A DNA stretch of 43,722 nt from Balneolaceae bacterium (lineage in GTDB: Bacteria; Bacteroidota; Rhodothermia; Balneolales; Balneolaceae): NCBI GenBank assembly GCA_020832285.1, contig JAFIFB010000026.1, positions 1-43,722 of the forward strand, given 5' to 3'. A program made the position numbers and the translations under genes. Below the pieces are notes generated by a model that was not told the origin of the DNA, did no database searches, and saw nothing but the letters and a program-made list of their open reading frames with translations. How positions within the stretch are numbered: position 1 is the first letter of the stretch; each line of letters opens with the position of its first letter. Shown one piece after another: positions 1 through 43,722 of this stretch.

Positions 1-81
1 ATCATCTACCTCAACTTTGGTTACCTGCCAATCGGGGCCAAAGTTTAACACATGTTCAAATAATTCAGAAATCTGACTCAT
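1..81 (-). CDS. Probable ISL3-type transposase, N-terminal 27 residues only
   Basis: An ORF opens with ATG at 81-79 on the minus strand and runs off the left edge of the window. The visible start reads MSQISELFEHVLNFGPDW followed by QVTKVEVDD. A short N-terminal segment of the type 'LxFGPPWxVxxxxxD' resembles the start of ISL3-family transposases, but only 27 residues are visible. The next 158 bases to the propeller gene hold no gene and no terminal inverted repeat that I can define. Confidence in the family is modest; confidence that this is a real coding start is higher. Confidence 0.45.
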   Translation of the reverse strand, partial: MSQISELFEHVLNFGPDWQVTKVEVDD

Positions 82-239
82 TCTTTTTTCAGTGAAAAAT
101 ATATGTACATTGATTTACCCACAAACTTTCCTGTAGATCCAAAAAGGGAAAGATTATGCAGCGATTTGGTGTTCATTTTTAAAAGTTGATATTTATTCTC
201 AGAAAACTATGTTGATTTTCAAAAAAGTTTGCAATTGAT

Positions 240-1292
240 TCAAAAATCGATGCTATTTTCGAACTGGAATATGAAAGATCTTTCCATATCTACTGTTGAG
301 TAAATGGTATTTGCCCTGTTATTAAATATAGCACCATGATGAAAAAAAGGCATCTTAACAGATTTTTCATATGTCCCGGTGATCAGATTATACCTGTCAA
401 ATACACTCCATGGCTCTCCTTCCCATTCCCCGCGGGTGTTCTTTTCACCCGGCAATCGTGTGTAAACATATAAAATGTCATCTTCTTCAATCCATCCATT
501 GCGATAAAAAGAGAAGTCCGGGGCAAAGGATAAGGCTCCATCCCTCCTCGTTACTGGAAAAGCCAGCCCATCCGGTGCCTTTAGAACGTTTATTAGTTCT
601 CCATTCTCCCGATAATGATAGATCAGACTTGCATAAAGTGGTAAATAAATAAATCTATCTTTATAGTTTGATACAACATTTCCATCAAGAGAAAGCATAT
701 GCTGCATCTGATTTTCAATAACCTCACCAAATTGATGCCGTTCATTGCCTCTATAATCAAAGGTACTAAAGAGCAACTCAGCGCCCATCCATTGTACGAT
801 GAATGTATTATCAAGACAAGCAATTCTTGCGGGACGGCGGTCAACTGAAAAGCTGGTAATATAATTACCCGTATTTACGGAAAAGGAACTGATGGTTAAA
901 TTTTGACTGTCCACCGCCCAAAGTGTATCGCGGATCACATCAAAATCTGTCAAATGCTGAAACTCTCCCGGTCCCCTTCCACGTTTGGTTTCAATTTTAC
1001 CAGCCGGACTGCCATCAATGTCATATATATAGATGCTGAAATCAGAAAAATCAGATATATACACTTTATCTCCGGAAAATTTTATATGTGCAGGTCTTAA
1101 CACCTCCGAGGTATCGGTTAAATCAAGGGGTTCAAGATGTTTATATGTTTCTAAGTGCCTGTTGAAAACCTCGGGAGTAGCATCCAAAGATCTAACAAAC
1201 TCAAGGGACCCATCCGATGGCTTTATGAGTAAATAAATAATTGTAAAAATCACTATCCCAACAATCACAAAAAGAAGAGTTAGCTTGTTCAT
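240..1292 (-). CDS. 6-bladed beta-propeller protein (paralog 1), membrane-anchored
   Basis: The 350-residue product starts with a hydrophobic segment (residues 4-23) and has no lipobox cysteine, so it is probably held by an uncleaved N-terminal anchor, unlike its paralogs. The rest consists of repeated beta-blade units of the type IYIYDIDGSPAGKI. At about residue 104 it has the loop G-R-G-P-G-E-F that is diagnostic of the 6-bladed beta-propeller family common in Bacteroidota. It lies 87 bases downstream of a cysteine-rich leader peptide gene, which is the typical neighbour of this family. The family's biochemical role is unknown; the proteins are usually exported and thought to be surface or periplasmic. 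Identification as a propeller is secure; function is not. Confidence 0.85.
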   Translation of the reverse strand: MNKLTLLFVIVGIVIFTIIYLLIKPSDGSLEFVRSLDATPEVFNRHLETYKHLEPLDLTDTSEVLRPAHIKFSGDKVYISDFSDFSIYIYDIDGSPAGKIETKRGRGPGEFQHLTDFDVIRDTLWAVDSQNLTISSFSVNTGNYITSFSVDRRPARIACLDNTFIVQWMGAELLFSTFDYRGNERHQFGEVIENQMQHMLSLDGNVVSNYKDRFIYLPLYASLIYHYRENGELINVLKAPDGLAFPVTRRDGALSFAPDFSFYRNGWIEEDDILYVYTRLPGEKNTRGEWEGEPWSVFDRYNLITGTYEKSVKMPFFHHGAIFNNRANTIYSTVDMERSFIFQFENSIDF

Positions 1293-1379
1293 AAGTCTTT
1301 AACCAGTGTTAATTATTCCCAGATGCGGGATTACTTCCCCGCATCTAGAGTTAATAATAACAGAACAAATATGTTTTGA

Positions 1380-1634
1380 TCAATATCTATGACAAAACTG
1401 AGTTCCTGAACCACAATCCATTGCCGTACAAAAATTAAAACTAGGAGGACCACAAAGTTCTTCACAATAACCTCCTGAATGGCAATTTTCCGATCCACTA
1501 CTTGCCAGAGTTTGTATTCCACTCAAACTAATATCTGTTTCCATTCCCGTGTTTTCCATTGACACGCTCACATTAAACAACATCAGTGCTGCAAAAGCAC
1601 AAGATGAAACAAAGATTAAAATTTTCTTTTTCAT
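1380..1634 (-). CDS. NVEALA-like leader peptide with six-cysteine core (copy 1)
   Basis: This is an 84-residue small protein. Residues 1-25 form a basic, hydrophobic leader (MKKKILIFVSSCAFAAL onward), followed by METDISLSGIQTLA, which resembles the D-x-S-L-x-N-V-E-A-L-A signature closing the leader of NVEALA-type peptides of Bacteroidota. The downstream core carries six cysteines at 51, 57, 61, 69, 74 and 81, suggesting disulfides or another modification after export. A strong ribosome site AAGGAG lies 9 bases before the ATG, which fixes the start. A paralog at 5278-5556 has a nearly identical leader and an unrelated core. It sits between an AraC-like gene upstream and a beta-propeller gene downstream. 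Assignment to NVEALA is by leader resemblance only; a RiPP-like precursor or secreted toxin are alternatives. Confidence 0.7.
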   Translation of the reverse strand: MKKKILIFVSSCAFAALMLFNVSVSMENTGMETDISLSGIQTLASSGSENCHSGGYCEELCGPPSFNFCTAMDCGSGTQFCHRY

Positions 1635-1773
1635 AAGATGTCTCCTTAATTATTTGATTTGGTTTCCCAACATTCTATCAACCGACAAGGTTTTCAGAAG
1701 TTGTTTTTCAAATAAACCACTCAAAATCAATAAAAACCACCTAAATAGCACACTATTAGTAAACTGTTGTACA

Positions 1774-2148
1774 CTATTCGTAAAGCTGCCTGTTATCCGT
1801 GCCGGAGTTTGGCTGTTGGAAGTTCTTTTTAAGAATCTCCTGCCTGAGTGTGCTAAATTTTGTGTCTTTGTATTGCCTCAAAAAGTTACAGAGCCTCCTC
1901 TGGTCCCAGTGCGGGGCCACACGCCCTGCCACATCGTCGGCCGTGGCCTCCGGGTGGTTCCGGATTACAGCCCGGATCTTTTTGTGCCTTTCCTCCCTGA
2001 GAATGGCATTCGGCGTCATCCCGTAGTGCATCTTCGTACAGGCTGCCAGCCAGCTTTCCGAACAGCCGGCTTCCGATGCCACCCAGTCGTCTACATTCCG
2101 GATCTGCCCCAGTTTCTTTATCAGGTTTCGCCGGGCACGTTCAGCCAC
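1774..2148 (-). CDS. AraC-like helix-turn-helix regulator (translatable part; 5' end out of frame)
   Basis: The 124-residue frame (GTG at 2148) matches the double helix-turn-helix of the AraC DNA-binding domain. The first HTH is around VASEAGCSESWLAACTKMHYG, then comes the linking helix (AILREERHKKIRAVI), and the second HTH is around ADDVAGRV with NFLRQYKDTKFSTLRQEI matching the family's final helices. The GTG has no ribosome site. A much better start, ATG at 2219 with GAGGT 4 bases upstream, lies beyond a G12 run (2172-2183 on this strand). In the sequenced state that frame stops at TAA right after the run, giving a 16-residue peptide. With 13 or 10 G it reads uninterrupted into this domain. 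The protein is therefore probably phase-variable and OFF here. A decayed copy of its C-terminus is at 5697-5880. Confidence 0.7.
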   Translation of the reverse strand: MAERARRNLIKKLGQIRNVDDWVASEAGCSESWLAACTKMHYGMTPNAILREERHKKIRAVIRNHPEATADDVAGRVAPHWDQRRLCNFLRQYKDTKFSTLRQEILKKNFQQPNSGTDNRQLYE

Positions 2149-2171
2149 AAAACCCGCCTGAACATGATTTA

Positions 2172-2183
2172 CCCCCCCCCCCC
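2172..2183. repeat. C12/G12 homopolymer, candidate phase-variation tract
   Basis: Twelve consecutive C on the plus strand (G on the coding strand), directly followed by seven T. The tract lies between the ATG at 2219 and the AraC-like domain. Codons ATG AAT GAT GGG ACA TCA and so on run through four GGG codons and then meet TAA. The 23 bases between the tract and the GTG at 2148 mean that tract length n must satisfy n = 1 modulo 3 (10 or 13) for an intact fusion. Long G runs are prone to slipped-strand mispairing. The count could also reflect a sequencing or consensus error. Confidence 0.85.
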
Positions 2184-2216
2184 TTTTTTTGTTTCTCGCT
2201 CTGATGTCCCATCATT

Positions 2217-2228
2217 CATGCGTACCTC
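2217..2228 (-). promoter_or_regulatory. Ribosome site and upstream start for the AraC-like gene
   Basis: On the minus strand, GAGGT (2228-2224) lies 4 bases before ATG (2219-2217). This is the only good Shine-Dalgarno/start pair upstream of the regulator domain and supports 2219 as the biological start, placing the G12 tract inside the coding region. Confidence 0.6.
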
Positions 2229-2437
2229 GATGTTTTAGAAGTTACTGTTTTCCGCAGGCGAACTGCTACCTGATGAATAATGCAAAAAACCACTCCTTTA
2301 TTAATTAAAATTAATTCGAAAAAAGCAAATCATTGTATTCTTTTTTTTACTTTCTACTTTTTTATTTTAATTGAGCGTTGAATAAGAAATGAAAAGCATA
2401 AAAAATGGAGACCAGGCACCCGGCATTGGCTCCCCGA

Positions 2438-2626
2438 TTACATAAGCCGCCGTGATGGATAAACTCCATACAACTGCAGATTGCCACCAATGGCCTGCAA
2501 TAACCCGCCAACTGCCACTGCAAACAGAAACCATGGAATAATTTTGGATCCGGTTTGCCGGATTACTAAATAAAGAAGAGCCAATCCCGGTAACTCATAA
2601 AACCGAAAAGAGAAACCGGGACACAC
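2438..2626 (-). CDS. Small hydrophobic ORF, probable membrane-protein remnant
   Basis: This is a 62-residue ORF with a GTG start preceded immediately by an in-frame stop. It has two hydrophobic stretches (LALLYLVIRQTG and IIPWFLFAVAVGGLLQAIGG) that would form membrane helices. No family is recognised and no ribosome site is seen. It starts 17 bases downstream of the propeller gene at 2643. It may be a small membrane protein or the remnant of a larger one. The stretch 2229-2437 next to it is AT-rich and holds no gene. Confidence 0.3.
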   Translation of the reverse strand: MCPGFSFRFYELPGLALLYLVIRQTGSKIIPWFLFAVAVGGLLQAIGGNLQLYGVYPSRRLM

Positions 2627-2642
2627 CCAAAATCATAGGTAT

Positions 2643-3731
2643 TTAATAAGAATTGAACTTCGTGATATCAGGCAAATCGTATACGTAAATTTCATGGAGA
2701 CTGAGAGGAGTGAAACCATACAGTTTGCCATGGTTTTCCGATACTGTAAATCCGTGAATGGCTCTGTCGAACGAAGCTCGATATACAGGCTTACCTTCCC
2801 AATCCCAAATTTCTAATGAAGTTTTGAATGATTCTGGATTTTCTGAAATTTTTTCTCTTTCAGCGTGCCAGCCTAAGCTGTATAAATAATTATCAGAAGC
2901 CCATTCCAAAGTGCTGTATAGAAATGAATCACTAATAGTTGCCTCATTCGTTAAATTACGGTCTTCTACTCTTTTTGCCTGAACTTTTTGACCTTCTGAA
3001 TTGAATATCTTAAACATATTGTGATACACATAAAAAGCCGCAAACTTTGACCCATCATGTGATGCAGTATTGGTTTTTATGTACTTAAAATACCTCTCCG
3101 GTCCTTCCAGTTCTGTACTTGGATATTTGCCGAACGTAAATATGGCTTCTTGTTGATCCGGAGCCAAAACAATATACTCATGATTTGTATCTTCGAATGA
3201 CGTGCCATAATCTGCAACAAAATAGCCGTTATTTAATTTCTGTACATGCGTTAATGGGTCAATCTGACGGTTATGAGAAAGAAATTTTTCATCCGTATTA
3301 ATAAAAGCAGAATCACTAACTTTATAATATCTTAGTTGTTGCAAACCAATTTCATAGAGTATCAATTCATTTTCCTCAGATGTATTTATTTCTGTCACTG
3401 GAATTATCAAAAATTCATCTGGTCCCCTTCCTGTTTGCCCCCATGAATACAAAAATTCAAGTTCAGGCATGTTGAATACCTGAAAAATTCCCTCTCTCCT
3501 GTTATCGCTGATAACCAGGTAACTATCATTAACATTTACTATTCGAACCGGATGAAGCAATTCGGTTTCATTTTCAAAAGAAATCACGTGTGCACTTAGT
3601 GTATCGGCGACTGGTAACGCCGGAATGGATTCAAAAAGTTCTGTACCGGTATCAACTCTGCCGCAAGCACATACCACACCAATTATCATCAAGAACTGAA
3701 ATAACAATAGGTTGATCAGTGATTTTCTCAT
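2643..3731 (-). CDS. 6-bladed beta-propeller lipoprotein (paralog 2)
   Basis: The open frame extends to 3800, but the ATG at 3731 gives a clean lipoprotein signal: MRKSLINLLLF, a hydrophobic core, and lipobox V-C-A-C with Cys23. The mature part is about 340 residues of beta-blade repeats with the family loop in the variant form G-R-G-P-D-E-F. As in the other paralogs, a C-terminal segment resembles WDWEGKPVYRASFD, a blade motif shared with paralog 7. It follows a decayed leader-peptide gene (about 3842-4097), the same peptide-then-propeller order seen twice more in this region. Export to the periplasm or outer membrane is inferred; the ligand is unknown. Confidence 0.85.
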   Translation of the reverse strand: MRKSLINLLLFQFLMIIGVVCACGRVDTGTELFESIPALPVADTLSAHVISFENETELLHPVRIVNVNDSYLVISDNRREGIFQVFNMPELEFLYSWGQTGRGPDEFLIIPVTEINTSEENELILYEIGLQQLRYYKVSDSAFINTDEKFLSHNRQIDPLTHVQKLNNGYFVADYGTSFEDTNHEYIVLAPDQQEAIFTFGKYPSTELEGPERYFKYIKTNTASHDGSKFAAFYVYHNMFKIFNSEGQKVQAKRVEDRNLTNEATISDSFLYSTLEWASDNYLYSLGWHAEREKISENPESFKTSLEIWDWEGKPVYRASFDRAIHGFTVSENHGKLYGFTPLSLHEIYVYDLPDITKFNSY

Positions 3732-3841
3732 TATAATATGTTGTAATATGTATGTTGTACTCTGTTTTAGAGTATTATTAATCATACCTCTTTGATCCAA
3801 TAGTTATCCGCGAATAACTTCCCATATACTCATTCTCTCCC

Positions 3842-4097
3842 TAATAATTACAAGTTCCTGTGCCCGAACCTAAACCAGATACATATTTCATTTCTCAATC
3901 AAATGCAGTACATATTCATCCATGTACACAGTTCCCAACTTCTGACACATGATGGTGGGATCATTTAAACATATCCGTTTACCTTTACAACTATCAGCAG
4001 AGCTGCAATTCCAGTCAAGCTATTGTCTGTCGGCAAATTTTCATGTTTCTTCTACACAGCTACATTATTAAGTATCAATGCCGCAAATTCGCAGGAT
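3842..4097 (-). pseudogene. Decayed NVEALA-like leader peptide gene
   Basis: On the minus strand, starting near 4097, one frame reads SCEFAALILNNVAV, then a TAG stop, then KKHENLPTDNSLTGIAALL. This parallels SSCAFAALMLFNVSV...METDISLSGIQTLA of the two intact peptides. The initiating MKKKILI is missing, stops interrupt the frame, and a final segment ending V-S-G-L-G-S-G-T-G-T-C-N-Y before TAG (about 3883-3842) looks like the tail of the core. It lies between paralogs 3 and 2 in the position a leader peptide would occupy. The match is short but positional and motif evidence agree. Confidence 0.55.
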
Positions 4098-4105
4098 GGT
4101 ATGAA

Positions 4106-5161
4106 CTATTCCAAAAGTGAGGTCAGGTTGTTTTCATAAATTCCCAAATAAACCTCTTCATCAATCATGTGCAAAGTGTATATGTGCAGATCATCTGCAA
4201 CAATAGATCCAGATCCGGATAAATATGGAAGTTCTACGGATGCAAGATACCGGCCATTATGTTTATCATAAAAATCCAGAAGTTGCCTTTCCCGTATTCG
4301 TTCGCCGGCATGGAGTATCATCAAATAGTCATTATAAACAGTAAAACCAATTGCCGAATAATACCCTGTCTCAGTATATTGAAATGATCTTTGTTCTCCA
4401 CTTAAAAATGTCACATAATTGGCCTCACCTGGAAAGTCATCAATTGTAGCAATGGAGTACTCCAAATTACCTTCCTGGTCCCATTTTTTTAAAATATGTT
4501 CTGAAAACCCGGCATAATAAAAATATTCTTCATCTGTTAAAGTCGATCCAGAATACATGAGTGGATTGTAATTGTCTTTTGAAATTTCGCCGAAACTTAA
4601 AATCCTGTTGCCATCTTTATCTATCGTATGAAAAAGATGATCAGACCCCGAAGATGTAGCAGACAAAATGGTAATACGCTCATTTTCCCACATATTTAGT
4701 CTGTGCGGGCTTATTTCATCCAATATAAATTCATTGACAAACCTTCCGTCAGTTTTCCATATCTGAATTTTCATTAGACTTCCATCAGTAATAATGATAT
4801 AGGGAGAAAAAACATCAAAGGTACCAATAGCTGTTATCTCTCCCGGACCCCTTCCTTGAGCTGGTGATATAGTGTGTTTGTATTCAAACGTTTTTTTATC
4901 TATTACAAATATTTTGTTTAGTGCCGATGCATCACGGATGTATAGATTGTTATTATCCATATTTAAGACACTGGCATTAATCATGCCAAAAGCTTCATAT
5001 AGCAACAGGCTATCTTTTATAGCCATTGACCCTATCAGTATACGATCCGTTATATTTTGTGATTCTTTTATTAAAAAAGGATTCTTAGCCTCTTCATGGG
5101 AGCAGCTTGCAAAAAAAATAATTATTGCAACATAGAAAATAAATATATGATTATTATACAC
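4106..5161 (-). CDS. 6-bladed beta-propeller lipoprotein (paralog 3)
   Basis: The 351-residue product has a lipoprotein signal (MYNNHIFIFYVAIII) ending in F-A-S-C, with Cys20. The mature protein contains blade repeats such as FVIDKKTFEYKHTI and the family loop G-R-G-P-G-E-I near residue 103. It lies 116 bases downstream of the second cysteine-rich leader peptide and is probably co-transcribed with it. Role unknown; exported, lipid-anchored location inferred. Confidence 0.85.
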   Translation of the reverse strand: MYNNHIFIFYVAIIIFFASCSHEEAKNPFLIKESQNITDRILIGSMAIKDSLLLYEAFGMINASVLNMDNNNLYIRDASALNKIFVIDKKTFEYKHTISPAQGRGPGEITAIGTFDVFSPYIIITDGSLMKIQIWKTDGRFVNEFILDEISPHRLNMWENERITILSATSSGSDHLFHTIDKDGNRILSFGEISKDNYNPLMYSGSTLTDEEYFYYAGFSEHILKKWDQEGNLEYSIATIDDFPGEANYVTFLSGEQRSFQYTETGYYSAIGFTVYNDYLMILHAGERIRERQLLDFYDKHNGRYLASVELPYLSGSGSIVADDLHIYTLHMIDEEVYLGIYENNLTSLLE

Positions 5162-5277
5162 GATTTTATTTGTTTAAAAGATCTACCCTGAGTAAACAGA
5201 CAGGGCAGGTCTTTTCTTAATTATTGTTTTTCTTGCCACAAACAGCGAGGAATATAACCTAAATAGAAATTATAATG

Positions 5278-5556
5278 TTAATAATTAGGTCTATAACAGT
5301 ATGTTGTCGTACCACCACCAACGGGTACAATAGCGCCACAATACCAGCTATCAGATGAGTCATGACAAGTGCCACCCCAACCAAAACAACCTGAACAACC
5401 ACCAGTGCATTCTCCTGAAGAAACAGCTAATGCCGAAATCCCGCTCAAACTAATATCTGTTTCCATTCCCGAGTTTTCTATTGACACGCTCACATTAAAC
5501 AACATCAGTGCTGCAAAAGCACAAGATGATATCAAGATTAGAATTTTCTTTTTCAT
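5278..5556 (-). CDS. NVEALA-like leader peptide with six-cysteine core (copy 2)
   Basis: The 92-residue product shares residues 1-44 almost completely with copy 1 (MKKKILI, SSCAFAALMLFNVSVS, GMETDISLSGI). The core differs: cysteines at 50, 54, 57, 64, 73 and 87, glycine-rich, ending TTTYCYRPNY. The same AAGGAG ribosome site and 5' leader precede it. A conserved leader with a divergent but still six-cysteine core suggests a common export or processing machinery acting on diversifying cargo. Upstream is the truncated tail of a second AraC-like gene; downstream is a beta-propeller lipoprotein. Function unknown. Confidence 0.7.
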   Translation of the reverse strand: MKKKILILISSCAFAALMLFNVSVSIENSGMETDISLSGISALAVSSGECTGGCSGCFGWGGTCHDSSDSWYCGAIVPVGGGTTTYCYRPNY

Positions 5557-5880
5557 AAGATGTCTCCTTAATTATTTGATTTGGTTTTCCAACATTCTGA
5601 CAGCCCATTAAGGTTTTCAGAAGTTGTTTTTTAAATAAACCACTCAAAATCAATAAATACCACCTAAATTGTACACTATTGGAGAACTAATGTACACTAT
5701 TCATAAACCCACCTGTCATTCGTACCATGAATTTGGCTGTTGGAAGTTATTTTTAGAATCTCCTGCCTGAGTGTTCTAAAATTTGAGTCATTGTATTGCC
5801 TCAAAAAGTTACAGAGTCTCCTTTGGTTCCAGTGCGGGGCCACACGCCCTGCCACATCCGCAGCTGTGGCCTCCGAGTGG
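5440..5880. repeat. Direct repeat of the 1510-1970 cassette (peptide leader plus regulator 3' end)
   Basis: Positions about 1510-1970 and 5440-5880 align almost base for base. The shared stretch covers the leader-coding part of the peptide gene, its ribosome site, the approximately 140-base gap and the 3' half of the AraC-like gene. Similarity stops abruptly at 5880 after CTCCGAGTGG and fades inside the peptide cores. The copies differ at scattered positions, so the duplication is not recent. This is one block of a duplicated regulator-peptide-propeller cassette. Confidence 0.8.
5697..5880 (-). pseudogene. Truncated AraC-like regulator, C-terminal fragment
   Basis: Reading from 5880 downward, the frame gives HSEATAADVAGRVAPHWNQ and then RRLCNFLRQYNDSNFRTLRQEIL, matching the second HTH of the intact homologue at 1774-2148, with the same final Tyr-Glu-stop. 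The N-terminal half, including the G tract, is absent: homology ends at 5880. It is a remnant of the duplicated cassette. Confidence 0.7.
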
Positions 5881-6479
5881 AATTAAGTGGTGAAAGCATG
5901 AGAAAAAAACAGTAATATTGTCATAGCTAATAAATCAATGTAACCAAGTCCAAGGTGGGGCAGTTTCCCCAGACTGAGGGGTCAGCTTGTCCGGAATAAC
6001 TACTATTGGAACTCATTACAGAACACCATCTCATTCGGCATATAACCCTGGCTATGAATTGAATCTTATACACAATGCAGAAAACTCTTCTATCTTGCAT
6101 TATTCATAAAAATAAGCTGATTGGGGAATAATGCAGGATATAACAACGAAAATAATAGTTGAAGAAATTGTAAACTGCAACCTTATATTTATAGATGATA
6201 TAGATTTATCCATATTTTTTTTCGGGAAACTGGACCAGCCAAATTTCAGCTGCTATTTCGCGAACTAACTACGATTTATGGCTTCAAAATAATCAGAGAG
6301 CTTTATATCCTATATGTAGCTGGTGAGGTGGATACGATTAAATGGTTCAATTGGAACTGTAAGTTAACATCAATGAGTTATTTAGCAAACATGGGATTTT
6401 AAAAGGTCTCGAGGCGTGTCCGATTTGAGCCGCTTGATATTATTTTACCTATCTTATAATTAATAGAATTGTAAAGATT
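5881..6479. other. Gene-poor stretch with a possible IS21-family end
   Basis: No convincing gene lies here. Around 5960-6000 the sequence GTGGGGCAGTTTCC, then CAGACTGAGGGGTCAGC and TTGTCCGGAATAACTA, resembles the repeated 'TGGGGCAG/GGGGTCAG' motifs found near ends of IS21-family elements (from memory, not searched). A broken plus-strand frame near 6250-6400 (LLFRELTTIYGFKIIRELYI) is not recognised and ends at a stop. I read the stretch as decayed mobile DNA that ended the truncated cassette. Confidence 0.3.
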
Positions 6480-6953
6480 ATGATGAAGACCTCACGAATT
6501 TATCTTGACACTTCTGTAATTGGAGGTTGCCATGACAAGGAGTTCGCTCCTTGGTCTAATGGGTTAATGAAGGACTTTCGTTTACGGAATTTTATTCCAA
6601 TCATTTCAGATTTAATATTTGAGAAATTAAATTTGGCACCAGAACCTGTTAAAAAGACTCTCCGGTAATTGACAGAACTTGATCCGGAAATAATCGAGAT
6701 CAACGACGATTCACTCAATCTGGCTGAGATTTATCTGGACAGAAAAATTTTAACCCCAAAATATCGGGATGACGCCAGACACATCGCATTGGCAACCGTT
6801 GCTAATGTTGATGTATTGGTGAGTTGGAATTTTAAGCATATTGTCCATTATGACAAGATTCGGCTTTTCAATGCCGTTAATATTGAACAAGGACTAAAAA
6901 CAATCGATATTTATTCTCCCCGGGAGGTGACAAATTATGAAGAAAAAGATTGA
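6480..6953 (+). pseudogene. PIN-domain toxin interrupted by an in-frame stop
   Basis: The frame from ATG 6480 reads MMKTSRIYLDTSVIGG (the PIN-domain start, with Asp10 as first acidic residue), then stops at TAA 6666-6668. It continues in the same frame from 6669: TELDPEIIEIND, ARHIALATVANVDVLVSWNFKHIV and so on. This second part carries the conserved D-x-R-H-I-A-x-A and SWNFKH motifs of PIN-like toxin proteins. The whole would be about 157 residues. A single codon change (such as GAA to TAA) explains the break. The second half could start at TTG 6669 but would lack the first catalytic aspartate. The 3' end overlaps the small ORF at 6937, as in many toxin-antitoxin pairs. Confidence 0.75.
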
Positions 6954-7101
6954 TGCAATAAAGCTGGTTCGTCAGATCAGAGATGATAATTATGAGAAAA
7001 CCAAGCGGTTGTCTCGAACTGAACAATTCGCAGACATTAAAAAAAGAAGTGCAGACGCTAGAAAAAAATTCTTATCTGATTCGAAAACATTACAAACCTA
7101 A
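6937..7101 (+). CDS. Small partner ORF of the PIN gene (possible antitoxin)
   Basis: This 54-residue, highly charged protein (MKKKIDAIKLVRQIRDDNYE through DSKTLQT) has a strong ribosome site GGGAGGTGA (6922-6930) 6 bases before its ATG. It overlaps the PIN frame by 17 bases. Short lysine/arginine-rich partners with the pattern 'AxxLVRxIRDxxYExTKxLSxxE' often accompany PIN-domain genes in bacterial genomes. The antitoxin role is inferred from position only. With the toxin broken, it may be an orphan. Confidence 0.6.
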   Translation: MKKKIDAIKLVRQIRDDNYEKTKRLSRTEQFADIKKRSADARKKFLSDSKTLQT

Positions 7102-7102
7102 T

Positions 7103-7497
7103 TTATATCCAACCTTTGTTTATAGAGTGATAAAATAACATCTGAATACCGGACAGAAACAGAATACTGGCAATAATCAAGGTCCACCCCGGAACGGCCT
7201 GCTCGGTAAACAGCCAGATCCAAAGAGCGTAGCCTCCATACAGGAAGGATAAAAAAGCAAAAAGCCCGCCCAGCAGCAGCGCCAGCCGCAGCGGGGCAAT
7301 GCTGAAGGAGGTAATGCCCGAAAGGGCCAGACGCACCATTTTAGCTGTCGAATATTTGCTCTCACCGGCAGCCCGTTCCCCCACATTAATTGGAATGGCC
7401 TTCTGCCGGAACCCCATCCAGGGGATAAACCACACAGGAACAGATAGTGTTCGCTTATCTTTCGAAGCTCGTCCACCACCCGGCGATCGAGCAGACA
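7103..7497 (-). pseudogene. Family 2 glycosyltransferase remnant (C-terminal part, frameshifted)
   Basis: From 7497 downward one frame reads LLDRRVVDELRKISEHYLFL, the region after the catalytic domain of DPM1/GtrB-like glycosyltransferases. Near 7430 the coding frame shifts by one base and continues PWMGFRQKAIPINVGERAAG, then ESKYSTAKMVRLALSGITSF, followed by two membrane helices. Both the frame change and the missing N-terminal catalytic domain mark it as a pseudogene. The 5' break coincides with a MITE-like repeat starting at 7501. Confidence 0.75.
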
Positions 7498-7500
7498 TCA

Positions 7501-7572
7501 AGATGATTGGGATAATCCCGGAACGACTCGTCCGATGACTCTCCCACACGTTAACAGATGACACGGCATTAG
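7501..7572. mobile_element. MITE-like element, partial copy
   Basis: The sequence GATGATTGGGATAATCCCGG, then AACGACTCGTCCGATGACTC and ACAGATGACACGGCATTAG matches the right half of the elements at 24753-24892 and 16859-16968. The left half is missing, and the junction falls at the truncated end of the glycosyltransferase remnant. Confidence 0.65.
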
Positions 7573-7689
7573 AATGAAACACAATATAAACCGATCATTG
7601 CCCCGGATATCATGCGCTGCTGCCTCTATACACTCATCTCGTTAGTCACGGCCTTGCTGTTTTTATGGCTGACTTTCCGAAGCACAGAC

Positions 7690-7989
7690 CTATACCCGAG
7701 ACTTCCATAGATCAGGATTTCTGCTTTGCCGTATAATCGCAAATATACTGAGTACCTCTGGCTTTTCAACGTAAAAAACAGAATACGGAAAACGTGATAC
7801 TAGTGCTCTTCGAACTCTATCTTTGTAAATAATTTGAAATTGCTCAGGAAACCGTTGAATCTCTGCTATCTTTGCATCCACACAACGCGCAAATTCTTTT
7901 CCTAAACCCTGATATTGCTCTTCATACCACCAATAAGTACTGTCAAAATCTCGTTGAGCCTGGAGAGTAATGATAGTTGGTTTGCCCAC
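7690..7989 (-). CDS. ParE/RelE-family toxin
   Basis: The 99-residue product fits the RelE/ParE fold: N-terminal helices with ITLQAQRDFDSTYWWYEEQY, then GKEFARCVDAKIAEIQRFPE, and the C-terminal strands RRALVSRFPYSVFYVEKPE and IFAIIRQSRNPDLWKSR. The pattern 'FPYSVFY...I.AI.HxxRxPxxW' is diagnostic of ParE-type toxins, which poison gyrase or cleave ribosome-bound mRNA. The gene begins 6 bases after its antitoxin and is surely co-transcribed with it. It appears intact. Confidence 0.88.
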   Translation of the reverse strand: MGKPTIITLQAQRDFDSTYWWYEEQYQGLGKEFARCVDAKIAEIQRFPEQFQIIYKDRVRRALVSRFPYSVFYVEKPEVLSIFAIIRQSRNPDLWKSRV

Positions 7990-7995
7990 AGTGAC

Positions 7996-8208
7996 TTATA
8001 AATAGTTTTTTCGGAACTCGTTCCAAGGCGTTCCCTTTTCCGTATCTTCATCAAGTGTTTTGAGACGCTCATCCAAAACAGATTTATGATGTTCTGGTAG
8101 CGGAACATCTTCCGGCTCGGAGGCGATGGAGTCCCATAGTGCCTCAACCAAAAGCAGTTTTTCACTCTTGTTTAGCTTTTCGATCTGTTTGGTCAGTGTG
8201 TCTTCCAT
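7996..8208 (-). CDS. Antitoxin, addiction-module component family
   Basis: This 70-residue acidic protein begins MEDTLTKQIEKLNKSEKLLL and carries VEALWDSIASEPEDVPLPEHHKSVLDERL, the signature of the short RelB-like 'addiction module component' antitoxins that pair with ParE/RelE toxins. It precedes the toxin gene, as is usual for type II systems. It should bind and neutralise the toxin and probably represses its own promoter; no clear operator is visible in the 200 bases upstream (8209-8415), which hold no other gene. Confidence 0.88.
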   Translation of the reverse strand: MEDTLTKQIEKLNKSEKLLLVEALWDSIASEPEDVPLPEHHKSVLDERLKTLDEDTEKGTPWNEFRKNYL

Positions 8209-8415
8209 AATTAAGCATCTTTATGATTCAATTCAATTTCCTTAAAAACGAAAAAGAAAGCAATTCATTTGAAAAAGTAATTCTGAAATACCGGGCAAAA
8301 CCTGTCAGGTCTCAATCGCATTATAAGTTTAATGAAACTACAAGAAATCAGAAAATGTAACGGGTACGGTCTACTCCTGCTATTTTTTCAGGGATTGGCG
8401 CTGATATGATTTGTA

Positions 8416-9522
8416 CTACAACCGGAAACCAAATACATGCACCTCATAGCCTCCATCACCTATTTTTAATGCATATAATCTGTTCTCATCAACGTGTACT
8501 AATCTGAGATCTTCCTCAAGGTCAAAACTTCCTGCAGGGGACCCTTCATTATCAAGTATTAAGTATTCAGGTGAGTCATTCGTTTGCAGCCAGATATTTT
8601 CATTTATATCGATAAACATTGCGTTGACAACCGGCTTAGTTCCTTGAATATGTTCACGTCCCAAAGATCTGAATTCACTTCCCAGTCTATCCAGAGCATC
8701 GTTTCTTTCTTCATTACTTACGGGTTGATTGGGAATGGGAACTGACAAAGAATCGACGAGCGTCATTTTGGCATCGTATATGGCCAATTCAAACTGCTCG
8801 TTCCAGACTAAATAGATATTCCCGTTTTGTATGGTTGACAATATGGTGGTCCTGCCAAAGGGAATTCCACGCATAACTCCACTATCCAGAACCAGATGCC
8901 CCATCTCTTTAAACCTGAGTACGTTTTCCTGATTCAAACCTGTTTCAAGGTTACCCGCAGAAAGTTCATGTTCATACCAAAATGCACCTGGTTCAGGGGA
9001 TTGCGGGGGGCTTTGTCGTAAGATTACGTTATCATCGATATCCATACTTTCAATTCCGTACCTCTGGCCTTCAATCATGAAAATCTGTTCCGGCTCCCAG
9101 CCGTCATTCGTCTCAACAAATATGGTATTCCTGGCCTGTCTTACATCAAAAGTGACGAGCCGATCCTGCTGATCGATAAATATTCTTACTAAACTCTGAA
9201 ACTCCCCCGGTCCGGACCCTTCCCGCCCAATACTTTTGATATAACTGCCGTCCTGATCAAAAAGATGTACGCTTAAAGCTTGTTGATCAGGGAGATAGAT
9301 TCTTCCTTGCGAGTCACTTTTAACACCCGAAATCTGTAAAAAGTAAATATCATCCGGTTCAGTTATTGTGAATTGATGATCGAGCTCAATGAGCGGGAGT
9401 TCAGAGGTGTGGATTTCCGTTGTCTTTTGAGAGTCATTGCTGCAAGAAACGAAAATTAGCAAAAGTAAAATTATAGTCGGCAGTCCTTTTGAATAAAGCA
9501 TAGATATAAGTGTTGGTTTCAT
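8416..9522 (-). CDS. 6-bladed beta-propeller lipoprotein (paralog 4)
   Basis: The open frame extends to 9552. ATG 9522 gives MKPTLISMLYSKGLP, a hydrophobic core, and lipobox F-V-S-C with Cys27; ATG 9501 is another option. The mature part has blade repeats (IYLPDQQALSVHLFDQDGSY) and the family loop in the form G-S-G-P-G-E-F. A late blade reads MFIDINENIWLQTNDSPEYL, shared in pattern with paralogs 5 and 6 (FxxDxxxxxWL), so these three form a subgroup distinct from paralogs 1-3. No leader peptide gene precedes it. Role unknown. Confidence 0.85.
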   Translation of the reverse strand: MKPTLISMLYSKGLPTIILLLLIFVSCSNDSQKTTEIHTSELPLIELDHQFTITEPDDIYFLQISGVKSDSQGRIYLPDQQALSVHLFDQDGSYIKSIGREGSGPGEFQSLVRIFIDQQDRLVTFDVRQARNTIFVETNDGWEPEQIFMIEGQRYGIESMDIDDNVILRQSPPQSPEPGAFWYEHELSAGNLETGLNQENVLRFKEMGHLVLDSGVMRGIPFGRTTILSTIQNGNIYLVWNEQFELAIYDAKMTLVDSLSVPIPNQPVSNEERNDALDRLGSEFRSLGREHIQGTKPVVNAMFIDINENIWLQTNDSPEYLILDNEGSPAGSFDLEEDLRLVHVDENRLYALKIGDGGYEVHVFGFRL

Positions 9523-9655
9523 CTTAATATTCTTTTCAGCATTTTTTTTCAAAGGCTGCTAACGGGTTGGCAACGATGCACGGCAAAACTTATGAATTAA
9601 AGCAAAAAAAAAACTGTGTACCAAGCCTCACGAAATACATCATGATAAACCTGCG

Positions 9656-10744
9656 TTACAATTCAATGGGTTCAAAAAGTGCAAACAGATGGTCATCAAG
9701 ACGAAATCCCAGGTGGTAATCGGATACATGTGTTAACAAACCATCTTTTGGAAGCTGTACAATAGCAAGCTTTTCCCCTGCCTCTGAAAGAATCAGCCAT
9801 TGCTGGTATTCACTTCTGTGATTTAATTTGAGCCAAAAATTATTTTGATCATCAATAATCATAGAATTTGCAATGGCTTTATATTCCGGAAGTAATGGCC
9901 GCATCGATCGCCATAAATCATCCCCGCTATCATCTCTGATCTCATTGATTTCATCCCTGGAAAGAGGCTCTCGCGACAATTCGAAACTGATTGTACGGGT
10001 GGTATCAAGTGATTCAGATAAACTCACTATAGTCGCCTCTTCTGTCCAAAAAGTGTAAAAGCTGGAATTGCGATGATTGAAATAGCGTACATGTTCGGGA
10101 GCATAGGGGACTGTGCGCCCGCCGCGAATTTGATCATTAACAATAATTCTGGCAAATGGGCGGTCGGACATGGTTACACTCTGAATATATCGCTCTGCTT
10201 CTTTGTCATATATGACAAAATAGGCTTCCGGTTCTGCATCTGGATTACTCAAATAAGCGATACTGCGATAGACAGTAAGCAAATGAGTTTCATCAAGCTC
10301 ATAGACTTCAAAAATGCCACCTTTTTCCCATGGTTGTAGTATAAATTCATCAAGAAATTCTCCTGAAGCTGAAAATCGAAGAACCTTTTTATTCATTTGA
10401 TCATATACAATAATGTTATTATCAAATGAACGTGAAATAAACGTGATGTCATGAATCTCTCCGGGACCTCGTCCATCTGATGAAATTATTGAAATCAGGT
10501 TTCCATCTGAAGAAACTTTGAAAATTTTATCTAAATTTCTATCTGGAAGAAAAACCGCCTCGTCTTCAAGTGGTATCGTTCTGTAAGCTATGTGTGAAAA
10601 GAAAATATCGTCACCCAATGATTCAATCTCTTGAATGATACCTGGAGTAAACAGGGGCAATTCGCCTAAGGGTATTTCTTCAGAAGCAGTCTTACAGCTC
10701 AACAGGAACAGTATTGTAAATACCGGCAGATATAAAAATTTCAT
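9656..10744 (-). CDS. 6-bladed beta-propeller lipoprotein (paralog 5)
   Basis: The frame extends to 10834, but ATG 10744 starts a compact lipoprotein signal MKFLYLPVFTILFLLSCK with Cys17, giving 362 residues. It contains the loop G-R-G-P-G-E-I and the late blade MIIDDQNNFWLKLNHRSEYQ, close in pattern to paralogs 4 and 6. It lies 133 bases upstream of paralog 4 on the same strand and may share its transcript. Lipid-anchored export is inferred; no ligand is known. Confidence 0.85.
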   Translation of the reverse strand: MKFLYLPVFTILFLLSCKTASEEIPLGELPLFTPGIIQEIESLGDDIFFSHIAYRTIPLEDEAVFLPDRNLDKIFKVSSDGNLISIISSDGRGPGEIHDITFISRSFDNNIIVYDQMNKKVLRFSASGEFLDEFILQPWEKGGIFEVYELDETHLLTVYRSIAYLSNPDAEPEAYFVIYDKEAERYIQSVTMSDRPFARIIVNDQIRGGRTVPYAPEHVRYFNHRNSSFYTFWTEEATIVSLSESLDTTRTISFELSREPLSRDEINEIRDDSGDDLWRSMRPLLPEYKAIANSMIIDDQNNFWLKLNHRSEYQQWLILSEAGEKLAIVQLPKDGLLTHVSDYHLGFRLDDHLFALFEPIEL

Positions 10745-10883
10745 TTTGAAATGGATTTTGGGTTTATGACGGTCTATGGTTTGTATTGACGTGCGATCAG
10801 CTTTAAAGTCGGCCAAAAAAATGTAACCGATCAATTCGAAAGCATTGATGTTATTGATAAATACACCAGATCGCCAGCTACCT

Positions 10884-11123
10884 TTAGTTATTGAGCCTTA
10901 ATTCAAATATCATTATAAAAAAAATATAGTGTTCAAGATTAAATTCATGCCCCCAGTTAAAAACATCACTTCCGTTTTGACCGACTGAACAGTAATGTTT
11001 TACACCATTCTCTTCATAAGGCAAAATGTAATTCAGAAGAAAGAAAGTTTCACCGGGTGTGATTTCTTTTGTTGGACAAATCAGCTTGTCACAAACTATA
11101 CTCATTTGTATAAACTGCATCAA
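10884..11123 (-). CDS. Hypothetical 79-residue protein
   Basis: The frame MMQFIQMSIVCDKLICPTKE...NYILPYEENGVKHYCSVGQN is followed by GSDVFNWGHEFNLEH. There is no signal peptide and no recognised family. It may be a genuine small protein or a remnant. The 235 bases upstream hold only a hairpin (11243-11279). Confidence 0.3.
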   Translation of the reverse strand: MMQFIQMSIVCDKLICPTKEITPGETFFLLNYILPYEENGVKHYCSVGQNGSDVFNWGHEFNLEHYIFFIMIFELRLNN

Positions 11124-11242
11124 AATCCTTTGTAGTTCTTAAATTTGCAAGAAAAGAATAATTGATTTAACGGTTTGGTGATTCATCGGTGAATCAAGTA
11201 TTTTTGACATAGATACCAAATGTATTCCGCCGCTTTAACCAC

Positions 11243-11279
11243 TTGTTGAGCTAAGCCACTTAGCTCCTTAGTTCAACAA
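11243..11279. repeat. Imperfect hairpin between divergent genes
   Basis: Arms TTGTTGA (11243-11249) and TCAACAA (11273-11279) enclose a second stem GCTAAG/CTTAGC (11250-11255, 11259-11264). There is no T run, and the hairpin lies between divergently oriented genes, so an operator or palindromic repeat is likelier than a terminator. Confidence 0.5.
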
Positions 11280-11358
11280 TGATATTGAGATGAGACCAAA
11301 AAAGTAATCTATAGTAATCAGAACATTGAATACAAGAATCTCTTAAAATAAGGTACCA

Positions 11359-11898
11359 ATGAAATTACATTTGATTAAATTTAAAGGTATTGAATGGTTC
11401 GTCTGTTTTCTTCTTGTTATTTTTATTGCAAGTTGTTCGCTTGTAAACGATTCTTCTATGAAGAGTTTCACCATAAAAACCGATCAGGAGGTGTATCTTG
11501 TAGAAGATAATAGCGACAAAGTAGAAGTCACATATGCCTATATCAATAAAAGCAGTAAGAATTTTTATCCTGGCTCTTGCCTTGGAGCCACCGCAAGTAT
11601 ACTTGAAAAGCATGTTAATGGAGAGTGGATGACAGCTTATGCACCTTTCTGCGCCCGGCCGCTTGGTGCACCGATTAAAATCAATCCCAGAGAGGTATAT
11701 AATGCATCAATCCAGTTATCCCCGTGGCTATGGGATCCTGAAAGTAATAATGAAACCTGGCTTGGTGGCGATATTGAAGGCACTTATCGTGTAAGGGAAA
11801 AGGTCTACGATGACTGGAATTTGCAAAAGTTTGACAACGGCACATTGCAATCTGAGATTATCGTTTCAAATGTGTTTGAGATACGTAAGGTGCAGTAA
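11359..11898 (+). CDS. Putative lipoprotein, 179 residues
   Basis: N-terminal MKLHLIKFKGIEW, a hydrophobic stretch, and I-A-S-C with Cys26 form a lipoprotein signal. The mature part (KSFTIKTDQEVYLVEDNSDK, then VEVTYAYINKSSKNFYPGSC, and YNASIQLSPWLWDPES later) looks like a single all-beta Ig-like domain of the type seen in intracellular-proteinase-inhibitor-like or DUF4384-like lipoproteins. Two cysteines in the core (in GSCLG and PFCAR) could pair. It is the only plus-strand gene between 7.1 and 15.2 kb. It ends one base before the VapC relic on the other strand. The function is not recognised. Confidence 0.65.
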   Translation: MKLHLIKFKGIEWFVCFLLVIFIASCSLVNDSSMKSFTIKTDQEVYLVEDNSDKVEVTYAYINKSSKNFYPGSCLGATASILEKHVNGEWMTAYAPFCARPLGAPIKINPREVYNASIQLSPWLWDPESNNETWLGGDIEGTYRVREKVYDDWNLQKFDNGTLQSEIIVSNVFEIRKVQ

Positions 11899-11991
11899 TT
11901 ACACTATAATTTTTCTGGCTCTCTTGAAAAATTCAGAATCTTCATCGATTCCATAAACAGGGATATTTGTATCAACCAAAATCTAACTCAT
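11899..11991 (-). pseudogene. VapC-type PIN toxin relic
   Basis: From ATG 11991 the frame reads M-S-stop-ILVDTNIPVYGIDEDSEF and then FKRARKIIV before a stop. ILVDTNIPVY is the classic start of a VapC PIN domain with its first catalytic Asp. A TAG at codon 3 (CAG in an intact gene) and loss of everything after about 30 residues make it a relic. Confidence 0.65.
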
Positions 11992-12091
11992 AGGACAAAG
12001 ATCGCAGGTCCTCTCGGTCTAGTTTCCCTTTCAATTTCAAAGATCGAATATTTGGCAGGGAGATCTTCGTTTTTCTCAAAGAAGCCGCTGG
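11972..12091 (-). pseudogene. Antitoxin relic partnered with the VapC relic
   Basis: A minus-strand frame directly after the stop of paralog 6 reads SLRKTKISLPNIRSLKLKGK, then LDREDLRSLSYELDFG and stop, overlapping the toxin start. The position and overlap are those of a VapB-like antitoxin; only its C-terminus remains. The 5' part is missing where the propeller gene ends. Confidence 0.45.
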
Positions 12092-13222
12092 TCATTTTTC
12101 TGGTACTTGAAATGTTGAGATAACGATACCTGGACTCCCGTCCTGTTTGGTGTAGTTCCAAAGAATCTTGTTTCCATGGATATCCTGAAGAAAGGCATTC
12201 TGTCTTGGTTTATCTATGCGAAATAGCGGCTCTCCACCCGGAGTAAATGCGTACCATCCATGCTCCAGCTCTTCAGTTAGTAGTTCTACCCATATACGTT
12301 GTTGATCATCAACCAATATGTTAGTTGCAATAGGTTTTACATCTGGCATATGCTGAAGCATTACATCACGCTGAGGATTTTCCCACAGATTAAGGGTGCT
12401 GTCTTGCTCTGCACTTGTGATTGCAACTGGTGTGAGTGTATAAGAAAACGCGTTCTGTTTTTCGCCTTCAAGTGTGAAATAGTCAAGGTCAAGGTTCTCT
12501 GACCAAAGCGAATAGACCTTATTTCTATTATCAAACGCCTGCTGCGAGGTATTGCCAAAGATCTTCCATGCGACAAATGGACCATTAGAATCGTCAACTA
12601 CGAATTCATGAAGCGGTACACTGAACAATGAATCCCGTATAACTTCCCCGCCATGTCCGATTAAACTTATGGCTGTATCTGTGGGATTATTCATACGTGA
12701 AGGGCTTAACATAATATCATTCTTTATTAAAATTCCTTTTTCTGTCAGACCGAGAAAATTTCCTAAAAGGCTCTGGTCTTCAATATTCACGGTTCGCACA
12801 TGATCGTACTTTGTGTCTCGGTATTCAAAGACTTCAATTTTATGGGAACTGCCATCGCTAACGAATAAACTGTCATGAGCGGTTAAAATTGAACCAATAA
12901 TTTGGAATTCACCGGGGCCTTGACCATTTCTTCCTATTTTCTGAATCAAATTTCCTTCGGTATCGAACATAAATACACTTTGCTGTGAAGGATCGGTGAC
13001 GAGTACGTTACCGTAATCATCCATTTCCATGGATCGGATGTATCGAAATGCCAGGTCTTCTGATTCCGTAAACTCAAAAACGGTTTCTATCGGCAGAAGA
13101 GTGAATGAATTCATGGTAAGTCGAGTATGTGAATCGTCCTCATAGGTGCATGCAATACTGAACAAAGCGATGAAACCAATTAACCCAAAAGATGGTAATT
13201 TATAACTCGAATAATTGTGCAT
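12092..13222 (-). CDS. 6-bladed beta-propeller lipoprotein (paralog 6)
   Basis: ATG 13222 (second methionine of the frame starting at 13228) gives MHNYSSYKLPSFGLIGFIAL and lipobox S-I-A-C with Cys25, about 376 residues. The blades include VFMFDTEGNLIQKIGRNG followed by the loop G-Q-G-P-G-E-F, and the late blade NILVDDQQRIWVELLTEEL that groups it with paralogs 4 and 5. The gene abuts a toxin-antitoxin relic at its 3' end. No leader peptide gene is visible in 13223-13468. Confidence 0.85.
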   Translation of the reverse strand: MHNYSSYKLPSFGLIGFIALFSIACTYEDDSHTRLTMNSFTLLPIETVFEFTESEDLAFRYIRSMEMDDYGNVLVTDPSQQSVFMFDTEGNLIQKIGRNGQGPGEFQIIGSILTAHDSLFVSDGSSHKIEVFEYRDTKYDHVRTVNIEDQSLLGNFLGLTEKGILIKNDIMLSPSRMNNPTDTAISLIGHGGEVIRDSLFSVPLHEFVVDDSNGPFVAWKIFGNTSQQAFDNRNKVYSLWSENLDLDYFTLEGEKQNAFSYTLTPVAITSAEQDSTLNLWENPQRDVMLQHMPDVKPIATNILVDDQQRIWVELLTEELEHGWYAFTPGGEPLFRIDKPRQNAFLQDIHGNKILWNYTKQDGSPGIVISTFQVPEK

Positions 13223-13468
13223 TTTCAACTAAGATATTGATATTTGGTATTTAAGAAATATAACAAACAAAATAATTCTTTAAAGACAATGAAAACTGCA
13301 AGCATTAATTTATATGAAAGATAGCTTTATCCTGAGTTATTATCTTTGCTTCAATAGTCGGGTGATATGTCGAGCTATAGGGTTTCCCCTCCTTATAAAG
13401 AGCCTGCCCCGATCATTCATTGACATAACACTATTTAATTCCACAAAGTGAATAATACAGATGAAACT

Positions 13469-14769
13469 TTATGGAAAATTATACTCAAACCGGTACACAG
13501 CATCGTTACTGTAGCTTGAACCGTAAATCTGCCTGTTCTCCTCATCCACATCAAAAGTGGTCAGTTCATATTCTCCCGGTATCAGATACTGCGTTATTGG
13601 ATTGCCCTCCCAATCCATGATCCTGATTTTTTGATCTCTCCCCTCTTCATACGCTTTATACCCGGAGTATAGCAGATAGATATAATCATCCGTTGCATCC
13701 ATGTAATTGTAAAAATGAATGTGATTGCCTGACCGATAGTCTTCAAGGTCAAACCGATCTCCGGGAGGTTCATCCAAAATAAAACGTGTCGGAGTTTTTG
13801 ATCCGGCCTCAAATATCTCCAGTTTCGGATAACTCCTCATTATAACAGCAATTTTCGTTCTGTCTGGTGAAATGACAGGAAATCGTGCATTTAAATTCAT
13901 TTCCGAACTTCTGTCGAAGGGTTCTATTTCAAGATTGTATAATGGAAAAACCTTTAATTCGGAGGAACCGGCATCAGCATAAAATCCCACCCGTTTTTCC
14001 AATCCCAGGGTTTGATCGCCTCTGTCATCATAAATTCCTGCCCATCCTCCATTTGGCATGTAAAATATGTTTGCCACTGTTCTCAGATCTCCAGGAAGCT
14101 CAGATCTGTCACTGATTACCAGGTCATTCTGCTCTATGGAGGACGTAAAATCTATTGACAAAAGTTCAGCCCCCATTTGATGATGAACCAATACTGTTGT
14201 TATCCCTTCAAGTTTCACGTCCTGGATGATCGGAGGGAAGGTGAATTCACCAGGGCCGCGGCCTTTATTCCCAAAGCTTGAGATGTGGTTCAACTCTCTA
14301 TCAAAAATATGAATGAGTGTATCTCTGTTTACAACAGCAACTAGCCCGGATATCTCACCAAGAGATTTTTTCCTCAGCAAGGCGAAGATAAAATGGCAGC
14401 GGAAACGTACGTGAGTACGTTGAGCACGCTATTTTAGATTCTGCCACGGGCATGCCTTTGGCGAACGAAGCTGAGGGGAAAATATCGCAGAAAAACAGGG
14501 TGTTTCTTTCGTAGACATAAATTTTGGATTATTAAGCAAGTTTTATATCAGTGTTTTATACTTTGTTTAACATATTTAGTGTGAGAAATTCGGGCCAGCA
14601 GCGTATCGACCAGGCTCACATAAAGTAAACCTAATTCCTGGGCAAGTATGCTTGTTCCTTCCAGCTGGACAGTTTCAGGCCAATCTTCAATGAATTGACC
14701 GTTATAATCGTTGTTTTTACATCCAACGAATAAAGAAATTACAATTATTATGTTGACCAAATATTTCAT
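13469..14769 (-). pseudogene. 6-bladed beta-propeller lipoprotein split by an insertion (paralog 7)
   Basis: The N-terminal part (14769-14548) encodes a lipoprotein signal MKYLVNIIIVISLFVGCK (Cys17) and QELGLLYVSLVDTLLARIS, then runs into foreign sequence and stops. The remainder (from about 14355 to 13469) resumes GLVAVVNRDTLIHIFDRELN with loop G-R-G-P-G-E-F and all later blades, ending YRFEYNFP. Joining LLARIS directly to GLVAVVN restores a normal first blade. The intervening approximately 230 bases are palindromic. The 3' part alone could be translated from 14380 but would lack a signal peptide. Confidence 0.8.
14355..14586. mobile_element. Palindromic insertion inside paralog 7
   Basis: About 230 bases interrupt the propeller frame. 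They contain CCTCAGC (14372-14378) opposite GCTGAGG (14470-14476), and an inner perfect hairpin AACGTAC-GTGA-GTACGTT (14404-14421). Short terminal repeats TCTCAC/GTGAGA flank it. No coding frame is inside. This fits a non-autonomous palindromic or REP/MITE-type element; exact ends are uncertain. Confidence 0.55.
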
Positions 14770-15216
14770 TCAAAAAAATATTATGTACAGAATCTAATTA
14801 GATAAACAGATCAATTTATAAATAAATAGTTTACCAGTTCAAAAAAAGTTTATTATGGTTAATATTGTATTTATCGCAAAGATCGATAAGACTGTAATAT
14901 TATATTAGTAGTAATTTTATACTGTTCAAATTTAGTTTTAGTGACACTGTCCGGAGTACAAAACAAAGAACCTAACCCGCATTTAGCGCCAAGAAATTTG
15001 GTTGCGGGCAAGGCTAACCCATTACCAGGAAATTCCGGACAAATAGACCGGCTCATTTGGTCATTTAAATAAGGTGATATAGTTCGTGAAAACACCTACA
15101 TAAAGAAGTGAAGTGCCTGTGTCCTTTACGACACACCCATCTTAAGTCCCGAATATTTAAATTTCCCTTTCCTTAAAACCCGAAAGTTTAATACTTTCAA
15201 AAGAAAACCACATTTA
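14770..15216. other. Intergenic stretch without a recognised gene
   Basis: The stretch is AT-rich. A minus-strand 74-codon frame (14871-15095) has no family resemblance and is left out. An 8-base inverted repeat TGTCCGGA / TCCGGACA is separated by about 80 bases (roughly 14952-15043) and might bound another small element, but this is weak. Confidence 0.4.
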
Positions 15217-16701
15217 ATGCCCACATTTTTAGAATCTTTGCCGGAACTATTTGTATCCAATACGGAGATTTCTTCACAGGTATCACAGGCTGTTTCGGAT
15301 GGAAAACTCAAAAAGATCGCTTCAAGATTGTACACGAAGAATTTTGTGGATGATCCCGAAGTGATAGTCAAACGTAACTGGTATCACCTACTAAAAGAGT
15401 ATTATCCGGATGCACTGATTGCCGACCGCACAGCATTGGAAAACCGGCCTGCTGAGGATGGCTCTGTATTTATTATATCAGGTAAAAAAAGAAATACCGA
15501 ATTGCCCGGAATTATTTTCAATCCGCGCAATGGTCATGGCCCACTGGAAAGTGACCTGCCATTTATCAATAATCTTTATATTACATCCGAACCACGTACT
15601 CTATTGGAAAACATGCGTCCCTCCCGTGCTCGAAAAGGTTATGTGAGCCGGACACTTTCCCAGGAAGAGATAGAAAAGAAGCTGGATAAGCATTTTCGCC
15701 TAAAGGGAGATAATTATGTGAATCAAATTCGGGACAAGGCCAGAGATATCGCCAAAGAATTAGATATGATGGATGAGTTCATTCAACTCGATGAATTGAT
15801 TGGTGCTCTGCAAGGTACAAGGCAAATAGAATTAAAAACGAATGTTGCGATAGCAAGTAAAGGGAATGAGCCGTATGACCCCGACCGATCAGCTCTCTTT
15901 CTTAAACTTTTTGAGGATTTAAAAAAAGTAGCTCCCGATTCAAGGACAGCTCCCGGTACTTCCCAGGAGGAACGGACAAATCTCTCTTTCTATGAAGCCT
16001 ACTTCTCTAATTTTATTGAGGGTACGGAATTTGAGGTTGGTGAGGCCGCTGATATCGTTTTTCGAAATGCCATTCCAAGTGAGCGGTCCGATGATGCCCA
16101 TGACGTTCTGGGCACATACAGAATTGTCTCCAACTACTATGAGATGAATCAGTTACCGGCAGATTTTGATAGTTTTATTTCAAAACTAAAGTACCGCCAC
16201 TCTGAAATTATGGCGGCAAGGAAAGAGAAGAATCCCGGACAATTTAAAACCAGTATTAATGTAGCCGGAAATACGCAATTTGTTCTTCCGGAACTTGTGA
16301 AAGGTACCTTGCGAAAGGGATTTGAAATCTACCGTGCGCTGGAATACTCATTTCATAAGGCAGTGTATATGATGTTTTTGGTGAGTGAAGTACACCCATT
16401 TGTTGATGGAAATGGACGGTTAGCCCGAATCATGATGAATGCGGAACTGGTATCGGTTCAGGATCAAAAAATTATCATTCCTATTGTGTATAGGAATAAC
16501 TATCTGGCAGCTTTAAAATCATTGACAAATAACCAAAACTCCACTCCACTTATACGAACTCTCGATTTTGCACAAAAGTTTACACATTCTATTGACTGGA
16601 GTGATTTTGACCGGGCAAGAGACCAATTAGAATCCTGCCATGCATTTCTGGATCCCAATGAGGCAGACAGAGAAGGAATACGGTTAAGGCTGCCGGAGTG
16701 A
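15217..16701 (+). CDS. Fic-domain AMP-transferase with AbiEi-like N-terminal domain
   Basis: The 494-residue protein carries the Fic catalytic motif HPFVDGNGRLAR, with His393 as catalytic base and Arg401 for phosphate binding. Upstream, S264-N-F-I-E268-G matches the inhibitory motif [S/T]xxxE[G/N], placing it in the class of Fic enzymes where inhibition lies in the same chain N-terminal to the core. Residues about 10-110 (SSQVSQAVSDGKLKKIASRL, then YTKNFVDDPEVIVKRNWYHL) look like the winged-helix start of AbiEi-type antitoxins. The middle (MRPSRARKGYVSRTLSQEEI) is the usual connector. Fic enzymes typically transfer AMP to a target hydroxyl; the target is unknown. It is flanked by MITE-like DNA and decayed genes, fitting an accessory defence or toxin role. 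Intact. Confidence 0.88.
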   Translation: MPTFLESLPELFVSNTEISSQVSQAVSDGKLKKIASRLYTKNFVDDPEVIVKRNWYHLLKEYYPDALIADRTALENRPAEDGSVFIISGKKRNTELPGIIFNPRNGHGPLESDLPFINNLYITSEPRTLLENMRPSRARKGYVSRTLSQEEIEKKLDKHFRLKGDNYVNQIRDKARDIAKELDMMDEFIQLDELIGALQGTRQIELKTNVAIASKGNEPYDPDRSALFLKLFEDLKKVAPDSRTAPGTSQEERTNLSFYEAYFSNFIEGTEFEVGEAADIVFRNAIPSERSDDAHDVLGTYRIVSNYYEMNQLPADFDSFISKLKYRHSEIMAARKEKNPGQFKTSINVAGNTQFVLPELVKGTLRKGFEIYRALEYSFHKAVYMMFLVSEVHPFVDGNGRLARIMMNAELVSVQDQKIIIPIVYRNNYLAALKSLTNNQNSTPLIRTLDFAQKFTHSIDWSDFDRARDQLESCHAFLDPNEADREGIRLRLPE

Positions 16702-16858
16702 ATGCAGGGATTGTGCAGGATGTATTAAACCCCATGATTTAAAATTAATTTAGTATTAAATCCCGAAAAGTTAAATGTAGCACAAGTTTTCACTGCTTAA
16801 AGTTCGAAAATTTAGTTCTTTTTATTCGCTAATCCGGTTTATTGAGCAAGCAACGGGT

Positions 16859-16968
16859 AAGTCATCTGACGAATTTTTCGAAAAAAAAGCCACTTGAGAT
16901 GATTGGAATAATCCCGGATCGACTCGTCTGATGACTCTCCCATATTTTTACAGATAAAATGGCATTAG
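16859..16968. mobile_element. MITE-like element, copy 3
   Basis: AAGTCATCTGACGAATTTTT at the left and GATCGACTCGTCTGATGACT with ACAGATAAAATGGCATTAG at the right match the copies at 20661 and 24753. The inner arms are inverted repeats of each other. The rest of 16702-17195 holds no gene; the TGTTATGTCAAC just after 16968 resembles the element's outer terminal repeat. Confidence 0.65.
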
Positions 16969-17195
16969 TGTTATGTCAACTCTAATTTTTCGGATAAAAA
17001 CCTGTCAGCGACCACGGCGTCCCGTAACCTCGGGGCACCTACCGGAATTAAAAGCTTGACACGACCCTTTCATCCAGCCTGAACCATTAAACAGCAAAAA
17101 TTCTACCGGATTTTACTCCTGATATAACCGGTTTAATCTGTATCTTCTGCGTCCGACCTAAGTAGTATTCATCAACCAAAATTTTTAGTTTTTTT

Positions 17196-19370
17196 ATGAC
17201 CGATTCGCAGATGTTCAGCCATATCGCATCAACTCTTGAACTATCCCCGAAACAGGTTCAGTCCGTTGCCGGTTTTATCGACGAGGGAGCTACTATCCCA
17301 TTCCTGGCCCGTTACAGGCAGGAAGCCACTGGCGGACTGGATGAGGAACAGCTTCGATCGGTGAGGGATCTGCTTGAATTTCACCGTACGCTGGAAGCCC
17401 GCAAAACTACCATTCTGAAAGCGATCAAGAAGCAGGATAAACTGACTCCGGAACTGGAAGAGAAAATCAAGGCGTGCAAAGACTTGAAAACACTGGAGGA
17501 CCTCTACCTCCCCTATAAAAAGAAACGAAAAACCAAAGGCGATATAGCCAAAGAGAAAGGCCTTGAACCGCTTGCCCGGCTGATCTGGGAGCAGGAGACC
17601 GTAAAGGGCAATCCGATCGATTTTGCCCGCAATTATTTGAATGAAGAAAAAGGCCTGCCCGATGCAGACACCGCTCTTATCACCTCACTGGATATTGTGG
17701 CGGAATGGGTCAACGAGTCGGTGGATGTACGTGATGCACTTCGCGCGATCATGCGAAAACATGGCATCATCACATCAGAAAAAAATCCGGCCATTAAAGA
17801 ACGAACCAATTTTGAAGATTACTACGAATTCCGAAATCGCGTGGCTTACATCAAGCCTCACCAGACACTGGCGCTGAACCGGGGCGAAAGAGAGAATATA
17901 CTTTTTGTAAACCTGGAGATGAATGAAAACCGCACCCTCGAAAACCTGGACGATGTGGTGATCACCAACGACCTCTCCATTTTTACTCCTTATCTGCAGG
18001 ATGCAGTTGAGGATGCCTACAAGCGGCTGCTGTTCCCCTCACTGGAACGTGAGCTTCGTAACGAACTGACGGAAATAGCAGATTTACACGCCATCGAAAC
18101 ATTTGCCACCAATCTCAAAAACCTGCTGATGCAGCCTCCGCTGAAGGACCAGGTGGTGATGGGTATCGACCCGGCCTTCCGAACCGGCTGTAAAGTTGCT
18201 GTGATTGATGAAACGGGCAACTACCTGGAAGGCTCTACTATCTACCCCACTCCTCCCCAGGAAAAAATTGAGGAGAGTGCTGCGGTTGTGAACCGGTACA
18301 TCAACAAACATAACGTAACACTAATTGCCATCGGCAACGGTACCGGCAGCCGTGAGACGGAAAAGTTTATCGCTGATGTAATCCGCGATCGAAAGGATAA
18401 TAAACCGGATGAGAACCTGAACTACCTGATCATCAGTGAGGCGGGGGCATCGGTCTATTCGGCCTCCTCCATTGCACGGGAGGAATTTCCCGATCTGGAC
18501 GCAGCCCAGCGCGGCAATATCTCAATCGCCCGGAGGGTTCAGGATCCTTTAGCCGAACTGGTAAAAATTGATCCAAAATCGATCGGTGTGGGACTTTACC
18601 AGCACGATCTCAATCAAACCGCCCTCTCCAAAAAACTGGATGATGTGGTGGAGAGCTGTGTGAACGATGTGGGAGTAAACCTGAATACGGCAAGCTCGGA
18701 ACTACTGACACACATCTCGGGGCTGAGCCGCAATGTGGCACGTAATATCATCGAATACCGCGAGAAGCAAGGGAGGTTCAAAAGCCGGGATGAGATCAGG
18801 AAGATTTCAGGGGTGGGAGATTTCCGGTTTCAGCAGGCGGCCGGATTTTTGCGAATCCCCGAAGCCGTTCATCCGCTGGATAACACCGCTATCCATCCCG
18901 AAAGCTACCAGGCCACCGAAAAACTCTGTAACCTGTTCGGTATCAATGTAGAGAATCTGTTTAAAGAGCAGAAAAAAATTAAGGTGGCGTTCAACGACAT
19001 CGACAAAGAAGAGGTAGCCGGTCAGATTGGAGTGGGAGTTCCCACGCTGGAGCTGATTATTGAGAACCTCCGCAAACCGGGCCGCGACCCGCGTGAATCC
19101 CTGCCCAAACCTCTGCTTCGTCAGGATGTACTAAAAATGGAGGATCTTTCAACCGGCATGAAGCTGGAAGGGACCGTGCGAAATGTAGTGGATTTTGGTG
19201 CTTTCGTGGATATCGGCGTCAAGCAGGACGGGCTCCTGCATATCTCTAACATGTCGAAAGAAAAACGCGTGGAAGACCCGCACGATGTAGTAGCGGTTGG
19301 CGACATCATCAACGTGGAAATCACCAACATCGACCTTGAACGCGGACGCATCGGCCTGGCTTTGGTTTAA
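17196..19370 (+). CDS. tex: Tex-family S1 RNA-binding transcription accessory protein
   Basis: The 724-residue protein has the Tex layout. An N-terminal helical domain contains VQSVAGFIDEGATIPFLARY and RQEATGGLDEEQLRSVRDL. A YqgF/RuvC-like domain starts at M322 (MGIDPAFRTGCKVAVIDETG). Helix-hairpin-helix motifs lie around 490-560 (LNTASSELLTHISGLSRNVA, EIRKISGVGDFRFQQAAGFL). A C-terminal S1 domain (about 650-722) includes GTVRNVVDFGAFVDIGVKQD and GLLHISNMS. Tex proteins bind nucleic acid and influence transcription and mRNA stability. Length is slightly shorter than the E. coli protein, but no domain is missing. This gene marks the return to conserved DNA after the accessory region. Confidence 0.95.
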   Translation: MTDSQMFSHIASTLELSPKQVQSVAGFIDEGATIPFLARYRQEATGGLDEEQLRSVRDLLEFHRTLEARKTTILKAIKKQDKLTPELEEKIKACKDLKTLEDLYLPYKKKRKTKGDIAKEKGLEPLARLIWEQETVKGNPIDFARNYLNEEKGLPDADTALITSLDIVAEWVNESVDVRDALRAIMRKHGIITSEKNPAIKERTNFEDYYEFRNRVAYIKPHQTLALNRGERENILFVNLEMNENRTLENLDDVVITNDLSIFTPYLQDAVEDAYKRLLFPSLERELRNELTEIADLHAIETFATNLKNLLMQPPLKDQVVMGIDPAFRTGCKVAVIDETGNYLEGSTIYPTPPQEKIEESAAVVNRYINKHNVTLIAIGNGTGSRETEKFIADVIRDRKDNKPDENLNYLIISEAGASVYSASSIAREEFPDLDAAQRGNISIARRVQDPLAELVKIDPKSIGVGLYQHDLNQTALSKKLDDVVESCVNDVGVNLNTASSELLTHISGLSRNVARNIIEYREKQGRFKSRDEIRKISGVGDFRFQQAAGFLRIPEAVHPLDNTAIHPESYQATEKLCNLFGINVENLFKEQKKIKVAFNDIDKEEVAGQIGVGVPTLELIIENLRKPGRDPRESLPKPLLRQDVLKMEDLSTGMKLEGTVRNVVDFGAFVDIGVKQDGLLHISNMSKEKRVEDPHDVVAVGDIINVEITNIDLERGRIGLALV

Positions 19371-19388
19371 TTACAGGCTGGTAATGGA

Positions 19389-19450
19389 GCACAAGCGGGA
19401 CGCTTGCATCATCTTAGTTTAAGGGGCTGGCGCAAGCGTCCCGCTTGTGC
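19389..19450. repeat. Perfect 19-bp inverted repeat after tex
   Basis: GCACAAGCGGGACGCTTGC (19389-19407) is exactly complementary to 19432-19450, with a 24-base loop. It starts 18 bases after the tex stop. A short C/T run follows rather than a T run. It may be a REP-like palindrome acting as a transcript end for tex. Confidence 0.75.
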
Positions 19451-19523
19451 CCCCTTTTACACCCCCATCCAATGAAAATTCAAACAAACTCTAACGCCAG
19501 GCAACAGCAGCAAAATAATTTTT

Positions 19524-20486
19524 TCATACACCAGCTTCTTCAATCACAGCCACGGTTTTTTCGAGACCGGTTTTGGCCACTTCGAGCAGGTCTTGTTCCC
19601 AGTATTGCGGATTAAAAAGCTGGAGTGATACAAATTCATTGAACCCGGTATTTTTCAGGTCTCTTAAAATATCGGCCAGCGGAAAAATGCCATCACCGGG
19701 ATAGACGCGGTGCTCATCTTCGAGTTCTTCGCGGGGCGGATCGGAAGGAACATCGTTAATTTGAAAAATTGCAATAAAACTCCCCCGGATGTGCTTCAGC
19801 CCGTTGAAACCGGAACCCCCTGCGTACATATGAAATGTATCCGGAATGATTTTCGCCTCGGGGTGGTCGGCATTCAGCGCGATTGCACTCGCCTGCCCGA
19901 TTCGCTGGTTGTGGGGCAAAAACTGCAGGAAGTTCAGGGCTGGTATCACATCATAGTCGTTGATACCCATTTCGAGCAGCTCATGAAATTTATCTGCCGC
20001 AAAATTCAGGTCATATTCCTGCCAGGGACGGGCAGGTGTTAGTACGGTCTGAATGTACTTTGCACCCACTTCCGAAGCCATTCTAAAGCGGTGACGATGA
20101 TCTTCTTCCCTCTCCTCCCACTCTTTCTGTGTGGGCGGAATCGCATTCCAGAGCGCCACCACATTGGGCACTTTCATCCCGTAATCTTCTATTCTGCGGC
20201 GAAGGTCACGGATGTCACCGCCAGCCTCTTCGTACTCATTCAGCTCTCCCTCCCACGGCTCAATTCCGTCATAACCGGCTTCTCCAGCGATACGAATTTT
20301 CTCGGTAATCTCACCAGCCGGCCGAATGGTGGAAGTATCCAGTGAAACCGGCCAGGGGCTTCTCCCGTTTTGATATCGCGCGGATTCTTCTTTCACAAAA
20401 GTTGATGCACCGGATAAAACCACACCTGCCGCTGCTGCCGAACTGCCTGTTAAAAATTTTCTTCTGGAAATTGAGTTTTTATTCAT
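19524..20486 (-). CDS. Tat-exported TIM-barrel sugar isomerase/epimerase-like protein
   Basis: The 320-residue protein begins with a twin-arginine signal (S7-R8-R9-K-F-L then GSSAAAAGVVLSGASTFV). The mature part fits the xylose-isomerase-like TIM barrel (AP endonuclease family 2): DTSTIRPAGEITEKIRIAGE, AGYDGIEPWEGELNEYEEAG, GAKYIQTVLTPARPWQEYDL, IIPDTFHMYAGGSGFNGLKH and HRVYPGDGIFPLADILRDL. Conserved acidic and histidine metal ligands are visible (D in IPDTFHM, E in YDGIEPW). Export suggests action on sugars in the periplasm; the substrate cannot be told. It is transcribed convergently with tex. Confidence 0.85.
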   Translation of the reverse strand: MNKNSISRRKFLTGSSAAAAGVVLSGASTFVKEESARYQNGRSPWPVSLDTSTIRPAGEITEKIRIAGEAGYDGIEPWEGELNEYEEAGGDIRDLRRRIEDYGMKVPNVVALWNAIPPTQKEWEEREEDHRHRFRMASEVGAKYIQTVLTPARPWQEYDLNFAADKFHELLEMGINDYDVIPALNFLQFLPHNQRIGQASAIALNADHPEAKIIPDTFHMYAGGSGFNGLKHIRGSFIAIFQINDVPSDPPREELEDEHRVYPGDGIFPLADILRDLKNTGFNEFVSLQLFNPQYWEQDLLEVAKTGLEKTVAVIEEAGV

Positions 20487-20660
20487 TTTAATGTGTTGGT
20501 TAGGTTAATGGCTGGTTAAAATTGATGTTTTTACGGGGAGAATGCAACGATCATTTGTTAAAACATTAACCAAATCAATGCTATTGGGAAATTATTTTGG
20601 TTTACAATGCTGACAGATCCGGTGGTTGCTCAGTTTGTTTATTTCAAAACGTTAAATAAC

Positions 20661-20799
20661 TACTGTCGTGTCAACTGTAAAAGTGTGAGAGAGTCATCAG
20701 ACGAGTCAATCCGCGATCATCCCAATTATCGTCATTGGTATATATTTTGAAGAACTCGTCTGATGACTTACCCGACGTTTTATCTTTGACATAACACTA
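20661..20799. mobile_element. MITE-like element, full copy (reverse orientation)
   Basis: This 139-bp element begins TACTGTCGTGTCAACTGTAA and ends CTTTGACATAACACTA. Ends are inverted repeats flanked by TA. Internal arms AGTCATCAGACGAGT and ACTCGTCTGATGACT pair. It sits between the Tat-exported protein and hemG and has no coding capacity. Confidence 0.8.
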
Positions 20800-20873
20800 C
20801 ACTACCCTGGGCTAAGATATCTTAGGCTTTCAGGCTGCCATCAAGAGGTTATAATTGTAAACAGTAATGATAC

Positions 20874-22241
20874 TTATATGTGCGGGCCTGTCTTAAGTTC
20901 TCCGCTAATCCTCTCTGCCAGGTCAATGCCATTTTTGATGCAATCAGGTACCGATACGCCGTTTCTGAAATTACCTGCGATATACAGACCGGGATTTTGA
21001 GTTTCTATTTTTTGAAAAGTATCCAGAATTTTATCGTAACCCACGTGATAGGCTGGTATAGATCGCGGCCAGTAAACGTGATCGAAATAGACAGGATCCT
21101 CTTTGATCCCGATAAGTTCCTCCAGATCTTTTTTTACGATGTCGTATAGCTTGTTTGTTTCCATAGAAGCAAGGTCGGGCTGCCGGCCTCCGCCTGCAAA
21201 TACAGTAAGCAGATGATAGCCATCAGGAGCCCTTCCTTCAAACAGTGTAGAGGGAAATAGTGCACCAAGAATATTCCGGTTCTCCTTTTCGGGCACCAGA
21301 AATCCGAAACCGTTTAGTGGATGTCGTATCTGTTCTTTCATAAATCCCAGGTGGTAAACCGACAGCGGCGGATAATTCACATCCTGAAGCACGGCCAGGT
21401 CCCGGCTTTGTATCGGTAAAAGCTGATCGGTCCAAAAATAAAGCGGAATATTGACAATCACTTTTTCATACGGGCCGAACTCTTCATCATTAGCAGATAT
21501 ATACCAGCCTGCTTCTTTTTTTTCGATCTTATCCACGCGCTTTTCATATAATACTCGGTTAAGCCGGGATGCAATTTTCTTTGGAAGCTGCTGAAGCCCC
21601 TCTTTAAAAGAGATGAGTTCGCGGGGAATGCGTCCCTCCTCTTTCCGTTTTTTTGATCCAGATAAAGCACCCCAGGCTAACGAACCGTACTCCTGTTCAA
21701 GCCTGTGCATGGCCGGAAGAGCGTGACGAAGGGAGAGATTTTCCGGCTTGTTGGCAAAAATTCCCGCTATAAATGGATTTATGGCATAATCCAGGATCTC
21801 TTCACCAAGTCTTCTTTCTGCAAATTCTGCTACAGTTTGATCGGGATTTCTGCTTTTGGAGATAAAAGGCTCTTTGAAAACATTCAGTTTGGCTTGAATA
21901 TTGAAAAGGGATGTTCCTATCAATGCAAAGAAAGAAGTGGGCAGCGGTTCAAGTATTCCATCCCGGACAATAAACCGATTGGCAGCATTATTATTAGCTT
22001 CTTGCTTATCCACATGAAGGCCGAGTTCCCTGATAAAATCCGAAACAATTTTGTCTTTCAGTAAAATAGTATTCGGTCCGTACTCGGTCATCCACTCCCC
22101 ATTCAAAATAGTTTTGATCGCACCGCCCGGCTCGCTGTTTTTTTCAAAAAGATCCACTTCCACACCAAAATTTTTAAGCTTATAGGCTGTGGACAATCCT
22201 GTTATGCCGCTTCCTGCAATGGCTACCTTATTGATCTTCAT
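20874..22241 (-). CDS. hemG: Protoporphyrinogen oxidase
   Basis: The 455-residue flavoenzyme has an N-terminal FAD-binding fold with G-S-G-I-T-G-L (VAIAGSGITGLSTAYKLKNF), the EKNSEPGGAIKT glycine/acidic motif, and C-terminal PGLYIAGNFRNGVSVPDCIK that closes the FAD site in PPOX enzymes. It matches oxygen-dependent protoporphyrinogen oxidase (often named hemY or hemG in this phylum), which oxidises protoporphyrinogen or coproporphyrinogen in haem synthesis at the membrane. It diverges from a FecA-like receptor gene with iron-type boxes between them. The start is the only one upstream of the FAD motif. Confidence 0.9.
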   Translation of the reverse strand: MKINKVAIAGSGITGLSTAYKLKNFGVEVDLFEKNSEPGGAIKTILNGEWMTEYGPNTILLKDKIVSDFIRELGLHVDKQEANNNAANRFIVRDGILEPLPTSFFALIGTSLFNIQAKLNVFKEPFISKSRNPDQTVAEFAERRLGEEILDYAINPFIAGIFANKPENLSLRHALPAMHRLEQEYGSLAWGALSGSKKRKEEGRIPRELISFKEGLQQLPKKIASRLNRVLYEKRVDKIEKKEAGWYISANDEEFGPYEKVIVNIPLYFWTDQLLPIQSRDLAVLQDVNYPPLSVYHLGFMKEQIRHPLNGFGFLVPEKENRNILGALFPSTLFEGRAPDGYHLLTVFAGGGRQPDLASMETNKLYDIVKKDLEELIGIKEDPVYFDHVYWPRSIPAYHVGYDKILDTFQKIETQNPGLYIAGNFRNGVSVPDCIKNGIDLAERISGELKTGPHI

Positions 22242-22287
22242 ACATTTAAATAAATGAAATTCTTTTTATGAACAAGCTCCTTGTTGT

Positions 22288-22302
22288 GTAGAATCAGTCT
22301 AA
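22288..22302. promoter_or_regulatory. Iron-type operator box 1
   Basis: The sequence GTAGAATCAGTCTAA has the dyad TAGA-N5-TCTA. It lies 47 bases upstream of the hemG start and shares its pattern with box 2 at 22337. It is a candidate Fur or DtxR-type site. Confidence 0.5.
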
Positions 22303-22336
22303 ATAAACCTTGACATCTATTATGGATGATTTTAAA

Positions 22337-22351
22337 TTAGACTCATTCTAA
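22337..22351. promoter_or_regulatory. Iron-type operator box 2
   Basis: TTAGACTCATTCTAA is a dyad TTAGA-N5-TCTAA, 32 bases before the TonB receptor ATG. Such dyads commonly precede iron-uptake genes in Bacteroidota, so iron-responsive repression of both divergent genes is inferred. Confidence 0.6.
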
Positions 22352-22383
22352 ATAAGCAACATTTATTCCTTAATTATAACCCA

Positions 22384-24642
22384 ATGTCGTTCATTCGAAA
22401 AACTTCTACTTTTCTATTTCTTACCTGCTTTCTCATCACCCCGGCATTATTTGCACAAGACGACAAAACCGCACGAACCGACACTACCGATACTATTGAA
22501 AAAATCATTCTGGACAGGATTACCGTTGTGGGAGCTCCTGTTTGGGCGAATCCGGTTCCGGGTGCTGCAAGTTATGTAAGTGCCGAGCAACTCGAAAGAC
22601 AGAATTACTCCGATATTAATCGCATACTCCGCAGTGTAAGCGGAGTCAACATTCAGGAAGAAGACGGCTACGGCCTGCGTCCCAACATCGGTCTTCGTGG
22701 GGCCGGGGTTGAGCGCAGTACCAAGGTAAACCTGATGGAAGATGGTGTTCTGGTGGCTCCTGCCCCCTATTCTGCCCCTGCGGCCTACTACTTTCCAAGT
22801 ATGAGCAGAATCAATTCGGTGGAGGTACGGAAAGGTTCATCACAGATTAAATACGGGCCAAACACCACAGGCGGTGCTATTAATCTGATCTCTACCCCTA
22901 TCCCTGCAGAAATGAGGGGGCGCGCTGAACTGAGTGTTGGTGAGCGCAGTTCAAATAAACTCTATGCCAATTTTGGCGACCGAACCGGACGCATTGGATA
23001 TCTGGTCGAGGCACTGCATATGTCTGACGATGGTTTCAAGCAACTCGACAATGGAGGAGATACAGGATATGTTTTGAGAGATATCATGGGCAAATTTATG
23101 TTCCGGTCTTCGGATAACGCCTCGGTTTATCAGCGTCTTGAACTGAAAGCCGGTTACAACAGTCAGCTTTCTGATGAAACCTACCTCGGCCTCTCCCGAG
23201 ATGATTTTGCAAATAATCCGGTGAGACGTTATGCAGCCTCACAATTGGATCAGATCGATGTAGAGCAATTCCAGATTTCGGCACGCCATTTTGCCCTTTT
23301 TTCCAATAATATTGATTTGACAACCACTATCTACCGGCAGGATCTGACCCGGGCCTGGTACAAACTTCATGATCTGGACACTTCTGTTCCCACTGTAGAT
23401 ACTGGTGATCTGAGCCAAATACTGAGAAATCCTGATGCCTTTCCTACAGAGTTGGGTTATCTGAGAGGTGAAAACAGCCCTGATAATGCTCTGAATGTCC
23501 GAAATAATAGCCGTGAATACTTTTCGCACGGAGTACAGTCTGTATTGGGTGTCAATTTCGATCTGGGCTCTGCAGGCAACCAGGTTGAATTTGGAGTCCG
23601 TTTTCACCAGGATGAAGAAGACCGGTTTCAGTATGAAGACGGCTACAGAATGCAGGACGGCATCATGATCCGCACCAGTAATGGAGTTCCCGGAACTCAG
23701 GCAAACCGAGTCGGATCGGCAACGGCCTTATCGTTCTTCCTTCAAAATAAAATTAATTACGGCCAGTGGACATTCTCTCCGGGAGTCAGATTTGAAAATA
23801 TCCGGTTTTCTAACCGAAATTACGGCAGTGTAGACCTGGACAGAACCGGCAGCCATCTCTCTGAGAATGAATACACTATCAACGAATTTGTGCCGGGTAT
23901 TGGCATCACCTATCAGGTTGCTGATAGCTTTACGATCATTTCCGGTATCCACCGAGGATTTTCTCCACCCAGTCCCGGCTCCTCCAGTGATACCCGATCG
24001 GAGCAAAGCATAAATTACGAGCTTGGATTTCGCTATGCTAATGGCCTCTTCAAAACAGAACTGATCGGTTTCTACAATGATTACAGTAATCTGCTTGGTT
24101 CAGACCTTGCAGCCGGCGGCGGAGGTGGAACAACAGCTCAATTTAATGCAGGAGAAGTTCGCGTGTTTGGCATCGAGTTTTTAACCGAAATAGATGTGGC
24201 AGATTTCATCGGCACGAACACTTATTCTCTACCATTCAACCTGAATTATACCTACACGAATGCCACATTTCAGTCAGATTTTGAAAGCAACTTCGGGCCA
24301 TGGGGCACTGTAACCAGCGGTTTTGAGATTCCTTTTATTCCACGTCATCAGCTCAATACAAGCCTCGGATTTTCGTTCAAAGACTTTTCTGCATACCTCA
24401 ACTCAGTCTACTCTCCGCAAATCAGAACTGAGGCAGGCAGCGGTCCAATCGAAAATCAACTCAGCACTGATAGTTACTTTTTGCTCGATTTCAGCTCAGA
24501 TTACCAGATCACATCTAATTTCACAGCATTCATCAATGTGAGAAATCTGCTTGATGAGACATACATCGTTTCGGACCGGCCTGCCGGTGTGCGCCCCGGA
24601 CTTCCGAGAACGTTAATGGGTGGAATGCGTATTACCATATAA
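22384..24642 (+). CDS. FecA-like TonB-dependent receptor (iron complex uptake)
   Basis: The 752-residue protein has a signal peptide ending around A-Q-D (TPALFAQDD). The plug domain includes NRILRSVSGVNIQEEDGYGL, RPNIGLRGAGVERSTKVNLM, EDGVLVAPAPYSAPAAYYFP and SSQIKYGPNTTGGAINLIST, which are hallmark FecA-type plug sequences. A 22-strand barrel follows with the usual ending (INVRNLLDETYIVSDRPAGV, then LPRTLMGGMRITI). It has no N-terminal signalling extension, so it is not a FecR/FecI-linked transducer. It probably imports ferric citrate or a siderophore across the outer membrane. The operator box at 22337 supports iron control. Confidence 0.92.
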   Translation: MSFIRKTSTFLFLTCFLITPALFAQDDKTARTDTTDTIEKIILDRITVVGAPVWANPVPGAASYVSAEQLERQNYSDINRILRSVSGVNIQEEDGYGLRPNIGLRGAGVERSTKVNLMEDGVLVAPAPYSAPAAYYFPSMSRINSVEVRKGSSQIKYGPNTTGGAINLISTPIPAEMRGRAELSVGERSSNKLYANFGDRTGRIGYLVEALHMSDDGFKQLDNGGDTGYVLRDIMGKFMFRSSDNASVYQRLELKAGYNSQLSDETYLGLSRDDFANNPVRRYAASQLDQIDVEQFQISARHFALFSNNIDLTTTIYRQDLTRAWYKLHDLDTSVPTVDTGDLSQILRNPDAFPTELGYLRGENSPDNALNVRNNSREYFSHGVQSVLGVNFDLGSAGNQVEFGVRFHQDEEDRFQYEDGYRMQDGIMIRTSNGVPGTQANRVGSATALSFFLQNKINYGQWTFSPGVRFENIRFSNRNYGSVDLDRTGSHLSENEYTINEFVPGIGITYQVADSFTIISGIHRGFSPPSPGSSSDTRSEQSINYELGFRYANGLFKTELIGFYNDYSNLLGSDLAAGGGGGTTAQFNAGEVRVFGIEFLTEIDVADFIGTNTYSLPFNLNYTYTNATFQSDFESNFGPWGTVTSGFEIPFIPRHQLNTSLGFSFKDFSAYLNSVYSPQIRTEAGSGPIENQLSTDSYFLLDFSSDYQITSNFTAFINVRNLLDETYIVSDRPAGVRPGLPRTLMGGMRITI

Positions 24643-24652
24643 ATCTTACCTC

Positions 24653-24698
24653 GACTTCGCCTTTTCGATTCATCCAATGTACACGATGAGGCGAAGTC
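24653..24698 (+). terminator. Hairpin after the TonB receptor gene
   Basis: GACTTCGCC (24653-24661) pairs with GGCGAAGTC (24690-24698); the loop also holds ATTCATC/GATGA complementarity. It lies just after the stop; the following AAATTTATT is only weakly T-rich, so the terminator call is tentative. Confidence 0.5.
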
Positions 24699-24752
24699 AA
24701 ATTTATTCTGATCTTTTCTTTTCTCGAATTCCTCAACTCTGTGGGAAGTCTG

Positions 24753-24892
24753 TAGTGTTATGTCAAAGATAAAATGTCGGTTTAAGTCATCAGACGAGTT
24801 TTTCAAATAATATACCAATGTAGATGACTGGGATGATCCCGGAACGACTCGTCTGATGACTCTCTCACACCTTTACATTTGACACCACAGTA
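24753..24892. mobile_element. MITE-like element, full copy
   Basis: This 140-bp element has outer inverted repeats (TA-GTGTTATGTCAAAG against CTGTGGTGTCAAATG at the other end) flanked by TA, and inner repeats AAGTCATCAGACGAGTT and GACTCGTCTGATGACT. TA flanks suggest an IS630/Tc1-mariner-type transposase as mobiliser. The following 420 bases to porV hold no gene. Confidence 0.8.
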
Positions 24893-25312
24893 GAAACAAT
24901 CACCGACAAATAACATGTAATTTATTTTAGCTTATCATAAGCTATAAATTTATGATTTAATTACATTTAAATAACTACTGAACAAATCTTTGTACAAACC
25001 CCTTTTCATCTGCTCTTGACTTTTTTTACTGGTGAATGTATCATATTGCTTTATTAAAGGGTATAATTGATTAATGCAGTTCACTTCAAAACAACAACGC
25101 GTATAGAAAAAAGCTACGGTTTCACAGGTACTGGTTCATTATCATTGACTTTTTATTGCCTGTAATATTAACCTAAAGGCTAAACTCTTTATTGGCAGAC
25201 AAAAAAACTATTAATGACGTCGGTGAAACAATATTAAATGCTTAACTTAAGTTATTTTAATTATATTTTAAGCGGTGTTTTTCTACCTTTATTTTAAATA
25301 GCTTCATCTATC

Positions 25313-26440
25313 ATGAAAAAAACCCTCTACGCTCTGTTAATAGCCGCGATACTTCCATTCAGCGCCGTTCAGGCACAGGTTGGAATTACCGCTGTTCCCT
25401 TTTTGCAAATTGAACCTGATTCACGTTCCACAGGTATGGGAAATACCGGTGTTGCCATTGCCGATAATGCAGCAGCCATTTTCTGGAATCCTGCAGGCCT
25501 TGCATTTCAGAATCAAAGCCAGATCAACTTAACACATGCAAACTGGCTCCCTGCGTTTAATGCAGATCTTTTTTACGATTATCTTGTTGGAACATATTAT
25601 ATTGAAGGAATCGGAACAATTGGCGGGCATGTAACTTTTTTAAATCTTGGAGAACAGATCCGAACCGATGAAACAGGACTTGAATTAGGGCGCTTTAACA
25701 GCTTTGAAATTTCAACTGGACTTTCTTACGGATTCAGAATTTCAGATAATTTTTCAGTAGGTACCGGCCTTCGATATATTTACAGTTCTCTGGCTGACGG
25801 AGAAGTGGGCGGACAAAGTATTAATCCCGGATCAAGCATCGGAGTGGATCTTGCCGCTCTATATAAAACCAATCCGTTTACAGTTGCAAATCGTCAGGCT
25901 AATTTAAATCTCGGATTTAACCTTTCTAATGTAGGCCCTGGCATTCAGTATACAGATAACGCACAGAAAGATCCGCTTCCCACAATTCTTCGTGCCGGAT
26001 GGGCCTATACAATGGAACTTGACGGAAATGGACTGAACACCATAACACTTTCAAACGATGTCTCTAAAATCATGGCCCGTAATGAACGTGTAAGTTCAGA
26101 CACTGACGATCCGGAATATGAACGAATGGGTGTGGTGGAAGCCCTCTTTAACTCCTGGGGTTCATTCGAGCGGCATAACGGAACTGAAATGGTTGAAGTG
26201 GGTCTTGCCCAGCAGCTTATGTTCGGTTTCGGCCTTGAATACTGGTATGATAATCTATTTGCACTCCGGTCCGGCTATTACTATGAGCATCCCGAAAACG
26301 GAAACAGAGAATTCATCACACTTGGTGCCGGACTGCGCTACAATATTTTCGGTGTGGATTTCAGCTATCTCTACACCCTTGAAGATGATCATCCGCTTGC
26401 AAATACCATAAGGCTCAGCGTATTGATCAACTTCAGATAA
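25313..26440 (+). CDS. porV: PorV-type type IX secretion outer membrane protein
   Basis: The 375-residue protein has a signal peptide cleaved after VQA (residue 21). Its FadL-like barrel shows the PorV/PorQ family start PDSRSTGMGNTGVAIADNAA, AIFWNPAGLAFQNQSQINLT, and later SFEISTGLSYGFRISDNFSV and LFALRSGYYYEHPENGNREF. PorV shuttles type IX cargo from the translocon to the attachment complex at the outer membrane. It heads a four-gene run of envelope proteins, with the next gene, itself a type IX cargo, 9 bases downstream. PorQ is a shorter relative; the length and C-terminus favour PorV. Confidence 0.88.
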   Translation: MKKTLYALLIAAILPFSAVQAQVGITAVPFLQIEPDSRSTGMGNTGVAIADNAAAIFWNPAGLAFQNQSQINLTHANWLPAFNADLFYDYLVGTYYIEGIGTIGGHVTFLNLGEQIRTDETGLELGRFNSFEISTGLSYGFRISDNFSVGTGLRYIYSSLADGEVGGQSINPGSSIGVDLAALYKTNPFTVANRQANLNLGFNLSNVGPGIQYTDNAQKDPLPTILRAGWAYTMELDGNGLNTITLSNDVSKIMARNERVSSDTDDPEYERMGVVEALFNSWGSFERHNGTEMVEVGLAQQLMFGFGLEYWYDNLFALRSGYYYEHPENGNREFITLGAGLRYNIFGVDFSYLYTLEDDHPLANTIRLSVLINFR

Positions 26441-26449
26441 GAGTTTTGA

Positions 26450-29400
26450 ATGACATATAGGGTTCAAAAGAGCAGTGGTATGATTTTTCTATCACTGCTT
26501 TTTTTATGTCTGATTAATGCAGGGCATCTAACTGCTCAGGATTATTCCAACAGCTTTCACAAACTGAATGATGCTGCTTATGTTGCTTCATCCCCTAATG
26601 AACCAGTGCAGGGACAACTCAACATCCTTGCCGTAATGGTTGAATTTCAACCCGACACCAACCGGTTTACGTCAGGCAATGGTACGTTTGGACCCGGCAG
26701 CGTCCCATATCTCGAAGATCCCGGGACTACGATTGATGCCCTTCCGCACGACCGGGGATATTTCGAAGCTCATCTTGAATTTGCAAAGAACTACTTCGAA
26801 CGGCTCTCCGGAAATCGGCTGTCTGTACAATACCATGTGCTTCCGGATGTCTACACACTTGATCACGAAATGGCGCATTACTCCCCCATTGGTGAAGATC
26901 CCGAACTGTCTTCTCTTGCTGAACTTGCAAAAGATGTATGGACACAAGTGCAGCAGAATGAAAACTTACCTGTTTCACTAAACAGTCACGAAAACACCGC
27001 TTTCGTTATTTTCCATGCAGGTATTGGCCGGGATATTCAATTGACCGGCACCACACTTGACCGAACACCACAAGACATACCTTCGGTTTACCTCAGCTTG
27101 CAGGCATTAAGGAACCTGCTCGGAGATCCCTCGTTCTCCGGATTTGAGATTGACAACAGCAATCTGCTCGTAAACAATACACTTATTTTACCAAGAACGC
27201 TCTCCCGTTCAGGGGAAGATATCGCAGGAAATCCATTCGTACTCCCCCTTTCAATGAACGGAATGATTACCGCACAGATCGGCAGTCACCTCGGCCTGCC
27301 CGATCTTTTTAATACAGTAACCGGTGAATCGGGTATCGGCCGGTTTGGTCTGATGGATGGGGCCGGAATATTTTCATATAACGGACTCTTCCCCCCTGAA
27401 CTCTCTGCGTGGGAAAAGATTCATCTCGGCTGGGCTGAGCCGTTTGAAGTAAATACTGAAACCGATCATCCCATTTCACTGCCTGCGGTATCACTAAGGC
27501 AGAATAAAAGCATTGCAAAAATTTCCATCTCATCCCGTGAATATTTTTTAGTGGAAAACCGCCATCGTGATCCCGAAAATAACGGTGTAACCCTGACTAT
27601 CCGGAGGCCCGACGGTACATACGTAAACCAAACATTCACAAACAGTGATACGGAGTTCACACGTCAGGAATCCGGGTTTGATGATCGGCTGGAACCCGGT
27701 GTGATCGTGGATGTAAGCAACTACGATTTTTCTCTGCCAGGCGGGAGAATCTCGGTTGACAACACGAACGGAACTGGTAATGGCAGGGAACTGAACGGCG
27801 GCATTCTCATCTGGCACATTGATGAATCGGTCATACAACAAAAACTGGGACGAGAGGGTATTAACAACAATCCCCGGCGGCGGGCAGTAAACCTTCAGGA
27901 AGCCGACGGTGCACAGGATATCGGGCGTCCGCTCTCTGCGGGGCTGTTTCAAAACGAGGTGAATGGCTCTGCATTTGATTTCTGGTGGAAGGGTAACAAC
28001 GCCAGAGTAATTGCACAGAACGACACCATACAGCTCTACCAAAACCGCTTCGGCCCTGACACCACTCCCGATAACCGAAGTAATTCAGGTGCCCCTTCTC
28101 CCTTTGAACTGTATGATTTTTCCGATAATTTGCCGGCAGCCAGTTTCAGAATACGTGAAGTAAATCCATTCTCTGATCTTTACCATTTAAAGGATTCCCG
28201 TTCCGATCTATCTCTGTCAGCCTACACCGACCATTCCGATCCTTACTGGGTGCGATATCCGCTTGCTATGCAGCCCTACCCCACGGGAGATGAAACATAT
28301 GTCATGATTCCATCCCAAAGCGGCATCCAGTTTTACAATCCGACATCAAATGAACTCGCAGATATCATCATTCCGTCCGAAAACCTTCAGCAGCCATTCA
28401 TCGGGTTTGAAGAACCCTTGATCACCGTGGCCCCGAATCCGGTTCAACAAAATGAATCATTCACCGTTTCCTCGTTTACTTTTGACGGTTCGGAAGCTAC
28501 TCAACTCTGGAACTTTGATACAGCACCCAACCACGGATTCATCAGTTCCTCCGAAAATTCCATTCTGGATTTTGATGGCACCCCGGTCCGGTTTGACGCA
28601 GACAATCTGGAAATTTTCGAAGCCCAATCAAATCAGTGGCTTTCGGAAGCCGCAGGCGGTTATCAGTCAAGAATAGTAGACGAACTGCTGATTCTTGATT
28701 TTCCCGGCGGCTCCGAATCAATCTTTCTGCAACATTCAGAATCATTTCAGCGAAAACATACCGGAATTATTGAAAACAGTGGCCATTCATTTCTGTTTTA
28801 CCTGCTTCGCGATGGGAAATTATCTCTTTTTTCGTTTGAAAATGAACACATTAATGAAACTGTAATATCCGACACCGGATTCATTGACTGGCCCGCTTTT
28901 GCCGATTTCAATGGAGACGGCAGCCCCGATATTTTATACGTAGATCACAACACAAACCGGATTGTGGCAAAAAACAGGTATGGAACGATGTTTCGGGATT
29001 TCCCCCTATATTCACCCTCGGGCATAAGTTTTACCGGAACTCCGCTGATTGCTGACCTGAACGGAGATGGATCAAAAGAGATTGTAATCACGGGCCAGGA
29101 TCAGTACTCTGTAAACCTTTTCGCATTTACAGACCGAGGAGAGCCGCTTCAGGGATTTCCGCTTCATGTAGGAGGAGTATCCGATCAGCAAAATCAACCC
29201 GTACACCCTCTTATTACTGAAAATCATCTCATTGCGGTAAGTCACACCGGAGACCTGAAAACATGGACATTTCCAAATATGCAGCGTATAGCCTGGTCAT
29301 CAAAGTACGGAAACCGTACCAACAACAAAGTAAGCGGCTTTATCGATTTTGATGCACCACCCGCATTTGATTTCACCCTGCTGAACCGGGACGAAACCTA

Positions 29401-29656
29401 CAACTGGCCCAATCCCGCTGCGGATGAAACCTATCTACGTTTTCAAACCAGTGAACGGGCTGAGATCAGAATTAAAATTACAACGATGAGCGGACGGCTG
29501 ATTTATGATCAGCAGTTTGAAAGCAGAGCCGGCCTTGCCGAAGAAATCCTGATCGATACCTCTTCGTGGGGAAGCGGCGGATATTTTGCTCTTGTAGAAG
29601 CCAAAAGCAGTTCCGTAACCGAACGAAAACTGGTGAAAATAGCAATCGTCAGATAG
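26450..29656 (+). CDS. M6-peptidase-like secreted protein with FG-GAP repeats and type IX sorting domain
   Basis: The 1068-residue protein carries a signal peptide ending TAQ (residue 30), an M6 (immune inhibitor A-like) peptidase domain around 45-350, VCBS/FG-GAP-like calcium repeats near 810-880 (ADFNGDGSPDILYVDHN, IADLNGDGSKEIVITGQ), and a C-terminal type A sorting domain (NWPNPAADETYLRFQ to KLVKIAIVR). The zinc-binding HExGHxLGLPDL of M6 enzymes is replaced by A275-Q-I-G-S279-H-LGLPDLF, so both the first histidine and the glutamate are missing. The flanking GRFGLMDGAG and PPELSAWEKIHLGW remain. It is therefore probably a pseudopeptidase. Tight linkage to porV suggests a structural role in secretion. 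Confidence 0.85.
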   Translation: MTYRVQKSSGMIFLSLLFLCLINAGHLTAQDYSNSFHKLNDAAYVASSPNEPVQGQLNILAVMVEFQPDTNRFTSGNGTFGPGSVPYLEDPGTTIDALPHDRGYFEAHLEFAKNYFERLSGNRLSVQYHVLPDVYTLDHEMAHYSPIGEDPELSSLAELAKDVWTQVQQNENLPVSLNSHENTAFVIFHAGIGRDIQLTGTTLDRTPQDIPSVYLSLQALRNLLGDPSFSGFEIDNSNLLVNNTLILPRTLSRSGEDIAGNPFVLPLSMNGMITAQIGSHLGLPDLFNTVTGESGIGRFGLMDGAGIFSYNGLFPPELSAWEKIHLGWAEPFEVNTETDHPISLPAVSLRQNKSIAKISISSREYFLVENRHRDPENNGVTLTIRRPDGTYVNQTFTNSDTEFTRQESGFDDRLEPGVIVDVSNYDFSLPGGRISVDNTNGTGNGRELNGGILIWHIDESVIQQKLGREGINNNPRRRAVNLQEADGAQDIGRPLSAGLFQNEVNGSAFDFWWKGNNARVIAQNDTIQLYQNRFGPDTTPDNRSNSGAPSPFELYDFSDNLPAASFRIREVNPFSDLYHLKDSRSDLSLSAYTDHSDPYWVRYPLAMQPYPTGDETYVMIPSQSGIQFYNPTSNELADIIIPSENLQQPFIGFEEPLITVAPNPVQQNESFTVSSFTFDGSEATQLWNFDTAPNHGFISSSENSILDFDGTPVRFDADNLEIFEAQSNQWLSEAAGGYQSRIVDELLILDFPGGSESIFLQHSESFQRKHTGIIENSGHSFLFYLLRDGKLSLFSFENEHINETVISDTGFIDWPAFADFNGDGSPDILYVDHNTNRIVAKNRYGTMFRDFPLYSPSGISFTGTPLIADLNGDGSKEIVITGQDQYSVNLFAFTDRGEPLQGFPLHVGGVSDQQNQPVHPLITENHLIAVSHTGDLKTWTFPNMQRIAWSSKYGNRTNNKVSGFIDFDAPPAFDFTLLNRDETYNWPNPAADETYLRFQTSERAEIRIKITTMSGRLIYDQQFESRAGLAEEILIDTSSWGSGGYFALVEAKSSSVTERKLVKIAIVR

Positions 29657-32600
29657 TTGAAAAGATCATTCATATATCATGCAATTTTATTGCCAATCCT
29701 GACCTTCGGTTTGATGGCCTACAGCGGACCATGTTTTGGACAGGTGAGTCCCGGAGAATATGATTACCCGCACAATCACCTGCCCTGGTTCACCATCGAG
29801 AGTGACCATTTTCTTGTACATTACCAAAAGGGAAACAGCCGAACAGCACAGGTCACCTCAAAAATCGCTGAAGAGATTTATGAACCGGTGACTTCCCTCT
29901 ACGGTCATCTTCCGCGTAAAAAAGTGAGTATTATTCTGCGAGACCGGGAAGACTTTTCTAACGGCGCTGCTTTCTTTTACGACGACAAGATTGAAATCTG
30001 GATTCCCGCACTCGATACCCCGCTCAGAGGCACCCATAGCTGGCTTCAAAATGTGATAACTCATGAATTCACTCACATTATTCAGCTCGGTGCGTCCATG
30101 AAAAGGACACAGCGAATCCCTGCTATCTATTTTCAGTGGCTAACCTACGAAGATATTCGCCGGCCCGACGTACTTTACGGCTTCCCCCGCGGAATTGTCA
30201 CTTTACCATTTGCATCGGTAAGTATTCCCGCCTGGTTTGCCGAAGGTACAGCGCAGTACCAGCGCCAGGATATCAACTATGACTATTGGGACAGCCACCG
30301 CGATATGATACTGAGAACCCGGCTGCTATCCGGCACAACTCTCGATTTTGATGAGATGGGCACATTCACCTCCAAAACCAGTCTTGAGCGAGAACTTGTA
30401 TATAATCAAGGCTTTGATTTTACCCGGTACCTCATCGGACGGTTCGGGGAAAATGTTGTTGCCGATTTATCACAAAATGCAGCAGATAGCGGTGAAAGTA
30501 ACTTCAGCCGGGTGATTGAAATGGTTACCGGTTATTCAGGGAAGAGCCTGTTTGACGACTGGAAAGAAAACAGAACCGAACAATACAAGCAGCAAATCAA
30601 CGAACTTTCTGTCACGAAATCCTATCTGGTTGAGCAGGATGGGTTCTTAAATTTTTACCCCCAGTACAACAGCACCGGTTCTGTGTTTGCTTATCTCACC
30701 AATCGCGGACGGGACTTTGCACGCACCACACTGCTCGTAAAAACTGAGGGACAGGAACTCGAAGCCGATGATTTGGGAGGAACCGAATTTCTGAATTCAG
30801 AGCAGAATTATAACATGTCACACGGGTTTGAATCGAACCCATCCATTGAATTTGTAAGCAATCGCTTTTCATTTTCGCCTGATGGAAGCCGGATCGCATA
30901 TAACCGACCCGAGAAAAATCGCTATGGAGAGACCTACCAGGACATTTACATTTTCGACATTATCGGTCAATCACGGCAAAAAATCACCCAAAATGCCAGG
31001 ATTCAAGACCCTGCCTGGCATCCGGAAGTAGAGTTGATTGCAGCCGTACAACAGCGCGACGGGACACAAAACCTTGTGATGCTGGATCCGGCTACCAAAA
31101 ATATTCAGGACCTTACTCTCTACCAATCTGGTGAAACGGTTTACACCCCTGTCTGGTCGCCAGACAGTAAAGGCATTTATTACGCAACAGCATCGAATGG
31201 AAATCGAAATATTCACCGTTTTTGTATCGAAGAGAAACTGTCACACCCGGTATTCTCCAATCCCAAAATTGATTACCGCGACCCATGGGCAGATCATGAT
31301 TCCGGTCATCTCTATTTTTCATCTGACCTGACCGGAATTTTTAACATCTACCGAAAAAACCTGACAGACAATGAAATTGAGCGGCTAACAAATGTTACCG
31401 GTGGTGCATTTATGCCTTTTGCCCGAGCCGATACTCTCTATTTTGCCAAATATCGACACGATGGCTACAAAATTTCGAATCTCAGAATAGATAAAAATGC
31501 TTCGGTCATTTCTGATCAGGACATGGAAGTCATGCTTCAGATTGAGGAATCCGATGATATACCACCCTACTCTGAAATTTCAGCACTTTCTTTCCCGGAA
31601 GAAAGACGGGCAGAAGAGGCGACCTTCTCGATCGGAGAAGATGAACGAATTTGGAGGCCCTATACCGAAACAACCACGGGACTGAGTATTTTTCCTGTTA
31701 TCCGCTTTGACAATTATACCAAACTGGAGGGAAGTAACTCCCGGCTGCTTCGGAATGCACAATTTGGGAATATCGGGCAAAATCTCTGGCGCGATTTTAA
31801 AGCCGGGGCATACCTCTCCTCGCGTGATGTGACCGAATCGTTTTCCATTTTCGGGGGAGCTATGCTCGGGTGGGGGTCACTCTCATCAGATAGTGTTTCT
31901 GATTTTTTTTCGCCTTCGCGTATCAACAATCTTGATCGTGACATTTTTCTGATCATGGAGCATCGCGGTATTCCCTTCATTCGGCGTAGCTGGTCTCCCA
32001 CTATCAGTGTAGAGATCTATAACCTGAAACGAAATGTGAGAGATGGCCTTACAATCGAAGAGTTTCCCTGTACCTCCTGCCTCCCCATGGACAGATCTGT
32101 CGATATCCGCTATACAATGTGGGAAGCAAATTTTTTTCTTAGAAGTAAATTAAACCGCTGGAGCCTTATGGAGTTGGGTGCTGCCTATTCACCCTATAGC
32201 GTCAGCACTGATGGATTCTTTTCCAATGAATACCGGGAGTTTATTCCCGGTTCCACATCAGAATATTTCAGGGGAGCCAGTTATTCAGCTTCATATATTG
32301 CAGAGGCAACACTACCCCACCGCCATCAGGATATCGCTCCTGCAGGGTTAAAAGGCCACTTTACTTATCGGTTTGAACCCAGTCAACTTCTCCAGGAATT
32401 CGAGATCAGTGAAGGTGCACTTTCACCGGTTTTTTCAAAAGATCAAAATCATTCACTTGAGGCAAAAGTCCGCCTGGGATTCGGTTTGCCATCAGACACG
32501 CATGGAATGATCACCACAAGAGCGTTCTCATACCTAAACAAACCTGAAGACTATTTTTACCTCGATTATGCAGGTGGACTCAGCGGCATGCGTTCGTACC

Positions 32601-32986
32601 CCTACTTTGCACTTGGCGGCCAGCGAACCTTCTTTTCAAGAGTTTCCGTGCTCAAACCCGTTTTTCAGGGGATTAATCATAAGCTGAGTGCCTACACTCT
32701 CGATAAAGTTTTTGCCCACTTGTTTTTCGAAACCGGAAACGGATGGGGAGGTCCGCTAAACATTGGTAAAAATATAAAGACTGGAATGGGTGCAGAATTA
32801 AGATTTGCCTTCAATAGTTATTATCTTTTCCCGTTAAAATTTTTTGTGAATACCACATATGGCTTTAACGAGTTTACCGTTACACTGCCTTCACAGTTTA
32901 TATCCCCTAACCAAACAAATTCTGTTCAATACGGCAAGGAATTCCTTTTTTATTTTGGATTAACATTTGATTTCGATTTTCTATGA
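29657..32986 (+). CDS. Large envelope protein: HEFTH peptidase-like, TolB propeller, C-terminal barrel
   Basis: The 1109-residue protein starts at TTG immediately after the upstream stop; the next methionine falls inside the signal peptide, so TTG is the better start. The N-terminus (about 40-330) resembles gluzincin-type metallopeptidases: H136-E-F-T-H140 with IPAWFAEGTAQY and E196 as likely third ligand. Residues about 330-660 hold TolB/WD40-like blades (SFSPDGSRIAYNRPEKN, AWHPEVELIAAVQQRDG, VWSPDSKGIYYATASNG). The last 400 residues look like an outer-membrane barrel ending FLFYFGLTFDFDFL. Such proteins occur beside type IX genes in Bacteroidota. The combination predicts an outer-membrane anchored peptidase or chaperone; the substrate is unknown. 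Confidence 0.75.
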   Translation: MKRSFIYHAILLPILTFGLMAYSGPCFGQVSPGEYDYPHNHLPWFTIESDHFLVHYQKGNSRTAQVTSKIAEEIYEPVTSLYGHLPRKKVSIILRDREDFSNGAAFFYDDKIEIWIPALDTPLRGTHSWLQNVITHEFTHIIQLGASMKRTQRIPAIYFQWLTYEDIRRPDVLYGFPRGIVTLPFASVSIPAWFAEGTAQYQRQDINYDYWDSHRDMILRTRLLSGTTLDFDEMGTFTSKTSLERELVYNQGFDFTRYLIGRFGENVVADLSQNAADSGESNFSRVIEMVTGYSGKSLFDDWKENRTEQYKQQINELSVTKSYLVEQDGFLNFYPQYNSTGSVFAYLTNRGRDFARTTLLVKTEGQELEADDLGGTEFLNSEQNYNMSHGFESNPSIEFVSNRFSFSPDGSRIAYNRPEKNRYGETYQDIYIFDIIGQSRQKITQNARIQDPAWHPEVELIAAVQQRDGTQNLVMLDPATKNIQDLTLYQSGETVYTPVWSPDSKGIYYATASNGNRNIHRFCIEEKLSHPVFSNPKIDYRDPWADHDSGHLYFSSDLTGIFNIYRKNLTDNEIERLTNVTGGAFMPFARADTLYFAKYRHDGYKISNLRIDKNASVISDQDMEVMLQIEESDDIPPYSEISALSFPEERRAEEATFSIGEDERIWRPYTETTTGLSIFPVIRFDNYTKLEGSNSRLLRNAQFGNIGQNLWRDFKAGAYLSSRDVTESFSIFGGAMLGWGSLSSDSVSDFFSPSRINNLDRDIFLIMEHRGIPFIRRSWSPTISVEIYNLKRNVRDGLTIEEFPCTSCLPMDRSVDIRYTMWEANFFLRSKLNRWSLMELGAAYSPYSVSTDGFFSNEYREFIPGSTSEYFRGASYSASYIAEATLPHRHQDIAPAGLKGHFTYRFEPSQLLQEFEISEGALSPVFSKDQNHSLEAKVRLGFGLPSDTHGMITTRAFSYLNKPEDYFYLDYAGGLSGMRSYPYFALGGQRTFFSRVSVLKPVFQGINHKLSAYTLDKVFAHLFFETGNGWGGPLNIGKNIKTGMGAELRFAFNSYYLFPLKFFVNTTYGFNEFTVTLPSQFISPNQTNSVQYGKEFLFYFGLTFDFDFL

Positions 32987-33966
32987 AACAATTTTCTGTA
33001 CTGATGTTATTTATGTGCATGCCATTTTCATTATTTGCACAACATGAGGAAAAGGAACCAAATTTATCATCTGTAGTTATTACAGAAAATAAAACGACAA
33101 ATGAGAAGTATCAGCTGATTACTCCTGTACTTTTACGAAATAACTTTGGTTCTTCATTGCTTTTTGATGAGGATCTTGATTCTGGAATTTCAAGTGCTGG
33201 ATCGGTTTTTTTCAGTTCTCTTATCGTACCGGGCTCCGGACAGATATCCAACAGAAGCTGGTTCAGGGCTGGTATGTTTTTGGCAATTGAAGCAACTTCC
33301 ATTTTTATGGCTGTTGAATACAGAAATCGTGGTGTAAATGGAGAGCGGGATTACGAACGATGGGCAAACAATAACTGGAGCGTGGTTCAATACTCCAACT
33401 GGCTGGTTGATTATCACAACTATCATAACATAAACAATTCTCATATCAACGAACTGAAAGAGATGGTAGATGGAGTAAACCCCGCATTTAATATTCGTGA
33501 TGATTGGGATGCCGTTGATATTTCTGTGCTGAGGGATGTAGAGCGCAATACTCCGTATTTCACAACCGATGATATTGCAAATCAGAACTTTTCACACGTT
33601 CTGCCTGAATACGGCTCACAGCAATACTATGAACTGATTGCCAAATATTACCAGTACCAGGCCGGGTGGAGAGATTATAACGATTTTCATGACAGCATTG
33701 GCAACACAGGAAGATTTTTCGAAGAACGTTACTATGTTGATCGAAACGGCCGACATGCAAGCCATTTCTTTTTTGACGGTGCAAGGCGGGCACAACAGTT
33801 TAACGATGATTACAGGACAAGCAACTTTTTTATCCACTTGCTGATAGCCAATCACATAATTTCAGCTTTTGATGCTTATTTTACAGTTCGTGTGCAACAA
33901 AGAAGACTTCAGGCAAGTTCAAGTATGATTCCGGGGCAACAGATCGTTATTAAATACAGATTTTAA
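32983..33966 (+). CDS. DUF5683-like membrane-associated protein
   Basis: The 327-residue protein overlaps the preceding stop by four bases (ATGA), so it is translationally coupled. Signal peptide ends LFAQ (residue 20). The segment SSLIVPGSGQISNRSWFRAG followed by hydrophobic MFLAIEATSIFMAVEY resembles DUF5683, a family of small exported proteins of Bacteroidota. The middle is aromatic-rich (QYSNWLVDYHNYHNINNSHI). Its linkage to the envelope operon suggests a cell-surface role. The region 33967-34106 holds no gene. Confidence 0.65.
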   Translation: MKQFSVLMLFMCMPFSLFAQHEEKEPNLSSVVITENKTTNEKYQLITPVLLRNNFGSSLLFDEDLDSGISSAGSVFFSSLIVPGSGQISNRSWFRAGMFLAIEATSIFMAVEYRNRGVNGERDYERWANNNWSVVQYSNWLVDYHNYHNINNSHINELKEMVDGVNPAFNIRDDWDAVDISVLRDVERNTPYFTTDDIANQNFSHVLPEYGSQQYYELIAKYYQYQAGWRDYNDFHDSIGNTGRFFEERYYVDRNGRHASHFFFDGARRAQQFNDDYRTSNFFIHLLIANHIISAFDAYFTVRVQQRRLQASSSMIPGQQIVIKYRF

Positions 33967-34106
33967 CCCGGATATCTCAATTTAAATTTTCTAAACGAAA
34001 TGTATCATACTGATTTATCATACTTTATGATTCAAAATTAGGATTTTCATAAAAAACTCGTGGTGAAATAACCGGTTTAAACCGTTTTTCAATACTGAAT
34101 ATATAA

Positions 34107-34952
34107 ATGGACAAAATCAAAGCATTATTTAAAAGCAAAGTATTTTACCTCTCTTTGGGTGGTATTCTCACTGCAGGCATTTTATTCGCACTTTTGATGG
34201 ATCTTGTGATCATGCCAAATTATACCAATTACAACCGGGGCGTGACCGTCCCTGATGTAACCAAACTTTCTCTCGAAGAAGCTGAATCCCTTCTTGAACG
34301 ATATGGCCTTCGTCACGAAATTCTTGACCGAAGAGCACACTCGGCGTACCCAGCTAACTATATCATCGACCAAGCACCCGCACCACGTCAAATCGTAAAA
34401 CCAAATCGAAAAGTGTATCTTACTGTAAATACGGACACGACACCCATGACGGTAGTTCCCAATGTGGTTAGTATGCACCTTCGCAATGCTGAACTTCAGC
34501 TTGAAAATCACGGTCTTGTGGTGGGAACGCGAAGCTATGAATCATCCCGGTTTAGAAACACGGTACTTCGCCAATCTGCGGCACCCGGTGACACTGTAGC
34601 AAGAGGTACGGTTGTTAATCTTGCCATTAGCGACGGTCTTGGTTCACGGATGGTGAGTGTACCCGATGTAGAAGGTATGAGCCTCTCTCAGGCCCAACAG
34701 GCGATTAATCGTGCCGGTTTGAGGGTGGGAGAAATTCGTTTTCAGCCAAGCCAGGAGCACTCTCCCAACACAGTGATTGCATTCTCTCCTAATGAAGATG
34801 AACTCACCGAAGGTGAATCTCTTTTCCTGATCGTTTCCGAACGATTTGATGCAAGGGAAGAAATTGAAGAAGGAGCTATTATTGATGATACTACAGCTAT
34901 CGAACAAGTTGAACCCGACAACCAGGACCAACCCCAAAACGAAAATGAATGA
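34107..34952 (+). CDS. PASTA-domain membrane protein
   Basis: The 281-residue protein has a membrane helix at about 13-35 (FYLSLGGILTAGILFALLMD) and then three PASTA domains: about 46-112 (VTVPDVTKLSLEEAESLLER), 117-178 (MTVVPNVVSMHLRNAELQLE) and 187-250 (VSVPDVEGMSLSQAQQAINR), with an acidic tail. No kinase domain is attached, so it is not a PASTA kinase. PASTA domains bind uncrosslinked peptidoglycan; a role in wall sensing or synthesis is inferred. It ends in a 4-base overlap with rpe. Confidence 0.88.
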   Translation: MDKIKALFKSKVFYLSLGGILTAGILFALLMDLVIMPNYTNYNRGVTVPDVTKLSLEEAESLLERYGLRHEILDRRAHSAYPANYIIDQAPAPRQIVKPNRKVYLTVNTDTTPMTVVPNVVSMHLRNAELQLENHGLVVGTRSYESSRFRNTVLRQSAAPGDTVARGTVVNLAISDGLGSRMVSVPDVEGMSLSQAQQAINRAGLRVGEIRFQPSQEHSPNTVIAFSPNEDELTEGESLFLIVSERFDAREEIEEGAIIDDTTAIEQVEPDNQDQPQNENE

Positions 34953-35638
34953 ATTTTGACCTCCCTGTTTTAGCTCCTTCAATCCTTGCCGCAGACTTTT
35001 CAAAGCTCGGAGAAGAAATCGGGCAGTGTACCCAGGCGGGTATTCAATGGATTCACTGCGATATTATGGATGGACATTTTGTGCCCAATATCAGTTACGG
35101 ACCGGGCATCGTTCAAACCGTTCGTAAAATTGCACCGGATGCGTTTCTGGATGTTCACCTGATGATCGAAAATCCTGATCAATATATAGAAGATTTTGCG
35201 GATGCGGGAGCAGATCTCATTTCGGTTCACTATGAAGCCTGTCCTCACCTTCACCGTACCATTCAGAATATTCGCCTTCACGGATGTATGACCGGGGTAG
35301 TCATCAATCCTGCCACACCCACAGAACTTCTCAAACCCATTTTACCGGATGCAGATCTCGCTCTTGTGATGAGTGTTAATCCCGGCTTTGGCGGACAGTC
35401 TTTCATTGAAGGGAGCATCAGCAAAATAAAAGAGCTCAGACAAATCCGAAATGATTTGAACCTGAATTTCCTTATAGAGGTTGACGGAGGAGTTGGATTA
35501 AACAATATCAGTCAGCTTGTATCTTCCGGTACGGATATCCTTGTAGCAGGCAGCAGTGTATTCAAAGCCGATGATATTCCGCAGCGAATCAATCAGCTTC
35601 GAAAGAAAGCACTTGCGGCATCCGGCAATGTTGTTTAA
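34949..35638 (+). CDS. rpe: Ribulose-phosphate 3-epimerase
   Basis: The 229-residue TIM-barrel enzyme shows all signature segments: LAPSILAADFSKL at the start, H36-C-D38-IMDGHFVPNISYG, VHLMIENPDQYIEDFADAG with H70, LVMSVNPGFGGQSFIEGSIS, and LIEVDGGVGLNNISQLVSSG with GSSVFKADD. It interconverts ribulose 5-phosphate and xylulose 5-phosphate in the pentose phosphate pathway. The ATGA overlap with the PASTA gene shows coupling. Intact and of normal length. Confidence 0.96.
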   Translation: MNFDLPVLAPSILAADFSKLGEEIGQCTQAGIQWIHCDIMDGHFVPNISYGPGIVQTVRKIAPDAFLDVHLMIENPDQYIEDFADAGADLISVHYEACPHLHRTIQNIRLHGCMTGVVINPATPTELLKPILPDADLALVMSVNPGFGGQSFIEGSISKIKELRQIRNDLNLNFLIEVDGGVGLNNISQLVSSGTDILVAGSSVFKADDIPQRINQLRKKALAASGNVV

Positions 35639-35759
35639 TTCCATCTTAACGAATTTTCTGTATTTTATAATTCAATAATTAAATCATATCAGTACATCTA
35701 TCGAAACTTCCGACAAACTTTCAGAAGAAACTATCTTAATTGATGATATCGACCCGGTT

Positions 35760-36701
35760 GTGATACTGGGCTTTGGAGATGAACACCTTCAGCAGCTCGA
35801 TCGGGCGTTTCCATCAACAAAGATTACAGCACGGGGAAACCGTGTAAAAATTTTAGGCCCCGGTTACGAAGTTAAAGTGATCAAAGATATCATCAGGGAG
35901 ATGATTCGAATTGCGGGTAAAAAGAAGCAGATTCACTCCAGTGATGTAAGAACACTTCTGGCTCTTGAAAACAAAATGGAAGGCAGCCCCTCCGATATCA
36001 GTGAACCATTGTTTCATCAGGATACGGGAGATATTATTCTTCACACACACAACGGGGAGGCTATCTCGGCCAAAACTCCTGGGCAGCGCAACATCGTGAG
36101 GGCATCGGAAAATAACGATATACTTTTCGCTATTGGGCCTGCAGGTACCGGAAAAACGTACACTTCAGTGGCACTTGCTGTAAAAGCTCTTAAAGAGAGA
36201 AAAGTTAAAAAAATAATTCTTGCCCGACCGGCTGTCGAAGCCGGAGAAAATCTCGGTTTTTTACCCGGTGACCTCAAAGAAAAAATTGACCCATACCTCC
36301 GCCCTCTTTATGATGCCCTGGAAGAGATGATCGAGTTCGATAAACTCGAATTTCAGCTTACAAAAAATATCATCGAAATTGCACCGCTGGCTTATATGAG
36401 GGGACGTACTCTGAACAACGCATTTGTAATTTTGGATGAGGCCCAAAACGCCACTAATACACAGATGAAAATGTTTCTGACCCGTATCGGTTTCAACAGC
36501 AGGGCAATCATTACCGGGGACATCACCCAGACCGACCTTCCTCAAAAACAGCAATCTGGATTAATTTCCATTCAGAATATTCTACAGAATATCAATGGAA
36601 TTTCGTTCGTATATCTGGACCAAAGAGATGTAGTCCGGCACAAGCTTGTTCGCGACATCATCGAAGCGTATGAAAAATTTGAAAATAAAAAGAAGAAATA
36701 G
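35760..36701 (+). CDS. phoH: PhoH-family ATPase
   Basis: The 313-residue P-loop ATPase has Walker A GPAGTGKT at 126-133, Walker B VILDEAQN at 223-230, and family motifs ILARPAVEAGENLGFLPGDL and GDITQTDLPQKQQSGLIS. PhoH proteins are cytoplasmic ATPases linked to RNA metabolism; a partner nuclease gene is not adjacent. The GTG used here lies inside a frame that is open upstream to 35679 with typical N-terminal sequence (SIETSDKLSEETILIDDIDP), so the real start may be a rare ATC or ATT codon near 35688. MBL hydrolase follows within 20 bases. Confidence 0.92.
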   Translation: MILGFGDEHLQQLDRAFPSTKITARGNRVKILGPGYEVKVIKDIIREMIRIAGKKKQIHSSDVRTLLALENKMEGSPSDISEPLFHQDTGDIILHTHNGEAISAKTPGQRNIVRASENNDILFAIGPAGTGKTYTSVALAVKALKERKVKKIILARPAVEAGENLGFLPGDLKEKIDPYLRPLYDALEEMIEFDKLEFQLTKNIIEIAPLAYMRGRTLNNAFVILDEAQNATNTQMKMFLTRIGFNSRAIITGDITQTDLPQKQQSGLISIQNILQNINGISFVYLDQRDVVRHKLVRDIIEAYEKFENKKKK

Positions 36702-36718
36702 ACGCCTGCTGAACTGAA

Positions 36719-37513
36719 ATGGAAAAAAAAGCTGAGGTTTTCCCACTCTATGAAGGAACCTTTTCGGTAGGAACCGACAAAAAATTCAAGCGTATCGGAA
36801 AGGAAGATTCTCCTGAAAAAGGTGCTCTGAAACTCTCCATCCACCCTTTTTTGATTCGAGAAGAAAGCCGAAATATTTTGTTTGATGCAGGAATTGGCGA
36901 ACTTTTCGGCAGTGATACGTCGATTAAAACCCTATTAGATAATTTGGCTGAACATTCCGTTTCAGACTATGAGATTTCCGATATATTTGTAAGTCATCTT
37001 CACTTCGACCACTTTGCAGGTCTCGCCCATCGCGACAATGGTTACTGGGAACTCACATTTCCCGATGCGACTGTTTGGGTATCCGAAGGAGGCTGGAAAA
37101 AATTATACAGCTCAATAGAAAAAGAAGATGAGGATACGCAGGATTTTTTCAATTTTGTAGACTCTAAAGCTACCATCGAATTTTTGGGAGAGAAATCGTC
37201 ACCCATTGAGCACGTTCGTTCTAAAACCATCGGTGGCCATACTGAATTTCACCAGGCCCTTTTCTATGAAAACGGAGAACAGAAGTTCATTATGGCCGGT
37301 GATGTGATCGGCCGCCGTATCTCTATTAACCGAAGTTTTGCCGCTAAATTCGACTTTGACCCCAAACAAAGTATGAATGCACGTGAAGAGCTTAAAGAGC
37401 TGGCCTGCAAAAAAAAGTACACACTTCTGGCTTATCATGAAACTGACTATCCAATGTTTAAACTCATGGATCTTAATCCGAAAAAGGGATACACTGTAAA
37501 GACCCTTTCATGA
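36719..37513 (+). CDS. MBL-fold metallo-hydrolase
   Basis: The 264-residue metallo-beta-lactamase-fold enzyme has the dinuclear metal motif H93-L-H95-F-D97-H98, then H174 in GGHTEFH, D195 in MAGDVIG and H240 in LLAYHETDYP. The layout fits the AHL lactonase/AttM-like and general MBL hydrolases with a cytoplasmic location (no signal peptide). The substrate cannot be told. It lies between phoH (17-base gap) and the phosphorylase gene, with which it overlaps by 4 bases. Confidence 0.88.
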   Translation: MEKKAEVFPLYEGTFSVGTDKKFKRIGKEDSPEKGALKLSIHPFLIREESRNILFDAGIGELFGSDTSIKTLLDNLAEHSVSDYEISDIFVSHLHFDHFAGLAHRDNGYWELTFPDATVWVSEGGWKKLYSSIEKEDEDTQDFFNFVDSKATIEFLGEKSSPIEHVRSKTIGGHTEFHQALFYENGEQKFIMAGDVIGRRISINRSFAAKFDFDPKQSMNAREELKELACKKKYTLLAYHETDYPMFKLMDLNPKKGYTVKTLS

Positions 37514-38307
37514 ATCAACTGCCCGGATATATTTCACAAATAAAAGAATATTTAATCGGGCAGGGTTTTCCTGAGCAGGTGGAAGCCATTGTTATTTTGG
37601 GATCTGGTTTGGGTGAATTCTCTAAGCTTATCGAACAACCACTGATGGTTCCTTACCACGAAATTCCCTTTTTCTCTGAAACTTCTGTACAGGGGCATTC
37701 GGGTGAATTGTTCTGCGGAACTGTTGCAAACAGAACGATTATCGCCTTTTCGGGCCGTTTTCACCATTATGAAGGCTACGAATTTTCCAAAACAGCACTA
37801 CCCGTATATGCAGCCCAAGCATTTAATGCAAACAAACTCATTATATCAAATGCTGCCGGAGCTATAAATACACGGTTCAATGTAGGTGATTTGATGGTTA
37901 TTGACGATGTAATCCGTCTCTTCCACAATGTTTCAACTGGCCTTGCCGATCTCCCATTTCCTTATTTCCATACCGAAACGGCCGAAAAAGTTCGAAAAAT
38001 AGCTGCAAGTATCGGGCTCGATATACAACGCGGTACCTATCTCTATGCAAAAGGCCCCAATTACGAAACCAAAGCTGAAATTCGTGCTTTCCGGGTATTG
38101 GGAGCAGATGTGGTAGGTATGAGCACTGCCCCCGAACTGATTGAAGCATCCAGGCTGCAAATTCCTGCTGCGGCAATTTCAATGGTTACTAACATGGCCG
38201 CAGGTATTTCAAAAGGCAAACTGGATCACTCTGAAGTGAAAGAAACCGCCGAATCTCGCAAGGAAGATTTTGCAAGGCTGGTTACCGAAATCATTCGAAA
38301 ATTATAA
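37510..38307 (+). CDS. punA: Purine nucleoside phosphorylase (class II, trimeric type)
   Basis: The 265-residue enzyme shows GSGLGEF at 31-37 (phosphate loop), H63 in QGHSGE, R83/H85 in GRFHHYEGY, the purine-site E189 in NYETKAEIR, M204 in GADVVGMSTAPE and N228 in TNMAAG, which selects 6-oxopurines. It phosphorolyses inosine and guanosine for purine salvage. The ATGA overlap with the MBL gene implies coupling. Stop at 38307; the gap to the convergent DUF3307 gene (35 bases) has no clear terminator. Confidence 0.93.
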   Translation: MNQLPGYISQIKEYLIGQGFPEQVEAIVILGSGLGEFSKLIEQPLMVPYHEIPFFSETSVQGHSGELFCGTVANRTIIAFSGRFHHYEGYEFSKTALPVYAAQAFNANKLIISNAAGAINTRFNVGDLMVIDDVIRLFHNVSTGLADLPFPYFHTETAEKVRKIAASIGLDIQRGTYLYAKGPNYETKAEIRAFRVLGADVVGMSTAPELIEASRLQIPAAAISMVTNMAAGISKGKLDHSEVKETAESRKEDFARLVTEIIRKL

Positions 38308-38342
38308 GTTTACTCTTTTTTAAAATCAATTCCAGCTGTCTG

Positions 38343-39041
38343 TCACATCAAAAAACGGACCGTAAGAACACCGGTTACAATCGCTATTAAAAAGCTCAAA
38401 AGGGTTCCTATTAAAATATATTCTGTTAGCTTTCGATCTTTGGCACGGGTCAGATCACCAAACCGGAAAACAGATTTAGCTGCAAGCAAAAATCCCACAG
38501 CTTGTGGATTCCCCGAAATAATAGAAAGATAGACGAAGAGCCTTTCCAGTATACCGATATACTTGCCGGCTCCTTCCAGTGAACCGGAATTATCCGTTTC
38601 AATTTGTTCACTCCACCTTTGCATCAGCATTTGCATTACTATTGAGGTGGGATGTGTTAAAATCAGAATACCGGTTAGTAGTATCCAAAATTCTTCACTA
38701 AGCTCAGGAGTTGCAAATCCATTCCAAAAAATAACCCAAACAGCAATCAAAACACCAAAATGCGCAGCTTGATCAATCCAAAACCACACCTGACGTGTTA
38801 TTTCTGTTTGAAATGTAAGCTTTATTCCGTCAATCAGAAAGTGTGTTGCTGCAATCAGTAAGGCAACCGGCCAATACGATATATCCCATAGCAAGATCAG
38901 TATCAGTACAAAATGAGTCAAAACATGAAAAAACAAATAGCGTGATTTCCAGGTTTTTTTCTCCTTGTCATCAATTGATTTACGCGTTTGCAGAAAAAAA
39001 TCACCAATGAGATGCGCAATAATCAACTTCAGAAGAATCAT
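38343..39041 (-). CDS. DUF3307 integral membrane protein
   Basis: The 232-residue protein has about six membrane helices and the DUF3307 start LLKLIIAHLIGDFFLQTRKS, followed by LFFHVLTHFVLILILLWD and ATHFLIDGIKLTFQ. The function of the family is unknown. It starts 2 bases after the SatD-family stop and is surely in the same operon, a pair seen repeatedly in Bacteroidota. Confidence 0.85.
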   Translation of the reverse strand: MILLKLIIAHLIGDFFLQTRKSIDDKEKKTWKSRYLFFHVLTHFVLILILLWDISYWPVALLIAATHFLIDGIKLTFQTEITRQVWFWIDQAAHFGVLIAVWVIFWNGFATPELSEEFWILLTGILILTHPTSIVMQMLMQRWSEQIETDNSGSLEGAGKYIGILERLFVYLSIISGNPQAVGFLLAAKSVFRFGDLTRAKDRKLTEYILIGTLLSFLIAIVTGVLTVRFLM

Positions 39042-39043
39042 GT

Positions 39044-39679
39044 TCAGTAGGTTATGATTGGGTTGATTTGTGATTGTATTCTATCCCTGTAGTATTGTTC
39101 TAATTCTATAATTTCGTAAATATGGCCTCTTTTTATCCGGTCGTTTACTGAAGATTGAGCGATGCCTAATTTTTTGGCAATCTCAACCTGTGTTATTCCT
39201 GATTCCTTAAATAATATCTCGGCAACTTCAGCGGAATTTGCAGTCCAGGAATTCATTATGATGAGGGCGAGTTTAAACATCATGTTGAGTTCATTATCCA
39301 GATTTTGCCAGGGAGATTTGATACCGAGATGAATTTTGTTTTCTTTTAGCTGATCTAACAATTGCCCGGAGTAAACAAATGCTTCTCCGGCGGATTCGCT
39401 TACAAAACTGGACCTGAAATCTATTTTTCCTATTCCCATGGCAATTCGAACATCCAGTTCTTTAAAGTTTAATTTTTTTACAATCGCTTTTATCAAAATG
39501 GAAATGCGCAGTAATTTTTCGGGTGCTGAGTATAACTGAAAACTGTCTCCTCTGTATATTTCCCAATCGGCTGGTTGCTCTCCAACTTTTTGAAACAGCT
39601 CTTTTAATGGATTAAGCCATATCTCGGGCTTTTCCACTGCCTGTGAACGTACGATATCTCCTGTAATGGTTCCTTCCAT
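39044..39679 (-). CDS. SatD-family protein with C-terminal helix-turn-helix
   Basis: The 211-residue protein has the SatD-like start GTITGDIVRSQAV and GDSFQLYSAPEKLLRISILI, then a C-terminal HTH (ITQVEIAKKLGIAQSSVNDR). The name is from the SatD family; the molecular role is not established. Three phased dyads directly upstream (39687-39764) strongly suggest it represses its own operon with DUF3307. Confidence 0.8.
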   Translation of the reverse strand: MEGTITGDIVRSQAVEKPEIWLNPLKELFQKVGEQPADWEIYRGDSFQLYSAPEKLLRISILIKAIVKKLNFKELDVRIAMGIGKIDFRSSFVSESAGEAFVYSGQLLDQLKENKIHLGIKSPWQNLDNELNMMFKLALIIMNSWTANSAEVAEILFKESGITQVEIAKKLGIAQSSVNDRIKRGHIYEIIELEQYYRDRIQSQINPIITY

Positions 39680-39686
39680 ATTTTAA

Positions 39687-39764
39687 TATCGGCATTTTTG
39701 TCGATATTTTCAAATTATCGTCTATTTTGTCGATAATATATATTTATCGGTATTTTTATCGATA
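39687..39764. promoter_or_regulatory. Three phased operator-like dyads upstream of the SatD-family gene
   Basis: TATCGGCATTTTTGTCGATA (39687-39706), TATCGTCTATTTTGTCGATA (39716-39735) and TATCGGTATTTTTATCGATA (39745-39764) are 20-bp dyads with arms TATCG/CGATA. Starts are exactly 29 bases apart. They occupy the whole gap between the photolyase stop and the SatD-family start, so they probably overlap the promoter of the SatD/DUF3307 operon. Confidence 0.8.
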
Positions 39765-39766
39765 TT

Positions 39767-41272
39767 CTAAAGAAGAGATTTTTGCCGTAGAAATTGATTA
39801 AGATATTGTTTTAGTTTAACTTTTTTCTTTGTGTTGTGGCTTGTCATGTATCGTATTTTCCCAAAGATGGGGCGTTCTTGCCATGCCCGGTCAAATCTTC
39901 CGAAGCACCAGAAAATACCGGAATAGCTGTTTGGATCTCTCCCGTCAATGGCCCAGGTATTATTGAGATTGATAAGATATTTGAGGGCTGTATTTGGGTC
40001 TGGAGTCCACTCAATAACTTTTTTTCCCCATAACATTCTAAGATAATTGTGGATGATTCCCTCTCTCCTGAGTTGTGTCTGTGCTGCATTCCAGACTTCA
40101 TCATGGGTTTGAGATTGTTCAAGCTGCTCATAACTGTACTCCCATTCTCTGGTGTCTTTTTGATGTTCTTTCAGGGTTTTAAGGGCCCAGTCGGGTAAAC
40201 TTTCGAATTGATCATAGTCTTCTCTGTGATGTGCAAAATGAAAACCGACTTCCCGCCAGGTAATAAGTTCGTCTAAAAAGCTGTCGATGTTTGGGTCCCC
40301 ATTAAAAAATCCACCTGTTGATCCGTTGTTGTAGGTAATCTTGTCCAGGTCCCATTTTCCGGGCTGATGCTGAAAAACAGCTTTTACAACTTCGTAAGCA
40401 GAGATTTTTCCAAAATGTAGCCAGGGGCTCAGATTGCTGGTTTTCTTTTCATCAGGATCGTTTCGTTTTTCATCATATTCTAAAAGTCCGTTTTTGATGA
40501 ACTGCCCAAGCATGCCCAGCGCTGCCTGCCTGCTGCCATGCCACTCAACAGGTTTTACATTATGATTGATGTTTAGTTCTTCAATAAACTCCGGAATTGA
40601 ATTAAACACTTTTTTTGAATCGGGCAAACCCTCAAAAAATGAGGACGGAAGCTCAGAACGTTTTCTTTTATTTAACAGAGAAAGCGGATTTTTCTGCGGA
40701 GGATTGGTATAAGCCTCTACAAAATGTTTCTGCATTATCTTCCGGAAAAAATAGGCGCTGTAGGGATCTTTTTCCGTAAGACCAAGAGGAATCAGGCCGT
40801 TGCTGTCAACTGAAATGTAGGGAATTTTGAACTGGCCCGGGTAGTTTTCATTCCGCTCTTTCATAATGAAAACAGGATATTCATCGGTAATGAGTACTGA
40901 AGCATCCCGGGCAAGTCTTCTGAGGAGCTGATCATATTGTCCCGGTTTTTTCTCAACAAATGAGAGGTAATTAAGATCTTGCTGTTCGGCGTAATCGAGG
41001 TGCTCTTTCATCCCCTGCATCATAAACATGTGCGAACGGGCGGTTGCCCAGGGATAATCACAGGAAAACGCCTCAAAAATAAGGAGTGGTTTGTTCAGTT
41101 TGTTTGCCCATCCCACCGCATACTCCAGTGCAAAATTGTACTGAAACCTGCGGTTGATCTGCATCCAGTACAGTACATAATCCCCTTCGGGATTAGGATC
41201 ACTTGAATTTCGTTTAAAAACACGCTTGCTGTTAAAATTTTTCATCTCTCTCTTAACAGCAAAGCCTGGCAA
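39767..41272 (-). CDS. Class II CPD DNA photolyase
   Basis: The 501-residue flavoprotein has an N-terminal photolyase domain (YVLYWMQINRRFQYNFALEY) and a C-terminal FAD-binding domain with ITWREVGFHFAHHREDYDQF, WNAAQTQLRREGIIHNYLRM and WAIDGRDPNSYSGIFWCFGR, the pattern of class II (eukaryote/archaea-like) cyclobutane pyrimidine dimer photolyases rather than E. coli PhrB. It uses blue light and reduced FAD to split UV dimers. ATG 41245 (MKNFNSKRV) is a possible alternative start. Transcription probably enters from upstream of typA or its own promoter. Confidence 0.9.
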   Translation of the reverse strand: MPGFAVKREMKNFNSKRVFKRNSSDPNPEGDYVLYWMQINRRFQYNFALEYAVGWANKLNKPLLIFEAFSCDYPWATARSHMFMMQGMKEHLDYAEQQDLNYLSFVEKKPGQYDQLLRRLARDASVLITDEYPVFIMKERNENYPGQFKIPYISVDSNGLIPLGLTEKDPYSAYFFRKIMQKHFVEAYTNPPQKNPLSLLNKRKRSELPSSFFEGLPDSKKVFNSIPEFIEELNINHNVKPVEWHGSRQAALGMLGQFIKNGLLEYDEKRNDPDEKKTSNLSPWLHFGKISAYEVVKAVFQHQPGKWDLDKITYNNGSTGGFFNGDPNIDSFLDELITWREVGFHFAHHREDYDQFESLPDWALKTLKEHQKDTREWEYSYEQLEQSQTHDEVWNAAQTQLRREGIIHNYLRMLWGKKVIEWTPDPNTALKYLINLNNTWAIDGRDPNSYSGIFWCFGRFDRAWQERPIFGKIRYMTSHNTKKKVKLKQYLNQFLRQKSLL

Positions 41273-41297
41273 TCAATTCCTGTGATACCCTGAAATT

Positions 41298-43118
41298 CTA
41301 AACCATTTCCTTTTTCTTCTCAGCCCGTTTCCGGTCGTTATGATCCAGATAGAGTTTACGGATCCGCAAGCTTTTTGGAGTAACTTCAAGCAGTTCGTCC
41401 CGGTCGATAAATTCGATACTTTGTTCCAGGCTCATTTTTTTAGCCTGTGAAATTCTAACAGCATCGGCCGATTGAGTGGCTCGATGGTTGGTCAGATTTT
41501 TCTTTTTCACCACATTTACAACAAGGTCATCAGAACGATTATTGATTCCAACCACCTGCCCTGAATAAACAGGATCACCTGGCTCAACAATGAACTGACC
41601 ACGATCCTGAAGCCCTTCGAGAGCATAGGAAGTAACATCTCCCTGCTCAAGTGAAATCAGGGCTCCCCGGGTTCGGCCGGGAATCTCTCCTGCAAATGGC
41701 TCATACGCAAAAAACTGCTGATGCATAATTCCGGTACCACGTGTTTCGGTAAGCATTTCCCCCCTGAACCCGATTAAACCGCGCGAGGGTACTTTAAATT
41801 CAATTCGGTTGTTCTCTCCTTCCTGAACCATAGAGGTCATAATCCCGCGGCGTTTTTGCAGGTTATCGATCACCTTGTTGCTGTAATCAGTATGCACATC
41901 AATCACTACCTCTTCAAAAGGCTCGTGCAGATCTCCATCAATTTCCCGAAAGAGAACCTCCGGGCGTGAAACCGCAAACTCATATCCTTCCCGGCGCATT
42001 GTTTCAGTTAAAATAGCAAGCTGCAATTCTCCCCGGCCCGAAACACGAAATACATCGGGGTTTTCGGTCTGCTCAACGTGGATGGAAACATTGGTGCGAA
42101 TCTCTTTATTAAGCCGGTCTTTAATCATATTTGATGTCACATACTCACCCTCACGGCCAGCAAATGGTGAATTGTTTACGCGAAAATACATCGCCATTGT
42201 TGGCTGATCGATGTCGTAGTAGTCGATTGAAACAGGATCGGAACTATCGGTAAGTGTATCGCCAATCTCTACGGCATCGTAACCGGCAATAGCAAAAATA
42301 TCTCCTGCATGGACTTCGTCCACAGGCTCACGATTCAATCCGTTAAATGTAAAAAGTTTGGTGGCTTTTGCTTTGACCTTTTGGTTGCCTTTACGGTTCA
42401 AAAGCAAAATTTCCTGGTTGGTTTTAATCACCCCTTGTTCCACACGCCCGATGGCAATCCGCCCCACATAATCATTCCAGTCCACACTGCTCACCAGCAT
42501 TTTAAAAGGAGCTTCAGAAACCTGCTCCGGTGCTGGTATATGTTCTACAATTTTATTAAAAAGCGGCACAAGGTCTTTGCCTTCATCTTCCAGCTCTTCT
42601 TTCGCGATCCCGTCAATTCCGATAGCATACAGTACTGGAAAATCAAGCTGATCATCGTCTGCATCGAGCGAGACGAACAGGTCGAAAATCTCGTTCAGAA
42701 CAGCATCGGGGCGGGCATCTTTTCGGTCAATTTTATTGATAAGTACAATGGGACGGTAGCCAAGATCGAGGGATTTCCGGAGTACAAATTTGGTTTGCGG
42801 CAACGGTCCTTCGGCAGCATCTACCAGTAAAATTACACCATTTACCATTTTCAATATCCGCTCCACTTCACCGCCAAAATCGGCATGACCGGGGGTATCC
42901 ACTATATTGATTTTTGTTCCATGCCAGAGAACTGCTGTATTTTTTGAACTGATTGTGATTCCCTTCTCTTTTTCCAGATCTCCTGAATCCATCACACGCT
43001 CAACTAACTGCTGATTCTCTCTGAATGTTCCGCTCTGCCTAAGCATTTGATCTACAAGCGTGGTTTTGCCGTGATCTACGTGAGCAATGATGGCTATATT
43101 TCTGATTTGTTGTATCAT
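41298..43118 (-). CDS. typA: Translational GTPase TypA/BipA
   Basis: The 606-residue translational GTPase carries G1 AHVDHGKTT (12-20), G3 D74-TPGH78, G4 N128-K-I-D131, and the EF-G-like C-terminal domains ending in the TypA-specific tail (SLRIRKLYLDHNDRKRAEKK). It acts on ribosomes under stress and in 50S assembly. Length and motif set are normal. Located 25 bases upstream of the photolyase gene on the same strand; the two may be co-transcribed. Confidence 0.97.
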   Translation of the reverse strand: MIQQIRNIAIIAHVDHGKTTLVDQMLRQSGTFRENQQLVERVMDSGDLEKEKGITISSKNTAVLWHGTKINIVDTPGHADFGGEVERILKMVNGVILLVDAAEGPLPQTKFVLRKSLDLGYRPIVLINKIDRKDARPDAVLNEIFDLFVSLDADDDQLDFPVLYAIGIDGIAKEELEDEGKDLVPLFNKIVEHIPAPEQVSEAPFKMLVSSVDWNDYVGRIAIGRVEQGVIKTNQEILLLNRKGNQKVKAKATKLFTFNGLNREPVDEVHAGDIFAIAGYDAVEIGDTLTDSSDPVSIDYYDIDQPTMAMYFRVNNSPFAGREGEYVTSNMIKDRLNKEIRTNVSIHVEQTENPDVFRVSGRGELQLAILTETMRREGYEFAVSRPEVLFREIDGDLHEPFEEVVIDVHTDYSNKVIDNLQKRRGIMTSMVQEGENNRIEFKVPSRGLIGFRGEMLTETRGTGIMHQQFFAYEPFAGEIPGRTRGALISLEQGDVTSYALEGLQDRGQFIVEPGDPVYSGQVVGINNRSDDLVVNVVKKKNLTNHRATQSADAVRISQAKKMSLEQSIEFIDRDELLEVTPKSLRIRKLYLDHNDRKRAEKKKEMV

Positions 43119-43297
43119 AAAAATAAATAGCGTTTATCCGCTTCCGGACAAACTTTCTTTAAAAATTAAAATTCTAAAAAATGGACAGCCTTAAATATAC
43201 GATTTTTTTCACTGAGTTATGAGTACATTTTTTCTAATTTTAAGTTTGTTCAAAACAGAAGATTTCAAAGTTTATTCAATAAATTTCAGTTTTCTAC

Positions 43298-43328
43298 TTG
43301 ACTTAAAACTCCGACTCCCCTTATCTTG
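43298..43328 (+). promoter_or_regulatory. Promoter for the tRNA-Asn locus
   Basis: TTGACT at 43298-43303 and TATCTTG at 43322-43328 with an 18-base spacer fit a strong sigma-70-like/Bacteroidota stable-RNA promoter, about 93 bases before the first tRNA copy. Confidence 0.6.
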
Positions 43329-43373
43329 GGTACTTCTGATGAAAATCAGACTGAGTCACATTTCTCAGTGACA

Positions 43374-43603
43374 CAGCTTACTAAAAGAAACTTATTGATT
43401 CATACAATTTACTGATTTATTCCTCGGTAGCTCAGTGGCAGAGCAATCGGCTGTTATCCCGACAGCGGTCGGGACGCTGGTTCCTGTTCAGCTTACTAGA
43501 AATAACTTATTGATTCATACAATTTACTGATTTATTCCTCGGTAGCTCAGTGGCAGAGCAATCGGCTGTTAACCGATCGGTCGCTGGTTCGAATCCAGCC
43601 CGG
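43374..43603 (+). repeat. 115-bp tandem duplication around tRNA-Asn
   Basis: Units 43374-43488 and 43489-43603 start with CAGCTTACTA(A/G)A(A) and share the same 5' flank CTTATTGATTCATACAATTT and the first 36 bases of the tRNA. They differ in the second half of the tRNA, where the first unit carries a palindrome. Confidence 0.85.
43421..43490 (+). pseudogene. Disrupted tRNA-Asn copy
   Basis: It matches the intact tRNA-Asn from TCCTCGG through GGCTGTTA. Then ACCGATCGGT is replaced by the hairpin TCCCGACAGCGGTCGGGA. Its anticodon stem no longer pairs, the T-loop reads TTCCTGT, and the 3' acceptor strand is absent. It cannot fold as a tRNA. Confidence 0.75.
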
Positions 43604-43607
43604 GGAG
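43536..43607 (+). tRNA. tRNA-Asn (GTT)
   Basis: A complete 72-nt cloverleaf: acceptor TCCTCGG/CCGGGGA, D-arm GCTC/GAGC, anticodon stem ATCGG/CCGAT with loop CTGTTAA (anticodon GTT), and T-arm GCTGG-TTCGAAT-CCAGC. Discriminator G; CA follows in the DNA, without a full CCA. Transcribed from the promoter at 43298. Confidence 0.95.
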
Positions 43608-43613
43608 CATTCT

Positions 43614-43650
43614 AAAAGCCTCGAAATCAAGCGTTTCGGGGCTTTTTTTA
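43614..43650 (+). terminator. Rho-independent terminator of the tRNA-Asn transcript
   Basis: AAAAGCCTCGAAA pairs with TTTCGGGGCTTTT (one G-U) around a short loop, followed by a run of seven T. It sits 7 bases after the tRNA end. Confidence 0.85.
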
Positions 43651-43722
43651 TATAAAGCCATTTTTATAACTTTACAGATTATCCCTACATTTGTAGTGTA
43701 TCCAGGGGACTTATAGGGGATT

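Follow-up and report, generated by a model that had tools for sequence, protein, structure and literature searches.

A G12 tract at the start of an AraC-like regulator gene in a Balneolaceae bacterium and its likely place in a class of repeat-bearing cassette regulators

Phase variation by a homopolymer tract depends on where the tract stands in the reading frame, and the locus described here raises the question of whether a run of 12 Gs between the start codon and the HTH frame of a small AraC-like regulator gene is such a switch. The window, which is the whole stretch of DNA that was analyzed, is 43,722 nucleotides long, and all of the window features given below are on the minus strand.

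Reading frames and context of the G12 tract

The regulator gene occupies positions 1774-2219 when counted from the ATG at 2219 and is preceded by a Shine-Dalgarno-like GAGGT (2224-2228), presumably functional as such. Three ATGs are staggered at the start of the gene, with ATG1 at 2217-2219 and ATG2 and ATG3 (2215 and 2212) within 2210-2215, and an A7 run (2184-2190) leads into the G12 tract (2172-2183), which is followed by TAAATC. At this tract length the frame opened by ATG 2219 has 16 residues, reads MNDGTSERETKKGGGG and terminates, as the initial annotation had described, at a TAA (2169-2171). In the ORF list the HTH frame runs without a stop from the tract down to 1774, and it has no ATG, GTG or TTG from its upstream stop up to the tract. 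The non-triplet repeat stands between the start codon and most of the coding sequence. By phase arithmetic the assembled length of 0 mod 3 is OFF for all three ATGs, so the earlier statement that the regulator is off as assembled is correct. The gene would be ON in two of the three tract phases, at 1 mod 3 through ATG 2219 and at 2 mod 3 through ATGs 2215 and 2212, which lie in the +1 frame. The expectation that one added or two removed Gs would fuse the frames holds for ATG 2219 and had overlooked this second ON phase. Some tract phases would give, by this arithmetic, an intact protein homologous to its family. A 124-codon HTH frame (1774-2148, ORF list) begins at an internal GTG, a possible leaky start from which a shortened protein could be made even at G12.

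The match of the protein to Pfam HTH_18 (E 1.1e-6) is below the cut-off, at 29.3 bits compared with a gathering score of 33.6. The AF2 model calculated from a 14-row alignment has a pLDDT of 82.8 and shows the double-HTH fold. The 20 best PDB matches of this model (Foldseek) are all AraC-type with TMq values of 0.55-0.67 and a best E of 0.013, none of the 20 reaching E<=0.001. The sub-threshold profile match and the AraC-type matches of the predicted fold together uphold the AraC-like double HTH first read from the sequence. This predicted fold is common to the AraC/XylS domains of SoxS, MarA and Rns, from which the window regulator differs in its weak sequence score and in having no effector domain. 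Matches to the window HTH occur in 25 of 58 genomes, its own included, and the search with the 14-row alignment gives a match in 25 of the 28 genomes of the genus. Two repeat-free relatives (G000:C66 and G020:C85, where G000 is the window's own genome) precede other genes, which presumably encode phage-tail-sheath proteins. A weaker relative in the window's own genome (G000:C21:1300-1602) has a leader containing T14.

To place the tract in its genomic background, the motif of a non-G followed by nine Gs was located at 71 places in the 28 genus genomes, window's included. Lengths were measured at 66 of these, 65 in other genomes and one at C67 of the window's own genome; the tract of the window, that of C115 and three of C114 are outside this count. 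Of the 66, 45 G9, 12 G10 and one G11 are separated by over 200 bases from either end of the sequence retrieved, and eight (five G9, two G10 and one G11) are closer to an end. The G12 of the window is the longest tract located away from contig ends and therefore appears to be more than chance. Tracts of G9 are fairly common elsewhere in the genus, and poly-G alone was rejected as a mark of these regulators, with few of the 66 listed tracts adjoining one by eye. Four of the 71 certainly belong to such a regulator (the window, G024:C142, G024:C339 and G001:C244:3912), and a possible fifth has the same leader type and lies at a contig end. Because most such tracts are not in these regulators, poly-G by itself proves nothing. 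A G10 at G000:C67:3949-3958 lies within an intact 424-amino acid ORF with no Pfam match above the cut-off and is a candidate for a second poly-G switch in the window's genome.

Poly-G is prone to sequencing error. The assembly of the window contains artefact-like runs of G12 and G17 within the last 35 bases of contig C114, and an assembly or sequencing error in the homopolymer, with the real tract at another fixed length and the gene ON, would give the same picture. This is nonetheless an unlikely explanation, as the tract is placed 2.2 kb inside a 43.7-kb contig and the less error-prone tetranucleotide repeats of relatives, described below, give the same OFF frame. Poly-G runs also mark the terminal 76 bases of C114 (G000:C114:4248-4321), probably as a sequencing artefact.

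The near relatives of the window regulator are all broken. Sequence comparison identifies a truncated second copy at 5697-5882 comprising the C-terminal half only, and the copy in G017 is both truncated and frameshifted, so that local decay of the near relatives is real. The regulator itself could then be a decaying pseudogene, in which a duplicated cassette is losing both of its regulator copies and the tract is a fixed frameshift. We consider this about as improbable as a sequencing error, since around 130 codons stay open after the tract and align along the whole family profile, and the only defect is a hypermutable tract, in a position occupied by other repeats in relatives. Comparison of the window gene with its truncated copy gives a dN/dS of 0.49 over 61 codons, by which constraint is weakly measured. 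At the DNA level the region matches only in the window's own genome and in G017 among the 28 genus genomes, and both matches besides the window itself start after the tract. A comparison of tract length in close relatives was accordingly set aside with nothing to compare, as was the use of the second copy and G017 as orthologues for the tract, both being without the N-terminal part and silent on it.

Repeats, frames and selection in related regulators

The 5' ends of 28 family members (15 best and 13 weaker) were inspected, excluding open frames of about 280 amino acids or more, the contig-end fragment G006:C41 and the truncated copy of the window. At the place of the tract, three members carry (AAAC)7-8 and one carries (CAAC)9, and the post-tract residues VNHVQAGF... 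of the window align with the post-repeat residues VNPLTEYK... of the relatives. Arrays of at least five units, searched with (AAAC) and (CAAC) picked after they had been seen in regulators, occur at five places in three of the 28 genus genomes for (AAAC) and at 12 places in eight of the 28 for (CAAC). In 15 of these 17 cases the array lies at the beginning of the gene for a small regulator of AraC or LuxR type, and the remaining two arrays are cut by contig ends. The places comprise four AraC-like genes of the window's family, one other AraC-type gene (G025:C193) and ten small LuxR-type genes. All five LuxR-type proteins scanned match Pfam GerE above the cut-off, and HTH_18 is above the cut-off in two of three other AraC-type proteins scanned (G025:C193 and G020:C46) and below it in G008:C2. 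The LuxR-type G021:C89 begins at a contig start with its own start codon outside the sequence, the contig of G024:C182 ends directly after the array, and the contig end at G002:C3 leaves six codons after the array, its leader being common to the AraC-like G002:C157. These last two leaders, both at contig ends, are almost identical and differ in having (AAAC)9 in frame (G002:C3) versus (AAAC)8 out of frame (G002:C157).

Tetranucleotide arrays above threshold are absent from a 550-kb background made up of 40 stretches of G008 and G020, which were picked by contig number when C26 and C46 were already known; this background contains six perfect repeats above thresholds, one of them in a LuxR-type regulator. 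Across the order, (CAAC)6 matches in nine of 128 genomes, seven of which are in the genus, and outside the genus there is one place each in G099 and G097. In G099, which belongs to another genus of the family, a LuxR-type frame carries (CAAC)6 and then a TAAC array at its 5' end (C5:372777) and precedes a secreted-type peptide, frame and peptide both being judged by eye. The place in G097 (C349:1201-1232) is a (CAAC)8 in the N terminus of a lipoprotein-like gene, which is no regulator gene. A different repeat, the heptamer TTCACTT in eight copies, stands at a contig start (G020:C46:1-56).

The frame relationship was determined for a set of 18 repeat-bearing genes, window included, 16 of which combine an HTH frame that can be read with an ATG no more than 100 bases upstream; the frame of G025:C193 is that of its ORF and that of G002:C3 was taken from its six codons. 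In 13 of the 16 no upstream ATG shares the HTH frame; in two the second ATG does (G020:C46 at 21859 and G016:C105 at 34382), and in one, G002:C3, the first does. Compared with an expected one-third OFF, this bias has a binomial P of 1.2e-4, calculated over genes that include same-genome paralogues, which are not independent. A further ATG at +1 mod 3 is present at 16 of the 17 tracts with upstream sequence, the exception being G015:C17.

The coding pairs give dN/dS values of 0.09-0.27 in eight of 11 cases, several of them rough with dS above 1, and the other three pairs are saturated at synonymous sites. Low values extend to pairs in which both genes are OFF, with 0.27, 0.18 and 0.16 for the three pairs formed by three AraC-like genes and 0.27 for the LuxR-type pair G024:C356 and G015:C17. 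Judged by these ratios, the coding sequence of the repeat-bearing relatives is under purifying selection, and because the frames are kept at low dN/dS, a long-fixed OFF state is unlikely for them.

Three repeat-free homologues with an ATGCATGRAGA start (G004:C326, G016:C43 and G014:C186) all have the ATG in frame, and a recoding model was rejected as not needed because of them. That the regulator is made regardless of the tract, either from GTG 2148, which is preceded by a weak GGCGGG and would trim only the beginning of the first predicted helix, or by polymerase or ribosome slippage on A7G12, is the least credible explanation and very improbable, given these in-frame ATGs, the departure of the relatives' tetranucleotide arrays from canonical slippery heptamers, and four array-bearing AraC-like members whose HTH frame contains no ATG, GTG or TTG from the upstream stop to shortly past the array.

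Phase variation is the reading that we favor. The repeats at the same place, the frames and the selection in relatives speak for the phase variation proposed in the initial annotation. Against it stands the tract of the window, which none of the 27 other genus genomes carries, so that no variation in its length was observed. Repeat-driven phase variation of small cassette regulators as a class is very likely, and membership of the window's G12 in that phase-variable class is probable. Several repeat types converge on the same place in these regulators.

The best-known examples of phase variation through repeats are surface genes of pathogens adapted to a host. In Neisseria, fetA and porA encode outer-membrane proteins. 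The lic2A gene of Haemophilus influenzae reportedly has more than one functional initiation codon, a finding attributed to Dixon et al. in 2007. The tetranucleotide repeats and multiple start codons described here resemble the lic loci, where the number of (CAAT)n repeats in lic2A, lic1A and lic3A sets ON or OFF, as described in passages of PMC6479036. The lic genes act in lipooligosaccharide synthesis, whereas here the gene is a small transcription regulator of an environmental, Balneolaceae-related genus.

Another arrangement is found in eight leaders, which have TGTAAC on one side of a G6-G10 run and TCTTGTA, TCTTTTA or GCATC on the other, the spacers measuring 15-20. Two of these leaders precede AraC-like and five LuxR-type regulators, and one (G001:C244) is cut by a contig end before the gene. 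We propose that the homopolymer, lying between candidate -35 and -10 elements, alters expression of the regulator. Parts of PMC5320596 describe a homopolymer between -35 and -10 that alters expression of fetA and porA, and the proposed spacer arrangement is similar, with the differences that the gene switched here would be a peptide-cassette regulator and that the promoter elements are putative. Small LuxR-type proteins match above 70 bits in 21 cases. A tetranucleotide array in the coding sequence is present in ten of these and a (AGGCAACC)3 array in one, the spacer run is G7 or longer in four and G6 in one, and five have none of these features; an internal stop is present in two of the 21 (G009:C143 and G001:C244:7495). 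The TGTAAC-N15-GCATC leader is absent from the window at up to one mismatch. This bipartite leader occurs at 31 of 239 loci, many of which overlap, stands in front of both AraC-type and LuxR-type regulators, and is perhaps the promoter of an alternative sigma factor.

Peptide cassettes and the candidate operator

The regulator gene of the window is followed by a gene for a small Cys-rich peptide with a signal-like N terminus by eye (1380-1634) and by a 6-bladed β-propeller protein (240-1292; DUF5128, Pfam E 9.7e-13). A second small peptide gene, by eye a paralogue of the first, is present in the ORF list at 5278-5556. It is followed by a 351-amino acid ORF (4106-5161) with no Pfam match above the cut-off, which is propeller-like by position only, and a further 6-bladed propeller protein is encoded at 2643-3800 (TolB_like, Pfam E 1.6e-15). 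The peptide has no Pfam family at E<=1 and none near the cut-off in NCBIfam. Of the earlier description as NVEALA-type peptides, the small secreted-type peptide gene following the regulator stands and the family assignment finds no counterpart in Pfam or NCBIfam; the open-access literature search returned nothing on NVEALA.

Between the regulator and the peptide gene is a direct repeat, AATAGTGTAC-N11-AATAGTGTGC, with a 21-bp period (1748-1778), which is a candidate operator. A protein of the AraC/XylS family would be expected to bind direct repeats spaced by around two helical turns. A second copy, AATAGTGTAC-N11-AATAGTGTAC, is located before the paralogous peptide gene (5671-5701). The window itself supplied the search pattern, which makes the first match a given, and 100 shuffles yield no match. 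G017 keeps the direct repeat though its regulator is broken. Direct repeats after the regulator are found at p<=0.06 (200 shuffles, uncorrected) in seven of the 28 members (G022:C14, G008:C2, G002:C157, G004, G014:C137, G017:C463 and the window) and not in 20, with G017:C61 having no sequence to score. In another subfamily, five members carry boxes of the CTCAAAT type in this position, repeated with a period of 20 bp. The position of these conserved direct repeats between regulator and peptide gene is the reason for proposing a local activator, and activation by the window HTH protein through the candidate operator is, on the sequence, somewhat favored.

A small secreted-type or double-glycine-like peptide ORF lies downstream in ten of the 12 repeat-bearing loci listed, as judged by eye, and of the other two one is cut by a contig end and one has no visible peptide ORF. 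A propeller-type ORF usually accompanies the peptide ORF in repeat-bearing loci, and the layout looks similar among the AraC-like loci of a separate listing, both again by eye. Pfam identifies a Peptidase_C39 protein in two AraC-family cassettes, and a VKOR-thioredoxin protein is identified in one LuxR-type cassette, with others looking alike. Two peptides match bacteriocin models only below the cut-off (E 0.01 and 0.055), and the peptides are, on this basis, putatively bacteriocin-like.

From these features we infer slippage of the tract in living cells, activation of the neighboring genes and the role of the peptides. In the mechanism proposed, replication slippage of G12 would move ATG1 or ATG2/3 in or out of frame with the AraC-like protein, so that few cells make it; the protein, once made, would probably activate the peptide-propeller operon by binding the direct repeats of 21-bp period that follow its own gene closely. 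Within a class of small AraC-like and LuxR-type regulators that spans the genus and stands at the head of secreted-peptide cassettes, the window gene would be the member with poly-G. The repeats of this class sit either near the 5' end of the coding sequence or within the promoter spacer, and most of its members would rest OFF. In phasevarions, described in parts of PMC2667262, one repeat in a phase-variable mod methyltransferase switches other genes via a regulator; here there is no methyltransferase, and a local DNA-binding protein with one neighboring operon is proposed instead.

The evidence points to regulators that act locally on secreted-peptide cassettes in a mostly uncultured, Balneolaceae-related genus, whose individual cells probably switch peptide production on or off randomly. 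Among the matches listed from the open-access literature, no report was found of phase-variable peptide-cassette regulators in Balneolaceae or Bacteroidota. A broader model, toward which we lean slightly, is that this free-living genus carries a set of mostly-OFF switches formed by tiny cassette-specific transcription activators from two families without relationship to each other. Each activator would have a repeat tract of its own, at the coding start or in the promoter spacer, and staggered ATGs giving three expression states, so that only rare cells would secrete each peptide or bacteriocin-like product in an unlinked, combinatorial division of labor. If true, it becomes testable whether public goods or bacteriocin-like peptides are controlled randomly in single cells, and repeats at regulator starts offer a simple way to find further such cassettes. 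Elsewhere in the window, at 7690-8208, Pfam identifies a ParE-type toxin paired with an addiction-module antitoxin.
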